DNA from: Phyllobacterium lublinensis
GTDB lineage: Bacteria; Pseudomonadota; Alphaproteobacteria; Rhizobiales; Rhizobiaceae
DNA length: 64,000 nucleotides
NCBI RefSeq assembly: GCF_020164435.1
Contig: NZ_JAIUDQ010000017.1
Location: 1 to 64,000 of the forward strand
Reading direction: 5' to 3'
Made by a program: the position numbers and the translations under genes
Notes under the pieces: model-generated
Database searches by the model: none
What the model saw: the letters and a program-made list of their open reading frames with translations, nothing else
Told to the model about the DNA's origin: nothing
Shown here: in pieces, positions 1-64,000 of the stretch
Numbering within the stretch: the stretch's first letter is position 1
Layout of the letters: every line of letters begins with the position of its first letter

Positions 1-12
1 GGAAAACCTGTT

Positions 13-735
13 CTAGATCGCGGCTTGGTCCAGGTCACGATCGAGGCCGAGCGCATGGGCGACGGCGGCTTTGGAATGGAGCGTAGTTGAGTCGAATACG
101 GGCAACTCCAGATTGTCGTCCGTAAGCGACAGACAGATTTCAGTACATCCGAGAATCACGCTATCGGCGCCGGCGTCCTTGCCGCGCTGAACAATCTTTT
201 CCAGCGCGTGGCGGGAATCTGCCTTGACGATGCCGCAGCAGAGTTCGTCAAAGATTACCGCATGCACCTTGGCGCGATCGATTTCGTTAGGGACGAGGAC
301 CTCGATGCCGCACTTGTCGCGCATATAATCCGCATAAAATCCGTGTTCCATTGTGTAACGGGTGGCGAGCAGCAGCGGGCGCTTCTTGCCGGCGGCCGAC
401 AGCGCCTTCCCGGTTTCCATACGTATATCGATGAGCGGCACGCCAACGGCAGCGGCGACCGGATCAGCCACGAGATGCATGGTGTTGGTGCAGATGAGCA
501 CGCAGTCAGCGCCAGCGATTTCGAGGCGCTTGGCGGACTCTGCCAGAAGCGCAGCAGCATCGTCCCAGCGGTTGTTCTTTTGAAGCGCGACGACTTCGGC
601 GAAATCGAGCGACTGCAGCGCTATTTTTGCCGAGGCCAGACCGCCCAGCCGTGTCCGGATATTTTCATTGATCTGGCGGTAATATACTGCGGTGCTTTCC
701 CAGCTCATACCGCCAATCAACCCAATCGTACGCAT
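13..735 (-). CDS. Aspartate/glutamate racemase family protein
   Basis: A 240-residue amino-acid racemase of the Asp/Glu racemase superfamily, which interconverts L and D amino acids without cofactor using two cysteines. The start at 735 is chosen because the family's N-terminal IGLIGGMSWEST motif begins right after it and a GGGGA ribosome site lies just upstream; the frame is open 40 codons further but that extension is not family-like. Catalytic cysteines are visible as C82 (CTNTMH) and C197 (LGCTE). Length and motifs match the E. coli YgeA-like group. It is divergent from an AsnC-type regulator, a common arrangement in which the regulator senses an amino acid handled by the enzyme. Which amino acid is used cannot be read from the sequence. 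Confidence 0.9.
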   Translation of the reverse strand: MRTIGLIGGMSWESTAVYYRQINENIRTRLGGLASAKIALQSLDFAEVVALQKNNRWDDAAALLAESAKRLEIAGADCVLICTNTMHLVADPVAAAVGVPLIDIRMETGKALSAAGKKRPLLLATRYTMEHGFYADYMRDKCGIEVLVPNEIDRAKVHAVIFDELCCGIVKADSRHALEKIVQRGKDAGADSVILGCTEICLSLTDDNLELPVFDSTTLHSKAAVAHALGLDRDLDQAAI

Positions 736-872
736 TGCAAATTCCCCTGAATGTAAAATCTGAGCGGGATGATAAATCGAAATGTGCGCGAAAAGTTCGC
801 AAAGTTTGTGTTGTTCGCTTGAGAGTCTGCAAAAATTCAGCGCATAATCCGGCATTAACGCTATGAATTACT

Positions 873-1349
873 GTGGATGTAATGATGATCGACGATCGAG
901 ACCGAAAGATACTGGATCTGCTGCAGGAAAACGCTTCGCTAGCGGTCTCAGAATTGGCGGACAGGGTAAATCTCTCCATTTCCGCTTGTTCTCGCCGTAT
1001 CCAGCGGCTTGAGGACGAGGGGTACATTGCGCGGCGGGTTGTCTTGCTTGATCGACCGTTGATGGGCCTGCCGACCACAATGTTCGTCATTGTGCGGACG
1101 GCGCGTCACTCTGCCGATTGGCTAGAACAGTTTCGCAAGGCGATCACGGACATACCGGAAATCGTTGAAGTGCATCGCATGACCGGTACGATCGACTATA
1201 TTCTGAAGATCGTTCTTCCCCGCGTCGAAGCTTATGATGACATCTACAAGACGCTCGTGGAGAAGGTCGAGTTCTTCGACATATCGGCGTCAGTATCGAT
1301 GGAAGTGCTAAAGGCAACGACCGCTTTGCCGACCCGTTACTTACGTTAG
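873..1349 (+). CDS. Lrp/AsnC family transcriptional regulator
   Basis: A 158-residue Lrp/AsnC regulator: an N-terminal winged helix-turn-helix (residues about 5-60, with LSISACSRRIQRLEDEG as recognition region) followed by the RAM ligand-binding domain. The frame opens at GTG 873, with ATG codons at 882 and 885 as alternatives. Proteins of this family bind DNA as dimers or octamers and respond to amino acids. Its neighbour across the divergent 137-base gap is the amino-acid racemase, so regulation of that gene is likely (inference). The family assignment is secure; ligand unknown. Confidence 0.92.
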   Translation: MDVMMIDDRDRKILDLLQENASLAVSELADRVNLSISACSRRIQRLEDEGYIARRVVLLDRPLMGLPTTMFVIVRTARHSADWLEQFRKAITDIPEIVEVHRMTGTIDYILKIVLPRVEAYDDIYKTLVEKVEFFDISASVSMEVLKATTALPTRYLR

Positions 1350-1506
1350 CTGGCAGGATCTGTCAGGAGGATTATCTTTAAACTGCATTTTTCGGTGGCG
1401 AGATTGATGTTTTCCTGATCATGTTCACGTATTGTTTCGCTTTGATGAAGCCGATAGGCCAATATCCGCGTCAATTGCGGATGTAAACGCAAGTAGCGAG
1501 TTTCCG

Positions 1507-2778
1507 ATGATTGACCCGATCCTGGCCAAGCGCGGCCTCACACTTGTCTTCATGATCTTGCTTCTGGACATCATCGGCATCGGGATCATCGTTCCAGTTC
1601 TCCCCGAATATCTTGAGCAATTGACCGGGGCAAACGTGGGGCAGGCGGCGATCTATGGAGGCTGGTTGCTTCTCGCCTATGCTGGAATGCAGTTTATGTT
1701 CGCGCCGCTGATCGGGAACCTGAGCGATCGCTTCGGTCGCCGTCCGGTACTTTTGACCTCTGTCATAACCTTCGCCATCGACAATCTGATCTGTGCGCTT
1801 GCCCCAAACTTCGCCATTCTGATGATCGGCCGGATCCTTTCAGGCATCAGCGGCGGCAGCTATTCAACTGCCTCGGCATATATTGCCGACGTGAGCACCG
1901 ATGAAAACCGGGCGAAAAACTTCGGGCTGCTCGGCATAGCATTTGGCGTCGGGTTCATTCTCGGACCGATCATTGGTGGCTTTCTGGGTGAGTTTGGCCC
2001 ACGAGTCCCCTTCTTCGGGGCGGCAATCATTTCCTTTCTGAACTTCGTGGCCGCCTATTTCCTCCTGCCTGAGACTCTTGGGGTAGCGAACCGCCGGAAG
2101 TTTGAGTGGAAAAGATCCAATCCGCTTGGTGCGTTGAAGCAGATGCGGAACCACAGGGGTATCCTTTGGATTGGATTTGTCTTTTTCATGTTGACGCTCG
2201 GACACATGTCTTATCCCGCGGTGTGGGCCTATGTCGGAAGTTATCGCTACAACTGGAGCGAGAGCGATATTGGCATGTCGCTGGGCATTTACGGATTGTG
2301 CAGCGCGATCGTGATGGGGCTGGTCCTGCCGCGGATCGTGGCGAGTTTTGGGGAATGGCGCACGGCAGTCATTGGGCTCACTTTTGCGACTCTCGGTTTC
2401 TTCGGCTATGCAGCGGCCTGGCAAGGATGGCTGGTCTACGTGGTTATCTTAGCGACCTGCCTTGAAGGCGTGGCGGATCCCGCCATGCGCAGTATCGCAG
2501 CGGCCAAGGTTCCCGCGTCGGAGCAGGGCGAGTTGCAAGGTGCCCTGACCAGCCTGTTCAGCATCACGAATATCATTGGACCACTCATCTTCACGCAGAT
2601 TTTCGCCATCTTCACTGCGTCTGACGCTTCGATTGCGTTCAGTGGAGCGCCATATGTGCTTGGCGGTATTTTCGTTCTGATCGGTCTGATCGTTTTTGTT
2701 CTGCGTGTCCAAAAGCCTTCACTGGCCAAGGATGAGGTTCTTGTGCCGGGAGAACTGGCTCCGAATGAAGCCGGTTAG
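1507..2778 (+). CDS. TCR/Tet family MFS drug efflux transporter
   Basis: A 423-residue major facilitator with twelve predicted membrane segments, similar to the TetA-type drug:proton antiporters of the inner membrane. The signature loop between helices 2 and 3 is visible as [14 protein letters not shown], and the helix 5 region has [16 protein letters not shown], typical of 14-TM/12-TM antiporters. The frame is open from TTG 1432, but ATG 1507 starts the conserved part and gives a normal family length. It converges on a TetR gene (stop codons 17 bases apart), though that regulator pairs better with the DUF1348 gene. Tetracycline resistance should not be assumed; many chromosomal rhizobial relatives have other or unknown substrates. 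Confidence 0.88.
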
Positions 2779-2794
2779 AATTTCATTGCTTCCG

Positions 2795-3352
2795 CTATGA
2801 CAGCAGCCGTTGCTCGGTTTTCCTGATGGCGCGTTCAAACAATGACGGATCATCGAGTGCACGGGCAAGTACAAGCGCGCCCTGAATGCTTATGACCGCC
2901 TCCTCTGCAAGAGCTGACGATTGGACGCCGTCTTGCCCGGCCTTTTGCAGAGCCAAGGCCAGGGCACTTTTCCAATTGGCAAAGTATTCCCTGACCTGTC
3001 CGGCGAAGCGGTCCCGTACATTATCGAGTGCAAATGCACCGACAAGGCAGATACGCCGTCCTGAATGGAAATAGTCCGTCACGGAACGGCACATCGCGAT
3101 GATCGCCGCACGCGGGTCGTCGGAATCACGGAGCGGACGATAGATATTCACCTCGAACCATGTGTCGATTTCCTTCAGAACGACAGCTGCCATCTCTTCT
3201 TTCCCGCCGGGGAAGAAATGGTACAGACTGCCTTTGCCGAGCCCGGTTTTCTCACTGATGATCGAAAGGCTGGCGCCCTCAAAGGCGTGCTCGCGGAATA
3301 TTTCGGCAAGTACCGGAATGACATCTGAGCGCTCGGCAACGGTTCTTGCCAT
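2795..3352 (-). CDS. TetR/AcrR family transcriptional regulator
   Basis: A 185-residue TetR-type repressor. The DNA-binding domain occupies residues about 1-55, with the helix-turn-helix at ASLSIISEKTGLGKGSLYHFFPGGKEEM; the C-terminal ligand domain resembles the LmrA/YxaF subgroup. It follows the DUF1348 gene with only three bases between them, so the two are one operon. A long inverted repeat upstream of that operon (3845-3881) is a good candidate for its own operator, implying autoregulation. The inducer is unknown. Confidence 0.9.
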   Translation of the reverse strand: MARTVAERSDVIPVLAEIFREHAFEGASLSIISEKTGLGKGSLYHFFPGGKEEMAAVVLKEIDTWFEVNIYRPLRDSDDPRAAIIAMCRSVTDYFHSGRRICLVGAFALDNVRDRFAGQVREYFANWKSALALALQKAGQDGVQSSALAEEAVISIQGALVLARALDDPSLFERAIRKTEQRLLS

Positions 3353-3355
3353 TGA

Positions 3356-3829
3356 TTACAATCCCAGGTCTGACAGGCCAGGATGATCCGTCGGGCGCGG
3401 TCCCGAACGATCCCAGAAGAACTTGCGTTCGGTCTCCTTGATGGGCAAATCGTTGATGGAGGCAAAGCGCTTTTCCATCAGGCCATTCTCGTCGAATTCC
3501 CAGTTTTCATTGCCATAGGCTCTGAACCAGTTACCCGAATCATCGTGATACTCGTAGGCGAAACGAACGGCTATACGGTTGTCGGCAAATGCCCAGAGTT
3601 CCTTGATGAGGCGATATTCCAATTCCCTGTGCCACTTGGCGGTAAGGAAGGCAATAATGTCCTCACGCCCCTGCATAAATGTCGACCGGTTCCGCCAATA
3701 ACTGTCGGTCGTATAGGCGAGGGATACCCGCTCGGGATCGCGGCTGTTCCAGCCATCTTCCGCCGCACGTACTTTCCGAATTGCGGTTTCGCGGGTGAAT
3801 GGCGGCACAGGGGCGCGCTGCTCAGCCAT
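3356..3829 (-). CDS. DUF1348 (nuclear transport factor 2-like) protein
   Basis: A 157-residue protein of the DUF1348 family, an NTF2/SnoaL-like fold with conserved aromatic and acidic residues (for example [23 protein letters not shown]). Start at 3829 is supported by AAGGAG upstream. It leads a two-gene operon with the TetR gene. Members of the family are frequently found next to TetR regulators and oxidoreductases, but no reaction is established; I give it no enzymatic function. Full length for the family. Confidence 0.88.
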
Positions 3830-3844
3830 GGCAATCTCCTTGAT

Positions 3845-3881
3845 TTGTACTGATCGGTAAAGTGTTTATCAATCGGTACAA
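3845..3881. promoter_or_regulatory. Probable TetR operator, long inverted repeat
   Basis: Two 16-base arms, 3845-3860 and 3866-3881, read TTGTACYGATYGRTAA when both are written in the same sense, matching at 13 of 16 positions with a five-base spacer. It lies 16 bases upstream of the DUF1348 start codon. Size, symmetry and location fit a TetR dimer-pair operator for the regulator encoded in the same operon. The symmetry is seen; the binding protein is inferred. Confidence 0.65.
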
Positions 3882-3998
3882 TTCGGGCTCGCGATTGTCA
3901 ACCCGGATCAAAAATGGCCGCGAAATGCAGAGGGCTTTTCTCTGCAGACGGTTTGATTTAATCAGGAGTACCGCTGATCCAGCCAAGGTGACTCCCCG

Positions 3999-4919
3999 AT
4001 GTCCTATTCAGAACGTATTGCCCTCGATGCTGAGGGTTTGAGCCTGTCCCGACTTGTGCTCGGTGCATGGCGGCTGTTGAGCGGCCCCGAACGACCTGAC
4101 GCCAATCGTGTTGCAGATCTGATCAATGATGCCATCGACCTTGGCATGACCAGCTTCGACCACGCCGATATCTACGGTGACTATGGGGTGGAGGAAGTGT
4201 TTGGCGCTGGCCTGAAGCAATGGCGCGGCCAGCGGGAGCGGATCGAACTGATCACCAAATGCGACATAATGCTGAAATCTGGAGCGCGCCCGGACAATCG
4301 CATCAAGCATTACGATACCAGCGCTGGGCACATCGAAGCATCGGTGAACCGTTCGCTGAAAAATTTGCAAACCGACTATGTGGACGTGCTGTTGATCCAC
4401 CGGCCCGATCCCTTGATGGACGCGGATGAGACCGCCCGCGGACTCGAGGCCGTCGTGGAGGCAGGCAAGGTGCGGGCAATCGGCGTGTCAAACTTTTCGC
4501 CATCGCAATTCGATCTGCTCGCTTCGCGGTTACCTTTTCCATTGGTTACCAATCAGATCGAGGTCTCTGTCATCCACACCTCTCCGCTTGTCGATGGCAG
4601 CCTCGATCATGCGCAACTCTTGCGCTATCCGCCAATGATCTGGTCGCCCCTTGGTGGCGGTAGTCTGTTTACCGGTGATGGCGCGCAGGAGAGGCAGGTG
4701 CGCAAGGCTCTGCAGATGGTGTCAGATCAACTCGGCGGCGTCGACATCTCTGCAGTCGCGATTGCGTGGCTTTTGCGCCATCCGGCACGTCCAATCCCCG
4801 TGCTTGGCAGTTTGAAGCGCGAACGTCTAGCTTCAATGGCGTCGGCACTCGGCATCGTGCTTGAGCGCCAGCAATGGTTTGAGATATTGCAGGCGAGCAC
4901 CGGGGAGGAGGTTCCGTAA
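3999..4919 (+). CDS. Aldo/keto reductase family oxidoreductase
   Basis: A 306-residue NAD(P)H-dependent aldo-keto reductase of the YdhF-like group. The family's tetrad is visible: D54 and Y59 in FDHADIYG, K87 in LITKCDI and H134 in LLIHRPD. The C-terminal cofactor region (PIPVLGSLKRERL) is also typical. It is transcribed away from the DUF1348/TetR operon across 170 bases. Cytoplasmic carbonyl reduction of small aldehydes or ketones is expected; the physiological substrate is not evident. Confidence 0.9.
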   Translation: MSYSERIALDAEGLSLSRLVLGAWRLLSGPERPDANRVADLINDAIDLGMTSFDHADIYGDYGVEEVFGAGLKQWRGQRERIELITKCDIMLKSGARPDNRIKHYDTSAGHIEASVNRSLKNLQTDYVDVLLIHRPDPLMDADETARGLEAVVEAGKVRAIGVSNFSPSQFDLLASRLPFPLVTNQIEVSVIHTSPLVDGSLDHAQLLRYPPMIWSPLGGGSLFTGDGAQERQVRKALQMVSDQLGGVDISAVAIAWLLRHPARPIPVLGSLKRERLASMASALGIVLERQQWFEILQASTGEEVP

Positions 4920-4947
4920 GCCTTAGCCGGGCAACCTCCCCGATAGA

Positions 4948-6201
4948 TCAGGCAGCTTGTTCGCGCTCGGGCAGAGGCTCGAGCCCCTTTCTCGTGCGGA
5001 TCAGATTGAAGAACCGGCGGAAGAGATAGTGTGAATCCTGCGGTCCGGGCGACGCTTCCGGGTGGTGCTGAACTGAAAACACCGGACGGCCCACGACCCG
5101 CAGCCCGCAATTGCTGCCGTCGAACAGGGAAACGTGCGTTTCCTCGACCCCGTCCGGAAAGGATGTGGCGTCAACGGCAAAGCCATGATTCATCGAGACG
5201 ATCTCGACCTTGCCCGTAGTGTCGTCACGGACCGGATGGTTGGCCCCGTGATGACCCTGATGCATCTTCTTTGTATCCCCACCAAGCGCAAGCGCCAGCA
5301 TCTGATGGCCAAGGCAGATTCCGAAGACCGGGATGTCGGTCTTGATCAGTTCCTTGATGGCCGGCACGGCGTACTTGCCGGTCGCTGCGGGATCGCCAGG
5401 GCCGTTGGATAAGAATATACCGTCCGGCTTGTGGGCGAGGACATCATCCGCACTGGCTGAAGCAGGAAGTATGGTGACTTTGGCGCCAAGACCGGCAATA
5501 AGACGCAAGATATTGCGCTTGATGCCGTAGTCGATGGCCACCACATGGAATTGCGGAGCAGACTGTTCGTCAAACCCCTCGTTCCAAACCCATGGCTTCT
5601 CTGTCCAGACCGAGCTTTGCCCGGATGTGACATCCTTGGCGAGATCGAGGTCCAGCAGGCCGTGCCATGCGGCAGCACGTGCCTTGAGAGCAGGAATGTC
5701 AAATCTGCCATCCGGATCGTGTGCGATCACCGCATTGGGCATGCCCTTCTCGCGGATCAGCACAGTCAAGGCACGCGTATCTACACCCGCAAGAGCGATG
5801 ACACCGCGTGCCTTCAACCAATGATCGAGGTGATCGGCAGCGCGATAGCTAGAAGGCGCGGTAATATCGGCTTTGAAGATCGCCCCTACCGCCCCAGCAC
5901 GATTGGCTGGTGTCAGATCCTCAATATCTTCCTTGTTGGTGCCCACATTGCCGATGTGAGGGAAAGTAAACGTGACGATCTGGCCGGCATAGGATGGATC
6001 GGTGAGAATTTCCTCGTAGCCGGTGAGGGCTGTATTGAAACAGACCTCTGCCTCGCATGTCCCCGTTGCCCCAAGACCCTTGCCTTCGATGACTGTGCCG
6101 TCGGCCAGAACCAATACGGCGGTCGGCCTGAATTCGGTCCAACCTTCGGTCGTTGGACTGGCTGCGTGGATACCTGCGTCTGTTGTTGCGGTCGAGGTCA
6201 T
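4948..6201 (-). CDS. carA: Carbamoyl-phosphate synthase small subunit
   Basis: The glutamine-hydrolysing subunit of carbamoyl-phosphate synthase (417 residues), which feeds ammonia to CarB for arginine and pyrimidine synthesis. The N-terminal CPSase small-chain domain (about 27-165, with FNTALTGYEEILTDPSYAGQ) is followed by a class I glutamine amidotransferase domain. The triad is visible: C296 in FGICLGHQ, and H380 and E382 in QHHPEASPGP. The first 25 residues form a polar extension common in rhizobia. carB is not in the window. It is divergent from the YqeY-like gene across 290 bases. Confidence 0.97.
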   Translation of the reverse strand: MTSTATTDAGIHAASPTTEGWTEFRPTAVLVLADGTVIEGKGLGATGTCEAEVCFNTALTGYEEILTDPSYAGQIVTFTFPHIGNVGTNKEDIEDLTPANRAGAVGAIFKADITAPSSYRAADHLDHWLKARGVIALAGVDTRALTVLIREKGMPNAVIAHDPDGRFDIPALKARAAAWHGLLDLDLAKDVTSGQSSVWTEKPWVWNEGFDEQSAPQFHVVAIDYGIKRNILRLIAGLGAKVTILPASASADDVLAHKPDGIFLSNGPGDPAATGKYAVPAIKELIKTDIPVFGICLGHQMLALALGGDTKKMHQGHHGANHPVRDDTTGKVEIVSMNHGFAVDATSFPDGVEETHVSLFDGSNCGLRVVGRPVFSVQHHPEASPGPQDSHYLFRRFFNLIRTRKGLEPLPEREQAA

Positions 6202-6491
6202 GCGGTTTCCTTCAGCTTCAGCTGGCGTGTGTCGTCTCTTACGGTCGCCCTACATTGAAAAACGTCGTCAATTGTTCGATATGACGTGGCAAAGCGCGGT
6301 GTTGGATGATCTCCTCACCGCATGACAACAAAAAATCTGTCTGGCTAAGACCGAAGCCATAAACAAAGCTGCACCTCCGGTCAATTGCGACACAAGAACT
6401 CTTGGAGAATTTTGCCATAATTGGCATTTCGCGATGATTGTTTTTGTTCGAAGCGAACATTAGGGTGCGCGAAAAGCAGCAGGAGTACAGA
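6202..6491. promoter_or_regulatory. Divergent intergenic region, carA / yqeY-like
   Basis: The 290 bases between the start codons of carA and the YqeY-like gene must contain both promoters. I see no convincing minus-35/minus-10 pair, attenuator hairpin or riboswitch here. A short AT-rich tract around 6420-6440 is the most promoter-like stretch for the plus strand. Confidence 0.35.
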
Positions 6492-6941
6492 ATGCGCGAC
6501 ACAATCGCCGGGGCACTGAACACAGCTATGAAGGCACAGGACAAGCTTCGCGTCCCGACACTGCGCCTGATCATGGCTGCCATCAAGGACCGGGACATTC
6601 TCAATCGAGGTACTGGCAAGGAGCCGGCATCAAGTGAGGAGATCAGTTCTATTCTCGCAAAAATGATCAAGCAGCGCGAGGAGTCGGCCAAGCTCTATGA
6701 GGAGGGCAATCGTACTGAACTTGCCCAGCAGGAGCGTGCCGAAATCGAGATCATTCGCGATTTCATGCCCAAGCAGATGACTGAAGCGGAAACGCGCCAG
6801 GCCGCCAAGGGCATCATTGATGAAATTGGCGCGGCCGGTCTGCGTGACATGGGCAAAACCATGAACGCATTGAAGGAAAGATATGCCGGCCAGATGGATT
6901 TCAGCCGCGCCAGCGGCATCGTGAAGGAACTCTTGCAATAA
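6492..6941 (+). CDS. GatB/YqeY domain-containing protein
   Basis: A 149-residue protein made wholly of the YqeY domain, homologous to the C-terminal tRNA-binding tail of GatB. It starts at ATG 6492, preceded by CAGGAG. Conserved stretches include TLRLIMAAIKDRDI and the C-terminal GKTMNALKERYAGQMDFSRASGIVKELL. In alphaproteobacteria it commonly sits between carA and dnaG as here, though two unrelated genes are inserted before dnaG in this genome. Function is not established; a role in tRNA amidation quality control is only suggested by homology. Confidence 0.93.
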   Translation: MRDTIAGALNTAMKAQDKLRVPTLRLIMAAIKDRDILNRGTGKEPASSEEISSILAKMIKQREESAKLYEEGNRTELAQQERAEIEIIRDFMPKQMTEAETRQAAKGIIDEIGAAGLRDMGKTMNALKERYAGQMDFSRASGIVKELLQ

Positions 6942-7252
6942 GCCAACGATAACTGTTGCGCTGACGGCAAAAAGCCCGGTCTCAATTACGGGGAGAGGTA
7001 GAAAAGCCAAACAGGGTGAGGATCAGTTCCTTCGCTCGCACATTGCTGAAGAGAATTGCGGGGGACACCACATCAACGCCCTTGGCATTCTCGCAATCGT
7101 TTAGGGTTCTGTAGTTTGGCCAGTTGAATTTCGTTGAAGAGGCGAGCACCGGATTCGGCAAGGCGTGCGCAATTGGTCAATGGAACAATTTGCATAGCTA
7201 TCATGCAGTTTTGAATCTGGCCATATTTCGCGATTGGTCTATATTTTCATTC

Positions 7253-7362
7253 GTTGGGTTCGTTTCCTCCCAGATCCCCCAACATCGAATGTATCGCACC
7301 TCCTCCCGCGGTACATTTACAATCAGGATCGCTGCACCTCCTCCCGCAGCGATCCTTTTTTT
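7253..7362 (+). ncRNA. Alpha-r14 / CcsR-type small RNA with anti-Shine-Dalgarno loops
   Basis: Three consecutive hairpins present C/U-rich anti-Shine-Dalgarno sequence in their loops. Hairpin 1: GTTGGG 7253-7258 pairs with CCCAAC 7278-7283, loop containing TTTCCTCCC. Hairpin 2: 7288-7297 pairs with 7308-7317 (ten pairs, one G-U), loop ACCTCCTCCC. Hairpin 3: 7326-7335 pairs perfectly with 7346-7355, the same ACCTCCTCCC loop, then seven Ts, so it doubles as an intrinsic terminator. TATATT at 7240-7245 is a plausible minus-10, putting the 5' end near 7252. This architecture is that of the alphaproteobacterial alpha-r14 family and the Rhodobacter CcsR 'cuckoo' RNAs, which are stress-related. The exact 5' end is inferred. 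Confidence 0.8.
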
Positions 7363-7374
7363 GTTTTTTGGTTT

Positions 7375-7953
7375 TCAGTCGGCCTTTTCTGGCGGCCGTT
7401 TTGGATCCGACAGCTCCTCGACAGCTTCCGTGAGTGATACGACTTCCTTTTCGCGAATCTGATCTATTTTGTGGTGGAGAAGTTCGATCTTTTCGTGCAG
7501 CAATTCGATTTCAAGCTCTGCCTTGATGTTGATGCGGTAGTCATTCTCAGCTTCCTTGCGATCGATATCCTGCTGGCGGTTCTGGCTCATCATGATGAAC
7601 GGTGCCGCGTAGGCGGCTTGAAATGATAGAGCCAGGTTGAGCAGAATGAACGGATAGGGGTCCCATTCGCGCACGTAGGCCGTTACATTCAGCACGATCC
7701 AGAAGAACAATATGGTGGTCTGGATGATGATGAACGACCATGATCCCATTGTTGCTGCGACAACATCCGCGATTTTCTGTCCGGGTGTAAGTTCATTCTC
7801 AAGCTCAGATGGTTTCTTGCGGCGCTCGTGCCGACGAGCATCCCTAAGTTGATGCAGCAGCTTGCGTTCCGCCTCCCACAGTCCCTTCTTCATGTCTTCT
7901 ACATTCGGCATGGACTGTTCCCCCAGCTGTTGGTCTGACTGCTTTGCGCTCAC
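7375..7953 (-). CDS. DUF1003 domain membrane protein
   Basis: A 192-residue DUF1003 protein: a charged N-terminal helix (about 20-60), two membrane segments close together (about 72-95 and 100-120, separated by a short WDPYPF loop), the conserved MMSQNRQQDIDRKEAENDY stretch, and a C-terminal coiled coil rich in E, K and L. It is an inner-membrane protein with both ends in the cytoplasm by prediction. No function is established for the family. Its stop codon lies only 12 bases beyond the T-tract of the convergent small RNA, whose terminator may also serve this gene. Confidence 0.88.
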   Translation of the reverse strand: MSAKQSDQQLGEQSMPNVEDMKKGLWEAERKLLHQLRDARRHERRKKPSELENELTPGQKIADVVAATMGSWSFIIIQTTILFFWIVLNVTAYVREWDPYPFILLNLALSFQAAYAAPFIMMSQNRQQDIDRKEAENDYRINIKAELEIELLHEKIELLHHKIDQIREKEVVSLTEAVEELSDPKRPPEKAD

Positions 7954-8094
7954 GATGCTGCGACATTGAAACTATCATAGACCTGTTTGCCAGGGCTGGC
8001 AGCATGATGGTCCGCCCGAAGTAACATGCCGGATTGGCAGAGTGGAACTTGAAGGCCACATCCGCGTTGTTGGTTCACAGGAATGGAGGCGACA

Positions 8095-8259
8095 ATGAAA
8101 GAACAAAGATGGTCGACCATTATTGGTGTTTTGGCGGGGTTGTCCGTGGGTGCAGGTATCGGCGAAGCGATGATGGGAAATATTCTCCTGGGGTTGCTTA
8201 TCGGTAGCGCCATGGGTGCGTTTATCGGTTCCAACACCCACATTCATCGCGACTACTAA
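8095..8259 (+). CDS. Small glycine-rich membrane peptide (54 residues)
   Basis: A short reading frame starting at ATG 8095, five bases after a strong GGAGG site, encoding 54 residues: a basic N-terminus (MKEQRW), then two hydrophobic stretches built on glycine spacing (GVLAGLSVGAGIG and LLGLLIGSAMGAFIG), ending HIHRDY. The GxxxG-type pattern resembles glycine-zipper membrane proteins. It lies between divergently and convergently placed genes and has no overlap with them. I do not recognise a family; ribosome site and composition make it likely to be real. Confidence 0.65.
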   Translation: MKEQRWSTIIGVLAGLSVGAGIGEAMMGNILLGLLIGSAMGAFIGSNTHIHRDY

Positions 8260-8269
8260 ATCCAAACGA

Positions 8270-9940
8270 TCAGCTGTGCAGCGTACGTAAACGCGTAGTG
8301 TTGAGAAGCCCCTGTTCTTCCAGTACGGGGTAAGCCATTGCAGCAAGCAGCGAGTTGACTTGTTTCAAATCCCGGATCGTATCCAGGTGAATCGAGCTTG
8401 TCTCAAGACTGCGGGTGGTACCATCGCGCAAACGCGTGAAATGACGGTCACTGCTCTGCTTTTCCAAGTCGCGCAGATGATCTTTCTCCAGAACCAGCTG
8501 GTGCGCGGTTTCGCGATCGCGCGAAACGAGAACATTGAACGCCATACGGGCGTTGGTAAGCACTTTTGCATGAAAATTGCTGAGTTCCAGCCAGCCTTCG
8601 TCAGTGAATTTGAGGTTTCGGTCCATCTTTTTCTGCACGAGCGCCAGCATGTTGCGAACGATAATATCGCCTACCTGTTCGAGCTTGACGCACGCTCCAA
8701 GCAGCTCCCGCGCACGCGCGACCTCATAGGTGGTCAGCGAACCCGTCGTCAGTTTGGCAAGGTAAAGTTTGATGGCGGCGTGTTTGCGATCGACCTTGTC
8801 ATCGAGGGCCGATAATTCGTCAATGCGATCCTGCTCGGGGTTCTCGTAGAGCTCAATGATCCGCCTGAGCATTATTTCTATCGTTTCGCAAACCGCCACA
8901 GTCTCGCGTGTCGCGTTTGCCAGAGCCATGCTGGGCGTGTCGAGAACGGTTTCGTCCAGGGCGCTGAGTTCCTCGTGGTCCAGGGATGGCGACTGTTGTG
9001 GTGGGGTATTCAGAGCAACGACGGCCTTGGTGATCTTGAGAACAAGACCGGAAAGCGGAACGCCGGCAACAAGGATGATGACGTTGAAGAGGATGTGGCC
9101 GTTGATCACCTGGTCGGCCGGTTCAGTGCCCAGGAACCCGATCGACGGCCTGAATGTCAGATAGAGAATGAGGATCACTACCGAGCCCGCACCGCGCATC
9201 AGGAGATTGCCCATTGGTACAATACGAGCTTGCGGGGCCGCGTTGCGGGTCAGGACCGGAGCGATGAAGGAGGACCCAAGATTGACGCCGAAGATCATCA
9301 CAATACCAAGTTCCGGTTGAATCAGCCCGCGTGAGGCAAATGTAACCAAGAGCAGCACGGCGGCAATGCTGGAATGGAATAGCCACGTCATCAACGCCGC
9401 AAGCAGGAAGGCTGTCACCGGATCCGTGTCGAGATAACCAACGATGATAGGCAGGAGCTGGCTGTTGCGGAGCGGCTCGGTTGCTTGGCCGGTCATTTCA
9501 AGAGAAAGTATCAAAAGGCCGATGCCGACAAGGATGCGCCCTGCCTGACGCCAGTTGCTGCGTTCCGTCGCCATAAAAATGCCGGTGCCGGCAACAAGGC
9601 AAAGCGGAACCAGCAATGTCAGATCAAAACTCAGGATCTTGACGACGAGAGCCGATCCAACTTCAGCGCCGCGCACGGCCATCAGGCCTGCAATGCCGCT
9701 GACAAAACCTGATCCGACAAAGGAGCCGACGAGCAGGCTGACCGCCGTCGAGCTTTGCAGCGCGATGGAAAGTAACAAGCCCCAGAGCACGGCGAGAACA
9801 GGGTTGTGCAGGACGCCACGCAGGCTTTGACGCATGCGTTCTCCATACGCCCGCTCAACGCCCGTGCGCACCATGCGGGTTGCCCACAGCAGCAGTGCCA
9901 CGGCTCCCGCCAAATGCAACAAAACTTCGGAGCCGTTCAC
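8270..9940 (-). CDS. Na/Pi cotransporter family protein with PhoU-like tail
   Basis: A 556-residue inner-membrane protein of the NptA/YjbB type. Residues about 1-310 hold the two repeated Na/Pi-cotransporter domains, with the family's QSST motif in IALQSSTAVSLLVGSFVGSG and the second copy around LFHSSIAAVLLLVTFAS. Residues about 330-545 form helical PhoU-like repeats in the cytoplasm. Homologues move phosphate, often outward, coupled to sodium. The start at 9940 begins directly with the first membrane helix. It stands alone, facing away from dnaG, so it interrupts the usual yqeY-dnaG neighbourhood. Confidence 0.9.
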   Translation of the reverse strand: MNGSEVLLHLAGAVALLLWATRMVRTGVERAYGERMRQSLRGVLHNPVLAVLWGLLLSIALQSSTAVSLLVGSFVGSGFVSGIAGLMAVRGAEVGSALVVKILSFDLTLLVPLCLVAGTGIFMATERSNWRQAGRILVGIGLLILSLEMTGQATEPLRNSQLLPIIVGYLDTDPVTAFLLAALMTWLFHSSIAAVLLLVTFASRGLIQPELGIVMIFGVNLGSSFIAPVLTRNAAPQARIVPMGNLLMRGAGSVVILILYLTFRPSIGFLGTEPADQVINGHILFNVIILVAGVPLSGLVLKITKAVVALNTPPQQSPSLDHEELSALDETVLDTPSMALANATRETVAVCETIEIMLRRIIELYENPEQDRIDELSALDDKVDRKHAAIKLYLAKLTTGSLTTYEVARARELLGACVKLEQVGDIIVRNMLALVQKKMDRNLKFTDEGWLELSNFHAKVLTNARMAFNVLVSRDRETAHQLVLEKDHLRDLEKQSSDRHFTRLRDGTTRSLETSSIHLDTIRDLKQVNSLLAAMAYPVLEEQGLLNTTRLRTLHS

Positions 9941-10305
9941 GTGGGGCCATCCTGATGCGTTGAAAAAGGCTGTAACGCCTTTTGCCGGTTTTAAGTTCAG
10001 TCAATAACAATAACATATGGTTCAGAAAGCGAAAAAAATATGTTTCGGCTAAGCAAAAAGCTGTCGTTTTTGACAAAGTGTAACAGTTTTATGACGGTTT
10101 TTTTGTGGATAACTCCGCGCTGGACCTGTCGGTATAAAATACGGCGCTGCACGGACCATGCTGGCAAATGAACAGGGGACGACAGCATTGCTGCACTTTC
10201 ATCCGGCTCCCATTTGTTGCAGTATCGGGAAGACCTGAAATCCGGGCTTCAGGTCAACCAACACCCCGGCTTTCAGAACCGTCCATTTGAAGCACGAAGA
10301 GCAGC
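9941..10305. other. Divergent intergenic region, Na/Pi transporter / dnaG
   Basis: 365 bases with no gene. A small hairpin AAAAGGC/GCCTTTT (9964-9983) lies in the leader of the transporter gene. An AT-rich block around 10005-10110 and a TATAAAAT box at 10133-10140 are the best promoter candidates, the latter pointing toward dnaG. No riboswitch is recognised. Confidence 0.4.
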
Positions 10306-12273
10306 ATGCGATTTCCGCCATCCTTTCTCGACGAGATCAGGGAGCGTGTACCGATCTCCAGCGTGATCGGAACACGGGTTTCGTTCGACCGGAAAAAGAC
10401 AAATGCAGCCAAGGGCGACTTCTGGGCATGCTGCCCATTCCATGGCGAGAAATCGCCAAGTTTCCACTGCGAGGACCGCAAGGGGCGGTACCATTGTTTT
10501 GGCTGCGGCGTTACCGGTGATCATTTTCGCTTCCTGACGGAACTTGAGGGCCTGAGCTTTCCCGAGGCCGTGCAGCGCGTCGCGGATATGGCGGGGGTAC
10601 CGATGCCCGCGCGCGACGCGGAGATGGAAATACGCGAGGCAAAGCGCGCGACGCTCTATGACGTCATGGAGATGGCCACCAAGTTCTTCGAGGAGCAGTT
10701 ACAGGCGGCGGGAGGAGCGAAAGCACGTGCCTATTTGCGCGATCGTGGCTTGAGTGCCGCGACGCAACATTCCTATCGTTTGGGCTATGCCCCCGAAAGC
10801 CGCAATGCATTGAAGGAGCACCTTGCCTTGAAAGGTGCCACGAAGGAACAGATCGAGGCCTGCGGGCTTGTCGTCTATGGCGACGACAAGCCGGTTTCCT
10901 TTGATCGCTTTCGCGATCGGATCATGTTTCCCATCGAGGATTTGCGCGGCCGCATCATCGCCTTCGGCGGCCGGGCGCTAGCGCCTAACGCAATCGCGAA
11001 ATACATGAACTCCAACGAGACCGAGCTCTTTCACAAGGGCAAGGTGCTCTACAATGCCTTGCGCGCCAGGAAGGCAGCGCAGCCGCAGGGCGGCCTGCCG
11101 GCAAGGGCGGTGATTGCTGTCGAAGGTTACATGGATGTCATCGCCTTGGCCCAGGCAGGCTTCGCTCAGGCGGTCGCGCCTCTAGGCACTGCGCTGACGG
11201 AAGATCAGCTCGATCTTCTCTGGCGCATGTCACCCGAGCCGATCCTTTGTTTCGATGGTGATAATGCGGGAATCAAGGCGGCACATCGGGCGATCGATCT
11301 TGCATTGCCAGCGTTGAAGCCTGGCCGCTCCCTGCGTTTTGCGGTGCTGCCGGGGGGCAAGGACCCCGACGATCTCGTGAAGGATTCGGGGCCGCAGGCG
11401 TTTCAGGCGGTAATAGACGATGCGCGCCCGCTGGCCGATATGCTTTGGGCGCGTGAGACCAGCGGCGGTGTCTTCGATACGCCAGAGCGGCGCGCGGAAC
11501 TTGAAGCGCGGTTAAAGCAAATGACGGCACTGATCGGTGACGAAAATGTCCGGCGCCATTACGCGCAGGATGTGCGCGATCGTATCCAGCAATTCTTCAA
11601 CTCCGGCCAGCGCGGCAATGACAGGCGCAACAATGGCCAGCGCGGCAACAATCAGAATGGCTTCGGCCAATCGAATGGATATGGTCAAAGGGGCAGGGGC
11701 GCGGCGAATGGCCGCTTGGCCGTATCCGACAGTCTGGCACGTTCGGTATTGGTGAAGACGACGTCAGCAGCACCGCCGCTGCGCGAGACCGCAATCCTGA
11801 TGACATTGTTCAACCATCCGCGCCTGATCGAGGAAGATTTTGAGACGGTAGTGCGGCTTGAATTCAGCCATCCTGATCTCAAGCGGTTTCACACGGCCAT
11901 GCTCAATGCCTTGGCGGAGCATCACGTCGCAAGCGGCGTCGCCATGCGCAAGGCAATGGTCGACACCAACCACGGAGCGCTTATTGAAGCCCTGGAGGCT
12001 CTGATGCGTCGTGCCCGTATTTGGACTGCAACGGCTGAAGCAGCCGAAGAGGATGCATTGGAAGCATTGAGGCAGGCCGTTCACTTGCATCAGCGCGCGA
12101 GCACACTACATAAAGAGCTGAAAGTCGCAGAAACCGCCTTGGCTACGGAAGCTACCGACGAAAATCTCAACCGGCTGCTTGATATCCAGAACGATATTCG
12201 CAATGCGCAGGCAACGGAAGCGCTGATCGAAGGGTTCGGAATACCCTCGGGACGGTCAGGTAAGGGGTTTTGA
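10306..12273 (+). CDS. dnaG: DNA primase
   Basis: Replicative primase, 655 residues, which makes RNA primers at the fork with DnaB helicase. The N-terminal zinc-binding domain shows C43-x2-H46 and C64-x2-C67; the catalytic core with the TOPRIM motif VEGYMD and the acidic FDGDNAG motif lies in about residues 120-430; a glycine/asparagine-rich linker (about 430-470, GQRGNNQNGFGQSNG) precedes the C-terminal DnaB-interacting helical domain. Length is normal for rhizobia. It precedes rpoD with a 291-base gap, the remnant of the macromolecular-synthesis gene order. Confidence 0.98.
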   Translation: MRFPPSFLDEIRERVPISSVIGTRVSFDRKKTNAAKGDFWACCPFHGEKSPSFHCEDRKGRYHCFGCGVTGDHFRFLTELEGLSFPEAVQRVADMAGVPMPARDAEMEIREAKRATLYDVMEMATKFFEEQLQAAGGAKARAYLRDRGLSAATQHSYRLGYAPESRNALKEHLALKGATKEQIEACGLVVYGDDKPVSFDRFRDRIMFPIEDLRGRIIAFGGRALAPNAIAKYMNSNETELFHKGKVLYNALRARKAAQPQGGLPARAVIAVEGYMDVIALAQAGFAQAVAPLGTALTEDQLDLLWRMSPEPILCFDGDNAGIKAAHRAIDLALPALKPGRSLRFAVLPGGKDPDDLVKDSGPQAFQAVIDDARPLADMLWARETSGGVFDTPERRAELEARLKQMTALIGDENVRRHYAQDVRDRIQQFFNSGQRGNDRRNNGQRGNNQNGFGQSNGYGQRGRGAANGRLAVSDSLARSVLVKTTSAAPPLRETAILMTLFNHPRLIEEDFETVVRLEFSHPDLKRFHTAMLNALAEHHVASGVAMRKAMVDTNHGALIEALEALMRRARIWTATAEAAEEDALEALRQAVHLHQRASTLHKELKVAETALATEATDENLNRLLDIQNDIRNAQATEALIEGFGIPSGRSGKGF

Positions 12274-12564
12274 TCGAATTGATTCGCTTTTTTATTGCGA
12301 ATCAGTTGAGTCGGGGTTGACGTGGGTCAATAATGACGGAATCAGATTGCGCAGAATTGAAGACATTTGCGGGACCAGCGGAAAAACCAGCAAATTCGGC
12401 ATATGTGTAGCGTGCTCGCCACCGGGATAACAAGGTTAATCCGACATTAACGGGATTTCGGCTAGTCGATCATTATTACCTTTATTGTGTAGGGAACCGG
12501 TGCCGTGCCGCACTCGTTGATCCTACGCATGAACAAAGCGAACGTCGCTTGGAGATTAGAGAAT
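12274..12564 (+). promoter_or_regulatory. dnaG-rpoD intergenic region with hairpin and rpoD promoter
   Basis: A perfect seven-base stem GATTCGC/GCGAATC with a T-rich nine-base loop (12281-12303) follows dnaG and could attenuate or end its transcript, though no T-run follows the stem. A TTGACG box at 12317-12322 with AATCAG 17 bases later is a weak minus-35/minus-10 pair for rpoD. GGAG at 12551 lies upstream of the chosen rpoD start. Confidence 0.4.
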
Positions 12565-14589
<2,025 letters not shown>

Positions 14590-14615
14590 TCAACTCTTGC
14601 GAGCTTTGAAAAATG

Positions 14616-14652
14616 AACGGGATGGGTGCGAACCCATCCCGTTTTCTTTTTT
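14616..14652 (+). terminator. Intrinsic terminator of rpoD
   Basis: A perfect 12-base stem (14616-14627 with 14632-14643, AACGGGATGGGT and its complement), a four-base loop GCGA and the T-rich tail TTCTTTTTT. It starts 27 bases after the rpoD stop codon. Confidence 0.92.
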
Positions 14653-14673
14653 CATTACCGACTATATCCGCCT

Positions 14674-15198
14674 TTAAAGCGATGGCTCTTCGGATTGCTT
14701 CGCGCCCTTTTCCTTGACCATCAGCTTGTCGATATAGGCGAGGAACAGCGCTGAGAAGACAAAGGCGAGATGAATGATCGTGAAGAACGTCAATTGTTCG
14801 GTGCTGAATTGCGTGAGGTTCAAAAAGACCTGCAGCAGATGGATCGATGAAATGGCTACAATCGTCGACGCGACCTTGATCTTGAGCGATCCCGCATCGA
14901 TGGTCCCGAGCCAGTGAACCTCGTCGGCTTTATCAAAGCGGCTGACGAAATTCTCATAGCCTGAAATAATGACCATGACGACGAGACTGGCGACGAGGGC
15001 AGCATCGATCAGGCTGAGCATTTTAAGTATCGTGTCCGTTTCATTGAGAATCGTGACCTTGGCGACGAAATCAACGAGCTTCCCCGCAAAGGAGAAGGCG
15101 TAGATTGCCAGTGCGACGGCCAGTCCAAGATAGAAAACCACAAGGAGCCAGCGCGAGGCGAGGATGATGTTTTCGATAAATATTTCGATATGTTTCAT
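14674..15198 (-). CDS. UPF0114 / TIGR00645 family membrane protein
   Basis: A 174-residue inner-membrane protein of the UPF0114 (YqhA) family with about four transmembrane segments: near residues 10-35, 55-80, 110-130 and 140-160. ATG 15198 is chosen (MKHIEIFIENIILASRW) because the conserved family sequence starts there; the frame is open further upstream through the terminator of the next gene, which excludes the longer form. No function is established for the family. It converges on rpoD's terminator. Confidence 0.88.
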   Translation of the reverse strand: MKHIEIFIENIILASRWLLVVFYLGLAVALAIYAFSFAGKLVDFVAKVTILNETDTILKMLSLIDAALVASLVVMVIISGYENFVSRFDKADEVHWLGTIDAGSLKIKVASTIVAISSIHLLQVFLNLTQFSTEQLTFFTIIHLAFVFSALFLAYIDKLMVKEKGAKQSEEPSL

Positions 15199-15255
15199 AA
15201 GGCGGGGTCCGGTTGCGTAAACTGGGCTCTGGGCATGAACGCAACATATAGTGAT

Positions 15256-15286
15256 AAAAAACCCGGACCAAAAGTCCGGGTTTTTC
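15256..15286 (-). terminator. Intrinsic terminator of the OmpA-like gene
   Basis: Stem ACCCGGAC 15261-15268 with GTCCGGGT 15274-15281, loop CAAAA, flanked by an A-run on one side and a T-run on the other, so it can work in both directions. It lies 22 bases beyond the stop codon of the OmpA-like gene on the minus strand, and upstream of the UPF0114 gene. Confidence 0.88.
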
Positions 15287-15307
15287 ATTATCTGGATTGA
15301 TCTGCCA

Positions 15308-17404
15308 CTATTGGTTGCTGGCCACGGGGGTAACAAGTGGAGTTATGCGCCGTATGGCAACGCGGCGGTTCTGCTGTTCCGGAGTATCCGACTTGATCTT
15401 CAAGTAACGCTCGCCGTAGCCCTGGGTGGCCATATTTTCCGGCGGAATGTCGAACACGTTGGTCAGGGCCTGGGCAACCGACTCGGCGCGCTTGTCCGAC
15501 AGGACGAGATTTGCCTGATCCGAGCCAACAGCGTCCGTATGACCCTCGATCAGGAAGGTTTCCGCGGGGTTCTTCTTCAGGACCTGTGCCATGGCCTTGG
15601 CGACGCTTTCGATGCGTTCGATCTGGTCCTCGCCGATTTCCGCCGAACCGAACTGGAATGTGATCGTATCGAGATCGACACGGCGCACCTTGTCGCGGAT
15701 CCGGGCTGAGCGTTTGACTTCGTCAATCGAATAGATGCGTTCAACCCGTTCCACCGGTGGCTGGGCGAAAAACGCGTAAACGTCCTCTTCAGGGGCTTCC
15801 TCGGCGTCATCCAGAATATATTCGCGAACCGGAATCGTCAGACGGAGCGGTGGCAGGTCATCGCCCGGGTCACGCCAGGCAAGGCGCTCCTCACGATCGT
15901 AATCGGGCGTGTAAGTCAGCAATATCTCGCGTCCGTCGGGCATCACTCGCGAGCGCTGGATCACGTCGCCATAGCGGTTGCGGATCGTGACAATCTGAAC
16001 GCCATTTTCCCGGACGATTGTTTCGCGAGTGCGGCGTCGCGGAAGATCTTCATAATAGACCTCCTGCGCATCGCGCGACATGCGCGGACGATCCGAACTC
16101 TCGACAAATACGTTATTGTTGACTTCTACAATTGCCCGGTTGTCGAACTGCTTGATCAGTTGAACGTCGCGAGGCCGTTCGTCACGCGGACGTTGCTTGA
16201 TGCGGGTACCCTTTTCGACCAGAACCGGCTCGATCTTGATGGGGGCGAGCGTCTGTTGGACGTCGGCATCAGAACTTGGCTGTGGTGCGGCCGCAACTGC
16301 CGGCTTCTGGGGCTGTTGCTGTTGATCCGCCGGAACTTGCGCTGCTTGTCCGTTCGTTTCGCCCTTGCCACTCCCGTTAGCGGCAGGCTTGGCACTATCG
16401 AGGACGGGTGCTGCGTTTGCCGGAAGGGGCGAGGCTTCCTGTTGGCCGGGCTCGGCTGGAGTGCTGGGTACAACCGGAGTTGCCGCTGTGCCTGTGGGAG
16501 CAGGTTGACCGGTTGATGGATCAATTGGTGGTGTTGCTGGTTCGGCCTCCTGCGTCTGGTCGCTCGCAGGTTGCTCTGCCGTTGCGGGAGTTTCTGATTT
16601 CGGCTGAGTGGCCGTCTGCTTGGTGGCCTCATCCGCTGCTTTCTTGGCTTCCTCGGCAGCCTTGTCCGATTGCTTATCGGCTGCCTTCTGGGCGCCGTCG
16701 GCCTTCTTGCGAGCCTCTTCTTCCGCTGCCTTTTGAGCCTCAGCGGCCTTTGCGGCCTCCTGCTCGGCTGCTTGCTTCGCTTTTTCAGTTTCCTTGGCAG
16801 TTTCCTGCTCGGCTGCCTTGGCTGCCTTGGCGTCAGCTTCAGCCTTCTTGCGAACCTCCTCCTCGACAGCCTTCTGTTGTTCAGCGGCCTTGTTCGCCTC
16901 GGCCTCTGCTGCACGCTTGGCTTTTTCAGCCTCCTGCGCGGCTTCCTTTTCTGCGGCCTTGGCCGCCTTGGCCTCCTCGGCAGCCTTGCGCTTTGCTTCC
17001 TCTTCTACGGCCTGCTGCTGCTCGGCCGCCTTATCGGCCTCGGCCTGGGCAGCGCGTTGCGCTTCCTCCGCTTTCTGAGCAGCCTGTGCCTCGGAAGCTT
17101 TCGCCGCTTCCTCAGTCTGCTGCTTTGCCTGTTCTTCGGCCTGCTGCTGCGCCTTGGCAGCGGCCTCTGCCTCTTCAGCCGCTTGCTTTTGGGCATCCTC
17201 GGCCTGTTGTGCCGCCTTCCGCTTCAATTCTTCGGCTGCCGGATCCTCCTGCGGCGCTGGCTCCTCAACTTGCGCCAGCATGAGCGGCGGCACGTTCGAA
17301 TTGGAGGAGATAAACGGCCGGTTTAGCGGGGGTTGTTCTGCCATCGCCAATGGCGAAGAAAAGAGAATTGCCGTCGAAGCAAAAAAGAGCGCTGTCCGTT
17401 TCAT
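15308..17404 (-). CDS. OmpA-family outer-membrane protein with long coiled-coil domain
   Basis: A 698-residue exported protein. A signal peptide (residues 1-22, ending PLAMA) is followed by a very long Ala/Glu/Lys/Gln coiled-coil (about 45-280) like that of TolA, a Pro/Thr/Ala/Gln-rich linker (about 285-400), a basic/acidic domain, and a C-terminal OmpA peptidoglycan-binding domain (about 575-690; FQFGSAEIGED, LIEGHTDAVGSDQANLVLS, QGYGERYLK, NRRVAIR). The start at 17404 has AGGG seven bases upstream; an ATG two codons earlier (17410) is possible. The protein should link outer membrane and cell wall. The coiled coil contains two adjacent 47-residue repeats. Confidence 0.88.
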   Translation of the reverse strand: MKRTALFFASTAILFSSPLAMAEQPPLNRPFISSNSNVPPLMLAQVEEPAPQEDPAAEELKRKAAQQAEDAQKQAAEEAEAAAKAQQQAEEQAKQQTEEAAKASEAQAAQKAEEAQRAAQAEADKAAEQQQAVEEEAKRKAAEEAKAAKAAEKEAAQEAEKAKRAAEAEANKAAEQQKAVEEEVRKKAEADAKAAKAAEQETAKETEKAKQAAEQEAAKAAEAQKAAEEEARKKADGAQKAADKQSDKAAEEAKKAADEATKQTATQPKSETPATAEQPASDQTQEAEPATPPIDPSTGQPAPTGTAATPVVPSTPAEPGQQEASPLPANAAPVLDSAKPAANGSGKGETNGQAAQVPADQQQQPQKPAVAAAPQPSSDADVQQTLAPIKIEPVLVEKGTRIKQRPRDERPRDVQLIKQFDNRAIVEVNNNVFVESSDRPRMSRDAQEVYYEDLPRRRTRETIVRENGVQIVTIRNRYGDVIQRSRVMPDGREILLTYTPDYDREERLAWRDPGDDLPPLRLTIPVREYILDDAEEAPEEDVYAFFAQPPVERVERIYSIDEVKRSARIRDKVRRVDLDTITFQFGSAEIGEDQIERIESVAKAMAQVLKKNPAETFLIEGHTDAVGSDQANLVLSDKRAESVAQALTNVFDIPPENMATQGYGERYLKIKSDTPEQQNRRVAIRRITPLVTPVASNQ
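16748..17029 (-). repeat. Two tandem 141-base coding repeats in the OmpA-like gene
   Basis: Residues 126-172 and 173-219 of the protein are near-identical 47-residue units beginning AAEQQQAVEEEAKRK and AAEQQKAVEEEVRKK and each ending EA(N/A)K; a third, degenerate unit (AAEAQKAAEEEARKK) follows. Both units encode alpha-helical coiled coil. The repeat boundaries are exact at 16748-16888 and 16889-17029. Confidence 0.8.
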
Positions 17405-17682
17405 TTTCATCCCTGTCTCGCGTTCCTTCTTAGTTTGAAACACGTCAAATGTTCGCGATCGCACCTTGGTTCCGCTCTGTGGCAGCGGCTCGTCCGTTGC
17501 GATCATCAATGCAGTTGCATTGCCGCTGGCAATGTGTCCGGCCGCGACATTGGCCGAATCCGATATCGTCAGGATTGCAGCCGCCGCCTGTATGTCGTGT
17601 GAAGACATCATTCATCCTGCGTTCATGTTCAGGAACGGTTCGGCGCTATGGACGTCAGTGCTCATGCGATGTATTTGAGCGC

Positions 17683-18150
17683 ATGCCAACCGAACCATTC
17701 TGGAAAACCAAGACCCTCGACGAACTGAGCCGCTCCGAGTGGGAAAGCCTGTGCGATGGCTGTGGTCGCTGCTGTCTGCACAAGCTGGAAGACGAAGACA
17801 CGGAAGAGATCTATTTCACTACGGTTGCCTGCACCCTGCTGGATGCCGGAACATGTCAGTGTTCGGATTATACGCACAGGAAGAAGAAGGTGCCGGACTG
17901 CGTTTTCTTGACTCCAGAGATTGTGCGCACCGTTGACTGGTTGCCGGATACCTGTGGCTATCGGCTGATCGACGAGGGGAGGGATCTTTACTGGTGGCAT
18001 CCGCTCGTATCGGGGAGTCCGGAGACCGTGCACGAGGCTGGTATCTCCGTGCGCGGCAAGGTCACTGCTTTTGACCACGATCTCTCGACCGACGAAGAGT
18101 ATTTCGAACATATGATGCAGGCCGAATTGCCATCGCTGAACCGCGGGTGA
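17683..18150 (+). CDS. YcgN family (UPF0260) cysteine-cluster protein
   Basis: A 155-residue cytoplasmic protein of the UPF0260/YcgN group. It has the family's metal-binding cysteines C24-x2-C27-x2-C30-C31 (CDGCGRCC), then further cysteines in [27 protein letters not shown] and DTCGYRL, an arrangement shared with YkgJ-like Fe/Zn cluster proteins. ATG 17683 starts the conserved region; the longer open frame upstream lies in the promoter region of the divergent OmpA-like gene. Molecular role is unknown. Confidence 0.9.
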
Positions 18151-18239
18151 ACGGAGTGTTGAGCGTTCATTCAGCCACCATATGAAAGAAAGGGCGTGTC
18201 CGGATTTCAGAATGTCTGAATCCCAAAAGGAGAACGCCC

Positions 18240-18590
18240 ATGGCTAGTCTTTCATTGAAGTTGCTGGCAGTCGGTGCTGCGATCAGCATCGGTGCCATTC
18301 TCGGCGCAAAAACGTCGAATGCCGCGCCGGTCGCTGCTGCTGCGCCGATGGCCATTGAACTTGGCAGCGCCGCCTCACCGCTTGCGCAGGTTGACTATCG
18401 TTACTACCGCCCACATTACCACCCCGCTGCCTGCACGCCACGTCAGGCCGCCCATAAGGCCAGCCGCATGGGCATTCGCAATCAACATGTGGTTGTGAAC
18501 CGCAACGTCGTCCGGGTTGCCGGATGGAAGCGTGGCTTGCGCACGATCGCAGTTTTTGCGCGCGCACCCGGCTGCCCGTTCATTCGATAA
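18240..18590 (+). CDS. Small secreted protein of unknown function
   Basis: A 116-residue protein with a signal peptide (hydrophobic to about residue 28, cleavage near SNAAP), followed by an aromatic stretch VDYRYYRPHYHP and a basic C-terminal region. AAAAGGAG lies eight bases before the ATG. Two cysteines (PAACTP and PGCPF) could form a disulfide in the periplasm. I do not recognise a named family; rhizobia carry many such small secreted proteins. A bidirectional terminator follows. Confidence 0.75.
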   Translation: MASLSLKLLAVGAAISIGAILGAKTSNAAPVAAAAPMAIELGSAASPLAQVDYRYYRPHYHPAACTPRQAAHKASRMGIRNQHVVVNRNVVRVAGWKRGLRTIAVFARAPGCPFIR

Positions 18591-18605
18591 GCGGAACACA
18601 AAACA

Positions 18606-18633
18606 AAAAAGGGTGCCGCACGGCACCCTTTTT
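18606..18633. terminator. Bidirectional intrinsic terminator
   Basis: Stem GGGTGCC/GGCACCC (18611-18617 and 18622-18628) with a GCAC loop, A-run before and T-run after. It separates the convergent small secreted protein gene and the SIMPL gene and can end both transcripts. Confidence 0.9.
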
Positions 18634-18650
18634 CAACCTCCGTGGCTGGA

Positions 18651-19382
18651 TCAGTTCTTCAGCTCGAAAGTCATGTTGATGTTTACGTTGTAGGTGTTCT
18701 CGCCAGCGGCAACTGGTACCGAATCGGCCGGAGCTGCCGCCATCATCTTCGCCTGGCCCATGGGCATTGGGCGAGGGCTGAAGGATTGTTCGCTGATCTC
18801 GATGACATTTCCAAGGCCAACGCCGGCAGCTTCGGTCAAGGTCTTTGCCTTGGCCAATGCATTGGCAACAGCCTTCTTTCGCGCTTCCTCGACAACAGCT
18901 TCGGGCTTGTCATTGGTGAAAGTGAGGTTGCCACCCTGATTGACACCAAGCGTCACGGACTGGTCGAGAATTTCACCCACCTTCTTCAAATCGCGCACGC
19001 GAACAGTCAGTGAGTTCGAAACCGCATAACCGACGATCTTTGGTGCTTGTGGTGGTTGTGTATTATCCTTGTTTTCCGGATAGACATAGCGAGGATCGAT
19101 ACTGAAACCAGACGTCTGCAGATCGCGCTCGGCAATGCCCGCCTTCTTCATCGCATCCAATACCTTGGTCATGGCTTCATTGTTGGCAGTCAGCGCCTCG
19201 CGCGCGGTCGGCTTCTCCTGCAACACGACCAGCGAAAGGATGGCCATGTCTGGAGCAGCTGCCGCTTCGCCTTCTCCTGTTACTGTAATGCGTGGACGCG
19301 GATCCTCCTCTGCCAATGCGGCGAATGGTACGGCCATCAATGCAGTTGTGGCGAATGCCAGGCTCAAAATTCTGGATGTCAT
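18651..19382 (-). CDS. SIMPL domain-containing periplasmic protein (DUF541)
   Basis: A 243-residue exported protein with a signal peptide (residues 1-24, ending AALAE) and a SIMPL/DUF541 domain over most of the mature part ([20 protein letters not shown] near the start, [21 protein letters not shown] in the middle). Homologues (BP26 of Brucella, YggE of E. coli) form oligomeric rings and are linked to oxidative-stress tolerance. Length and motifs match Brucella BP26 well. Standing alone, it shares a terminator with the convergent gene. Confidence 0.92.
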
Positions 19383-19528
19383 GGATATCTCCCCAAGTGA
19401 CGTGAAGCTGATGCGTCGCAGGCGAATATGGGTGGATTAGGGCAAAAGGCAAAACATTCGGAGGCGGATGTATTTTATGCATCCAAATGTTTTCACGTGC
19501 GTTTCTTCTTCGACGAAAGGATTGCACA

Positions 19529-19813
19529 ATGTCAGGCAAAACTGTGAAGAACGTCAAGATCAAGCCGGTTGAGGTTTCGACAGCACCGATAGACAAGCGG
19601 GATTGGGAGGAATTTACGGAAGAGGAGACCATCGCCGATGACGAACTCGCCATTCGCGGCGAGCGACAGGTCGAATCAGAAGACGCCGGAGACCTTTCGG
19701 AAGACGACGACGATAATCCATACCAGAACAGTGATGATGCCTTGCCCGACGACGAGGAAGAGCAGGAGATTGGGCGCGACCCGGAACGGGCAGGGCGGCG
19801 CTTCAACGACTAG
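19529..19813 (+). CDS. Small acidic protein of unknown function
   Basis: A 94-residue, strongly acidic cytoplasmic protein. It starts at ATG 19529 with AAAGGA seven bases upstream. The N-terminus is basic and lysine-rich (MSGKTVKNVKIKP), the rest is dominated by Asp/Glu (for example EEFTEEETIADDE and DDEEEQEIGRDPERAGRRFND) and is probably disordered. No domain is recognised. Codon use and the ribosome site support it as a real gene; it converges on the HAD phosphatase gene 15 bases away. Confidence 0.72.
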   Translation: MSGKTVKNVKIKPVEVSTAPIDKRDWEEFTEEETIADDELAIRGERQVESEDAGDLSEDDDDNPYQNSDDALPDDEEEQEIGRDPERAGRRFND

Positions 19814-19828
19814 GCTTGTCGTCGGTTG

Positions 19829-20518
19829 CTACGCAGCACTGGCCGCGCGAAGCCAATAAAGGACATCCTTCCAGTTGGAAAACACTGCTGTGGCGCCCTT
19901 GTCCAGAAGCCTTTGGGCATGGTCCTCGTCGGTGTGAGCGCCGCCGGTAAAGCCGATGGCATTCATACCTGCGGCGATGGCCCCTTGTATGCCGAACGGC
20001 GAATCTTCAATCACGACACATTTGCCAGGATCTGATTCCATTGCCTTTGCAGCGTGCAGGAAAAGATCTGGCGCGGGCTTGCCGCGCTTTACCATCGACG
20101 AGCTGAAGATCGAATTTCCGAAGTAGCCATGGAGCCCTGTCGTATCCAGACTAAAGCAGATACGCTCCAGCGAAGATGACGAAGCCACGCAGCGGGGCGT
20201 GTCAAGCTCTTCGAGGAGCCATTTGATGCCGGGCGTTGGCTGCAGCGATTGACTGAAGAGGCGTTTCGTTTCCGGCCACAACCCCGTTTCCGCGGCCTCG
20301 GATAGTTCGTGGCCGGTAAGTTCGGCAACGCGGTTGACGATGTCCGACTGCTTCAAGCCAACGCATTTCGCTATGGTTCCTTCAGGCAGCGTCATCCCCT
20401 GATCAGCATAGACATTGTGATACGCAAGCGCCGCCAGCGGTTCGCTATCTACCAGCACGCCGTCACAATCAAAAATCAGAAGCTCAAATCGACCTTGTGG
20501 CATTTTCGTGCTCGTCAT
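19829..20518 (-). CDS. HAD-IA family phosphatase / beta-phosphoglucomutase-like
   Basis: A 229-residue haloacid-dehalogenase superfamily hydrolase, subfamily IA. Motif I is FDCDGVLVDSE with D17 (nucleophile) and D19; motif II is CVASSSS; motif III is KRGKPAPDLF; motif IV is VIEDSPFG. The cap domain (about 28-90) is of the helical type. Start 20518 is favoured over 20503. It is transcribed divergently from the DRL/acetoin-dehydrogenase-like operon, sharing its 141-base promoter region, so it may act on a sugar phosphate of that pathway; that link is inference. Confidence 0.88.
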   Translation of the reverse strand: MTSTKMPQGRFELLIFDCDGVLVDSEPLAALAYHNVYADQGMTLPEGTIAKCVGLKQSDIVNRVAELTGHELSEAAETGLWPETKRLFSQSLQPTPGIKWLLEELDTPRCVASSSSLERICFSLDTTGLHGYFGNSIFSSSMVKRGKPAPDLFLHAAKAMESDPGKCVVIEDSPFGIQGAIAAGMNAIGFTGGAHTDEDHAQRLLDKGATAVFSNWKDVLYWLRAASAA

Positions 20519-20576
20519 TGTCCGTTTTACCTCGTCATCGATCGTTTCGTTTCTGCTCTTATAATGCACATAGGTC

Positions 20577-20605
20577 TTGACTAAAATACAAATGTTCAAT
20601 ATTCG
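20577..20605 (+). promoter_or_regulatory. Promoter and putative SorC-type operator of the DRL operon
   Basis: TTGACT at 20577-20582 and TATTCG at 20600-20605 are 17 bases apart, a reasonable sigma-70 pair. Between and over them lies ACAAATGTTC followed by AATATT (20588-20603). The same 16 bases, with one change, occur at 26090-26105 in front of the PTS operon. It is 57 bases upstream of the DRL start codon. Placement within a promoter suits a repressor site; the SorC-type protein encoded at 31741 is the natural candidate. Confidence 0.6.
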
Positions 20606-20659
20606 ATGAATGAAATTGGACGGCTTCGAAAACGCTCAAGAGGCCGCGGAGGAGACGAT

Positions 20660-21979
20660 ATGGCTACGAATGTTGCACTGACGGGGCTGGCGCGTGACAT
20701 GCAGGCGCGGGCGGAGACGGGCCGTCCGATCCGCATCGGGCTGATCGGCTCGGGCGAGATGGGCACGGATATCGTCACGCGGGTGGCGCATATGCCCGGC
20801 ATCGAAATCGGGGCGATCTCGGAGCTGAAGCTGCCGAATGCGGTAAAAGCGGTCGACATCGCCTATCAGGCGCCGGGTCATGCCCGCGAGGTCTCGAATG
20901 CCGGCGCTTTGAGCGCGGCGATGGAGGCCGGCAAGATCGCCGTCACCGACGATGCCAACCTCATCCTCGAAAACGGCCTTATCGATGTGGTCATCGATGC
21001 GACCGGGGTTCCGGCAGTTGGGGCGGAGATCGGCCTGAAAGCGATGGAGCACGGCAAGCACCTGGTCATGATGAACGTGGAAGCGGACGTGACGATCGGC
21101 GCCTATCTGAAGAGCGAGGCCGACCGGCTCGGGGTCACCTATTCGCTCGGGGCCGGCGACGAGCCATCCTCGTGCATGGAACTGATCGAGTTCGTCTCGG
21201 CGATGGGCCATCCGATCGTCGCTGCCGGCAAGGGCAAGAACAATCCGCTCAACATCGATGCCATTCCCGACGACTATGAAGAGGAAGCGGCGCGCCGCCA
21301 CATGAATGTGCGCATGCTGGTCGAGTTCGTCGACGGCTCCAAGACCATGGTGGAGATGGCGGCGATCGCCAATGCCACCGGGCTCGTGCCGGACAAGCCG
21401 GGCATGCATGGCCCGGCGGCCACGCTCGACCAGCTGTCGACAACGCTGATCCCGGAAAAGGATGGCGGGGTGCTCTCAAGGGTGGGCGTCGTCGACTATT
21501 CGATCGGCAAGGGCGTGGCGCCCGGCGTCTTCGTCGTTGCCGACATGTCGCATCCGCGCATCTCCGAGCGCATGGAAGACCTGAAGATGGGCAAGGGTCC
21601 GTACTTCACCTTCCACCGGCCCTACCACCTGACCTCGCTGGAGGTACCGCTGACCTGCGCCCGGGTCGTGCTTTACGGCAAGGCCGACATGGTGCCGCTG
21701 GCAAAGCCCGTGGCCGAGGTCTGTGCGGTGGCCAAGAAGGATCTGAAGCCTGGTGAGCGGCTCGATGCCATCGGCGAATATTGCTACCGCGCCTTCATCA
21801 TGACGGCGGGGCAAGCGCGCGAAGCCGGCGCCATCCCCTGCGGGCTGTTGCAGGGCGGCACGGTTACTGCCGCGATCAAGAAGGGCGAACTCATCACCAG
21901 CGCCAATGCCACCCCCGCCGCCGGCTCCAGGATCGTCGAACTTCGAGCCCGCCAGGACAGGCTGGTCTACGGCGCCTGA
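20660..21979 (+). CDS. DXR-like (DRL) reductoisomerase family, NAD(P)-Rossmann plus SAF domain
   Basis: A 439-residue protein of the family often annotated as 'homoserine dehydrogenase-like with SAF domain' (COG4091). Start MATNVALTGLARDM at 20660 has GGAGGAG upstream. The N-terminal Rossmann fold shows IGLIGSGEMG (28-35); a central catalytic region includes GAGDEPSSCMELIEF and GKGKNNPLN; the SAF domain covers about 350-430. As I recall it, the sequence is close throughout to Brucella abortus DRL, shown to convert 1-deoxy-D-xylulose 5-phosphate to 2-C-methyl-D-erythritol 4-phosphate. Here it heads an operon with a TPP-dependent dehydrogenase, suggesting a catabolic (reverse) role. Codon third positions are much richer in G/C than in the neighbouring genes. 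Confidence 0.85.
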   Translation: MATNVALTGLARDMQARAETGRPIRIGLIGSGEMGTDIVTRVAHMPGIEIGAISELKLPNAVKAVDIAYQAPGHAREVSNAGALSAAMEAGKIAVTDDANLILENGLIDVVIDATGVPAVGAEIGLKAMEHGKHLVMMNVEADVTIGAYLKSEADRLGVTYSLGAGDEPSSCMELIEFVSAMGHPIVAAGKGKNNPLNIDAIPDDYEEEAARRHMNVRMLVEFVDGSKTMVEMAAIANATGLVPDKPGMHGPAATLDQLSTTLIPEKDGGVLSRVGVVDYSIGKGVAPGVFVVADMSHPRISERMEDLKMGKGPYFTFHRPYHLTSLEVPLTCARVVLYGKADMVPLAKPVAEVCAVAKKDLKPGERLDAIGEYCYRAFIMTAGQAREAGAIPCGLLQGGTVTAAIKKGELITSANATPAAGSRIVELRARQDRLVYGA

Positions 21980-22030
21980 AGGGGCACGCATCCATACCAC
22001 GACACGGCAAACCAGACAGGGAGAGCCAGC

Positions 22031-23065
22031 ATGGCTTCCGCAAGTACTTCAAATGCCAAGTTAAAGGATGGCAGCAATTTGCCTTTCGCCTTCCGGCATT
22101 ACCCGCCGGAACAGCTGAAGGATGCATTGCGCAAGATGTACCTCATCCGCAGGTTTGAAGAGGGAGCGGAAGAATCCTACACGCGCGGGCTCATTCACGG
22201 CACGATGCATCTTTCGATTGGCCAGGAAGCGAGCGCCGTCGGCATTTCCCTGCCATTGGCCGAAAACGACATGATCACCTCAACCCATCGTGGTCACGGC
22301 CATTGTATTGCCAAGGGTGCTGAAGTTTCGAAGATGTTTGCAGAGTTCTTCGGCAAGGAGACGGGCTATTGCAAGGGGCGCGGTGGTTCGATGCATATCG
22401 CCGATGTCTCCAAGGGCAACCTTGGGGCCAATGGTATTGTCGGTGGCGGCATACCCATCGCCGTCGGTGCGGCGCTTTCGGCCAAGAAGCAGAAAAATGG
22501 CAAGGTAGTCGTGTCCTATTTCGGCGACGGGGCCAATAATGAAGGTGCCTTCCATGAGGCCCTCAACATGGCGTCCGTCTGGAAACTTCCGGTGATTTTT
22601 GTTTGCGAGAACAATGGCTACGGCATGTCTACTTCAACCAAACGATCAACCGCCGTGGCGAATATCGCCGAGCGGGCGGGGGCGTACAACATGCCGGGCG
22701 TCATCGTGGACGGGAACAATCTGTCGGACGTTGCCGAAGCCTCGCACGAGGCCGTTGAGCGCGCACGCCGAGGTGAAGGTCCGACGCTGATCGAGTGCAA
22801 GACTTACCGGCATCGCGGCCATTCCAAGAGCGATCGCAATCGCTACCGGACCAAGGAGGAGATCGAGGATTGGATCGCCAATCGTGATCCTATCCTCCTG
22901 TTCGAAGACCAGCTGAAGGAGCTAGGCTTCGTCAGCGATGCTGACATCGATGCCATTCGCACAGATGCGGAAAACGAGATTGCCGCGGCTATTGAATTCG
23001 CCAAGAACAGCCCATCGCCTGACCTGAGCAATTTGACGCGTGACGTTTACACGGACCGAACATGA
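22031..23065 (+). CDS. TPP-dependent dehydrogenase E1 alpha subunit (acetoin/pyruvate type)
   Basis: The alpha subunit of a thiamine-diphosphate dehydrogenase E1 (344 residues). The TPP motif runs from GDG (165-167) to NN (194-195), with [19 protein letters not shown] between; the phosphorylation-loop region [19 protein letters not shown] is present. Size and pairing with a lipoyl/alpha-beta-hydrolase E2 point to the acetoin dehydrogenase (AcoA) branch rather than to the main pyruvate dehydrogenase. It follows the DRL gene by 51 bases and overlaps the E1 beta start by four bases (ATGA), so translation is coupled. The substrate may be an acyloin phosphate (inference). Confidence 0.9.
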
Positions 23066-24060
23066 ACGAGATCATCCGCGAACTGAGCTATTCACAGGCT
23101 ATCCAGGAAGCCATGGCGATTGCCATGGAGGCTGACGATCGCGTGTTCCTGATGGGTGAGGACATCGGAGTTTATGGCGGTGCATTCCAGGTGACTGGAG
23201 ATCTGGTGCATCGTTTCGGTGAAGACCGGGTGATGGACACTCCCATTTCCGAACTCGGTGGTGCCGGTGTTGCTGTCGGTGCCGCTCTGACGGGTATGCG
23301 GCCGATCTTCGAGTTCCAGTTCTCCGATTTCGCGGCGCTGGCGATGGAGCAGATCGTCAACCAGGCTGCGAAAATCCGCTACATGCTGGGCGGCGCGGTT
23401 TCGGTGCCGCTGGTCATGCGGTTTCCGGCGGGCTCCGGTACTGGTGCGGCCGCGCAGCACAGCCAAAGCCTTGAAGCCTGGTTCGGCCACGTGCCCGGAT
23501 TGAAGGTCATCCAGCCATCGACGCCCTATGATGCCAAGGGCATGCTGCTTGCCGCCATTGAAGATCCGGATCCCGTGATGATCTTCGAGCATAAGTTGCT
23601 CTATAAGATGAAGGGCCCCGTTCCTGAGGGATACTATAAAGTGCCTATCGGCAAGGCGGCCGTCGTTCGAGAAGGCACTGATCTGACAATCGTGGCCTCC
23701 GCGATCATGGTGCACAAGGCGCTCGAAGCGGCGCAGGAGCTCGCCAAAGAAGGGATCAACATCGAGGTTGTCGACCTGCGGACTGTGCGCCCGATGGACA
23801 AGGAAACGATTATCGCCAGCGTCAAGAAGACGTCGAAGTTGATGTGCGTCTACGAGGGCGTAAAGACGCTGGGCGTGGGTGCGGAGGTCAGCGCCATGAT
23901 CGCCGAAAGCGAGGCCTTTGACTATCTCGACGCACCCATTGTCCGGCTTGGTGGTGCAGAAACGCCAATTCCCTACAATCCTGAGCTCGAGAAGGCCACG
24001 GTCCCGCAAGTGCCGGGCATTCTCAAAAGCGCTCGTGATCTCGTCAAAGGGGTTCGTTAG
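23062..24060 (+). CDS. TPP-dependent dehydrogenase E1 beta subunit (acetoin/pyruvate type)
   Basis: The 332-residue beta subunit of the E1 component, homologous to AcoB/PdhB. Seen are [16 protein letters not shown] near the N-terminus, [32 protein letters not shown], and the transketolase C-terminal domain from about residue 200 ([15 protein letters not shown]). With the alpha subunit it forms the alpha2beta2 heterotetramer that decarboxylates a 2-oxo acid or cleaves an acyloin and passes the two-carbon unit to lipoamide. It lies three bases before the E2 gene. Confidence 0.9.
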
Positions 24061-24063
24061 GCC

Positions 24064-25368
24064 ATGCCCGTCGAAGTCATCTTGCCAAAGGTCGACATGG
24101 ATATGGAAAGCGGCCAGATCTCGCGCTGGTACGCCAAGGACGGTGACAATGTTTCCAAGGGCCAGTTGCTTTTCGAGATTGAGACCGACAAGGCGGCCAT
24201 GGAAGTGGACGCGCCGGCCTCGGGCATTTTGCGCGATGTTAAGGCCGAGGAGGGGGCTACTGTTCCGGTCGGACAGGCCGTCGCCTGGATCTATGCCGAA
24301 GGTGAGGCCTACGGTAGGGTCGCATCATCAGAGACCAAGCCCGAACAGGCAGTCGCCGTCGACGAAGCGAAACCTGTGCCCGGTCAGGTCGGGGAGACAC
24401 TGGCAACGACAACTCCCAAGAGTGATAATGGTGTCCGCGCGACGCCGCTGGCGCGCCGCATCGCCCGTGAAGCTGGTATTGACCTGGCTTCTCTTCGAGG
24501 CTCCGGCCCTAAGGGGCGTATTCAGAAGAAGGATGTCGAGGCGAATGTCTCCAAGCCATCTACGCTGCCGGTGACCTCGGCGATCCATATTGCAGATGCT
24601 CGGCTGCACTCTGTCTGGTTGCGCGAGGGCAAAGGTTCAGGTCGCATACCGCTCGTACTGATTCATGGTTTTGGCTCGGATCTTAACAGCTGGCGACCGA
24701 TGCTGGGCGCAGGACAGGTCGACAGTCCTGTGCTTGCCATTGACCTGCCGGGGCACGGCGGTTCGACGCGCGACGTTCCGGACGATCTTGACGCAATCGC
24801 TGGTCTGGTTGAACAAACCATAATTGCCAATCATGCCGGCCCAGTCATGCTGGTCGGACACTCTTTCGGTAGTGCGATCGCGGCAATGGTTGCGGCACGC
24901 ACGAATGTCGATGTTCGTGCACTAGCCCTGATCGCGCCTGCCGGGCTTGGTCCGGAAATCAACGGCGCCTTTCTCTCAGGCTTTGTGCGCGCCCGCACCG
25001 AAGCGAGTCTTGTGGCCTGGATGAAACAGCTGGTGCAGGATGACGGCCTGCTGACGAAATCGTTCGTCAAAGCAACCCTTGCGCAATCGCAGGATGTGGC
25101 TCTGCGTGACGCGCAGCAAATCACAGCCGATCGGTTCTTCGCGGATGGCACGCAAACCTTTGATATCCGGCCAAGCTTGGGCACTCTGGCAATTCCAGTG
25201 CGTGTCATTTTCGGTGCTGCCGACCGTGTCATTCCGGCAGCCCACGCAGGGCGCCTGCCTGGCGAGGTTGCGGTGCATGTCTTTGCCAATACAGGTCACA
25301 TGCCACAACTTGAGCAGCGTGAGAAAGTTATCAGGATTCTCGGCGAGATGATCCGGTCGGTAGCCTAG
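24064..25368 (+). CDS. Acetoin dehydrogenase-type E2: lipoyl domain, E3-binding domain, alpha/beta hydrolase
   Basis: A 434-residue E2 component. Residues 1-77 are a lipoyl domain with the lipoylated lysine K43 (ETDKAAMEV); 122-160 is the peripheral-subunit-binding domain (ATPLARRIAREAGIDL, GRIQKKDV); 180-434 is an alpha/beta hydrolase with the oxyanion loop HGFG (201-204), nucleophile S267 in GHSFGS and a late histidine in NTGHMPQ. This architecture, replacing the usual acyltransferase domain, is that of AcoC. No E3 (dihydrolipoamide dehydrogenase) gene is in the cluster, so a shared E3 is needed. Its end overlaps the 3' end of the convergent gene by 38 bases. Confidence 0.88.
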   Translation: MPVEVILPKVDMDMESGQISRWYAKDGDNVSKGQLLFEIETDKAAMEVDAPASGILRDVKAEEGATVPVGQAVAWIYAEGEAYGRVASSETKPEQAVAVDEAKPVPGQVGETLATTTPKSDNGVRATPLARRIAREAGIDLASLRGSGPKGRIQKKDVEANVSKPSTLPVTSAIHIADARLHSVWLREGKGSGRIPLVLIHGFGSDLNSWRPMLGAGQVDSPVLAIDLPGHGGSTRDVPDDLDAIAGLVEQTIIANHAGPVMLVGHSFGSAIAAMVAARTNVDVRALALIAPAGLGPEINGAFLSGFVRARTEASLVAWMKQLVQDDGLLTKSFVKATLAQSQDVALRDAQQITADRFFADGTQTFDIRPSLGTLAIPVRVIFGAADRVIPAAHAGRLPGEVAVHVFANTGHMPQLEQREKVIRILGEMIRSVA

Positions 25369-25987
25369 CGCTTGCCGATTTTGAGGGAATCATTGTCCGC
25401 TGGATGGCGCTACGGGCAGACGCCAGATTGGGCATGATCCAATTGGGCTCGGCGCCAAGAAACTTGTCGAGAAATGCGATCGCGTAACCGGGCATTTCCT
25501 GGACATTCTCGCGGTAGGACCACCACGTTCGAAGGTCATTGGCACAGGCATCAATTTCGGGCGCAGTGCCGAATTCCTGTTCGCAAATCGCGGCGATCGC
25601 GCCGACGCAATAATTGGTATAGAGGAAACCCTCAGGCCAGAAGGCTATGATTTCCTGCATTCTTGAGGATTTGGGATCCCCCGACTTGGGCGCGCTCCGC
25701 AGCGTCGCCGGCGCTTCTGTTATCAATTCCTTGAGCACAAGCCCGGCAGCGAAAATGATGAAATCTTTTCTGTCAAAACGGGCGTAGGATTTTTGCTTTT
25801 CGACCGTCTCGATCCAGTTAAGAAAAGCCCTCGTCAGCTTGGTTTCATCGATAGCGAAATGATAGCCGTAATGATCCGCTATCAGCGCGGCATTCTTGCG
25901 AAAAGCCATGCGAAACCAACGGAGTTGGCGCAATCGATGTCTCAAGTCCGGCATGTGAACCAATTCGTCGCTGAATAGAAAATCCAT
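25331..25987 (-). CDS. Conserved hypothetical protein (218 residues)
   Basis: A cytoplasmic-looking protein without signal peptide or membrane segment. The N-terminal half is basic and helical (HRLRQLRWFRMAFRKNAALIADHYGYHF), the middle contains FIIFAAGLVLKELI and the C-terminal part is rich in Trp, Asn and Cys (FWPEGFLYTNYCVGAIAAICEQEFGT). I do not recognise a named family. It overlaps the E2 gene tail-to-tail by 38 bases and is divergent from the PTS operon, sharing a 170-base promoter region with it; co-regulation is possible. Amino-acid composition and length argue for a real gene. Confidence 0.7.
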   Translation of the reverse strand: MDFLFSDELVHMPDLRHRLRQLRWFRMAFRKNAALIADHYGYHFAIDETKLTRAFLNWIETVEKQKSYARFDRKDFIIFAAGLVLKELITEAPATLRSAPKSGDPKSSRMQEIIAFWPEGFLYTNYCVGAIAAICEQEFGTAPEIDACANDLRTWWSYRENVQEMPGYAIAFLDKFLGAEPNWIMPNLASARSAIQRTMIPSKSASARLPTGSSRRES

Positions 25988-26074
25988 GCCTTCTCACTCT
26001 CGTTTCAGTATATGACTTCATACGCCTTAGCGCATCATAAGCCAAGTTTGCACTGTGTCGAGAAATCATACATA

Positions 26075-26105
26075 TTGACATTGAAGAAAACAAATGTTCT
26101 ATATT
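26075..26105 (+). promoter_or_regulatory. Promoter and putative operator of the glucitol-type PTS operon
   Basis: TTGACA at 26075-26080 is a perfect minus-35; TATATT at 26100-26105 is 19 bases later, slightly long for a sigma-70 promoter. ACAAATGTTC (26090-26099) plus TATATT repeats the motif found at 20588-20603 in front of the DRL operon, 15 of 16 bases identical and almost the same distance (53 bases) from the first start codon. A weaker partial copy (ACAAATG, 31718-31724) lies just before the SorC-type regulator gene. Confidence 0.62.
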
Positions 26106-26157
26106 TTTTCGCTCGATCATGGCATATGTTGGCTTTCGGGCGTTGGGAGGATGAGAC

Positions 26158-26592
26158 ATGGCAATGTGGCAATGGGGATTGCTTGCCCTTGGTTTTTTGT
26201 GGGCGCTGCAATCGCTGGGTGTCTGGTACCAGATGCGCCACTACAGCGACGTCCTGAAGGGTATCACTTCCAAGTATACTGATGGTTTCGTCGGCGCGGG
26301 CAATGTTCGGGGCCGCCTTGGCAAGGGCGTGATCGTTGTGATCGTTGTCACGCCGGATCTTATCATTCAGCGTTTTCTGGTCATGAGTGGCCGGTCAGTC
26401 TTTGCAAAATTCAAGCGGCGCACGGAGCTCGAAGGCATTTCGCTCAACGCGCTGCGTGCGGATCCGGTCATGACCGGTGTGGAGGAGCCAGCATTGGCCA
26501 AGGCGGCCGAGCGGGCGATCGAACTAATAGACAAGGCCAGGGCAGAGCCCAACAAACCAGGTCTATCGGGAATAAAGACAGTCAATGCATAG
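26158..26592 (+). CDS. srlM: Glucitol operon activator-like protein GutM/SrlM
   Basis: A 144-residue GutM-family protein. One N-terminal membrane segment (residues 5-23, WGLLALGFLWALQSLGVWY) is followed by the conserved soluble part with VGAGNVRGRLGKGVIVVIVV. GGGAGG lies eight bases before ATG 26158. In enterobacteria GutM is called an activator of the glucitol operon, though as a membrane-anchored protein its mechanism is uncertain. Here it leads the operon, unlike E. coli where it is near the 3' end. Confidence 0.88.
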   Translation: MAMWQWGLLALGFLWALQSLGVWYQMRHYSDVLKGITSKYTDGFVGAGNVRGRLGKGVIVVIVVTPDLIIQRFLVMSGRSVFAKFKRRTELEGISLNALRADPVMTGVEEPALAKAAERAIELIDKARAEPNKPGLSGIKTVNA

Positions 26593-26634
26593 GGACGGCC
26601 GTTCGTAAGGGGGGGTCGATTTGGAGGAGGGAAC

Positions 26635-27393
26635 ATGTCAATTCTAACAATGCTGGCTCAGCACGCTGACATCGCCGCGCACCATATTTCGGTGGCCGGA
26701 TCGATGGTCTCGGATGCTGCGCTTCATGGAAAGCACGCAATCGATCACGCGGGCAACGATCTGGTCGTTCTCGCCCAGTCAACCGGCGATATAACCGTTG
26801 AAGAATTCAAGGACAGGTTGAAGAACGTCCAGCAGGAAGAACAGCTTGGCTGGCTGACCAGCATGGGCAAATATTTTATCGGCATCTTCCAAAAGGGTGG
26901 TGAGGTCTTTGCCGGTTTCGTTACGGGGATCATTCCAACACTCGTGGTGCTGATGACGGCTTTCTATGCCTTGACGGAACTCGTCGGCGAAGAACGCGTG
27001 CACGGCATCGCCCGCGGCGCAGGGCGGATCGCTCTGACGCGCTATACAGTCCTGCCTGTGCTCGCAGTGTTCTTCCTGACCAATCCGATGGCCTATACCT
27101 TCGGATCGTTCCTCGAGGAAAAGTACAAGCCGGCCTTCTACGATGCGGCCGTTTCCTATGTCCACCCGCCGCTCGGCCTGTTTCCGCACATCAATCCCGG
27201 CGAATATTTCGTCTGGGGCGGTATTCTTGTCGCGCTTCTCGAACTCGAGAAAAAAGGCGTTGTTCCCGCCGGCTATCACATCAACGTCGCCATCTGGTAT
27301 GCGCTCGTTGGTCTGGTCGTCATCCTCCTCAAAGGCATGCTGACCGAGCGCATTACTGCCATCATGGCGCGCCGTCAGGGTGTCGAGCTTTAA
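26635..27393 (+). CDS. srlA: PTS glucitol/sorbitol transporter subunit IIC
   Basis: The first membrane component of the glucitol-family PTS (252 residues). From about residue 77 it aligns with E. coli SrlA: FIGIFQKGGEVFAGFVTGI, a hydrophobic helix, LEEKYKPAFYDAAVSY and the signature GLFPHINPGEYFVW. The first 70 or so residues (AQHADIAAHHISVAG and following, amphipathic, no clear helix) have no counterpart in the 187-residue E. coli protein. Together with the EIIB-linked membrane part of the next gene it forms the sugar-alcohol channel that phosphorylates during uptake. Confidence 0.92.
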   Translation: MSILTMLAQHADIAAHHISVAGSMVSDAALHGKHAIDHAGNDLVVLAQSTGDITVEEFKDRLKNVQQEEQLGWLTSMGKYFIGIFQKGGEVFAGFVTGIIPTLVVLMTAFYALTELVGEERVHGIARGAGRIALTRYTVLPVLAVFFLTNPMAYTFGSFLEEKYKPAFYDAAVSYVHPPLGLFPHINPGEYFVWGGILVALLELEKKGVVPAGYHINVAIWYALVGLVVILLKGMLTERITAIMARRQGVEL

Positions 27394-27415
27394 TTCGGTT
27401 TGGGGAGCAGCAACA

Positions 27416-28432
27416 ATGTCAAAGACCTACAAAGCAGTTAAAATCTCTAGGGGATCGAATGGCTGGGGCGGCCCGCTTGTCGTGCAGCTTACACCACAGC
27501 GCAACAAGGTGGTTTCCGTCACCGGTGGCGGGATACATCCTGTTGCGCGTCGCATCGCCGAACTCACTGGCGGAGAGGCCGTGGATGGTTTCAAGGCACC
27601 TCCGGTCGAAGGTGAAATGGGTGTCGTTGTCGTCGATTGCGGCGGTACGGCCCGTTGCGGCGTCTATCCGCGCAAGCGCATTCCAACCGTCAACCTGACA
27701 CCAGTCGGCCAGGCAGGTCCGCTCGCGCAGTTCATCACCGAGGATATCTATGTCTCGGGTGTGAAGGAATCCAACATCGAACTTGCTGATGGATCGCAGC
27801 CCGCTGCCGTTGCAGGCGCAGCCTCTCCGCCCACGCCGGCCGAACTCGCCGCATCAATGTCCAGCCGTACCTCGGCTGCGTCGGATAGCAGTGAGGGTGG
27901 GCTCATTGGTCTGATCAGTTCGGTCGGCCGTGTCATGGGCCGCGTCGTCGGCATTTTCTTCAATGCCGGCCGCCGCACCATCGATCAGGTCGTCCGCAAC
28001 GTGCTGCCTTTCATGGCGTTCGTGACAATGCTCATCGGCTTCATCCTTTATACCGGGATTGGCGATGTGCTCGCCCAGCCAATGGGTCCTCTTGCGAACA
28101 ACATCGTCGGCTTGCTGATTATTTCTGCGATTTGCGGTCTGCCATTCCTGTCCCCCATATTGGGACCGGGCGCTGTCATTGCACAGGTCATCGGTGTCGC
28201 GATCATTGGTCCGCAAATCGCCAATGGCACGATTTCGCCTGCGATGGCCCTTCCGGCGCTGTTTGCCTATAATACCCAGGTGGGTTGCGACTTCGTTCCG
28301 GTTGGTCTCGCGCTTGGTGAAGCCAAGCCAAAAACCATTGAGATTGGCGTTCCGGCAGTATTGATCAGCCGCCAGATCATGGGACCGGTCTCCGTGCTGA
28401 TTGCCTGGGTCGTTAGCCTGATCGTATTTTGA
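27416..28432 (+). CDS. srlE: PTS glucitol/sorbitol transporter subunit IIB (with IIC2 part)
   Basis: A 338-residue EIIB-glucitol. The N-terminal EIIB domain carries the phosphorylation cysteine region DCGGTARCGVYPRKRIPT (C75 and C81, as in E. coli SrlE), followed by an Ala/Ser-rich linker (about 125-165) and a C-terminal membrane domain with about four segments (from about 185; GPLANNIVGLLIISAICGLPFLSPILGPG). ATG 27416 is preferred to the upstream frame start because GGGGAG precedes it. It lies 22 bases after srlA and 31 before srlB. Confidence 0.92.
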   Translation: MSKTYKAVKISRGSNGWGGPLVVQLTPQRNKVVSVTGGGIHPVARRIAELTGGEAVDGFKAPPVEGEMGVVVVDCGGTARCGVYPRKRIPTVNLTPVGQAGPLAQFITEDIYVSGVKESNIELADGSQPAAVAGAASPPTPAELAASMSSRTSAASDSSEGGLIGLISSVGRVMGRVVGIFFNAGRRTIDQVVRNVLPFMAFVTMLIGFILYTGIGDVLAQPMGPLANNIVGLLIISAICGLPFLSPILGPGAVIAQVIGVAIIGPQIANGTISPAMALPALFAYNTQVGCDFVPVGLALGEAKPKTIEIGVPAVLISRQIMGPVSVLIAWVVSLIVF

Positions 28433-28463
28433 TTGACGCAACAAGAGAAAGAGGTTCGCCACC

Positions 28464-28841
28464 ATGTCAGTGCTGTTGAAAACACGGGTAACAGCCGTCG
28501 GGCCTGAAGTGGCGGACCTCGCAGAAGGAGGCGTGGTCATCCTTTTCGCCGATGGTGCGCCGCCCGAACTTGCGGAAGTTTCGATCCTTCACCAGATCGA
28601 AAACGAACCTTCCGATACACCGCCGCCGTTGGGCTCGGTGATCCAGATCGGTGACGTGTCGGCAAGGATTACCGGTATCGGCGAATATGCGTGGCAGAAA
28701 GTCAAGGAGATCGGACACGTGGTCATCACGTTCAACGGCTCGGAACAGGTTGAACGGCCTGGTGAGATTTGTGCTTCGCAGATCGATGCCGAGGAACTCG
28801 TGTCAGCCCTTAAGGTAGGTACGACGATCACCATCGGGTGA
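28464..28841 (+). CDS. srlB: PTS glucitol/sorbitol transporter subunit IIA
   Basis: A 125-residue EIIA-glucitol. Histidine 43 (VSILHQIENE) sits at the same position as the phosphorylated histidine of E. coli SrlB, and the C-terminal LGHV-type region is seen as EIGHVVITFNGSEQVERPGEI. It accepts phosphate from HPr and passes it to EIIB. The gene is followed at 28880 by the HPr-EI fusion, completing a self-sufficient phosphorelay in one operon. Confidence 0.92.
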   Translation: MSVLLKTRVTAVGPEVADLAEGGVVILFADGAPPELAEVSILHQIENEPSDTPPPLGSVIQIGDVSARITGIGEYAWQKVKEIGHVVITFNGSEQVERPGEICASQIDAEELVSALKVGTTITIG

Positions 28842-28879
28842 TTGTGTGGCCAATACACTGTGAACCAAAGAGAGAACTG

Positions 28880-30862
28880 ATGGAACGCTCGACCATTGTG
28901 CGAGTGCATGACGGATTGCATGCACGGCCAGCCACCCGATTTGTCAAACTCGCCAAGAGTTTCGAATCGAATATCGAGCTTGTGAAGGCGGATAAGTCTG
29001 TCAGCGCGAAGAGTTCGGTCAAGTTGATGCTACTCGGCGTCAAGGAGAATGATGAAATCACGGTTCGTGCAACGGGCGCCGATGCGATTGAGGCTATAGA
29101 AGCACTGATCGGATACCTCGAAAACCCTGGTTCCGGATTACATGCAGATGAAAGCGCGGAAGCGGCAACGTCGGTCGCGATCACCGTTACGGACGCAAGA
29201 GTGAGTACCGCAGGCGTCGATGCTGCCGGAAAGCTGAAGGGAGTAGCGGCGAGCGAAGGTGTAGCGATGGGGCCTGCGTTCGGCTTCTTTCCGGCCGAAA
29301 TCAAACATGAAAACCGGCTCCTCAACGCCGAAGAGGTACCTGCTGAACGCGCGCGACTGAACCGAGCCCTCGCGACCGTGCAACAGCGGATGGACAAATC
29401 CCTTGAAGAAGAGAGCCTGGCAGAAAGCGATCGCGGCATCATTGCAGCGCTTAAGGATATTGCATGCGACGACGAACTGACCGGTGCCATCAACGCACTG
29501 GTCGAAGGTGGTATCGACTCGGTGTCAGCGGTGATCGGAGCGACATCGAGGATTGCCGCCGACTTCGCTTCGATGGATGACCCTTATCTTAATGCACGTG
29601 CCGATGACGTGAACGCCGTCGGCCGTCAGATTTGCCTCGCCCTGCTGGGGCAGGATGATGCCAATCTCGATGCCATTCCGGCCGGTGCCATTCTGATTGC
29701 TGAGGATATTGGGGCCTGGGATCTGGCTCGTGCGCCGCTGAAACGCATTGCCGGTGTCATTTGCGGTCATGGCGGTGCCACCTCACACGTTGCCATCATT
29801 GCCCGCGCGCATGGTATTCCTGCTGTTCTTGGGCTGGGCGGTTCGGTGCGGGAATTGCAGCATGTAAAATATGTTGCGGTTGATGGTCATAGCGGAGATG
29901 TATTTCCCGAGCCGGACGAGGCCACCACCGATCGGTTCCACGAGCAGATTGGCAAGGCGGAAACCGATAGGCAAGCGCTCAAGGTCTACAAGGACGTAGT
30001 TCCCAAGCGTGCTGATGGCATGGTGATTGAAATTGCCGCCAACCTGGGATCTCTGGAAGAAATCGAAGCTGCACAGGACGCTGGTGCCATGGGCGTTGGC
30101 CTGTTTCGCACCGAACTCCTGTTCATGCGGCACATTCACCTTCCTTCGGAAGATCTGCAGGTAGAGACCTATGCCACGCTATCGAAGGCCTTTGCACCCT
30201 ATCCTGTCATTATCCGAACACTTGACATCGGTGGTGACAAGCCGATTTCCGGCATCGATTTTCCCGCCGAAGAAAATCCGTTCCTTGGCTGGCGCGGCAT
30301 CCGCATGTGCCTTGATCGCCCCGATGTTTTCAAGCCGCAGCTTCGTGCGCTGCTGCGCGCGGCGATACATGGCAACATCAAGGTGATGTTGCCGATGGTT
30401 TCTGATCTCGCTGAAGTTCGTGCTGCCCGCTTGCTCATCGCGGAGTGCACGGAGGAACTGGAAAGGGAGGGCACGCCCTATGCCAATTTTGATCTTGGCG
30501 TTATGGTCGAGACGCCAGCAGCGGTCATGATCGCACCATTGCTTGCCCGGGAAGTCGCGTTCTTTTCGATTGGTACCAACGATCTGACCCAATACATCAT
30601 GGCTGCCGACCGCCTCAATCCGGCGGTCGCAAAACTGAACGATGTGACGCACCCGGCTGTCATGGCCGCCATTGAACTGACGGCCAAGGCTGGTGTCGAA
30701 GCCGGCATCATGGTCGGCATGTGCGGTGAAGCCGCAGGGCGCCCAGATCTGATACCGGCATTTGTCAGGATGGGCATCACTGAACTCAGCATGAGTCCCT
30801 CATCAATCCAGCGTGCGAAGAAGTGCGTCGTTGAACTGGAGACTGCGGCTCAGGGCAGGTGA
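28880..30862 (+). CDS. PTS HPr-Enzyme I fusion protein
   Basis: A 660-residue phosphotransferase joining HPr (residues 1-88) to Enzyme I (about 115-655). HPr has the active histidine H14 in GLHARPAT and the SSVKLM region; EI has the phosphorylated H303 in GHGGATSHVAIIARAHGIPAV, the PEP-binding FRTELLFM and the active C in VGMCGEAAGRPD. Start ATG 28880 (MERSTIVRVH) is preferred over an in-frame GTG 28838 inside the srlB end. Unlike EI-Ntr of the nitrogen PTS, there is no N-terminal GAF domain. It supplies phosphate from PEP to SrlB. Its 3' end overlaps the convergent gene by 13 bases. Confidence 0.92.
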   Translation: MERSTIVRVHDGLHARPATRFVKLAKSFESNIELVKADKSVSAKSSVKLMLLGVKENDEITVRATGADAIEAIEALIGYLENPGSGLHADESAEAATSVAITVTDARVSTAGVDAAGKLKGVAASEGVAMGPAFGFFPAEIKHENRLLNAEEVPAERARLNRALATVQQRMDKSLEEESLAESDRGIIAALKDIACDDELTGAINALVEGGIDSVSAVIGATSRIAADFASMDDPYLNARADDVNAVGRQICLALLGQDDANLDAIPAGAILIAEDIGAWDLARAPLKRIAGVICGHGGATSHVAIIARAHGIPAVLGLGGSVRELQHVKYVAVDGHSGDVFPEPDEATTDRFHEQIGKAETDRQALKVYKDVVPKRADGMVIEIAANLGSLEEIEAAQDAGAMGVGLFRTELLFMRHIHLPSEDLQVETYATLSKAFAPYPVIIRTLDIGGDKPISGIDFPAEENPFLGWRGIRMCLDRPDVFKPQLRALLRAAIHGNIKVMLPMVSDLAEVRAARLLIAECTEELEREGTPYANFDLGVMVETPAAVMIAPLLAREVAFFSIGTNDLTQYIMAADRLNPAVAKLNDVTHPAVMAAIELTAKAGVEAGIMVGMCGEAAGRPDLIPAFVRMGITELSMSPSSIQRAKKCVVELETAAQGR

Positions 30863-31590
30863 GGGATGAGAAACGCAAAGAGATCAGACAAAGCCTGGAT
30901 ACGATCGGGTCCTTCGATGGTGGCGTCAAACCTGTCCTGGCGGGCTTGCAGGGCCAACAGGGCGCTTTCGACGAGCTTCTCTTCGCCAGGTTCGTGGTCC
31001 GCATAGGTCGCGAGCCCGATCGCCAGAGCGATCGATGAGAAGCAAAGGGACAAGGTAAGCTTGTCGGGCTGCCCCTCGTGGAGCGCCGGCAAGCCCCACT
31101 GTGAAGAACTGTAATGGGATTGCAATTCGCACGCCAGAATTGCCGAGACCATCGCAATATCGTTCAGCCCGCGATTGTTTATCGCGGCCTGTAACCGTGC
31201 TGCATGGCGACGGAGCATCGCTGCATGGACAGTGGAGAAAGTGGCCTCATGGATCAGCGCGTTATCATCTCCAAGCATACCCAACAAACGTTTGGTCAGA
31301 TAATAAGCATCGCGCCGGAAGGGTGCTGCACCGGCGGGGAAGTAGAAATCAAGACCACGGGCCTCGATCGTTGTGTTATGCGCTGCCGGGTCCTGCGAAA
31401 CCAGCGAGATCGAAATGGTTTCGGCAGTCGTCAAAGCTTTGTCGACCACCCGGGCCGCCTTGCCAAACAGGATCTCCGGCAAATTCTGGGGCGACGGTTC
31501 GACGGCCTGGCGGTTCGACCGGATCAGGTGGCGGACGTCGCGCAACCTGTCTTTCAGGCTGACGACGATCTCGTTCGAAAAGTCCCGGAT
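30850..31590 (-). CDS. Hypothetical protein of the PTS gene cluster (246 residues)
   Basis: A mostly helical, soluble protein with no recognised domain. The frame is open far upstream into the regulator gene, but ATG 31590 (MIRDFSNEIVV) has AAAGG eight bases upstream and is taken as the start. Features: a basic N-terminal region (LKDRLRDVRHLIRSNRQ), a central FYFPAGAAPFRRDAYYLTKRLLG, and a C-terminal ALADLF-like helix. It is divergent from the SorC-type regulator and convergent with the HPr-EI gene, so it belongs to the same locus. I cannot assign a function; an accessory regulator is one possibility. Confidence 0.65.
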   Translation of the reverse strand: MRDFSNEIVVSLKDRLRDVRHLIRSNRQAVEPSPQNLPEILFGKAARVVDKALTTAETISISLVSQDPAAHNTTIEARGLDFYFPAGAAPFRRDAYYLTKRLLGMLGDDNALIHEATFSTVHAAMLRRHAARLQAAINNRGLNDIAMVSAILACELQSHYSSSQWGLPALHEGQPDKLTLSLCFSSIALAIGLATYADHEPGEEKLVESALLALQARQDRFDATIEGPDRIQALSDLFAFLIPHLP

Positions 31591-31740
31591 CATTTTGCTG
31601 ACCTTTGCTCGCAAGTGGATAAGACTTTGTATCTGTTTTTCATGGCTTGCTAAACAACAATCTGGTGGAGTGTACTGCGGATAATGCTTTGCCGTGGCAC
31701 TGCCGGTGCCAATGCAAACAAATGACGATAGGGGGGATGA

Positions 31741-32769
31741 TTGGCTGATCGACGCAAGCGAACGGGTGGTACGACGAACAGCCTCCAAAAAACACCCCTG
31801 GAGGTTGGGCAGCCTGATACGAAAATCAGCCGGATGCGTATGCGGGCCGCCTGGATGTATTATATCGAGCAGATGACCCAGAATGAGATCGCCGAGATAC
31901 TTGGTGTTGGACGCGTGACCATCGTCCGCATGCTGGCGGAGGCGCGGGCCCGCAATGAGGTCAAGATCGGCATTCAGGGCTATCTTTCGGATCTCGTCGC
32001 ACTGGAAAGGCAGGTCGAGCAGCGGTTCGGCCTCGACAAGGTCATCGTCGCGCCGCTGTCCCATCCGGATAATGATCCAATACCGTCGATCGCGGCGGCC
32101 ACTGGCGACTATCTCTCCAGCGTGGTGAGCAATGGAATGCGCGTCGGCGTTGGCTGGGGGCGGACCTTGCTCAACACATTATCATACCTTGAGGCACGGG
32201 CACTTGAGGATTTTACCGTCATTTCTCTATTGGGAGGCATCAGCCAGCCGCGCCGGTTCAATCCAGCGGAATTTGCCTGGCAGTTTGCCCAGTTGTTCCA
32301 GGGCGACGGCTACCTCATTCCTGCGCCCGCCATGGTCGACAGTATCGAGACCAAGACTGCACTCATTGAGCGCTGCGGTCTGAAAAGCGTGTTTGAAATG
32401 GCCGAAGACCTCGATCTCGTCCTTCTCAGTGTCGGCGCAATCGAGACTGCATCAAGTACGCCCTATCATATAGGCTTCCTCAATGCGGGGCATCAAGCCT
32501 CCCTTGCAGAACGCGGCGCGGTCGGAGACCTTCTGTTTCATTTCTATAACAAGCAGGGCCAACTGGTCGACCATCCCATCCACGATCTGGTCATGTCCGT
32601 CGGCATCGACACGGTCCAGCGGGTACCGGCGCGGGTACTGACGTCGGGGGGCAAGGAAAAGATCAGGGCGCTTTATGGTGCGATGGCGCTCGTCCGCCCC
32701 ACCGTTTTCATCACCGATGAGGAAAGCGCGCGGCGCTTGCTTGTTCTGGCCGAACAGGAGGGTGGCTGA
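31741..32769 (+). CDS. SorC-family sugar-binding transcriptional regulator
   Basis: A 342-residue SorC/DeoR-type regulator: an N-terminal helix-turn-helix (about 35-70, MTQNEIAEILGVGRVTIVRMLAEA) and a C-terminal sugar-phosphate-binding domain (about 85-340; VGVGWGRTLLNTLSYL, VISLLGGISQP, LLSVGAIETASSTPY). The start appears to be TTG 31741, with AGGGGGG five bases upstream; an ATG three bases earlier is out of frame. SorC proteins bind phosphorylated sugars made by the pathway they control. Position beside the PTS operon and a partial operator-like motif at 31718 make it the likely regulator of both operons. Confidence 0.88.
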   Translation: MADRRKRTGGTTNSLQKTPLEVGQPDTKISRMRMRAAWMYYIEQMTQNEIAEILGVGRVTIVRMLAEARARNEVKIGIQGYLSDLVALERQVEQRFGLDKVIVAPLSHPDNDPIPSIAAATGDYLSSVVSNGMRVGVGWGRTLLNTLSYLEARALEDFTVISLLGGISQPRRFNPAEFAWQFAQLFQGDGYLIPAPAMVDSIETKTALIERCGLKSVFEMAEDLDLVLLSVGAIETASSTPYHIGFLNAGHQASLAERGAVGDLLFHFYNKQGQLVDHPIHDLVMSVGIDTVQRVPARVLTSGGKEKIRALYGAMALVRPTVFITDEESARRLLVLAEQEGG

Positions 32770-32873
32770 GCTTTCCCAGCGTTTTGTGGTTTTCGGTAGA
32801 AAATCAGAACAAGATGGCAAAGGAGGCAAAGTCAGGGATTGCATTCGCGATTTTTCCCGCTATTGATCGCGGG

Positions 32874-32904
32874 CAGATTCACATCGTAGACCGATGTGCA
32901 TCTG
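32874..32904. other. Inverted repeat before the tRNA
   Basis: Thirteen-base arms 32874-32886 and 32892-32904 (CAGAT-x-CACATCG and its complement) match except for one T/C pair, with a five-base loop. It ends ten bases before the tRNA. No T-run follows, so it may be a processing or weak termination signal for the regulator transcript. Confidence 0.5.
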
Positions 32905-32914
32905 ATTTCAGGTG

Positions 32915-32991
32915 GGGCCTGTAGCTCAATTGGTTAGAGCCGGCGGCTCATAACCGCTTGGTTGGGGGTTCGAGTCCCTCCGGGCCCACCA
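32915..32991 (+). tRNA. tRNA with CAU anticodon, probably tRNA-Ile2 (lysidine-modified)
   Basis: A 77-base tRNA with all arms visible: acceptor GGGCCTG (32915-32921) with CGGGCCC, D arm GCTC/GAGC, anticodon stem GGCGG/CCGCT with loop CTCATAA, T arm with GTTCGAGT, and encoded CCA (32989-32991). The anticodon CAT could mean Met or Ile2. The anticodon arm and variable region (CTCATAACCGCTTGGTT) are much more like bacterial tRNA-Ile2 than elongator tRNA-Met, so Ile2 read after lysidine modification by TilS is favoured. Confidence 0.9.
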
Positions 32992-33158
32992 AAATCCTTT
33001 GTTTTTTTCAATTGGTTAGATACGCAGTTGACCCATTATCTGGCAAATCGGGTCAGCCTATGCGAGCGGACCCAGCCCGTCATATTCACCACCAATCCGC
33101 AATGGTATGGTAGGTTAGGGTTGATGGTTCCCCCACCGCTTGAACAAGGAGACAGCTG

Positions 33159-33521
33159 ATGACAACGCTAGAACTTGCCAAGGATTTCACAAACATTCTG
33201 AGGACCGGCGATCACGAAGGCGCGGCGGCAAAATACAATTCCGACTCCATCGCAAGCTATGAAGCCATGGAAGGTCCGATGGCAGTTTGCCGCGGAAAAG
33301 AGGAAGTCAGGGCCAAGGGTGACTGGTGGCAAGCGAACCACGAGGTGCATGGCGCTTCTGTGGAGGGTCCATACGTTAATGGAGAGCAGTTTGTTGTGCG
33401 CTTCACCATGGATGTAACGCCAAAGGCAACCGGCCAACGCATCACCATGGATGAAGTCGGGATCTATACCGTCCAAGACGGGAAGATTGTCGAGGAGCGT
33501 TTCTACTATCTGGAAACCTGA
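33159..33521 (+). CDS. SnoaL-like / nuclear transport factor 2 family protein
   Basis: A 120-residue SnoaL-like protein with an NTF2-type cone fold. Typical features: N-terminal helix with LAKDFTNILRTGDHEGAAAKYNSDSIASYE, central GDWWQANHEVHG and the closing strand VGIYTVQDGKIVEERFYY. AAGGAG lies eight bases before the ATG. Such proteins are small hydrolases, isomerases or binding proteins; none can be chosen here. Confidence 0.85.
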   Translation: MTTLELAKDFTNILRTGDHEGAAAKYNSDSIASYEAMEGPMAVCRGKEEVRAKGDWWQANHEVHGASVEGPYVNGEQFVVRFTMDVTPKATGQRITMDEVGIYTVQDGKIVEERFYYLET

Positions 33522-33584
33522 GGGCTGTTATATGTGCCCGGCACATGGATCGCGTTGGACCACGTGATCCATCGACGGACGATT

Positions 33585-34139
33585 TCAATCCTGGCGGGAT
33601 GCCGTGCTGATCCACTCACGTGTCTGCATCAGCAACTCGTCTGAAAGCCGTGGGTCGTCGCTCATCCGCGCCAGGATCACGGCGCCTACCATGGCCGCCC
33701 AACTCCCGATGGCAGCCTGGCGTCGTTTTGCCGCCGTAGCTCCGGGAGCCGTCTGGCTAAAATACTCGATCTGTTTTCTCAGGCCTGCAGTCATTGCGGC
33801 GCGTGCACCAGGCGACTGCCGAATGGTTTCGCCGGCGAGCCCCGCAGTGGCACACCCTCCGGCGATATCGTCGCGGTGACTTCCCGAGAGGTATTGGGCC
33901 GCATGCGTCAAAAGACCAGGATTCTCCGGTTTTCCGCTGAATACTATATGCGCCAGGGTTTGAGCTATCAGGTCATCCTTCGAACTGAAATGGCCGTAAA
34001 AGCCGCCATGGGTAAGGTCGGCAGCCTTCATGACTTCTGCGACCGTGACGGCCTCGTATCCCTTGGCCCTGAAGAGTCTACCAGCTGCGTCCAGAATCCT
34101 TCGCCGGTTTTCGGCCACCTGCTCACGACTGACTTTCAT
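33585..34139 (-). CDS. TetR/AcrR family transcriptional regulator
   Basis: A 184-residue TetR-type repressor with the helix-turn-helix at AVTVAEVMKAADLTHGGFYGHFSSKDDLIAQ and a C-terminal domain of the group that often accompanies short-chain dehydrogenases. It is divergent from an SDR gene; two related palindromes in the 100-base gap are likely operators, so it probably represses both itself and the SDR. Inducer unknown. Confidence 0.92.
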   Translation of the reverse strand: MKVSREQVAENRRRILDAAGRLFRAKGYEAVTVAEVMKAADLTHGGFYGHFSSKDDLIAQTLAHIVFSGKPENPGLLTHAAQYLSGSHRDDIAGGCATAGLAGETIRQSPGARAAMTAGLRKQIEYFSQTAPGATAAKRRQAAIGSWAAMVGAVILARMSDDPRLSDELLMQTREWISTASRQD

Positions 34140-34164
34140 TGATCCTCAAACATTCGCTTGACAT

Positions 34165-34210
34165 TAATGATGACTATCATCATTAATAAGTTTACATGAT
34201 GATTATCATG
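34165..34210. promoter_or_regulatory. Two related palindromes, probable TetR operators
   Basis: Site 1 is TAATGATGA-CTA-TCATCATTA (34165-34185), a perfect nine-base inverted repeat. Site 2 is CATGAT-GATT-ATCATG (34195-34210). Both contain the core TGATGAYTATCATSA. They are centred 30 bases apart between the divergent TetR and SDR genes. Confidence 0.75.
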
Positions 34211-34239
34211 AAAAATGAGTTAAGCACAAGGAAAATCCA

Positions 34240-35040
34240 ATGACCGCCAAACCTGCTGTCCTTATAACGGGTGCCTCCACGGGCATCGGTGCCGTGTATG
34301 CCGATCGTTTCGCCAAGCGCGGGCACGATCTCGTCCTGGTGGCCCGCGACCGGGCTCGACTGGAAACGCTGGGCGAGCGCCTCCAGCGCGAAACCGGGGT
34401 CAAGGTAGATATTGTCAAAGCGGATCTTACCGACGAGATTGACCTCGCAACGGTGGAGACGAGGGTTCGCGATGATGCGCGCATCGGTATACTGGTCAAC
34501 AATGCCGGGGCCAGCGTAGCAGGCACCTTCGCGGATCAAACCCCGGACGATGTCGCCAAGGTGATCAGCCTCAATACGACGGCACTGACTCGGCTGACCA
34601 GTGCCGTGACGCCACGTTTCATCAGAGCGGGTGAGGGCGCGATCATCAATATCGCTTCGGTTGTGGGACTGGCCCCGGAATTCGGCTCGACCGTTTATGG
34701 AGCGACCAAAGCCTTCGTGCTGTTTCTCAGCCAGGGGCTCCAGCTGGAGCTGGGGCCAAAGGGAATATATGTCCAGGTCGTGCTGCCAGCGGCGACGCGA
34801 ACGGAAATTTGGGAACGTGCTGGCAAGGATGTCAACGCGCTTCCGGCCGTGATGGAGGTCGATGAACTGGTGGACGCAGCATTGGTGGGGTTCGATCGTC
34901 GCGAGACAGTGACCATCCCGCCGCTACCTGATGCCGATCAATGGACGGCTTTCGAGGCGGCTCGCCAACGCATGATTCCAAACTTTGCTCAAGTTCACGC
35001 TGCGGACCGTTACCAGCCGGCAAAAGAGCCTGCGGCATAG
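34240..35040 (+). CDS. Short-chain dehydrogenase/reductase
   Basis: A 266-residue classical SDR. The NAD(P)-binding TGASTGIG motif is at residues 9-16, the NNAGAS motif follows near 87, and the catalytic Ser...YGATK is visible in IASVVGLAPEFGSTVYGATKAF. An arginine two residues after the nucleotide fold (ARDRAR) suggests NADP. Its expression is probably controlled by the divergent TetR. Substrate unknown. Confidence 0.92.
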   Translation: MTAKPAVLITGASTGIGAVYADRFAKRGHDLVLVARDRARLETLGERLQRETGVKVDIVKADLTDEIDLATVETRVRDDARIGILVNNAGASVAGTFADQTPDDVAKVISLNTTALTRLTSAVTPRFIRAGEGAIINIASVVGLAPEFGSTVYGATKAFVLFLSQGLQLELGPKGIYVQVVLPAATRTEIWERAGKDVNALPAVMEVDELVDAALVGFDRRETVTIPPLPDADQWTAFEAARQRMIPNFAQVHAADRYQPAKEPAA

Positions 35041-35362
35041 GGCATTTATCGCAGCCGTAGGCACGTGCGGCATTGCATTAGTGCCGTCGACGACCTTGCC
35101 GTCGCTCGCCTCCCACGCGCAGAGCGACGTCAGGCCGGAGCTAGCTCTAAGGGGCCGCAACGTAAGGCTCTCCAGCCTTCTTGTGCGCTCAATGGCCGAT
35201 CTGCTTGTCCAAATCCTGATTAAGCCAATAACGCCTTGATTAAATGAGCTGATATTCATTCTCATTATGTTTATTTTGATACCGTAGGCACCTGCGTGGA
35301 CACATCGTTCCCCCACCGGTCGGGAGCGTGTACTACTGTTGGAGCGGTTTAGGATCTATCTC
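35041..35362. other. Intergenic region without recognised features
   Basis: 322 bases between the SDR gene and the cyclase gene. It contains several stop-free frames but none with a ribosome site or family similarity. Around 35215-35285 the sequence becomes AT-rich (TTGATTAAATGAGC, CATTATGTTTATTTTGATACC) and probably holds the cyclase promoter. Confidence 0.35.
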
Positions 35363-36547
35363 ATGCGTACCACGTCAACGTTGGAGACATCACCACGAGA
35401 ATCGGACGAACTCGCAGCGTGGCTGATCGGTCCCGGGCGCTTGTCCGGTGATGCTGCCACAGTGACATCCGGCCTCGCGCAGCGGTTGACCGGGATGGGA
35501 GTGCCATTGCACCGGCTGCGCCTCGCCATGCGGGTCGATAATCCGTTGTTGACCGCCTGGGGGATTCTCTGGGAACCAGAAATGGCCGCCCGAATTTTTT
35601 CGATCAGCCGTGCCTTGCTGGATACGCCGACCTATATCGGCAGCCCAGCGCAACAGGTCATCGAGAGGGGTAACTGGTTCCGGCAGCGGCTCGACCAGCT
35701 TGGGCCTGAAGATCACATGGTGCTTCAGGATCTGGCGAATGAGGGCTTTACAGACTACATCGCGGTCCCGGTTGCATTCGGCAATGGTATCAGCCAAGGC
35801 GCGATGTTCGCCACGCGCAACCCTAACGGGTTTGCCGACAGTCACCTTACTATAATCAAGAACCTCTCCGTGCCGCTCTCGGCTGCGCTTGAGCCGATCG
35901 CCATGCGCCGCTCGACCGAGAGCCTGCTGGCCACCTTCCTCGGCGAGGGGCCGGCAGCTCGTGTTCAGGACGGTGCAATCAGGCGCGGCGATATCGTTGA
36001 GACCGAAGCGGCCATCCTGCTCACGGATATGCGCGGGTTCACACCACTTTCGCTCACCTCTTCGCCGGCCCAACTATTGACCACGCTTGGGCGTTACTTC
36101 GAGGTGGTTGTCGATGCGGTGCGGGCAGAGGGAGGCGATGTTCTCAAGTTTGTGGGCGACGGGGTCCTGTCAATCTTCGAAGTGAGTGATAGCGGCCGCG
36201 CGGCCGCCTGTGGCGCTGCCGTGCGCGCCGCGTCGCATGCCGTTGCGCGGGCACGGGCGGAGGGGCTTCCTCCCTTCGTCGGTGCTCTCCACGTCGGGCC
36301 GGTGATGTATGGAAACGTTGGAAGTCTCACCCGACTGGATTTTACGGTCGTTGGCCTGGCGGTGAACATTGCCAGCCGTCTGGAGGAAATTGCCAAGGCG
36401 AGCGGGCAGACATTGGTTTGTTCGGGAAGCTTTGCCTCCGATCTGCCAGCCGAGTCGGTGCGAAACATCGGTCAGTTCAAGCTGAAGGGCCTGACCGGTG
36501 AACATGACGTTTTCACTATTGCTGCCGACGACGGAAGTCAGGCATGA
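35363..36547 (+). CDS. Adenylate/guanylate cyclase domain protein (class III)
   Basis: A 394-residue protein. The N-terminal half (about 1-200) is a sensor-like domain without recognised membrane helices; the C-terminal half is a class III nucleotide cyclase (about 205-385) with LLTDMRGFTPLS (metal-binding Asp), KFVGDGVLSIFE (second Asp) and TVVGLAVNIASRLEE. ATG 35363 has AGGATC upstream; a TTG at 35339 is possible. It should make cyclic AMP from ATP in response to an unknown signal. The same overall type occurs in many rhizobial genomes in large numbers. Confidence 0.88.
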   Translation: MRTTSTLETSPRESDELAAWLIGPGRLSGDAATVTSGLAQRLTGMGVPLHRLRLAMRVDNPLLTAWGILWEPEMAARIFSISRALLDTPTYIGSPAQQVIERGNWFRQRLDQLGPEDHMVLQDLANEGFTDYIAVPVAFGNGISQGAMFATRNPNGFADSHLTIIKNLSVPLSAALEPIAMRRSTESLLATFLGEGPAARVQDGAIRRGDIVETEAAILLTDMRGFTPLSLTSSPAQLLTTLGRYFEVVVDAVRAEGGDVLKFVGDGVLSIFEVSDSGRAAACGAAVRAASHAVARARAEGLPPFVGALHVGPVMYGNVGSLTRLDFTVVGLAVNIASRLEEIAKASGQTLVCSGSFASDLPAESVRNIGQFKLKGLTGEHDVFTIAADDGSQA

Positions 36548-36608
36548 GCATCAAACGCGCGTACGCTCCGCCTTGACGGCGAAGCGTACGTCTCGATCAC
36601 AGAGGCGA

Positions 36609-37526
36609 TCAGTAGTCCCAGAATATCGGGACCCAACGAAAGGTTTCGCCGTCGGCGGCAACGTGTCCGATGGATGGAAACGGCAGGTGCGTGGCCACCA
36701 GCAGTCCGCCGCTCGCCGCCACCTCCTGCAAAAGACGAACCCTGACGCGGGCCGCTTCCTCGGGATCGTGTTCAAAACCGTTGAACCAGTCGGGGTGCTC
36801 GAACCCGACCGCGAATACGGCATCGCCGGCGAACATCAGCCGATCGGTACCGGACGCAAGGCGCACCACGCTGTGTCCTGGTGTATGGCCGCCCGTGCGG
36901 GTGACGACGACGCCCGGCGCAACCTCGTACTCTTCCTCGAACGTCCGCAGATAGCTGCGGTAATCTTCAGCGAACCGCTTGGCTGCCGCACGGAGCGCAT
37001 CCGGGAATCCGTCCGGCATGACTACGTGGGAGAAATCGGGATGTGTCCAGAACTTGACCTCGGCGTCCGCCACGTGGATTCGCAGGTCTGGACGCAGTTG
37101 GTCCTTGATTCCGCCGACGAGGAACATGCCGATGTGATCCATATGCATGTGGGTAAGCACCACGTCGGTCACGGAACCAAGATCGATGCCGGCAGCCTCC
37201 AGTCGATGGGCTAGTTGCCCGGCCTTCGGCAAATTCAAGTTCGGATCGTCACCCAGCCCGGCATCGATGAGGATGGTCCGGCCGCCGCTGCGCACGACGA
37301 CAACGTTCAGTCCCCAATCGAGATTGTCCGCCGGCAGGAAGTTGTAGGCCGACCAGGCTGCCCGCTCGGCCGGGTCAGCGTTGTGCCCCAACATCTTGCT
37401 CGGCAACCCCAGAACCCCGTCGCTGATGACCATTACGTCGATGTCGCCGATCTTCAGCGCGTAGCGCGATGGAACCAGCTCGTCAGGCCCCGGTCTGCCG
37501 TGGTTTAAAGTGTTGTCCAAGCTCAT
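36609..37526 (-). CDS. MBL-fold metallo-hydrolase
   Basis: A 305-residue metallo-beta-lactamase-fold hydrolase. The zinc signature HxHxDH is THMHMDHIG; further ligands are the histidine in RTGGHTPGH and the aspartate in MFAGDAVF. The group includes lactonases that act on N-acyl homoserine lactones, but sequence alone does not decide between these and other ester hydrolases. No signal peptide. It converges with the cyclase gene 61 bases away. Confidence 0.9.
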   Translation of the reverse strand: MSLDNTLNHGRPGPDELVPSRYALKIGDIDVMVISDGVLGLPSKMLGHNADPAERAAWSAYNFLPADNLDWGLNVVVVRSGGRTILIDAGLGDDPNLNLPKAGQLAHRLEAAGIDLGSVTDVVLTHMHMDHIGMFLVGGIKDQLRPDLRIHVADAEVKFWTHPDFSHVVMPDGFPDALRAAAKRFAEDYRSYLRTFEEEYEVAPGVVVTRTGGHTPGHSVVRLASGTDRLMFAGDAVFAVGFEHPDWFNGFEHDPEEAARVRVRLLQEVAASGGLLVATHLPFPSIGHVAADGETFRWVPIFWDY

Positions 37527-37632
37527 GTTAACCTCCTGCTGAAATACGTTCGCGATCGTATTAAGATCTCCCGTTTACGACTGAGATGGAATCACCCTGT
37601 GGTATAGGCTGCTTACATCCCACGCATAGTGA

Positions 37633-38010
37633 CTAGAACGATTTGGGCATTGGACCTCTGGGGACACGTGACCACGATCGAATGAGCGGAACACACTGAA
37701 ACACGTCGCATGACGCATCCTTTGCAAGAACGGCTTTCTTTTGGGGTAGCAGCGGAGCCGGGCAAGCCATGGGGCTGCCGACATAGACATCGAAAATTTT
37801 CATTTGCTGCACGTTCTTTGACGAACGTTGCAAAACGGCGCGGCCATCGCGACTGAGCGCCTCCGTTATCTGTGAGCAGGTCATGCGTTCGAGATCATAG
37901 CGTTCGATCGCGCTTGCTGATCCTGCCAGAGAAATCAGCGTCACTGACGCGATGGCAATACTTCTCACCGCCGATGCCAGAGCTCTAGCGAGCATTTGCC
38001 CAACCATCAA
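37633..38010 (-). CDS. Small secreted cysteine-containing protein
   Basis: A 125-residue protein with a signal peptide (cleavage near residue 34, GSASAIE). The mature part has the pattern MTCSQITEALSRDGRAVLQ, then FDVYVGSPMACP and ASCDVFQC, that is four cysteines spaced as in a family of periplasmic proteins common in rhizobia. Function unknown. The start could be either of the first two Met codons. Confidence 0.7.
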   Translation of the reverse strand: MMVGQMLARALASAVRSIAIASVTLISLAGSASAIERYDLERMTCSQITEALSRDGRAVLQRSSKNVQQMKIFDVYVGSPMACPAPLLPQKKAVLAKDASCDVFQCVPLIRSWSRVPRGPMPKSF

Positions 38011-38407
38011 AACCTTCCTCCGTCAGATGCGCCATCGAGTTCATACGAGCGTCGCAAGCTTCGCAGGATGATGATTTCTATCGGTTTGCTTATCGCGACC
38101 GCGTCTACTGCGCACGTAAACTCCTGATTTACTGCGCCGTTTTTAACTCGAGCGAAACGCACTTTTAAGATAGACGGCCGACTACTAAAGATTGGCTTTC
38201 TTAGTCCAGATTGCGGACACCCCGGTCGTTTTGTGTGGCTCCAGCAAAACTAGCCGCAAGCACACCTCAGCATCCTTGTAGCGTAGCCTATTCTCTTTAT
38301 GTGATCGGCCTGCACCATCGGATAGTTATCGCTCCCATAGAGCCTTCGATAATGGGTGGGTGCGCGGGTAGGATTGCCCGTGGTCCCGACTTTAGGAGCA
38401 TCAGGTC
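38011..38407. other. Divergent intergenic region
   Basis: 397 bases between the small secreted protein gene and the secreted isochorismatase-like gene. I see no gene, RNA or clear operator. CTTTAGGAGCATCAGGTC just before 38408 contains the AGGAG ribosome site of the next gene. Confidence 0.4.
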
Positions 38408-39175
38408 ATGTCGATACCATTCCAAAGAATAATACTCGCAATCATCGGCGCTTTGTCGATCAGTATTGCTTCACCCGGGCCGAATGCCGTCGCTCAGACC
38501 GCACAGGCCAAAACCTCAACGAGCGTCTTGCCAACCGGGGGTGGAGCAGCACTGCTCGATCCGTCCGATACGATAATTTTGCTGCTGGATCACCAGGCTG
38601 GTCTGTTTCAAACCGTCAAGGACATTAGCGTGTCCGAACTTCGATCCAACACTGTGATGCTTGCGAAGCTCGCCACGTTGATGAACATTCCTGTCATCAC
38701 AACAGCGTCGGAGCCGAACGGTACAAACGGACCGCTTATGCCTGAAATCCATCAAAACGCCCCGCACGCCGTTTATGTGCCTCGCAATGGCGAAGTGAAC
38801 GCCTGGGATAACGAAGACTTCGTGAAGACAGTGGAAGCGACTGGTCGCAAGACGTTAATCATGGCCGGTGTGTGGACAAGTGTATGCGTGATGTTTCCTG
38901 CGCTGGACGCAAAACTGGCGGGATATAAGGTGTACGCTGTCATGGACGCTTCAGGCGATGTGAGCGAGATGGCAAACCGAACCACACTTGCACGCCTGGT
39001 TCAGGGTGGGGTCATTCCAACAACGACCAATGCCGTACTCTCGGAAGTTCACCGCACCTGGAACCGTCCGGAAGCAGCAGAGATTGCCAAGCTCTATTCT
39101 CTCGTATCACCCAATTATGCAGCTGTTAGCGAGAGCTACTACAAGGCTCAAGAGGTCGCCAAGCGAACCGATTGA
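38408..39175 (+). CDS. Exported isochorismatase-family hydrolase
   Basis: A 255-residue cysteine hydrolase of the isochorismatase superfamily. The catalytic Asp is in LLLDHQAG and the nucleophilic Cys in AGVWTSVCVMFPALDA; the intervening Lys position is in the FVKTVEATGRKTLI region. Unusually the protein starts with a signal peptide (about residues 1-31, ending AVAQT), so the enzyme should act in the periplasm. Cytoplasmic relatives hydrolyse isochorismate, nicotinamide or similar amides; its true substrate is unknown. Confidence 0.88.
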   Translation: MSIPFQRIILAIIGALSISIASPGPNAVAQTAQAKTSTSVLPTGGGAALLDPSDTIILLLDHQAGLFQTVKDISVSELRSNTVMLAKLATLMNIPVITTASEPNGTNGPLMPEIHQNAPHAVYVPRNGEVNAWDNEDFVKTVEATGRKTLIMAGVWTSVCVMFPALDAKLAGYKVYAVMDASGDVSEMANRTTLARLVQGGVIPTTTNAVLSEVHRTWNRPEAAEIAKLYSLVSPNYAAVSESYYKAQEVAKRTD

Positions 39176-39254
39176 CCCCAGGCGACTGACTGCAGCATTT
39201 TATCAGGCCTTCCGGGTGATGCACCTGCGAGGCCTGATCTGTATGGGGGGCGCC

Positions 39255-39899
39255 CTATTCCGCGAAGGGAGCGTCCATCACAAGATCGACAGCTGAAACA
39301 GCCGCATAGCCCTTGACGAAGCGGGTTCCGAAATCACGGGCAAAATTGTCGTAAGTTGTCTCGGGCCTGACCTCCGCAATATGGCAGAAACATTGCGACA
39401 TGCGGCGTTTCATCTGCAGGCGAGGAAACTCCTCAACAACCTTTGCGATCTCGTTCGGAGGTAGCAGATCATATTGCCAGCCTATCACATCGAGGCAGAT
39501 ACCGGCCGTGCAGAGCGCCACCTCGGCCTCCTTGTACAGCCCAATGGAGGCCGTCGAGTTAAGTGCGACACTGTCCCAGATCAGCTGTGCCTGGCGTTCG
39601 TCGAAGCCCGAGTCCCTCGCAAAGGTCCTGGCAATATCGGCGGCTTCTACTTCGAATCGCCTCGGCCCGTTGAAGCGCTCATTCAGCGTGATGTCGTGGA
39701 GCAGCGTACCGACGGCGACGACCTCGGCGTCATGTTCGATGGACTGAAGCTGTCCCAACCGAGCTGCAAAAAGCCAGGAGCGGACAACGTGGTTGAACAG
39801 ATATGGCTCACATCGTTCGCGGGCATATTCCAGTGCCTGGGTCACAATCGGCGTGTCAGGAACCGAAACCCCTGCAAGCGTTCGGCTGGCTGCGTTCAT
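39255..39899 (-). CDS. HD domain-containing protein
   Basis: A 214-residue HD-fold protein, expected to be a metal-dependent phosphohydrolase. The histidines are visible in LFNHVVRSW and the HD doublet in VGTLLHDITL. GGAG six bases upstream supports the ATG at 39899 (MNAASRTLAG) rather than the longer open frame. Similar single-domain HD proteins include cyanamide-hydratase-like enzymes. Substrate unknown. Confidence 0.85.
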   Translation of the reverse strand: MNAASRTLAGVSVPDTPIVTQALEYARERCEPYLFNHVVRSWLFAARLGQLQSIEHDAEVVAVGTLLHDITLNERFNGPRRFEVEAADIARTFARDSGFDERQAQLIWDSVALNSTASIGLYKEAEVALCTAGICLDVIGWQYDLLPPNEIAKVVEEFPRLQMKRRMSQCFCHIAEVRPETTYDNFARDFGTRFVKGYAAVSAVDLVMDAPFAE

Positions 39900-40089
39900 T
39901 TCCATCTCCAATTTTGCCGCGTGGTCAGTAGACAAACCGCATCGACCACACGTGCTTCCACAAGCAATGTGTGGTCGTTTCGACGCCTCAATGGGCCGGG
40001 TGCTCCAACAATTTCGCAAAGCGGCGATTGGATAAGTGTTACCTAGTGCAAGCGGCAAACAGGCATCCGAACTCCGCCCCCGTACGCAG

Positions 40090-40491
40090 TCACTCCACCG
40101 GCATGAGAGCCGGAGCGTCCTTGTTCTTCAGCAGCACGACGATAAACTTGGCAGGTTCGGTGGTGCTCGCATTGCGGCCGACCAGATGAATGTCGGAAGG
40201 ACCTTCGTAGAAAGTATCGCCCGGCGACAGGGTGACTTCCTTGTCTCCCTTGACCTGCATCACGATCGAGCCCTCCAGAACATAGACGAACGCATGCGCG
40301 TCATGCTTATGGATGGGGTCAGCACCTCCGGGCCCATACACGACCGAAATCATCAGTCCCTCCTTGCCGGGATAGTCGGGAAGCTCCTTGCTCATAAGCG
40401 ATGTGACGGTCACAGCGTCGGCGGCAAGCGCCAAACTTCCAGGCAGGCAAACTGAAGCGGATATCAGTAGCGATAACAAAGCTGATTTCAT
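40090..40491 (-). CDS. Secreted cupin-domain protein
   Basis: A 133-residue cupin with an N-terminal signal peptide (1-23, ending LALAA). The cupin motif is seen as GGADPIHKHDAHAFVYVLEGSIVMQVKG and the second motif as LSPGDTFYEGPSDIHLVGRN, giving three histidines likely to hold a metal. It is probably periplasmic. The preceding gene on the same strand is the NmrA-like gene, 86 bases upstream. Confidence 0.85.
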   Translation of the reverse strand: MKSALLSLLISASVCLPGSLALAADAVTVTSLMSKELPDYPGKEGLMISVVYGPGGADPIHKHDAHAFVYVLEGSIVMQVKGDKEVTLSPGDTFYEGPSDIHLVGRNASTTEPAKFIVVLLKNKDAPALMPVE

Positions 40492-40577
40492 GGTCGTTAT
40501 CCCTTTGGTTGTTGATGGCATCTGTGCGGTACAATCCTGGGCAAAAGACCAGTGCCCAGGTTGCATGCCGCCTGGAC

Positions 40578-41333
40578 CTATTTCGGCTGCTGGGACGAAC
40601 GGAACCAGTCCTTGAGGCCGATCTTGCCGATCCGCGCACCCTCGCCGGGCACGATCGACTGATCGTTGAGTTCAGACCCGAAATACCGTGCATGAACATC
40701 CGCCTCGACGGTGCGCGGATCGTTGGCGGCGTTCAAATACCGGGCTATGATCTCGCTCATGGGAGCGCGTTCGGGACCCGCAATCTCGATCATGCCGTTA
40801 AGCGGCTTCCCGAGGGCGACATCCGCCATCGCATCAGCCACGTCGTCCGCGGCGATCGGCTGGAAAGCGGCCGGGGAAAGACGGGCGACGGTGCCGGTTG
40901 TTGCTTCATCGGCAATGCCCTTCAGGAACTCCATGAACTGGGTGGAATGGACGATCGTGTAGGGAATGGACGATTCCTTGATGAGCCTTTCCTGGGCAAG
41001 CTTGGCCTTGAAGTAGCCATTGTCGGGTAACCGCTCCGTTCCCACGATCGACAGGGCAATGTGGTGCTTTACACCCGCCTTGGCATCGGCGGCGAGCAAA
41101 TTGCGTCCGGCCGTCTCGAAGAATTCCAGCACGGCCTTGTCCTCCCACGAAGGAGCGTTTGCAAGGTCAATGACGACCTCTGCGCCGACCAGCGCTTCCG
41201 CGAGCCCTTCACCGGTGACGGTGTTGACACCGGTATTCGGCGATACCGCAAGAACCTCGTGGCCTTTTTCGCGTAGACGTGCGGCAGTCTTGGAGCCAAT
41301 AAGCCCAGTCCCGCCGATAATGACTATTTTCAT
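40578..41333 (-). CDS. NmrA-like / atypical SDR family NAD(P)-binding protein
   Basis: A 251-residue atypical short-chain reductase. The nucleotide-binding IIGGTGLIGSKTA motif is at the N-terminus; there is no classical YxxxK pair, in line with NmrA-type redox sensors and SDR a5-like proteins. The start at 41333 is chosen from the conserved N-terminus (MKIVIIGGTG). It is probably co-transcribed with the secreted cupin gene. Role unknown. Confidence 0.88.
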   Translation of the reverse strand: MKIVIIGGTGLIGSKTAARLREKGHEVLAVSPNTGVNTVTGEGLAEALVGAEVVIDLANAPSWEDKAVLEFFETAGRNLLAADAKAGVKHHIALSIVGTERLPDNGYFKAKLAQERLIKESSIPYTIVHSTQFMEFLKGIADEATTGTVARLSPAAFQPIAADDVADAMADVALGKPLNGMIEIAGPERAPMSEIIARYLNAANDPRTVEADVHARYFGSELNDQSIVPGEGARIGKIGLKDWFRSSQQPK

Positions 41334-41639
41334 AGCGAATCTCCCTCGTTGTGGCCCTCGGGCCAATGACTCGATCGCATCGAAAGATGACCGGGGAAAC
41401 AAATCCATTCTATCGTGCAGAAGGTGTAGGGCTCTAGTCGGCAGGTATAGCTGAATTGTCCTCAATGATAGGAGCGATACACAGGATGCACCGGCTGAGG
41501 TTCAGCCGCAGTACTTCACCCGGACGTTGGGCGGGCAGAGTAGCACTCATGCATTGTGCATGCTTCCATGATCTTCGTGTCCGTGCCGGGATAAACGCGC
41601 AGCGCGCCGCGCTATTGAGTCCAACCGGCTTGCGGGCAC
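41334..41639. other. Intergenic region without recognised features
   Basis: 306 bases between the NmrA-like gene and the DUF2971 gene, which are on the same strand. The region contains only short, non-family reading frames. The leader of the NmrA gene should lie in its left part. Confidence 0.35.
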
Positions 41640-42617
41640 TCAGCCCATAGCTGATCTTCGCCAGTGCAATCCCGAAATGACCACTTTCGAGTCAGGGTCG
41701 GCGATGTTCTTGGTTGCCAGCTTGGTCACGAGCGCTTCGCGTATCGGGCGGGGCCGTTGGGTCGGTCCGATAATGACGCGTTTGATCAATTCGGGCAGTT
41801 CAATCCCTGTCAGGTTGCTGGAAGGTTCGTTCTTCAGCGGCAGTGTGTAGAGGGTTTGGGGAATCGCGCCAAACGTGCGTTGCTGGGCAAACAGCCGTTT
41901 CGAAGGCCATAGTTGCGGATGCGTCAGTACCCGCCATTCGCGCTCGTCCTGCAAACCCGGAGACTTCCAGCAGATCGCCGCGAAAACGAGGGTAAGGAAC
42001 ACCATCTCGACCAGCGCCGCCTTGTTCAAATTCGACAGGAAGTCCCGGTTGGATGCTATTTGGTTTGCTACCAGTTTGAATTCGTCGTCGAGCTGGCTGT
42101 CTGTCCAGTAAGTCACCGGGACGGGATAGGCTTGGAGTGTCTCGGTCATTTGCACGAAGGGGGCGACATCGACGACCACGGCGACTGCAGCATCGTCGCG
42201 CTCGAACGCCCTCCACATCGACAGCCTTCCGGTCGCATCCTCTTTCGGATCATGCTCGGCAATGGAAAGCACGTAGGTGTGGTCAACTATCTTGGGCAGC
42301 CAGTTATGGTATTTGTCCACGCCTTGTTGCCAAATCCCGGGCAGGCACGTCTCTACAGTTTCGACCAGTGAATCCCGGCGTTCGGCATCCTCCAGCCACG
42401 CACGAACCTTGGCGATGCCGACCTCGACGTCGCGGTGGTCGTTCATGAGCTGCGTGTTTCTGAACCAGATTTCCTGGCTGTCGAGGATGTGGAAAAGATT
42501 CTCCGCCGTCGTGTAATGGACGAAGCGGGACTGGCTGCTTATTGCCGACCGTCGCTCGAATGCGTTCGGCATGAAAATGCTAAACGTTTTAATGACGACC
42601 GGATCCCATTCCTGCAT
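41640..42617 (-). CDS. DUF2971 family protein
   Basis: A 325-residue cytoplasmic protein of the DUF2971 family, recognised from the N-terminal VHYTTAENLFHILDSQEIWFRNTQLMNDHRDVEVG and the later LQDEREWRVLTH. Members are frequent in defence and mobile regions but have no known function. The start could be ATG 42617 or the internal ATG 42572. It is isolated, with no operon partners. Confidence 0.82.
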   Translation of the reverse strand: MQEWDPVVIKTFSIFMPNAFERRSAISSQSRFVHYTTAENLFHILDSQEIWFRNTQLMNDHRDVEVGIAKVRAWLEDAERRDSLVETVETCLPGIWQQGVDKYHNWLPKIVDHTYVLSIAEHDPKEDATGRLSMWRAFERDDAAVAVVVDVAPFVQMTETLQAYPVPVTYWTDSQLDDEFKLVANQIASNRDFLSNLNKAALVEMVFLTLVFAAICWKSPGLQDEREWRVLTHPQLWPSKRLFAQQRTFGAIPQTLYTLPLKNEPSSNLTGIELPELIKRVIIGPTQRPRPIREALVTKLATKNIADPDSKVVISGLHWRRSAMG

Positions 42618-42955
42618 GACACATTACCACGACTCGATTTTGATTGCGGCACTGTGCGACATACGCTGGTGATCATCAATGCCGGCATCCCCGCGATTTG
42701 ACATGATATGCAAGGCTTAGCAACCTTATTGTCGGCTTCTAACGATGCAGTCTTGAGGTTGCCGAAATGTCAGGTTCGAGCACTACGGTAACGAGGCCCT
42801 TCAGAGTCTGTCGCAAGTCGCGACACGACTCAGCAGACGTCTTGCAACTTTGAATGGTTGGGGACATGGTTGTGACTCAAGTCCCAAGGGAATTCCCGCG
42901 ACAGATATGCCTGCTGTCGTTCAACATCCTGTCCCAAATCACAAAGGTCCCCATC
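42618..42955. other. Divergent intergenic region
   Basis: 338 bases between DUF2971 and the Tat-exported M14 gene. No gene or clear palindrome is seen. The open frame continuing upstream of the next gene (from 42854) lacks a ribosome site. Confidence 0.35.
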
Positions 42956-44143
42956 ATGTCCGATAATCATAAAGAAGGCCTGGATCGCCGTGATTTCATC
43001 ATCGCATCTATTGCCACGGTCGGCGCGTCGGCTGCCCTTGCTGTCAACACCAGCACTGCAAACGCCCAGGATGCCAAAACTACCGATCCGACATCAGGAA
43101 CGGTCTACACCGGCGATACGATCCAAGGAAAAAAGGTTGTCAGCAGCCTTGACGTCAACGACCTTGAGTCCGGCAAAAAGCACCTTTTGTATTTTCAGGG
43201 CGTTGGGATGGCTACTGGACAGCACTGGTATGTGTCCGTGACGGTAGCCAAGGGAGCAAAGCCGGGCAAGCGCGGCGTGCTCACCAGCGGCGTACATGGC
43301 GACGAGATGAGTTCCATCCATACTGTTCAAACGGTGATGAACCAGCTCGATCCGGCGCAGATGTCGGGCACCGTTACGGCAGTCACGGACATCGCACGCC
43401 CGGCCCTTGAAAGCATGCAGCGTAGATGGCCCAACCAGGGCAGGGGCATTGATCTGGTCGATATGAATCGGGTATGGCCCGGGGACGAGAACGGCGTCGC
43501 CGCACCCATCCGACATGCCGGACTGCTGTTCAACCGGCTGCTACGGCCGAACGCCGACTTTGCGATCGATTTCCACACCGGAACGACCGGATTCGAGGTT
43601 GCCGCATTCAATATTGCCGAGATGGACGTGCCCGAGATCAAGGCCTTGGTGGATCTCTACCCCGTCGGCCAGATCTTCGATAACCCTACATATCCCAGCG
43701 TCCTTCATAATGCGTTCGTCGCCGCGGGCATCCCCTCCTTTTGCCCGGAAATCGGGGCTGCCCGCCACCTGGACCCGGAGATGATCTCGCTCTTCGTGGA
43801 AGGCACGATGAATGTACTCAAGCATCACGGCATCGTTCCCGGACCGATGGGACGGACAGGCAAGGACGTGACTGTCTTTGTCGGCAACAGCGCGTTTCCG
43901 ATCCTGGCTACGGAAGGCGGGCTCGTTGAGCATCTGGTCGAACTCAACGACAAGGTCGCAGCCGGCCAAAAAGTGGCGATCCAGCGTAATAGCTTCGGGG
44001 AAGTGGTTGCGGAATATACAAGTGGCGTCGATGGCGAAATATCCGGCCAGCGCAGCGACGCAATGGCGGAGCCTGGCAATCCGCTGGTATTCATCCTGTT
44101 CAAGAAGGCGGCGCCGGAGGGTGTCGAAGACTATCCTGAGTAG
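42956..44143 (+). CDS. Tat-exported succinylglutamate desuccinylase/aspartoacylase-family protein
   Basis: A 395-residue M14-type metallohydrolase of the AstE/AspA branch. A twin-arginine signal is visible: LDRRDFIIASIATVGASAALAV, residues about 9-31. The zinc ligands are H and E in SGVHGDEMSS and a later H in DFHTGT. ATG 42956 has AAAGG upstream. Enzymes of this fold remove acyl groups from amino acids or sit in transport clusters; Tat export means it folds with metal in the cytoplasm and acts in the periplasm. Substrate unknown. Confidence 0.85.
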   Translation: MSDNHKEGLDRRDFIIASIATVGASAALAVNTSTANAQDAKTTDPTSGTVYTGDTIQGKKVVSSLDVNDLESGKKHLLYFQGVGMATGQHWYVSVTVAKGAKPGKRGVLTSGVHGDEMSSIHTVQTVMNQLDPAQMSGTVTAVTDIARPALESMQRRWPNQGRGIDLVDMNRVWPGDENGVAAPIRHAGLLFNRLLRPNADFAIDFHTGTTGFEVAAFNIAEMDVPEIKALVDLYPVGQIFDNPTYPSVLHNAFVAAGIPSFCPEIGAARHLDPEMISLFVEGTMNVLKHHGIVPGPMGRTGKDVTVFVGNSAFPILATEGGLVEHLVELNDKVAAGQKVAIQRNSFGEVVAEYTSGVDGEISGQRSDAMAEPGNPLVFILFKKAAPEGVEDYPE

Positions 44144-44147
44144 TATC

Positions 44148-45494
44148 CTATAGCCAGCCGCCGGAGAACCCTGCGCGGCGCAATCCGGTCACGATGGGCT
44201 TGCAATTACGCATGATGTTCCAGAGCAAACCCGTGCGGTAGTTCTCGATCATCAACACCACAGGGCCTTGGTCGATGCCAAAGTGATAGGGACTGACCCA
44301 CCATCCCGTAGGATTGTCCGCGACAGCATGTGTCTGGTTGAACGACGGTTTGAAACCATAAAGGCGCTTCATGCCAAGATCCATCCGACCAAAATTGCGG
44401 ATTGTTGGAATGACGATCTCAGGTGCGAAAGGTAGTGAAGCTATGACGACCCAGGGTGCCACAGTTCCATCGTCCGGGCCGAAGGGCGCGCCGCGGGCGT
44501 TGTAGTCGAAGAATTCCCGGCGGACGCCATCAATTGTTTGGGTTCCCCAGCCGGGACCGTCGCACGCGGTGAAGCCCCAGCAATGCTCGCCATAACCCTT
44601 AAATTGCATCGGATTATGAATGGCATATTGTTGCTGGACATAAGTTGCGTGCCGGCTGTTCTCAAAATAGTCGCTACCATGCTGGCGCATGAACTCGTCC
44701 TGAATGCCGCGAAAGTCTATCCACATATGCGACAGCTGATGAGTAAACAGGGGCCCTGAATAGAGCAGCTCACGGCCGTAAATGTTTCTCCATTCGTATG
44801 AATCCGTGTAGGCGGTGAAGCTCTCGGGCGGCAAAGGATGGGTCGGTGAACCAAGACCGATGACATAAAGCAGCAGCCCCTCGTCGTAACCACGCCATCG
44901 ATAGGGGATGAAACCGCTTTCGGGACGCCAGCCATGCGTCAACGTCGCCCCGCCGTCCGTGGCCCAGTTCCAGTCTGCACGCTCGTATAGCGCCATTGCA
45001 TGCTGGCGGATTTCCACTTCGTCAGCGGTGTCACCATCAAAGTATGTTGCCGCAGTGAGCGCGCCGGCAAACAGGAAGGCCGAGTCTATCGTCGACAACT
45101 CGCACTGCCACACCCGCTGCCCCGTCTCGATATCCAGAAAATGATAGAAGAACCCTTTGTAGCCGGATGCGTCCAATCCCGGTCCTTGCGGAAGGGACAT
45201 CAGGTAATGCAAGCGCTTGCGGGTGATCTTTGCCGCGAATTCGCGGATGATGATACCGCGTTCGACAACGACTGGAATCGTCGCCAGTGCCATGCCAATG
45301 GCGGCGATGCTCGCCGGCGCGTTCGGTGCCGTCTTGTCGCGGACAAGGCCGTTGTCGGGGTTTGTACTATGGAGGTAGTAGAGCAGGGTAGTGAATTGCA
45401 GCCGTGCGAGATCCTCGTCTGTCGGCAAACGATTGTGTTCAATGTCAGTAGAAAGCAGTTCGCTCATGCTCGCCAACCGGTGGACAATCCACAT
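44148..45494 (-). CDS. Glucoamylase-family (COG5368) protein
   Basis: A 448-residue protein related to the glucoamylase-like domain, an (alpha/alpha)6 fold also found attached to cyclic beta-1,2-glucan synthases. Recognisable stretches include KGFFYHFLDIETGQRVWQCELSTIDSAFLFAGALTAATYF, WRGYDEGLLLYVIGLGSPTHPLPPESF and GFTACDGPGWGTQ. Either ATG 45494 or ATG 45467 may be the start. No signal peptide is seen. It is downstream of the phosphoketolase gene on the same strand, 100 bases away, so probably co-transcribed; it may release glucose or short glucans that feed the shunt (inference). Confidence 0.85.
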   Translation of the reverse strand: MWIVHRLASMSELLSTDIEHNRLPTDEDLARLQFTTLLYYLHSTNPDNGLVRDKTAPNAPASIAAIGMALATIPVVVERGIIIREFAAKITRKRLHYLMSLPQGPGLDASGYKGFFYHFLDIETGQRVWQCELSTIDSAFLFAGALTAATYFDGDTADEVEIRQHAMALYERADWNWATDGGATLTHGWRPESGFIPYRWRGYDEGLLLYVIGLGSPTHPLPPESFTAYTDSYEWRNIYGRELLYSGPLFTHQLSHMWIDFRGIQDEFMRQHGSDYFENSRHATYVQQQYAIHNPMQFKGYGEHCWGFTACDGPGWGTQTIDGVRREFFDYNARGAPFGPDDGTVAPWVVIASLPFAPEIVIPTIRNFGRMDLGMKRLYGFKPSFNQTHAVADNPTGWWVSPYHFGIDQGPVVLMIENYRTGLLWNIMRNCKPIVTGLRRAGFSGGWL

Positions 45495-45594
45495 TCTTCA
45501 TCCAGCGGCGTCTCGGAGCGAATTTTATCACCGAGTAACCACCGGGATCCGTTTGCCGGTAATGATATTTCGAATTGGATGGGCTGCAACCAGC

Positions 45595-48054
45595 TCAGGT
45601 GTTGTCTCCTTCCGTTGAAGTCCGCGCTGATTGGCCCGAGCCAACCTTCACGCCCCATTTCCAGCCGCTTATCGCGGGCATGTCGTCGCCGTGTTGCTCG
45701 ATATACTGTCTGTGTTCGACCAGCTTGCCGTGGATGGCCTGCTTGAAATAGGCGGCACGCGCACCCAGTTGCGGAAGCCTGTCAATGACGTCTTCGACCA
45801 GATGGAAACGGTCGATCTCATTCAGAACGGCCATGTCGAAAGGCGTCGTCGTCGTACCTTCTTCCTTGTAGCCGCGGACATGCAGATTGCGATGGTTCGT
45901 GCGGCGGTAGGTCAGCCGGTGGATAAGGGTCGGATAGCCATGGAAGGCAAAGATGATCGGCTTGTCCTTGGTAAACAGCGCGTCGAAATCGGGATCCGAC
46001 AGTCCATGCGGATGCTCTTTGGTTGGCTGCAACTTCATGAGGTTGACGACATTGATGACGCGGACCTTCAACTCGGGCAAGTGCTCCCGTATCAGTTCGA
46101 CAGCGGCCAATGTCTCGAGTGTGGGCACGTCACCGCAACACGCCATCACCACGTCCGGCTCGGAGTCCTTGTCGTTGCTTGCCCACTCCCAAATGCTGAC
46201 GCCCTGATTGCAGTGCTTGATGGCTTGATCCATCGTGAGCCACTGTGGTGCAGGCTGCTTGCCCGCGACAACGACGTTGACGTAGTTGCGGCTGCGCAAG
46301 CAGTGATCAGTAACTGATAGAAGCGTATTGGCATCGGGCGGCAAATAAATCCGGATTACATCTGCCTTCTTGTTGGCCACATGGTCGAGGAAGCCCGGAT
46401 CCTGGTGGCTGAAGCCATTGTGGTCCTGCCGCCAGACATGCGAACTCAGAAAGTAGTTGAGCGAGGCGATCGGTCGCCGCCAGGGAATATGGTTGCAGAC
46501 CTTCAACCACTTGGCATGCTGGTTGAACATTGAATCGATGATGTGGATGAAGGCTTCATAACAGGAGAAAAATCCATGGCGGCCAGTAAGAAGATAGCTC
46601 TCGAGCCAGCCTTGGCATTGATGCTCGCTGAGCACCTCCATAATGCGGCCGTCCGGCGACAGGTGATCATCCTCGGGGTAGATCTCAGCCATGTAGCAAC
46701 GATTGGTGACTTCGAGAACATCCTGCCATCGATTTGAGTTATTCTCGTCAGGACTGAACAGGCGGAAATTCTTGCTCTCCAGGTTCAGCTTCATGACATC
46801 ACGGAGGAACTTGCCCATGACGCGCGCGGACTCGGTGATGGTTGCTCCTGGAGTTGGTACCGACACTGCATAGTCCCGGAAGTCGGGCATCTTCAGATCG
46901 CGAAGCAGCAACCCGCCGTTTGCGTGAGGGTTGTCGCTCATGCGGCGATGCCCGGCAGGGGCAAGCGCAGCCAGTTCGGGCTTGAACCGGCCAGTATCGT
47001 CGAAGAGTTCCTCCGGCCCGTAACTTTTCATCCACTTCTGCAGGATGCTGATGTGTTCCCGCTTGTCCATGTCGCCCATCGGCACCTGGTGGGCCCGCCA
47101 ATAGTCTTCACACTTCTTGCCGTCGATCTCAGGCGGGCAGGTCCATCCCTTCGGCGTACGGAAGACAATCATCGGCCAGGCCGGGCGTTTCAGGTTGCCC
47201 TTTGTGCGGGCCTCTTTCCAGATTTTGTTGATATCGGCCAAGGCCGTGTCCAGTGTCCCGGCCAATTGCTGGTGCACGATCGCTGGATCATTGCCTTCGA
47301 CGAAATACGGCTTGTAACCCATGCCTTCGAAAAACTTCTGCAGCTCGTCCTTGGGAATGCGCGCGAGGAAGCATGGGTTGGCGATCTTGTAACCATTCAG
47401 GTGCAGGATTGGTAAAACACAACCATCGCGTGCCGGGTTGAGGAATTTGTTGCCATGCCAGCCCGTCGCGAGTGGACCTGTTTCCGCCTCGCCGTCACCT
47501 ATGACGCATGCGACAATCAGGTTGGGGTTGTCGAATGCCGCCCCATAGGCGTGGCTGAGGGCATAGCCCAGTTCGCCGCCCTCGTGGATGCTGCCGGGTG
47601 TTTCCGGAGCAACATGGCTGGGGATGCCACCGGGGAAGCTGAACTGCTTGAACAGCCGCCTCATCCCATCTACGTCCTGGCTGATGTTGGGGTAGACTTC
47701 GCTGTAGGTGCCCTCGAGATAGGCGTGGGCGACCAGTGCGGGGCCGCCATGGCCAGGTCCAATGATGTAGATCATCTCGAGATCATCGCGTTTGATCACG
47801 CGATTGAGGTGAACATAGAGCATGTTCAAGCCCGGCGTCGTGCCCCAATGGCCAAGCAATCGCGGTTTTATGTGCTCGCGCTTCAATGGCTGTTTCAGCA
47901 ACGGATTATCAAGGAGATAGATTTGGCCCACCGACAGATAGTTCGACGCGCGCCAATAGGCGTCCATCGACTTTAGTTCCTGGGTGGAAAGTGGTTTCTT
48001 GCTGGCTGTACCCACGTCATTCGACGCATTGCGTGCTGTTTTAAGCGACACCAT
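45595..48054 (-). CDS. xfp: Phosphoketolase (xylulose-5-phosphate/fructose-6-phosphate)
   Basis: An 819-residue thiamine-diphosphate enzyme that cleaves xylulose 5-phosphate (and usually fructose 6-phosphate) with phosphate to acetyl-phosphate plus glyceraldehyde 3-phosphate (or erythrose 4-phosphate). Family signatures are clear: [19 protein letters not shown], the TPP-binding [22 protein letters not shown] and [18 protein letters not shown]. Full length. Acetate kinase starts divergently at 48434, making acetate and ATP from acetyl-phosphate. No phosphotransacetylase is in the window. Confidence 0.96.
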
Positions 48055-48433
48055 TGTTGCCTCCCGTTGAGGACCCAGACTGGAACCGGGTCGCGTAGCT
48101 CAGTACTGATCTGCTCTTTCGCTGCTCTAAGTGAAACGTTAAGGAAACTGCTCGCCAATAGGTTTTGCGGTGCTCTCAATATTGGCTCGAAGCGGATTCC
48201 CGCGAACGTTACTTCGACTTACCAACCCCTCATGCCCTGCAAGTGCAAACTATAGCGGATTAAAACGATTTCGTCCCGATCGATACGCATGAATGCAGGA
48301 CCAGATCGGAATTAGACCGGACAATGGTGCCCTGCCAGTTGGGCGTTTCATATGCTAAGAAGAGTCGAGCCACGAAGACCAACGAATGAGTGTCGTTGGC
48401 TGACCCGCAGCTGCGTGACAGGGGAGGGAGTTC
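48055..48433. promoter_or_regulatory. Divergent promoter region, xfp / ackA
   Basis: 379 bases separating the start codons of phosphoketolase and acetate kinase. I see no FNR/FixK (TTGAT-N4-ATCAA) box or other known operator. GGGGAGGGAG immediately before 48434 is the acetate kinase ribosome site. Confidence 0.45.
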
Positions 48434-49621
48434 ATGGACACGATTCTTGTCGCCAATGCCGGTTCGTCCAGCCTGAAATTCGAGCTCTTTGCGGTTGGCT
48501 CCGGCCTGACGAAGCTGGTCAAGGGCCACGTGGAGGGGATCGGGACCGCGCCATACTTCATCGTCAAGGACGCAGGCGGCGACAAGATCGTGGACAAGCG
48601 TTACTCTTCGAGCGAGGTGCCCGATCTTTCCTCTGCCATGCACCGGGTTGGAATGTGGTTGAGAGAGCAGCATGAGGGAGAGCTTGTCGCGGTTGGCCAT
48701 CGTGTCGTTCATGGCGGGGCCGAGTACGGTCGCCCGGTTCGTGTCGACCGCCGCGTACTCGAAGACCTTGAGCGTTACATACCGTTGGCGCCACTTCATC
48801 AGCCCAACAATCTGGCGCTCATCGAAACCTTGCTGGAACTGCGGCCAGACCTGCCTCAAATTGCCTGCTTTGATACGGCGTTTCATCGTGGGCACGACCC
48901 TGTGACAGACCATTATGCAATTCCTGCGCATTTTTTCGCCGAGGGCGTCAGGCGATACGGCTTCCACGGGCTGTCTTATGAATATGTGGCTGGTCGTCTC
49001 CAGGAGATCGCACCGGACATCGCCAGGGGGCGGGTTATCGTTGCTCATCTTGGCAATGGTGCTTCCTTGTGCGCAATGCGAGACGGTCGCAGCCAGGAGT
49101 GTACGTTCGGTTTTACTGCCCTTGACGGGTTGCCCATGGGGACGCGATGCGGGCAGATCGACCCCGGGGTTCTGCTCTACCTGATCGAGCAAGGCAAGAT
49201 GAGCTCGTCGGATCTGCAGGACATGCTCTATAATGAATCCGGGCTGAAAGGCTTGTCTGGCATCAGCAATGACGTGCGCGATCTTCTGGCGAGCGAAGAT
49301 CCCGGCGCCATCCTGGCCCTCGACCATTTTGTCCATCGGATCAGCCTGAATGCAGGTTCGCTGGCTGCAGCGCTCGGTGGCCTCGACGCGTTCGTGTTTA
49401 CCGCCGGGATAGGGGAGAATTCGCCTGTCATGCGCGAGCGCATCGCAACGAAGCTTGCCTGGCTGGGGGCGCAGTTGGATCCAATGCGCAACGAAAACGG
49501 TGAAACACGCTTATCGACAGACGATAGCAAAGTCGGACTCTATCTGGTGCCGACGGATGAAGAATTGATGATCGCAAGACATACGCATGGCGTCATCACC
49601 GAGAGCAATTCCTCCCTTTGA
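48434..49621 (+). CDS. ackA: Acetate kinase
   Basis: A 395-residue acetate kinase of the ASKHA fold: VANAGSSSLKFEL at the N-terminus, ACFDTAFH, VAHLGNGASLCAM and the GFTALDGLPMGTRCGQIDPG stretch. It interconverts acetyl-phosphate and acetate with ADP/ATP. With the divergent phosphoketolase it forms a two-enzyme branch that yields ATP from sugar phosphates. A strong GGGGAGGGAG site precedes the ATG. Confidence 0.95.
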   Translation: MDTILVANAGSSSLKFELFAVGSGLTKLVKGHVEGIGTAPYFIVKDAGGDKIVDKRYSSSEVPDLSSAMHRVGMWLREQHEGELVAVGHRVVHGGAEYGRPVRVDRRVLEDLERYIPLAPLHQPNNLALIETLLELRPDLPQIACFDTAFHRGHDPVTDHYAIPAHFFAEGVRRYGFHGLSYEYVAGRLQEIAPDIARGRVIVAHLGNGASLCAMRDGRSQECTFGFTALDGLPMGTRCGQIDPGVLLYLIEQGKMSSSDLQDMLYNESGLKGLSGISNDVRDLLASEDPGAILALDHFVHRISLNAGSLAAALGGLDAFVFTAGIGENSPVMRERIATKLAWLGAQLDPMRNENGETRLSTDDSKVGLYLVPTDEELMIARHTHGVITESNSSL

Positions 49622-49685
49622 CCTGTCATTTGTGCCGGTGCTGCCAGATATCGGCGACAAAATATAACCGGCTACTTCCAATTTA

Positions 49686-49697
49686 ATCGCATGCGAT
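49686..49697. promoter_or_regulatory. OhrR-type palindrome upstream of ohrR
   Basis: A perfect 12-base palindrome ATCGCATGCGAT, 38 bases before the ohrR start. The same sequence recurs exactly at 50902-50913 and in imperfect form at 50834-50847, both upstream of ohr, so it marks a shared regulator site. Confidence 0.7.
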
Positions 49698-49735
49698 ATA
49701 TATAAGGGGGCAAACAGCAAAGGCCAGGATTGTTC

Positions 49736-50239
49736 ATGACCACGTCCCCAAAAATGAAAACTTCAAATCTGCCCAGTACCAAGAGCCCAGACAATTCAGG
49801 TCGCAAGCTCTCGAAATTCCTGTGCTTTGCGGTTTATTCGGCGAATCTCGCCTTTGGTCGCGCGTACAAGCCAATCCTGGATGAGCTAGGCTTGACTTAC
49901 ACACAGTATATTGCCCTGCAGGCTCTCTCCGAGGGAGACGAACAGACTGTTGGGGAGCTTGGTGAAAAGATGTTCCTGGAATCCAACACGCTGACGCCGA
50001 TCCTCAAAAAGTTGGAGTTGGCGGGTTATGTCCGTCGCCAACGCGATGCTGCCGACGAAAGGCAGGTGCGTGTGACCCTGACGAGCGCTGGCCGCCGTCT
50101 GCTTGACACTGACCCTGCGGCATCGCTGATGGATGCCACCGGGCTGGGGGGGGCTGATTTTGCGGAAGTACAAGAGAGTGTGACGAGGCTGCGCGACAAT
50201 CTCCTGCGCGCCACGAGAGCCAGGTCGGAGAAGTCGTGA
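49736..50239 (+). CDS. ohrR: OhrR-type MarR family regulator
   Basis: A 167-residue MarR regulator of the OhrR group, which senses organic hydroperoxides by oxidation of one N-terminal cysteine. That cysteine is C30 in LSKFLCFAVYSANLAF. The winged helix lies in about 65-125 (YTQYIALQALSEGDEQTVGELGEKMFLESNTLTPILKKLE). ATG 49736 is preferred to an in-frame TTG. It is convergent with ohr and palindromic boxes precede both genes. Confidence 0.9.
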   Translation: MTTSPKMKTSNLPSTKSPDNSGRKLSKFLCFAVYSANLAFGRAYKPILDELGLTYTQYIALQALSEGDEQTVGELGEKMFLESNTLTPILKKLELAGYVRRQRDAADERQVRVTLTSAGRRLLDTDPAASLMDATGLGGADFAEVQESVTRLRDNLLRATRARSEKS

Positions 50240-50375
50240 TCGACTTCCACATGCAAATGACCCGTCGCAATAAGCTGGCGGGTCATGGGGTCTTGAAGCA
50301 GAATGAGCATTCCATGTGAACGTTCACGGCTGCTTGTGAGAATCATTTAGTGGAAATGTCACTATACGTGCGAGC

Positions 50376-50406
50376 GGTTGGGCCAATTCATTGAACCGGC
50401 CCAACC
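50376..50406. terminator. Hairpin between convergent ohrR and ohr
   Basis: Arms GGTTGGGCC 50376-50384 and GGCCCAACC 50398-50406 pair perfectly around a 13-base loop, just after the ohr stop codon. No long T-run is present, so the termination role is less certain. A second stem (ATGACCCG 50257-50264 with CGGGTCAT 50279-50286) follows ohrR. Confidence 0.5.
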
Positions 50407-50413
50407 GGTCCGA

Positions 50414-50809
50414 CTAAACGAGGTTTGTCGTCACGTCGATGTTGCCGTGCGTTGCCTTGGAGTATGGGCAGATGAGGTGTGCTGCATCGAGCAGTTCACG
50501 CGCAACCGCTGGATCGATCCCCGGGACCCGCACATTGAGGCGTGCCCGCAGGAAGTAGGAGCCGTTATCGGCATTCAGGTCGATTTCCGCATCAACCTCC
50601 GTAGCTTCCGGAAGCTTGATATGCCTCTGGGCAGCGGCAGCCTCGATTGCCCCCATGTAGCATGCCGACCACGCCGCGCCGAAGAGGTTTTCGGCTGCTG
50701 GGTGCGGCTGCGGCAACTGGATCTCCAGCTTGCCATCGCTGCTGCGCGCAAATCCTTCGCGGCCACTCTTGTTGTGTGTCTTGCCGGTAAACAGAACCTT
50801 CTCAGTCAT
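50414..50809 (-). CDS. ohr: Organic hydroperoxide resistance protein (Ohr/OsmC family)
   Basis: A 131-residue thiol peroxidase that reduces organic hydroperoxides using lipoylated partners. The two redox cysteines are C50 (AWSACYMGAIE) and C114 (HLICPYSKATHGN), and the family's arginine-containing REGFARSSDG loop is present. Slightly short compared with the usual 140 residues. Two OhrR-type boxes lie upstream of its start. Confidence 0.95.
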   Translation of the reverse strand: MTEKVLFTGKTHNKSGREGFARSSDGKLEIQLPQPHPAAENLFGAAWSACYMGAIEAAAAQRHIKLPEATEVDAEIDLNADNGSYFLRARLNVRVPGIDPAVARELLDAAHLICPYSKATHGNIDVTTNLV

Positions 50810-50833
50810 CGTAAAATCCTTTCAGTTGGTTTT

Positions 50834-50913
50834 AATCGCATTCGATTAATTCGGATGCGATGTAAATATGCTTCGGGCAGTGGAATGTCAAGTGCTATTT
50901 AATCGCATGCGAT
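50834..50913. promoter_or_regulatory. OhrR-type boxes upstream of ohr
   Basis: Box A (50834-50847) is AATCG-CATT-CGATT; a half-site GATGCGAT follows at 50854-50861; box B (50902-50913) is the perfect palindrome ATCGCATGCGAT also found before ohrR. They cover the region where the ohr promoter must lie. Confidence 0.68.
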
Positions 50914-51046
50914 ATTATATTCAGCGTGTGGTATTCTCAGTGCGGACTTTCACTCGGGGCTGCGACCGTACTGCGTAAGGTGAAAAGATTTTTGCGGTCA
51001 AAGCTGGCGTGAGAGAACCGAATTCCATGGAGCCTTTTCCACAAGC

Positions 51047-51463
51047 CTATGGCGGGTCCTTCTCGTAGGCATTCACTCCTGGCGGAAGTTGAACCCAGGA
51101 ATGTCGTCGACATTCATAAACGGAATCTTGAGGTGGAGGAAAGTTTGGGTCAGCAAAGGTGCCGACCGCGACAGACACTCCAAATTTTTCGCGACCTTCT
51201 TCTGTATGAAACACATTCGTCCCGCAGATGGGGCAGAACCGGAAATTGTATCTCGCTCCCTGGTCTCCAGCGCGAACATATTCGGTCGCGGTTCCGAACA
51301 CCTTATACGGGAATGCAAAACCGGCGAGAGCTGCAAAAACGCTGCCGGTACGACGCTGGCAGGCGAGGCAGTGGCAAACGCCCACGCCATTCGGTTCACC
51401 CTGAACTTCAATACACAGCTGACCGCAGGAACATGAAGCTAAACGACGCATTGGGCACCCCAT
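51047..51463 (-). CDS. GFA family (glutathione-dependent formaldehyde-activating-like) protein
   Basis: A 138-residue zinc protein of the GFA/Mss4-like fold. Cysteines are visible in ASCSCGQL, CHCLACQRRTGS and FCPICGTNVF. ATG 51463 begins the conserved region, but an AAGGAGG site lies further upstream and could serve a TTG at 51508 (153 residues) instead. Family members bind zinc; activity with S-hydroxymethylglutathione is shown only for a few. Substrate not assigned. Confidence 0.85.
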   Translation of the reverse strand: MGCPMRRLASCSCGQLCIEVQGEPNGVGVCHCLACQRRTGSVFAALAGFAFPYKVFGTATEYVRAGDQGARYNFRFCPICGTNVFHTEEGREKFGVSVAVGTFADPNFPPPQDSVYECRRHSWVQLPPGVNAYEKDPP

Positions 51464-51769
51464 CGGCAGTTCTTGATCGGGTCGATCAACATTACCAGGC
51501 CACTCCAATTTACATTATGCCTCCTTGAAGCCCTTGAAAAGGAGTGTTGCCAGAGCACCGAGTTCGATCGGGTTGTTGTCGATGTGCCAGCGGCTTCGAC
51601 TGGAGCCTTGTAACAGTTACGTACTTGCGCCCCCGCGGATTGGCAAAACATGATCGCGGCACCGCTCATCGATATACGGCAAGCGGCGGACCGCCGTATC
51701 GCCAAGATCAATCACAGACCAGCGAAATATATTTCGGAAACTGACCCTTCAGATCAATGGAGAGATGTG

Positions 51770-52240
51770 ATGAATTTCTTTCAGAAGACATGTCTTGGTT
51801 GCTTGTTTGCGATCGTTCCTCTCGGTGCAAATGCAGAGTCCACCCAAATCGGTACATTGTCATGCGACGTGTCCAAGGGCATAGGCATGTTTGTCGTCGA
51901 GAAGCAGAAGATGTCGTGTGTCTTCAAGCCGGTTAGCGGAGGTACCACCAACGCCTACACTGGTTCCATTGACCAATATGGCGTTGCGCTCGGCGAGGTC
52001 GCGGCTGGACACCTGCTCTGGAGCGTTGTGGCAGCCACCGGCGGCCCTGCAGCAGGAGCCTTGGCTGGCACCTATAGCGGCGTGGGCGCGAATGCTTCGG
52101 TCGGCGTTGGCGCAGGCGCAAACATACTGGTTGGCGGCACGGGCAAGGCATTTTCCTTGCAGCCCATCTCGGTTGAGGGCCAGGAAGGTATAAATATTGC
52201 GGGCGGCGTAACGACCGTCACGCTAAATCCGGCGCCCTGA
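51770..52240 (+). CDS. DUF992 family exported protein
   Basis: A 156-residue protein with a signal peptide (residues 1-23, ending ANAES) and a DUF992 domain with CDVSKGIGMFVVEKQKMSCVF near the start and a glycine/alanine-rich second half (AGTYSGVGANASVGVGAGANILVGG). The family is nearly restricted to alphaproteobacteria and has no known function. GGAGAG precedes the ATG. Confidence 0.88.
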   Translation: MNFFQKTCLGCLFAIVPLGANAESTQIGTLSCDVSKGIGMFVVEKQKMSCVFKPVSGGTTNAYTGSIDQYGVALGEVAAGHLLWSVVAATGGPAAGALAGTYSGVGANASVGVGAGANILVGGTGKAFSLQPISVEGQEGINIAGGVTTVTLNPAP

Positions 52241-52329
52241 GCGGCGGGCGACGAACCACACATCATCGGAAGATCGACGTCGTTGGAATCTCGGCGGGCA
52301 TGGTTGTGCTGCTGTGACCACAACCTCGT

Positions 52330-54246
52330 TCACGGGGCCGATTGAACGCGTCTTGCATCGCTGAATGTTGAACCGTCACCCAGCTGCAATTCCCTCAACC
52401 GAGCCGCGTACATCTGCTGAAATCGTGGATGGCCACGCAGTGGGTCAAGGTCAGAGTCATTGTCGAACCATGACATTTGTTCTGCCGTGTTGCGCGGGAC
52501 CACATGTTCAAGAAGGTCCAGAGCTTTTTCGATATCGCCGAGGATCGAGTAGGCGCAGGCGATGTTGTAATAGGCATAGACATCGTCCGGGGCAATCGCG
52601 AGAGCACGGGCCGCCCAATCCCGGGCCCGCTCCCGCTCGCCCAGATGGGCCAGCGCCAGTGCTCCCCTGTGAGCCGGGCTGGAGTTCTCGGGATGCAGCT
52701 GCAGTGCGCGTTCGGCACGTTCGATGCCGCGCTGGGCCCAGTTCTCGGTCTCGGTGACCATTCCCAGCTTTGTGTAGACCGACGTAAGAAGGATCGGTGA
52801 AACGTAGTCGTCAGGACGGATCTCTGCCGACTTTACCAGGTACTTGGCGCAAGCCTCCATCTCGCCTTGGGTGTAGAGTAATCGGGCATAGAAATAGTTC
52901 GCCTCGTAAAGCTCCGGTTCCAGTTCCAGCGCCCGCTTGAATTGTGCGATCGCTTCCGGCCTCCGATCATTGCTGTGCAAGGCAAGGCCTCGGGCCGCGT
53001 GCGCTTCGGCGAGTTCCGGATCAAGAGCCAGGGCTCTGGCACTCATCTCAAGAATGTCGTCAAGTGAAACTTCTTCGGAATGCCACCCATGCAGGGCCGA
53101 GTCACAATTGGCGATCCCGGCATAGGCACGGGCATAATGTGGGTCAAGTTCCACAGCCTTCTTGAACATCCGGCGTGCCAGCAACAGATAGGACTTTGTC
53201 CATTCGTGTGAAAATTGGCGGCCCCTAAGGTAATAGGTATAGGCCTCCACGTTCTCCGTCGGCGCCCGCGCAACAGCGGCTTTCTCCTCGGGCAGCAGTT
53301 TGACTTTCAACTCCTCGACAATGGCGCGCGTGATTTCGTCCTGGATGGCGAAAATGTCGGTCATGTTGCGATCATAGCGGTCAGCCCAAAGGTGAGCGCC
53401 GCTGGTGGCGTCAATGAGCTGACCGGTTATGCGGATTCTCTGGCCGGCTTTGCGGATGCTGCCTTCCAGCACAAACCGAATGCCAAGCTCCTGGGCCACC
53501 TGCTTCACCTTGACTGACTTGTTCTTGTAGGTGAACACCGTATTGCGTGCGACGACATGCAGTCCCGAGATCTTTGACAGGTCGGTGATGATGTCTTCCG
53601 TGATGCCGTCAGAAAAATATTCCTGCTCGGGATCGCCGCTCATATTGGTGAATGGCAGAACCGCTATCGACAATCCCAGATTGTCCTTGGCGGACACGGC
53701 TGCTGGCGGGCGCGGGCGCGACGTCGCAGAGGGATTCAGGACGATGTTGTAGACGTGTATGGCACGCTCGATGTTCTTGAGCCTGTACTCGCCGAGGTCC
53801 TCGAAAGCGAGGTCGAGCCGGCTGCCCACGTGTTCCCTAACCGAGCCCGATACGGCGATGCCACCGGGGGCGGCGATACTCTCGAGCCGCGCTGCAACGT
53901 TGACACCGTCACCGAATATATCGCCGTTCTGGACAATGACGTCTCCAAGGTTGACGCCAATACGGAACTCTATGCGCCGGTCCGGCGGGACATTTTCGTT
54001 GCGCGCTCGCATACCACGCTGGATTTCAGCGGCGCAGCCTACCGCGTTGACGACGCTGGAAAATTCGACGAGCAGGCCGTCGCCCGTCATCTTCACAATC
54101 CGCCCGTGATTTTCAGCAATCCGCAGATCGAGAAGTTCCGCCCTGTGCCCATTGAGGGCGGAAAGGGTGCCCGCTTCGTCACTGCTCATGAGCCTGCTGT
54201 ATCCTGCAACATCGGCGACAAGAATGGTAGTCAGTCGACGTTCCAC
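52330..54246 (-). CDS. Class III adenylate cyclase with TolB-like and TPR domains
   Basis: A 638-residue protein: a nucleotide cyclase domain (about 1-170; TTILVADVAGYSRLM, KMTGDGLLVEFSS, VNVAARLESIA), a TolB-like N-terminal domain (about 190-310; LPFTNMSGDPEQEYFSDGITEDIITDLS, the type found in many rhizobial cyclases), and TPR repeats from about residue 350 to 600. No membrane segment. It should make cyclic AMP, with the TPR part binding a partner protein. Confidence 0.93.
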   Translation of the reverse strand: MERRLTTILVADVAGYSRLMSSDEAGTLSALNGHRAELLDLRIAENHGRIVKMTGDGLLVEFSSVVNAVGCAAEIQRGMRARNENVPPDRRIEFRIGVNLGDVIVQNGDIFGDGVNVAARLESIAAPGGIAVSGSVREHVGSRLDLAFEDLGEYRLKNIERAIHVYNIVLNPSATSRPRPPAAVSAKDNLGLSIAVLPFTNMSGDPEQEYFSDGITEDIITDLSKISGLHVVARNTVFTYKNKSVKVKQVAQELGIRFVLEGSIRKAGQRIRITGQLIDATSGAHLWADRYDRNMTDIFAIQDEITRAIVEELKVKLLPEEKAAVARAPTENVEAYTYYLRGRQFSHEWTKSYLLLARRMFKKAVELDPHYARAYAGIANCDSALHGWHSEEVSLDDILEMSARALALDPELAEAHAARGLALHSNDRRPEAIAQFKRALELEPELYEANYFYARLLYTQGEMEACAKYLVKSAEIRPDDYVSPILLTSVYTKLGMVTETENWAQRGIERAERALQLHPENSSPAHRGALALAHLGERERARDWAARALAIAPDDVYAYYNIACAYSILGDIEKALDLLEHVVPRNTAEQMSWFDNDSDLDPLRGHPRFQQMYAARLRELQLGDGSTFSDARRVQSAP

Positions 54247-54364
54247 GCAACCTCCAGGAAAAACAACAATTGATTAGGTGGCAAGTCTATCGCAATCGCT
54301 TCGCCGCGTCGCCTGAATACATTTCTGTATGTGAAAGGTTTGTTTGGCGATCGATTGAGACAAG

Positions 54365-54550
54365 TCAGCGGATGAAAAACACCATCGCCATTATGGAGAT
54401 CAATGCAATGGTAAATACGATGACAGCGAGGCCGGTATCACCCACATGCCTGCGATGAGGCGACACCGTCGACTTCTCGCGGCTGGGTGTCGTCTGGAAG
54501 GCAAGCAGGATAACTGCAATTGCTGCCAGCAGAAGTGTAAGATCATGCAT
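54365..54550 (-). CDS. Small two-segment membrane protein (61 residues)
   Basis: A short reading frame giving two hydrophobic helices (about 4-18 and 39-60) separated by a basic, proline-containing loop (TTPSREKSTVSPHRRH). No recognised family. Its hydrophobic pattern and isolated position argue for a real small protein, but the ribosome site is weak. Confidence 0.5.
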   Translation of the reverse strand: MHDLTLLLAAIAVILLAFQTTPSREKSTVSPHRRHVGDTGLAVIVFTIALISIMAMVFFIR

Positions 54551-54668
54551 GTTTAACAGCTTTCTTCAGCAGCTAAACACTTTATCGGGTTTGGCATAAG
54601 GTTACGATCTACGCCGACCTTTGCACTTATCAAGTTATTATAAGAATGTTTGCTGTGTGCAGTGGGCG

Positions 54669-55067
54669 TCACGCTTGCCTTGCTTGATGAACGCTCACGG
54701 ATTCCTTCGAGAAGATTACCACGGCAAAGACCAGCACGCCGGCAAATGTTATCAGCGAAGCTATTCCGAGAAGCGGTTCCAACTGCGGATTGCCAAGCTC
54801 CATAAAGTAAAGAGCCGGAAGCATGATGACGAGGCCGATTGTATAGATGCCATAGTGAACCATGGCCAACCGCTTCTGCGCCTTTGCCGGGTTAAGAGCA
54901 TAATAGCCCCCAAAGATCGCGCTCGTAACCCAGCCGAGGAGATTGACGTGAGCATGGGCTGCTATCGTCGTGTGGTTTCCCGACATGCCCATTTGCAGGC
55001 CAATCGCCAAGCCCAGTATCAGCCATACGACTGCCGTCTTGAAAAACAATTGAGAAATTTGTGGCAT
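54669..55067 (-). CDS. Small membrane protein resembling heme-copper oxidase subunit I (HAHVN motif)
   Basis: A 132-residue protein with four predicted membrane segments. GGAGGGGG lies eight bases before ATG 55067. The stretch GNHTTIAAHAHVNLLGWVTSAIFGGYY resembles the heme-ligand helix II of cbb3-type oxidase subunit I, but the rest of that 450-residue subunit is absent. Short HAHVN proteins of this kind occur in several proteobacteria, and no function is established. Confidence 0.82.
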   Translation of the reverse strand: MPQISQLFFKTAVVWLILGLAIGLQMGMSGNHTTIAAHAHVNLLGWVTSAIFGGYYALNPAKAQKRLAMVHYGIYTIGLVIMLPALYFMELGNPQLEPLLGIASLITFAGVLVFAVVIFSKESVSVHQARQA

Positions 55068-55185
55068 TGTAACCCCCTCCGATGCTTCCAAATCTGGGAT
55101 AAAGAATACACGCGCGTAACTTGTCTTTCCAGCGAGTGAAGCTAAGCAGAAATGGTGAGGTCCGAAGCGCCTTAACACTCAATCG

Positions 55186-56583
55186 TCAAGCATGAGGGGC
55201 GGCGATGTTTTCCATTGGCGCATGTACCGTCCAGACAATGCGGTTGGAGCCGGTTCCCAGCATGCCTTCTCCCCCGAGTGACAGGGGAGTAACACGTTCC
55301 AGCACGGTCTTGCCAAAGCCTTGTTTGCGGGCGAGCTTGACAGGGGGGCCACCGGATTCAGTCCAAGCGAGATAGAATGTGCGGCCCTCGTCGCCCACGT
55401 GCCAATCGACGATGATATTGCCGCGTTCGACCGAAAATACGCCATACTTGGCAGAGTTTGTCGCCAATTCATGGAATGCTATCCCAAGATATTGAACGGC
55501 GTTCGGAAGGAGCACGATCGGCGGACCCGCCAGGGTGATGTTCGCTTCGTTTCCAAACGGTTTTACCTGTGCAAGTATCAGTTCAGAAACGGTCGCGCCA
55601 CGCCATTCGGCGTGTACCAGCAGATCGTGGGATCGCGCCAGCGCCATGATTCTTTCGCGGATCTGCTGTTCGAACTCTACTGCGTTACTGGTGCGGTTAC
55701 TCGTTTCACGGATCATGGACAGGATCACGGCATACTGGTTCTTCACGCGATGGTTCACCTCGCGCATCAGCATCAGGATACGCTCCTCTGTCTCCTTCCT
55801 GTCAGTTATGTCGCGTGCGATCTTGGACGCTCCGATGACAACGCCTGCCGAATTTTTTACCGGTGAGACCGTAAGTGATACATGAATTCGGCGACCATCC
55901 TTGCGCAGACGTATCGTTTCATAATGGTCAATTCGCTGGCCGGCACGGATCCGTGAAACAATGCCCGGCTCCTCCTCTGCGCGATCCAGCGGAATCAGGA
56001 CAGTGATCGGGCGGCCAATTATTTCCTCGGCGGTATAGCCGAAAATTCGCTCGGCTCCCTTGTTCCAGCTTTTGATCATGCCGGTAAGGTCCTTGCTGAC
56101 AATTGCATCGTCCGACGATTCAACAATTGCCGCAAGGCGCTGTACCGATTCTTCTTCCTGGGCTTGAGCACTGATATCGAGAAGCATATTGAGCGCGCCG
56201 ACGATCTCGCCGTGCTTGTTACGCAGCAAAGTGGGATAAGGGAGGAACGTCACACGGCTCCCGTCCGGGCGCTCGGCAATTGCCGCCAAGCCACGCACTT
56301 CCCGCTGCTCGTGCAAGGTCACGGCCATGGGGCATTCGTCGTGGGCCATCGGCGTTCCGTCCAGCCTGTATAGTTTCCACGACCCACACCATTCATCTTC
56401 GCCGATCTTTGGTTCGCGGCCCCAAAGTTCAGCGGCTGCCTTATTATAGAAAGTAATGATGCCAGAAGTATCGGTTGTATATACCGCCGCGGGCAAGCAC
56501 ATGATTATCGAATCACGGCTAAAACTGTCCATGTCATGTAAAGCAGCAAGAGAGGGAGCGAATTTGCTTTGCGGAATGTCCAC
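55186..56583 (-). CDS. PAS-domain HWE-family histidine kinase
   Basis: A 465-residue soluble sensor kinase with two PAS domains (about 20-130 and 145-265, the second with a PAC motif) followed by an HWE kinase core. The phospho-acceptor His is in MREVNHRVKNQYAVILSM; the family marks are HELATNSAKYG and the WTE in LAWTESGGPPV. No membrane helix, so it probably senses a cytoplasmic signal. It has no adjacent response regulator, which is common for HWE kinases of rhizobia. Confidence 0.93.
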   Translation of the reverse strand: MDIPQSKFAPSLAALHDMDSFSRDSIIMCLPAAVYTTDTSGIITFYNKAAAELWGREPKIGEDEWCGSWKLYRLDGTPMAHDECPMAVTLHEQREVRGLAAIAERPDGSRVTFLPYPTLLRNKHGEIVGALNMLLDISAQAQEEESVQRLAAIVESSDDAIVSKDLTGMIKSWNKGAERIFGYTAEEIIGRPITVLIPLDRAEEEPGIVSRIRAGQRIDHYETIRLRKDGRRIHVSLTVSPVKNSAGVVIGASKIARDITDRKETEERILMLMREVNHRVKNQYAVILSMIRETSNRTSNAVEFEQQIRERIMALARSHDLLVHAEWRGATVSELILAQVKPFGNEANITLAGPPIVLLPNAVQYLGIAFHELATNSAKYGVFSVERGNIIVDWHVGDEGRTFYLAWTESGGPPVKLARKQGFGKTVLERVTPLSLGGEGMLGTGSNRIVWTVHAPMENIAAPHA

Positions 56584-56884
56584 AATTTTTCCTGGGGCCA
56601 GATGCGGTTATTTCAAGGATAACTTAGATTCAAGAGCTATTGTTTACAATAGAATGCGGGCCGCAACCTACGTGCACGTTAAACCGCTATAATTGAGCTT
56701 GGTTCCACGTTGATTCCCAAAATTCCACATCGCACCACATTGCGCATGGACCATTCGTTACAGTGCGCAAACAGAAACATGGGCCGGTCTCAGCGGAAAC
56801 CAGCCCATGCTTCAACGCAGCGCATCACATGAGATGCGTCGAATTCATGAATATCTATCTATCGATCGATTCTGGGATCGACCG
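56584..56884. other. Intergenic region without recognised features
   Basis: 301 bases upstream of the HWE kinase gene. The AT-rich part just upstream (about 56625-56660) may contain its promoter. No RNA gene or palindrome is seen. Confidence 0.35.
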
Positions 56885-56989
56885 TCAAACCGCAAAGACG
56901 ACAGCTGCAACTGCCAGCGCGCCAAACAAAATCATTGAGCATGTCATCCAATTGGAGATATCGCCGTTTTCTTTCGTATGCCGCATCAT
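56885..56989 (-). CDS. Very small single-helix membrane protein (34 residues)
   Basis: A 34-residue frame beginning MMRHTKENGDIS, preceded by AGGAGG, with one C-terminal membrane helix (MILFGALAVAAVVFAV). It lies in the 668-base gap between the HWE and NtrY-like kinase genes. The strong ribosome site and clean helix support it. No family recognised. Confidence 0.55.
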   Translation of the reverse strand: MMRHTKENGDISNWMTCSMILFGALAVAAVVFAV

Positions 56990-57251
56990 CGCCTGTATCC
57001 TCCTGAGCGTAACCGGATGGGGACCGGTGCGTTCTCAAAAACCATCAGCACCTGCCGCTGACTGAGTTGCCAGCGATCCTTCGAATTTTGGTGATCAAGT
57101 TCTGCTGCCGGAATGCGCGGAAGGCTTAGTACCGCCATCCCGATTTCAGCTGAGGGGACTATAGCACTTTCAGGTTAGTCTCTCAATTTGTCAGACATCA
57201 ACATCTCATCACATTTTGATATGCAATGAAAAGAAAGTGGTACTTCCATTT

Positions 57252-59441
57252 CTAGCTCGCGATCGCATCCACGAGCATAGGAAAAACCATGCGGACCATC
57301 GCGCCGCGACCGCCATGGAAGCTCTCGGGAGCATCGAGCATCTCAAGATGGCCGCCGTGATCCTCAACAATTTTCTTGACGATAGCGAGACCGAGGCCGG
57401 TACCCTTCTCCCGTGTCGTCACATATGGCTCCAGCAATTGTTGGCGATTTTCGGCGGGCAATCCCTTGCCATTGTCGAGCACGTCGACGACGACCGATGA
57501 ATCGGCGCTTGCAGCGCGAACCAGGATATGGCCCTTGGCGATCGCTCCCGATTGAAGCGCCGCTTCTATCGACTCCGAAGCATTCTTGATGATGTTGCCA
57601 AATGCCTGCCCGAGGAGCCGGTTATCGAAGTTGCCAACAAGAGGCTCGCCGGCAAAATCATGCTCGAACGCGATTTGAGAATTACTGATTTCGACCAGGA
57701 AGGACGCATCCCGCAGGACGTCACGAATGTCTGTTGCAGCCAGTTGCGGCTTTGGCATGCGGGCGAACTCGGAGAACTCGTCCACCATGCGGCCTATGTC
57801 GCCGACCTGCCGTATGATCGTTTCCGTGCACTGGTCGAAGACTTCGCGGTCCTCGACGATGACTTTGCCATAGCGCCGGCGAATGCGTTCGGCGGAAAGC
57901 TGGATCGGTGTCAGCGGATTCTTGATTTCATGGGCAATGCGCCGGGCAACATCCGCCCATGCCGATGAGCGATGGGCGGCGACGAGGTCGGTGATGTCGT
58001 CGACAGTCACGACATAGGAGGTGTTCTTCGTGTCGGCGTCTTCCCTCGTGATCTGGACATTGAACGAGCGGACAATGCCCCCGCGTGTCATGTTGATCTG
58101 CTTGCGGCTGGAGGAGCGTCCGTTTTCGCGCGCCGCCTCGAATACGGAGCCGATCTCAGGCGAGAGCTGGCCAAGCGTCTTGCCAATTGCCTGTTCGCTG
58201 GAGATTGCGAGCATCGATTCTGCCGGGCGATTGAGGCCGGCAATGTGCCCTTGTGCGTTGACGCTGATCACACCGGCCGTAACGCCTGACAGGACGGCCT
58301 CGGTGAAACGCCTCCGCTCATCGATCTCATCCTTTGCTGAGATCAGGTCGCTGTGCTGGGTTTTCAGTTGTTCCACCATGTTGTTGAACGTATGGGCGAG
58401 CGAACCGATGTCGCCATCGGATCCCCGTACTGGCACCGAGACGTTAAAATTGCCGGTCGCAACATCTTCCGCAGCGCCGATCAGCAGACGGATTGGCTGA
58501 ACGACCCGATTTGCGACGGCTATGCCGGTCCAAACGGCCGTGAGCAAAAGCAGCAGGGTCAACTCGATATAGAGCAGCGCATAAGCGATCTGCGTGTTGG
58601 ATCGGTTGCTCGCCAGCGACTGATACTCGACGTTGTTGTCGTTCATGACGCGCATGTTGTCCAACGCCGAAGAATCGACGGCGCGTATCGTGTAGAGATA
58701 CAGATCCGGGAGGTTCTGGGTCTTGATGACTGCGCCGACCAGATTGGTGGCGCCCGGCGGTATCAGCACGGGCTTGTCGCCTGCTGCACCTTTCAAAGCC
58801 TCCAGGGGAACGGCGGGAAGTGTGTGATCGTTGAACAGCTGGGCGCTGACGACAACTTCCCCGGTGGATTTTACAAGCGACGCACCGAGCAGATTGTTGC
58901 GTCCGGCATCGTAGGTCAGCCAATCCGAGAACGCTCCGCGGTCAAGACTGTAGAGCATCCGGCGTTGATCCAGATCGATCACCATCGAAAGCGTGGTCGT
59001 CAAAAGGCTCTGCGCATTGTCTTCCGTATAGGATTGCGCCGCCTTGATCGACATGTCGATAATCTGATTATTCGCTGGATTGATCCATGAATTCAAACGG
59101 TTATCGAGAACAATCAGTGAAAAGAGCGCGACGATGATCGAGGGTATCGAGGCAATCAAAGCAAAGATGATTGTGATGTTGGTGTGCAGGTCCCGATTCT
59201 TGGCCTTGCTCTTGAACAGGAACAGCTTTCTCAGTGTCGCGTAAGACAGGTAGATAAGCACCAGGATCGAAATCGCGTTGGCGGCAATGATGAACTGCGT
59301 TATCTGCTGCGTCGGCGAAATATTGGTAATGCCCATCATGACGATGAACGAAACAATTGTCATCGCCAGGACCAGGAGCGTCATGATCAACGCGCCTCGT
59401 GGCAGAACCTGTTGCTTCAAGTTGGTCTCGCTGGAGGACAT
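57252..59441 (-). CDS. NtrY-like sensor histidine kinase
   Basis: A 729-residue membrane sensor kinase. N-terminal membrane segments (about 18-40, 50-70, 88-112), a large periplasmic part, a further segment near 290-310, then HAMP (about 310-365), a PAS domain (about 375-480) and the kinase core with the phosphohistidine in ADVARRIAHEIKNPLTPIQLSAERIRRRYG and ATP-binding DNGKGLP, KGTGLGLAIVKKIVEDHGG. It resembles NtrY, usually paired with NtrX next to ntrBC. No response regulator is beside it here, so it is either a paralogue or its partner is elsewhere. Confidence 0.9.
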   Translation of the reverse strand: MSSSETNLKQQVLPRGALIMTLLVLAMTIVSFIVMMGITNISPTQQITQFIIAANAISILVLIYLSYATLRKLFLFKSKAKNRDLHTNITIIFALIASIPSIIVALFSLIVLDNRLNSWINPANNQIIDMSIKAAQSYTEDNAQSLLTTTLSMVIDLDQRRMLYSLDRGAFSDWLTYDAGRNNLLGASLVKSTGEVVVSAQLFNDHTLPAVPLEALKGAAGDKPVLIPPGATNLVGAVIKTQNLPDLYLYTIRAVDSSALDNMRVMNDNNVEYQSLASNRSNTQIAYALLYIELTLLLLLTAVWTGIAVANRVVQPIRLLIGAAEDVATGNFNVSVPVRGSDGDIGSLAHTFNNMVEQLKTQHSDLISAKDEIDERRRFTEAVLSGVTAGVISVNAQGHIAGLNRPAESMLAISSEQAIGKTLGQLSPEIGSVFEAARENGRSSSRKQINMTRGGIVRSFNVQITREDADTKNTSYVVTVDDITDLVAAHRSSAWADVARRIAHEIKNPLTPIQLSAERIRRRYGKVIVEDREVFDQCTETIIRQVGDIGRMVDEFSEFARMPKPQLAATDIRDVLRDASFLVEISNSQIAFEHDFAGEPLVGNFDNRLLGQAFGNIIKNASESIEAALQSGAIAKGHILVRAASADSSVVVDVLDNGKGLPAENRQQLLEPYVTTREKGTGLGLAIVKKIVEDHGGHLEMLDAPESFHGGRGAMVRMVFPMLVDAIAS

Positions 59442-59607
59442 CCATTTGCCTCGTTGGGTGCACCGCCTGTTCGCGGTGGACCATATTTTCCTAGTCGATT
59501 ATCGGTGATGAAGCTGCTTGTAAAGGAACCATGCTTTACGGCTGCGCTTTGCAGCAAGCGCCTTGGCAAACGTTGCCATTGTGTCACGAATAATATTGGA
59601 GCAGTGC

Positions 59608-60111
59608 ATGACCACCCGTACGATCCTGCGATTTCCGCACCCCGCTTTGCGTTCGCGTGCAGAGCCAATCGACGTATTCGGTGACGATCTGCAAATATTG
59701 GCACAGGATCTGCTGGTCACCATGCGTGCGGCTCCCGGGATCGGGATCACCGCACCACACGTCGGCGTCCTCAGACGTCTGGTCGTGATCGAGCTGCCAG
59801 GTGAAAAGCCGCGGTTCTACGTCAATCCCGTGATCGAATGGGCATCTACCGAAACGAGCCGGTATGAGGAAGGAAGCGTTTCGATGCCAGGTGTGTCCGA
59901 CGAGATAGAGCGGCCGTCATCTGTCCGGGTCGGCTATCAGGACCTTTCCGGTACCACGCAGGTTGAAGAGGCAAGTGGCCTGCTGTCGGTTTGCCTGCAG
60001 CATGAGATCGATCAACTGGACGGACTGTTCTGGATATACCGATTGTCGAAATTGAAGCGTGACCGACTGATCAAGCGCTTTGACAAGCTGCACCGTGCAT
60101 CGAACGGGTAG
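59608..60111 (+). CDS. Peptide deformylase-like protein with degenerate metal site
   Basis: A 167-residue protein with the peptide deformylase fold. Its three motifs have changed: GIGITAPHVG (44-53) has His51 for the usual Gln, EGSVS (88-92) has Ser90 where the metal-binding cysteine should be, and QHEIDQLDG (131-139) keeps His132 and Glu133 but has Gln136 in place of the second histidine. Two of three metal ligands are thus missing. GGAG precedes ATG 59608. Such PDF-like proteins occur beside true deformylases in rhizobia; enzymatic activity is doubtful. Confidence 0.85.
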   Translation: MTTRTILRFPHPALRSRAEPIDVFGDDLQILAQDLLVTMRAAPGIGITAPHVGVLRRLVVIELPGEKPRFYVNPVIEWASTETSRYEEGSVSMPGVSDEIERPSSVRVGYQDLSGTTQVEEASGLLSVCLQHEIDQLDGLFWIYRLSKLKRDRLIKRFDKLHRASNG

Positions 60112-60119
60112 GGCGCCTT

Positions 60120-60671
60120 TCAGCGGTGAATGGGATCTTTCCACAGGACGCCCTCGGGCTTCTCCACCGGCTCTATATCAAGATTGACGACAACCGGTTC
60201 CTGGCCGGAACGGACGACGACACACTCCAGTTCATCATCCGGACTGGCATTTATCTCCTGGTGCGGGACATAGGGAGGGACAAAAATGAAATCGCCTGGT
60301 CCGGCTTCGGCTACATATTCAAGTTGCTCGCCCCAGCGCATCCGAGCCCGGCCCTTCACCACGTAGATAATACTTTCAAGGTCACCGTGGTGGTGGGCGC
60401 CGGTCTTGGCATTGGCGTGAATGTGCACGGTCCCGGCCCAGATTTTCTCCGCGCCGGCGCGGGCACGATCCACGGCGGTAGCTCGGTTCATGCCCGGCGT
60501 TTGAGCCGTGTTTGGATCGAGGGAGTTACCCGGGATAACCTTGACGCCATGTTCCCTCCAGTCGATCGGTCCGTGATTGGCGCCTCCTCCGCCTTGATGG
60601 TGTTCGCCTGACAAGGTTGCCTCCTGATTATAGTGGATGGCCGCGTAGTCTAGTGCCCAATGCTGCATCAT
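60120..60671 (-). CDS. Cupin-domain protein
   Basis: A 183-residue cytoplasmic cupin. The metal-site motif is GAHHHGDLESIIYVVKGRARMRWGE and the second motif GDFIFVPPYVPHQEINAS. Start is not fixed: the first two codons are both ATG and no strong ribosome site is seen. Convergent with the PDF-like gene (8 bases apart). Small-molecule or dioxygenase-like role unknown. Confidence 0.85.
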   Translation of the reverse strand: MMQHWALDYAAIHYNQEATLSGEHHQGGGGANHGPIDWREHGVKVIPGNSLDPNTAQTPGMNRATAVDRARAGAEKIWAGTVHIHANAKTGAHHHGDLESIIYVVKGRARMRWGEQLEYVAEAGPGDFIFVPPYVPHQEINASPDDELECVVVRSGQEPVVVNLDIEPVEKPEGVLWKDPIHR

Positions 60672-60795
60672 GCCAGATCAGGCACAATGACAAATAATTT
60701 AACCTCTGCCCTGAGTATTTGTCTTGACGGTTTAGCTCTTGCCTCGCCAAAGTGATTAACTGCGGTGCGATCGTTCCGCCACTGACAGAAGCTGG

Positions 60796-62193
60796 GTGAT
60801 GCCAATCAGTAAATCGCGACAGTCACCGTTCGATACCCGGAATGAGCGCGGTGGCGATCGTTTGCTGCAGATCGAAGCAGTGTATGACAAGGTTCCTGTC
60901 GGTCTGTGCTACCTCAACCGCAACGGCGTCTTCGTTACGGTGAACGATCAACTTTCCCGAATGCTCGGTGTCGCCAGCGAAATAGCTGTTGGCCGGTCAG
61001 TCGAGGATATCGTGCCGGATCATGCGCATTTGCTGCGTGATTGCCTTCAAGCTGCTCTGGTTGGCGCGCAAATTCCCGACCAGGAGATCCGGCGCGGTGA
61101 GGAAACGTTCATGGTTTCATCAGCGTCCGTTACCAATGACCTTGGCGAGATTGCTGGCATCTCGGTGGCCTACACCGACATCTCCAATGTAAAATCAATT
61201 GCGCACAAGTTGCAGGAGATCGAGCAGCGAACCACCTATGCGCTCGAAAGCGCTGGTCAGTGGATATGGGACCTGAACATCGCCACGATGCGTGTTTGGC
61301 GCTCGCCCCAGTACAGGATACTTCTTGGCCTCGATCCAAACGGCGCGGAAAGCGCGAGTGTTGCCTGGGATATCGTTCATCCCGACGACAAAGAACGCGC
61401 GATCGAGGCATTTGAAGACGCCGTAAGCGGTCGCACACCGCATTTTGAGGCAGTTTACCGTGTCCCGCGCGGCAAAGGCGGCCACGCCTGGATATTAAGC
61501 CGCGGCAAGATTGTCGAGTATGGGCCCGACGGCGCGCCGTTGCGTCTGCTTGCGACAAGCGTCGACATCAGCATGCAGAAGCATATCGAGGAGCAGCTCA
61601 GCACGACCGTTCAGTTGCGGCTGGAACTGGAACAGAAACTTCTCGAAGCAAATCGCAAGTTAAAGAACCAGTCAGAGCGCGATCACCTGACTAACCTGCC
61701 TAACCGCCGGAAGTTCAATCATCTATTGAAGCGGGAATTCGCCCGCGCAACCGAAAATGCCGACTTGCTGGCTATTCTGATGATCGATATCGATCATTTC
61801 AAAGCTTATAACGATTTCTACGGGCACCTGGCTGGAGACAAGTGCCTGGTACATGTCGGGCGTGCCCTGAACAAGGTCATCAAGCAAAATGACGGCTCGG
61901 TTGCCCGCTTCGGCGGAGAAGAGTTTGCCGCGCTGATCTCAGGTGTCACGACGGAGCAAGCCGCCACAATCGCAACGCAAATGTTGAATGCTGTCGCCGC
62001 CATGCAAATGGAGCATCGCGGAAGTTCCACCGGACAAATATCTGTCAGCATCGGCATTGCCGTATTCGATGATGAGAACCGGGATACCATCGGCGGACCG
62101 GACGATATTCTGAACCGGGCAGACAGTGCGCTCTACCAGTCCAAACGCGATGGGCGCGGACGACTGAGCATTTGGGGTAATTCTGCAAGGTAA
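60796..62193 (+). CDS. PAS-GGDEF diguanylate cyclase
   Basis: A 465-residue soluble protein. Two PAS/PAC domains (about 20-130 and 145-265), a short coiled coil (about 265-300), then GGDEF (about 300-460) with the active-site RFGGEEF, indicating synthesis of cyclic di-GMP. No RxxD inhibitory site is seen immediately before the GGEEF. No membrane segment or signal peptide. The start is GTG 60796 or the following ATG 60799. Confidence 0.92.
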   Translation: MMPISKSRQSPFDTRNERGGDRLLQIEAVYDKVPVGLCYLNRNGVFVTVNDQLSRMLGVASEIAVGRSVEDIVPDHAHLLRDCLQAALVGAQIPDQEIRRGEETFMVSSASVTNDLGEIAGISVAYTDISNVKSIAHKLQEIEQRTTYALESAGQWIWDLNIATMRVWRSPQYRILLGLDPNGAESASVAWDIVHPDDKERAIEAFEDAVSGRTPHFEAVYRVPRGKGGHAWILSRGKIVEYGPDGAPLRLLATSVDISMQKHIEEQLSTTVQLRLELEQKLLEANRKLKNQSERDHLTNLPNRRKFNHLLKREFARATENADLLAILMIDIDHFKAYNDFYGHLAGDKCLVHVGRALNKVIKQNDGSVARFGGEEFAALISGVTTEQAATIATQMLNAVAAMQMEHRGSSTGQISVSIGIAVFDDENRDTIGGPDDILNRADSALYQSKRDGRGRLSIWGNSAR

Positions 62194-62418
62194 CGTCTGG
62201 ACCGTATCGATCGGCTGGCCAGGGCAGTAGTTCATTTCATAACGTCGCTTTCCAGTGCGGGAGCGCAATACCTTTCTCCAACCGGAAGGCCCGGGCGGGG
62301 CAAAAAATATCCATTTTCTCCCGTGCATCAGAAACGCAAATCATTGACTTATTTCAGCGAATAACATCGACTAAAGTACAATGCTGTTAATCAGCATACC
62401 TTGAAAAGCTGGGTAGTC

Positions 62419-64000
62419 ATGACGGTCGTGCGAAATCTTTTGTGGGCGCCAACAATAGGTTTATCCTGGTTGTGGGGGCTTGGGTTCTTTTACTCGATCC
62501 ATGTCACACTGACCTACGGCTGGCTTGGTTTCTTCGGATTTGCGATCGCCAACGTCGGTGGTCTGTGGCTCTTCGGCTATATTCTGGGCCGGACCAAGCG
62601 CTCGCCAGACGAAATCATCAAGGATATCGAAGGCCGGTATGCCGGGGTGTTCCTGCTTTTCCAGATGGCTGCACTGGTGGTGACGATCTTTGGATTTGTC
62701 GCTTATCTCTGGCAACCGATTGTTGGTGAAGGCTCGGCGCTTGGTGTAGCCCTGTTGCTCCTGTTCGCCTGCGCCATCGGTCACGCGCTGTCGCTGCAGC
62801 AACTGAAGCTGTTGCACATTCTTTACACGGTGATAGGCGTTGCGGCAGGCATTGTTCTGCTCGTTGGCCTGCGACAAACATCGAATTATCCGGGGGTTCC
62901 CCTCGAGCATTTCGACAGCCGCTTCTACGGGCTGATCATGCCGACTCTCGTCGGATTCCTGTTAGGGCCCTGGCTCGATATCCAGCACTGGCAGCGGGCC
63001 GTTGTCATCAAGCGTGAAGGCGGCAATGTGGGTTTGGCATATGGCGCCGGCGCGTTGCTGTTTTTTGGCTTCCTTTATCTGAATGCATTGACCGCGTCCG
63101 CGGTCGGCCCTATCGGCAGCATTCTTTCCATCGATGGCCTGCCGAGCGCTCAGGGTGCGGTTTCTGCGGCAACCGTGCTTGCTGCGGAGAATGGTCAGTC
63201 TTATCTAGCGATCGCCTTTGTCATCTGGACCGTAATTGCGCTGGCTTCAACGGTGGACAGCTTCTATTGCGCAACGTCCTGGTTTCTCAAGGGCAAGCAT
63301 TTGCGCAGCAATAGTCCGCTGCTCGCGTTGATCCCGGATGGCATCGCCTCCTCGCCACTCTGGCTCCTGATTGGCGCCACGTGGGTAGCCTTTACGGCCG
63401 TTCCCGCGAATTTCTCGCTTATGTACTTCATGATGCCCTTTGCGACCTTATTCATCAGCGCATCGGCCAACCTGGTATGCGAGTCTCTGGGGGCAAAACC
63501 GAAGTTCGATCCGGTGCTCAGTTTCCTGATCGGGTGTGGTTCATCGCTCATATTTGTGATCGGCTATATCCAGCCGGTACCGGGTTTCCTCTTTATCGCG
63601 CCTTTCATAGGTTTGATCGGTGCTTTACCCGCCATCATCGAACTGATCGGGCCGCAGGGAAGGGCCGTGCCAGTCGAGATTGTCGACCAACCCATTCGAA
63701 TGATGACGCCGTCTCCCCTTGCCGGGACGCCCGGAACCGACGAAATCTCGCCATCGCATGGTTTTGACGGTGAATGGTTCGTGATGCAGCTGGTGCCGAC
63801 CTACGACGATACAAACTCGGTCGGCAATGTGTACTTCGCCAACTACGTCCGCTGGGTAGGGAAGGCGCGTGAGCTGTTCTTCAACGTCTGTATGCCGGAT
63901 TTTGATTTGGCGACCACGCGGTTCTACATCCTGACGCGTTCATTCACCCATGATTACCGTCGTGAGTCGAAGGAGTTCGAACAGATCACTGTCCGCATCA
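62419..64000 (+). CDS. Multi-pass membrane protein fused to a hotdog thioesterase domain (runs off the window)
   Basis: The frame starts at ATG 62419 and is open to the window end (more than 527 residues). Residues about 1-420 form roughly ten to twelve membrane segments, with features of sodium:solute symporters such as the late helix VIWTVIALASTVDSFYC. From about 450 a soluble 4HBT (hotdog) domain begins: FVMQLVPTYDDTNSVGNVYFANYVRWVGKARELFF, the pattern of acyl-CoA thioesterases (YbgC type). The linker between them is PSPLAGTPGTDE. The end of the gene is outside the window. The fusion suggests a membrane-tethered thioesterase or a transporter coupled to acyl-thioester hydrolysis. Confidence 0.82.
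   Translation, partial: MTVVRNLLWAPTIGLSWLWGLGFFYSIHVTLTYGWLGFFGFAIANVGGLWLFGYILGRTKRSPDEIIKDIEGRYAGVFLLFQMAALVVTIFGFVAYLWQPIVGEGSALGVALLLLFACAIGHALSLQQLKLLHILYTVIGVAAGIVLLVGLRQTSNYPGVPLEHFDSRFYGLIMPTLVGFLLGPWLDIQHWQRAVVIKREGGNVGLAYGAGALLFFGFLYLNALTASAVGPIGSILSIDGLPSAQGAVSAATVLAAENGQSYLAIAFVIWTVIALASTVDSFYCATSWFLKGKHLRSNSPLLALIPDGIASSPLWLLIGATWVAFTAVPANFSLMYFMMPFATLFISASANLVCESLGAKPKFDPVLSFLIGCGSSLIFVIGYIQPVPGFLFIAPFIGLIGALPAIIELIGPQGRAVPVEIVDQPIRMMTPSPLAGTPGTDEISPSHGFDGEWFVMQLVPTYDDTNSVGNVYFANYVRWVGKARELFFNVCMPDFDLATTRFYILTRSFTHDYRRESKEFEQITVRI

Follow-up and report, generated by a model that had tools for sequence, protein, structure and literature searches.

A gene cluster of Phyllobacterium lublinensis with a probable, previously undescribed pathway for catabolism of the plant polyol methylerythritol

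The window analysed here (the whole stretch of 64,000 nucleotides from Phyllobacterium lublinensis) contains a cluster of three modules and a regulator, as the earlier note on this DNA had described; Pfam and NCBIfam profile scans found all the named genes where it had placed them, on the forward strand. The first gene (20660–21979; PF21135, 227.8 bits, cut-off 27) encodes a DRL, or type II DXP reductoisomerase, proposed to convert methylerythritol phosphate (MEP), an isoprenoid precursor, to 1-deoxy-D-xylulose 5-phosphate (DXP). It is followed by a putatively DXP-cleaving ThDP dehydrogenase, with E1-alpha at 22031–23065 (PF00676, 313.4 bits) and E1-beta at 23062–24060 (PF02779 and PF02780), and by an AcoC-type E2 with lipoyl, E3-binding and alpha/beta-hydrolase domains (24064–25368; NCBIfam PRK14875, 412 bits, cut-off 307). 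The third module comprises a GutM-like protein (26158–26592; PF06923, 78 bits, cut-off 25), the glucitol-type PTS components IIC (26635–27393; NF049923 SrlA, 190.3 bits, cut-off 150), IIB or IIBC (27416–28432; NF049924 SrlE, 451.6 bits, cut-off 400) and IIA (28464–28841; PF03829, 93.8 bits, cut-off 25, under the NCBIfam cut-offs), and an HPr–Enzyme I fusion (28880–30862; PF00381, PF05524, PF00391 and PF02896; TIGR01417, 448.8 bits, cut-off 341.7). All three Gut-family components (IIC, IIB and IIA) thus score above the SrlA, SrlE and PF03829 cut-offs, respectively. A SorC/DeoR-type sugar-binding regulator (31741–32769; PF04198, 183.1 bits) completes the cluster; a counterpart with at least 40% identity was found at 48 of 80 related loci.

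The earlier note's statement that every gene then has a role was too strong, as three further recurrent genes lie on the reverse strand, two of them having no Pfam match. The HAD-family phosphatase (19829–20518; PF13419) resembles 6-phosphogluconate phosphatase with a score under the cut-off, recurs near PTS-type clusters and has counterparts with at least 40% identity at 26 of 80 loci. HYP1 (25331–25987, no Pfam match) is conserved in both PTS-type and ABC-type clusters (64 matches among related loci, a few places counted twice), and a Foldseek search with its predicted structure (pLDDT 90) gave no match at E 0.001. HYP2 (30850–31593) is a conserved helical protein near Enzyme I and the regulator in PTS-type clusters, with 29 matches among related loci; the window's member matched 0 Pfam families. 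Sorbitol-6-phosphate dehydrogenase was absent among the ten cluster proteins scanned with Pfam and NCBIfam, in agreement with the earlier note. An SDR at 34240–35040 scored above no cut-off among the 25 listed of 215 NCBIfam families, and it is not conserved with the cluster, related loci giving matches of 27–32% only.

The earlier note had staked its reading on co-occurrence of the modules in other genomes, and the survey was positive. We examined the 80 loci nearest by E1-beta, the best 80 of 514 relatives, which are nearly all from Alphaproteobacteria and are therefore not independent. DRL adjoins E1/E2 in 75 of these 80. Two of the other five end at a contig end, and for the remaining three the genome has a full DRL match at another place, which in one case is 2.6 kb from gutA. 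The genome of locus L095 gave partial and low-scoring DRL-domain matches only, perhaps due to a cut contig. A set of 199 genomes from the order contains 10 gutA loci, counting that of the window, and 9 of the 10 have the same E1/E2 beside them; in one genome (G155) both E1/E2 and the PTS are present and DRL is not beside them. These frequencies (9/10 and 75/80) rule out chance co-location. The co-occurrence spans families, orders and classes of Pseudomonadota. DRL adjoins the gut-PTS in Bacillota too: 8 DRL records (37–43% identity) could be paired, and all 8 had gut IIB within 12 kb, among the best 60 of 111 matches. One Priestia plasmid carries all three modules, including E1-E2-lpdA, and the Listeria and Ligilactobacillus DRL-PTS loci that were read have no E1/E2.

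In other clusters, the PTS is swapped for an ABC importer and a sugar kinase, while DRL-E1-E2 is retained. Among the 59 loci having 10 kb on both sides, 32 have the PTS only, 16 a PfkB kinase only, one has both and 10 have neither. The two modules are nearly exclusive (Fisher p 6e-7, kinship ignored), as would be expected if one catabolic module were combined with alternative uptake systems. For the 10 loci with neither, gutA is located elsewhere in 9 of the 10 genomes; L126 has no gutA in its genome and no PfkB in the stretch examined. gutA was absent from both of the ABC-type genomes tested.

The window's DRL aligns to the Brucella DRL structures 3UPL/3UPY over 433 residues (E about 5e-215). 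The residue list for DXR-II (E174, F178, K191, K193, T229, H250, R320 and Y322 in Brucella numbering) was taken from section 6 of PMC3847144; all eight are present in the window's protein at the Brucella number minus one, and in all 91 distinct E1-linked DRLs compared. The family and the substrate-site residues are therefore those of the MEP pathway enzyme; the window's DRL differs in its linkage to uptake and acyl-CoA-forming genes and in its proposed direction, MEP to DXP. The sections of PMC3847144 used here treat DXR-II purely as a biosynthetic enzyme, describe interconversion of DXP and MEP as verified for 11 members, and report activity of the enzyme from Finegoldia magna, which has no other MEP or MVA enzyme. 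In the tree of DRLs, the E1-linked and lone ones are intermixed (at least seven changes), and hence there is no catabolic-specific DRL clade.

The E1 subunits form a group of their own. The window's E1-beta is 62–90% identical to 12 other cluster members. In the E1-beta tree, where branches are long and the bootstrap is not settled, 21 proteobacterial cluster E1-betas join at 99/94, and three acetoin-type E1s with one E. faecalis entry join apart at 98/97. The acetoin-type set consists of L090 and L093, where butanediol dehydrogenase or acetoin reductase is encoded alongside, and of L091, a near-copy that lacks annotation. Residue 58 of E1-alpha is Thr in 22 of 22 cluster members and Phe or Tyr in 7 of 8 others, and the window's E1-alpha has the other signature residues as well. 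The cluster resembles AcoA-AcoB-AcoC in having a ThDP E1 alpha/beta and a lipoyl E2 with an alpha/beta-hydrolase domain, and also in its proposed acyloin-cleaving chemistry. It differs from that system in the separate E1 clade, in Thr58 for Phe, in the phosphate-bearing substrate proposed, and in that the families matched by its proteins include neither acetoin reductase nor butanediol dehydrogenase. Acetoin dehydrogenase is accordingly ruled out by the E1 trees as a family assignment and retained as a chemistry. The hydrolase domain of the window's E2 is replaced by a CAT domain (PF00198) in four of the seven other cluster E2s tested.

Family models see PDH-like proteins here, since E1-alpha misses the PDH E1-alpha model TIGR03182 by a margin of 1 bit (392.9 against 393.85) and E1-beta passes the PDH-beta subfamily NF006667 (402.8, cut-off 321), staying under the equivalog NF008854 (393.3 against 454). 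A PDH-type E1 is involved in making DXP in E. coli, where, according to the part of PMC3424233 cited here, mutants in aceE (PDH E1) or ribB had about 20-fold more DXP. Those aceE suppressors of dxs loss are laboratory mutations working in the synthetic direction, whereas the cluster E1s are a natural clade for which cleavage is proposed.

Taken at the level of sequence, the comparisons support the earlier reading of the cluster as methylerythritol catabolism. The cluster probably serves the breakdown of a methyl-branched C5 polyol, and we infer 2-C-methyl-D-erythritol (ME) as its most likely substrate, degraded via MEP and DXP to acetyl-CoA and glyceraldehyde 3-phosphate (GAP). IIC, IIB and IIA with their own HPr–Enzyme I would take up ME and phosphorylate it to MEP, and DRL, working opposite to its biosynthetic direction, would oxidise and rearrange MEP to DXP. 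The E1/E2 complex, joined by an E3 encoded at another place in the genome, would then use thiamin diphosphate to attack the keto group of DXP, in the manner of acetoin dehydrogenase acting on acetoin; the complex would keep the two-carbon unit and release GAP, and the acetyl group would pass via lipoate to CoA. The route would yield acetyl-CoA, GAP and two reduced nicotinamides. A phosphorylated intermediate may be the signal sensed by the SorC-type regulator, and elsewhere the ABC importer and sugar kinase would stand in for the PTS. We found no account of this pathway in a search of the open-access literature. Plants contain ME, and isoprene gives rise to methyltetrols in the air; therefore, plant-associated Phyllobacterium, Mesorhizobium and Rhizobium would meet them.

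There is a modest chance that the substrate broken down through DXP is a different phosphorylated branched or deoxy sugar, for example the 2-C-methyl-threitol isomer, 1-deoxy-D-xylulose (above all in the ABC and kinase clusters) or another branched polyol, with DRL and E1 of relaxed specificity. The two uptake modules could feed different substrates into one node. Beside the Priestia DRL lie a second regulator, an RbtT-family transporter and an FGGY kinase (pentulose-kinase-like, below all cut-offs), which would suit free 1-deoxyxylulose, and xylulose kinase phosphorylates this compound according to the portion of PMC8791446 cited here. However, were 1-deoxyxylulose the only substrate, DRL would be unneeded in the cluster. 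Testa, Cornish and Poulter are said to have reported in 2004 that ME is transported by the Salmonella sorbitol PTS, and ME is the one Gut-PTS substrate known to link to DRL. A passage of PMC3994034 mentions an ATP-dependent kinase for ME in Salmonella, which counts against the reading favoured here.

It is improbable that DRL is an isoprenoid enzyme only, with its PTS and E1/E2 neighbours (for another polyol, or for pyruvate or acetoin) incidental, or with ME salvaged into isoprenoids rather than broken down. The PDH-like E1 scores would suit this, as would two genomes (G085 and G188) that have a single DRL and gave no DXR match. In the window's genome (88% complete), a search for DXR (PF02670) likewise gave nothing, and IspG was present; therefore, the window's DRL probably serves isoprenoid synthesis as well by supplying MEP. 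However, three genomes (G023, G116 and G134) have DXR and a sole DRL that lies in the E1 cluster, which rules out a purely biosynthetic DRL as a general reading, the second role being kept for the window's genome. Four others (G069, G105, G136 and G045) carry one lone and one E1-linked DRL each, and the 75/80 linkage and the exchange of uptake modules also argue against it.

The glucitol operon has the gene order srlAEBD-gutM. GutM, IIC, IIB and IIA are common to it and the window, but the window has DRL, its own HPr–Enzyme I fusion, a SorC-type regulator and E1/E2, and no SrlD. In Priestia megaterium and Enterococcus faecium, gut loci encode an SDR together with a transaldolase-type aldolase, and no DRL is annotated there; this comparison and the missing dehydrogenase rule out an ordinary sorbitol operon. 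In the phylum sample, none of six gutA genomes of family f92 has DRL, against 10 of 10 in the window's family. An ordinary sorbitol or pentitol PTS operon beside an ordinary acetoin or pyruvate dehydrogenase, which the SrlA and SrlE scores and an E2 above the acetoin-dehydrogenase cut-off would suggest, is thus highly improbable, given these differences and the separation of the cluster E1s from those of L090 and L093.

If the reading as ME catabolism is true, bacteria feeding on methylerythritol would bring its carbon into central metabolism by a new, conserved route, and the cluster may account for the retention, in some bacteria, of a second type of DXP reductoisomerase that seems superfluous. 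We advance a wider proposal tentatively, holding it somewhat short of an even chance: type II DXR would be catabolic at root. It would have arisen, or been retained, in bacteria to turn MEP into DXP during methylerythritol breakdown, with a glucitol-type PTS as its partner in both Alphaproteobacteria and Bacillota, and lineages losing DXR-I would have recruited it for isoprenoids. Such an origin would account for its scattered occurrence, and for its being found alongside DXR-I as well as in species without the MEP pathway. The cluster E1s would then have a new activity, that of a DXP dehydrogenase (CoA-acetylating), and to annotate genes of such operons as 'acetoin/pyruvate dehydrogenase' or 'homoserine dehydrogenase' appears misleading. 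Two Phyllobacterium plasmid DRLs, 93% identical to the window's, adjoin a sugar ABC transporter without E1, which counts against the reading as ME catabolism. In its favour, lpdA is present in five non-PTS clusters, two of which also contain lipA.

We analyzed the DRL (type II DXP reductoisomerase) gene cluster of the window and its relatives. On the forward strand at 20660-32769 lie the genes for DRL, E1-alpha, E1-beta and E2 of an acetoin-dehydrogenase-like complex, the glucitol-type PTS proteins GutM, IIC, IIB and IIA, an HPr-EI fusion and a SorC/DeoR-type regulator, each with a Pfam or NCBIfam match. Three reverse-strand genes are also found repeatedly with the cluster; they encode a HAD phosphatase (19829-20518), HYP1 (25331-25987) and HYP2 (30850-31593). 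HYP1 (∼215 residues; no Pfam match) accompanies clusters of the PTS type and of the ABC type alike (64 matches across the loci compared, a few places counted twice), and W117-P118, G120, W155 and E160-N161 are invariant in 37 members. Its fold is predicted confidently and has no clear structural match, the weak list being headed by five Fic-domain chains. HYP2, whose window member has no Pfam family, is a helical family (29 matches across the loci compared) encoded close to EI and the regulator in clusters of the PTS type.

The genes of the cluster almost certainly function together. In the pathway that we propose, the PTS would convert 2-C-methyl-D-erythritol (ME) to its 4-phosphate (MEP), DRL would convert MEP to DXP, and E1/E2/E3 would turn DXP, CoA and NAD into acetyl-CoA and glyceraldehyde 3-phosphate. 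The DXR reaction is reversible. The first step is supported by a 2004 paper of Testa, Cornish and Poulter, in which the sorbitol PTS of Salmonella is reported to transport ME; ME is a fairly probable substrate of the PTS. DXP cleavage is likely to be the node of the pathway, as suggested by the analogy to acetoin and by a mutant PDH E1 that raises DXP in E. coli (PMC3424233, in excerpt). The phosphorylation of ME is worded as ATP-dependent in PMC3994034, which differs from the PTS step. A full-text search of open-access papers yielded no description of the pathway among the matches listed; both the pathway and the DXP cleavage proposed for it seem to be new. The enzymes come from known families. 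The pathway would be a form of PTS polyol catabolism whose core is unusual.

Using an alignment of 13 cluster E1-betas (A1) as the query, we kept the best 80 of at least 514 relatives in the genome collection. DRL with at least 40% identity was present at 75 of these 80 loci, E1-alpha at 79 and E2 at 78. Among them are loci of Phyllobacterium, Ochrobactrum-type Brucella, Mesorhizobium, Rhodobacterales, Acetobacteraceae, and one beta- and one gamma-proteobacterial MAG; the window itself is close to Phyllobacterium, its E1-beta being 98% identical to that of P. bourgognense. At two loci without DRL (L095 and L171) the contig ends within 1.2 kb upstream of E1-beta, and in the L095 genome the DRL domain gave no more than partial matches with low scores. 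A full DRL match lies outside the E1 locus in the genomes of L099, L100 and L139, in L139 2.6 kb from gutA. L099 and L100 belong to other Phyllobacterium, in which the cluster is kept and DRL is absent from it, being sited elsewhere in the genome.

Fifty-nine loci had 10 kb on both sides. Thirty had DRL and PTS, 2 PTS without DRL, 16 DRL and a PfkB kinase, 1 both PTS and PfkB, and 10 neither. Among these last 10, gutA was found in nine of the genomes (two copies were placed, 14–17 kb from DRL) and was absent from that of L126; it was also absent from both ABC-type genomes tested. From these counts and the gutA look-up, PTS and PfkB are near-exclusive (Fisher p 6e-7, relatedness among loci ignored).

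Linkage was also observed from the PTS side. In the order sample gutA was present in 10 of 199 genomes, and at these 10 loci (nine fetched and the window) E1/E2 adjoined the PTS in nine and DRL was at the PTS in eight, the G162 copy being cut by a contig edge; in G155 DRL is elsewhere, away from the gutA locus. The G104 locus (L051:8392-9468) has a DRL fragment and a split HAD phosphatase beside the gut-PTS and regulator, with no E1 across 20 kb, and looks like a cluster copy in decay. In the phylum sample gutA occurred in 16 of 398 genomes, 10 from the window's family and 6 from another (f92). All of the former have DRL, in 8 genomes within 15.5 kb on the gutA contig and in 2 on a different contig; none of the latter, whose gutA is higher-scoring, has it.

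From the DRL side, 103 of the 199 genomes of the order have DRL, and E1 adjoins it in 13 of 36 distinct DRL loci, a non-random set of returned loci, fetched second copies and the window. On named plasmids, E1 was found at 8 of 10 regions with a DRL of at least 70% identity. The two exceptions are plasmids of Phyllobacterium zundukense (L061:12998-14314 and L073:9998-11317), where DRL, 93% identical to that of the window, follows a sugar ABC transporter and no E1 lies within 10 kb.

Over 433 residues the window DRL aligns with the Brucella DRL of known structure, and it has all eight DXR-II residues (as discussed in an excerpt of PMC3847144), which are complete in 91/91 distinct E1-linked DRLs compared. 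E1-linked and lone rows are interspersed in the DRL tree, with at least seven changes. According to PMC3847144, second DXR-II paralogs are functional in Mesorhizobium loti and Ochrobactrum anthropi; two full DRL matches, one within the E1 cluster, occur in each of three related genomes, those of M. ciceri, B. tritici and B. grignonensis. Canonical DXR is present in 165/199 genomes of the order. As DXR was not found in the window genome (4.53 Mb, 88% complete, with the window on contig 9) and IspG was, the window DRL probably also supplies MEP for isoprenoids. Likewise, G085 and G188 have a single, E1-linked DRL and no DXR found. Four genomes (G069, G105, G136 and G045) have an additional lone DRL. 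DXR is present and the sole DRL is E1-linked in three genomes, G023, G116 and the 78% complete G134. These three give the strongest evidence that isoprenoid supply is not the only reason for retaining the cluster DRL. The class E genomes of Anaerococcus prevotii and Finegoldia magna, in which, according to the excerpt of PMC3847144, DXR-II was found and none of the remaining MEP or MVA enzymes was, are compatible with a catabolic role.

The regulator and DRL-E1-E2-lpdA are shared by five non-PTS clusters, those of S. meliloti Rm41, Agrobacterium CFBP7129, Shinella WSC3-e, Rhizobium N324 and S. chiapasense. An ABC importer and a sugar kinase occur in four of them within the stretch examined; in Rm41 and Agrobacterium, whose clusters also carry lipA (lipoyl synthase), this kinase belongs to the PfkB family. 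DXP is a precursor of thiamin, and E1 requires thiamin diphosphate. On a Rhizobium sp. B21/90 plasmid (L062:19810-25037) the cluster is followed downstream, after two hypothetical genes, by a thiamin biosynthesis operon (thiC to thiD). The C-terminal domain of E2 is CAT in four of seven other clusters and alpha/beta-hydrolase in three, as in the window. This switch is seen within otherwise similar clusters (window 24064-25368; L041:9602-11014).

Among 60 of 111 matches listed, gut IIB lay within 12 kb of DRL in 8/8 paired Bacillota records (37–43% identity). In Priestia aryabhattai XT37, HPr-IIA-IIB-IIC-GutM and E1-E2-lpdA are accompanied by DRL, an RbtT-family transporter, two regulators and an FGGY kinase; Listeria NCTC7974 has regulator-DRL-GutM-IIC-IIB-IIA. 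On a Ligilactobacillus salivarius L.S.05 plasmid (L066:10007-17578), DRL, PTS and regulator are followed by a fructose-6-phosphate-aldolase-type gene and transketolase, and the locus is without E1. As fructose-6-phosphate aldolase can form 1-deoxyxylulose from hydroxyacetone and glycolaldehyde (excerpts of PMC8791446 and PMC7767278), an aldol exit from DXP, perhaps fermentative, is conceivable there.

In the E1-beta tree, where bootstrap was unsettled, 21 proteobacterial cluster rows unite (support 99/94), and three acetoin-type rows (L090 and L093 with annotated acetoin genes, L091 unannotated) and an E. faecalis row form another branch (98/97). The E1-alpha tree is concordant (its 21 cluster rows have support 99/95 and its three acetoin-type rows 96/89); the program flagged long branches in the E1 trees. 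Position 58 of E1-alpha is Thr in 22/22 cluster rows, Priestia among them, and Phe or Tyr in seven of eight rows outside the cluster; the eighth of these is the E1 of a Clostridioides plasmid. The smaller residue may provide space for a larger substrate. The C. difficile plasmid (L088:5995-11915), with no DRL annotated across 15 kb, carries a sugar-binding regulator, E1-alpha, E1-beta, E2 and lpdA beside glycoside hydrolases and an MFS transporter, and its E1 has, besides Thr58, many other signatures common to the DRL-linked clade.
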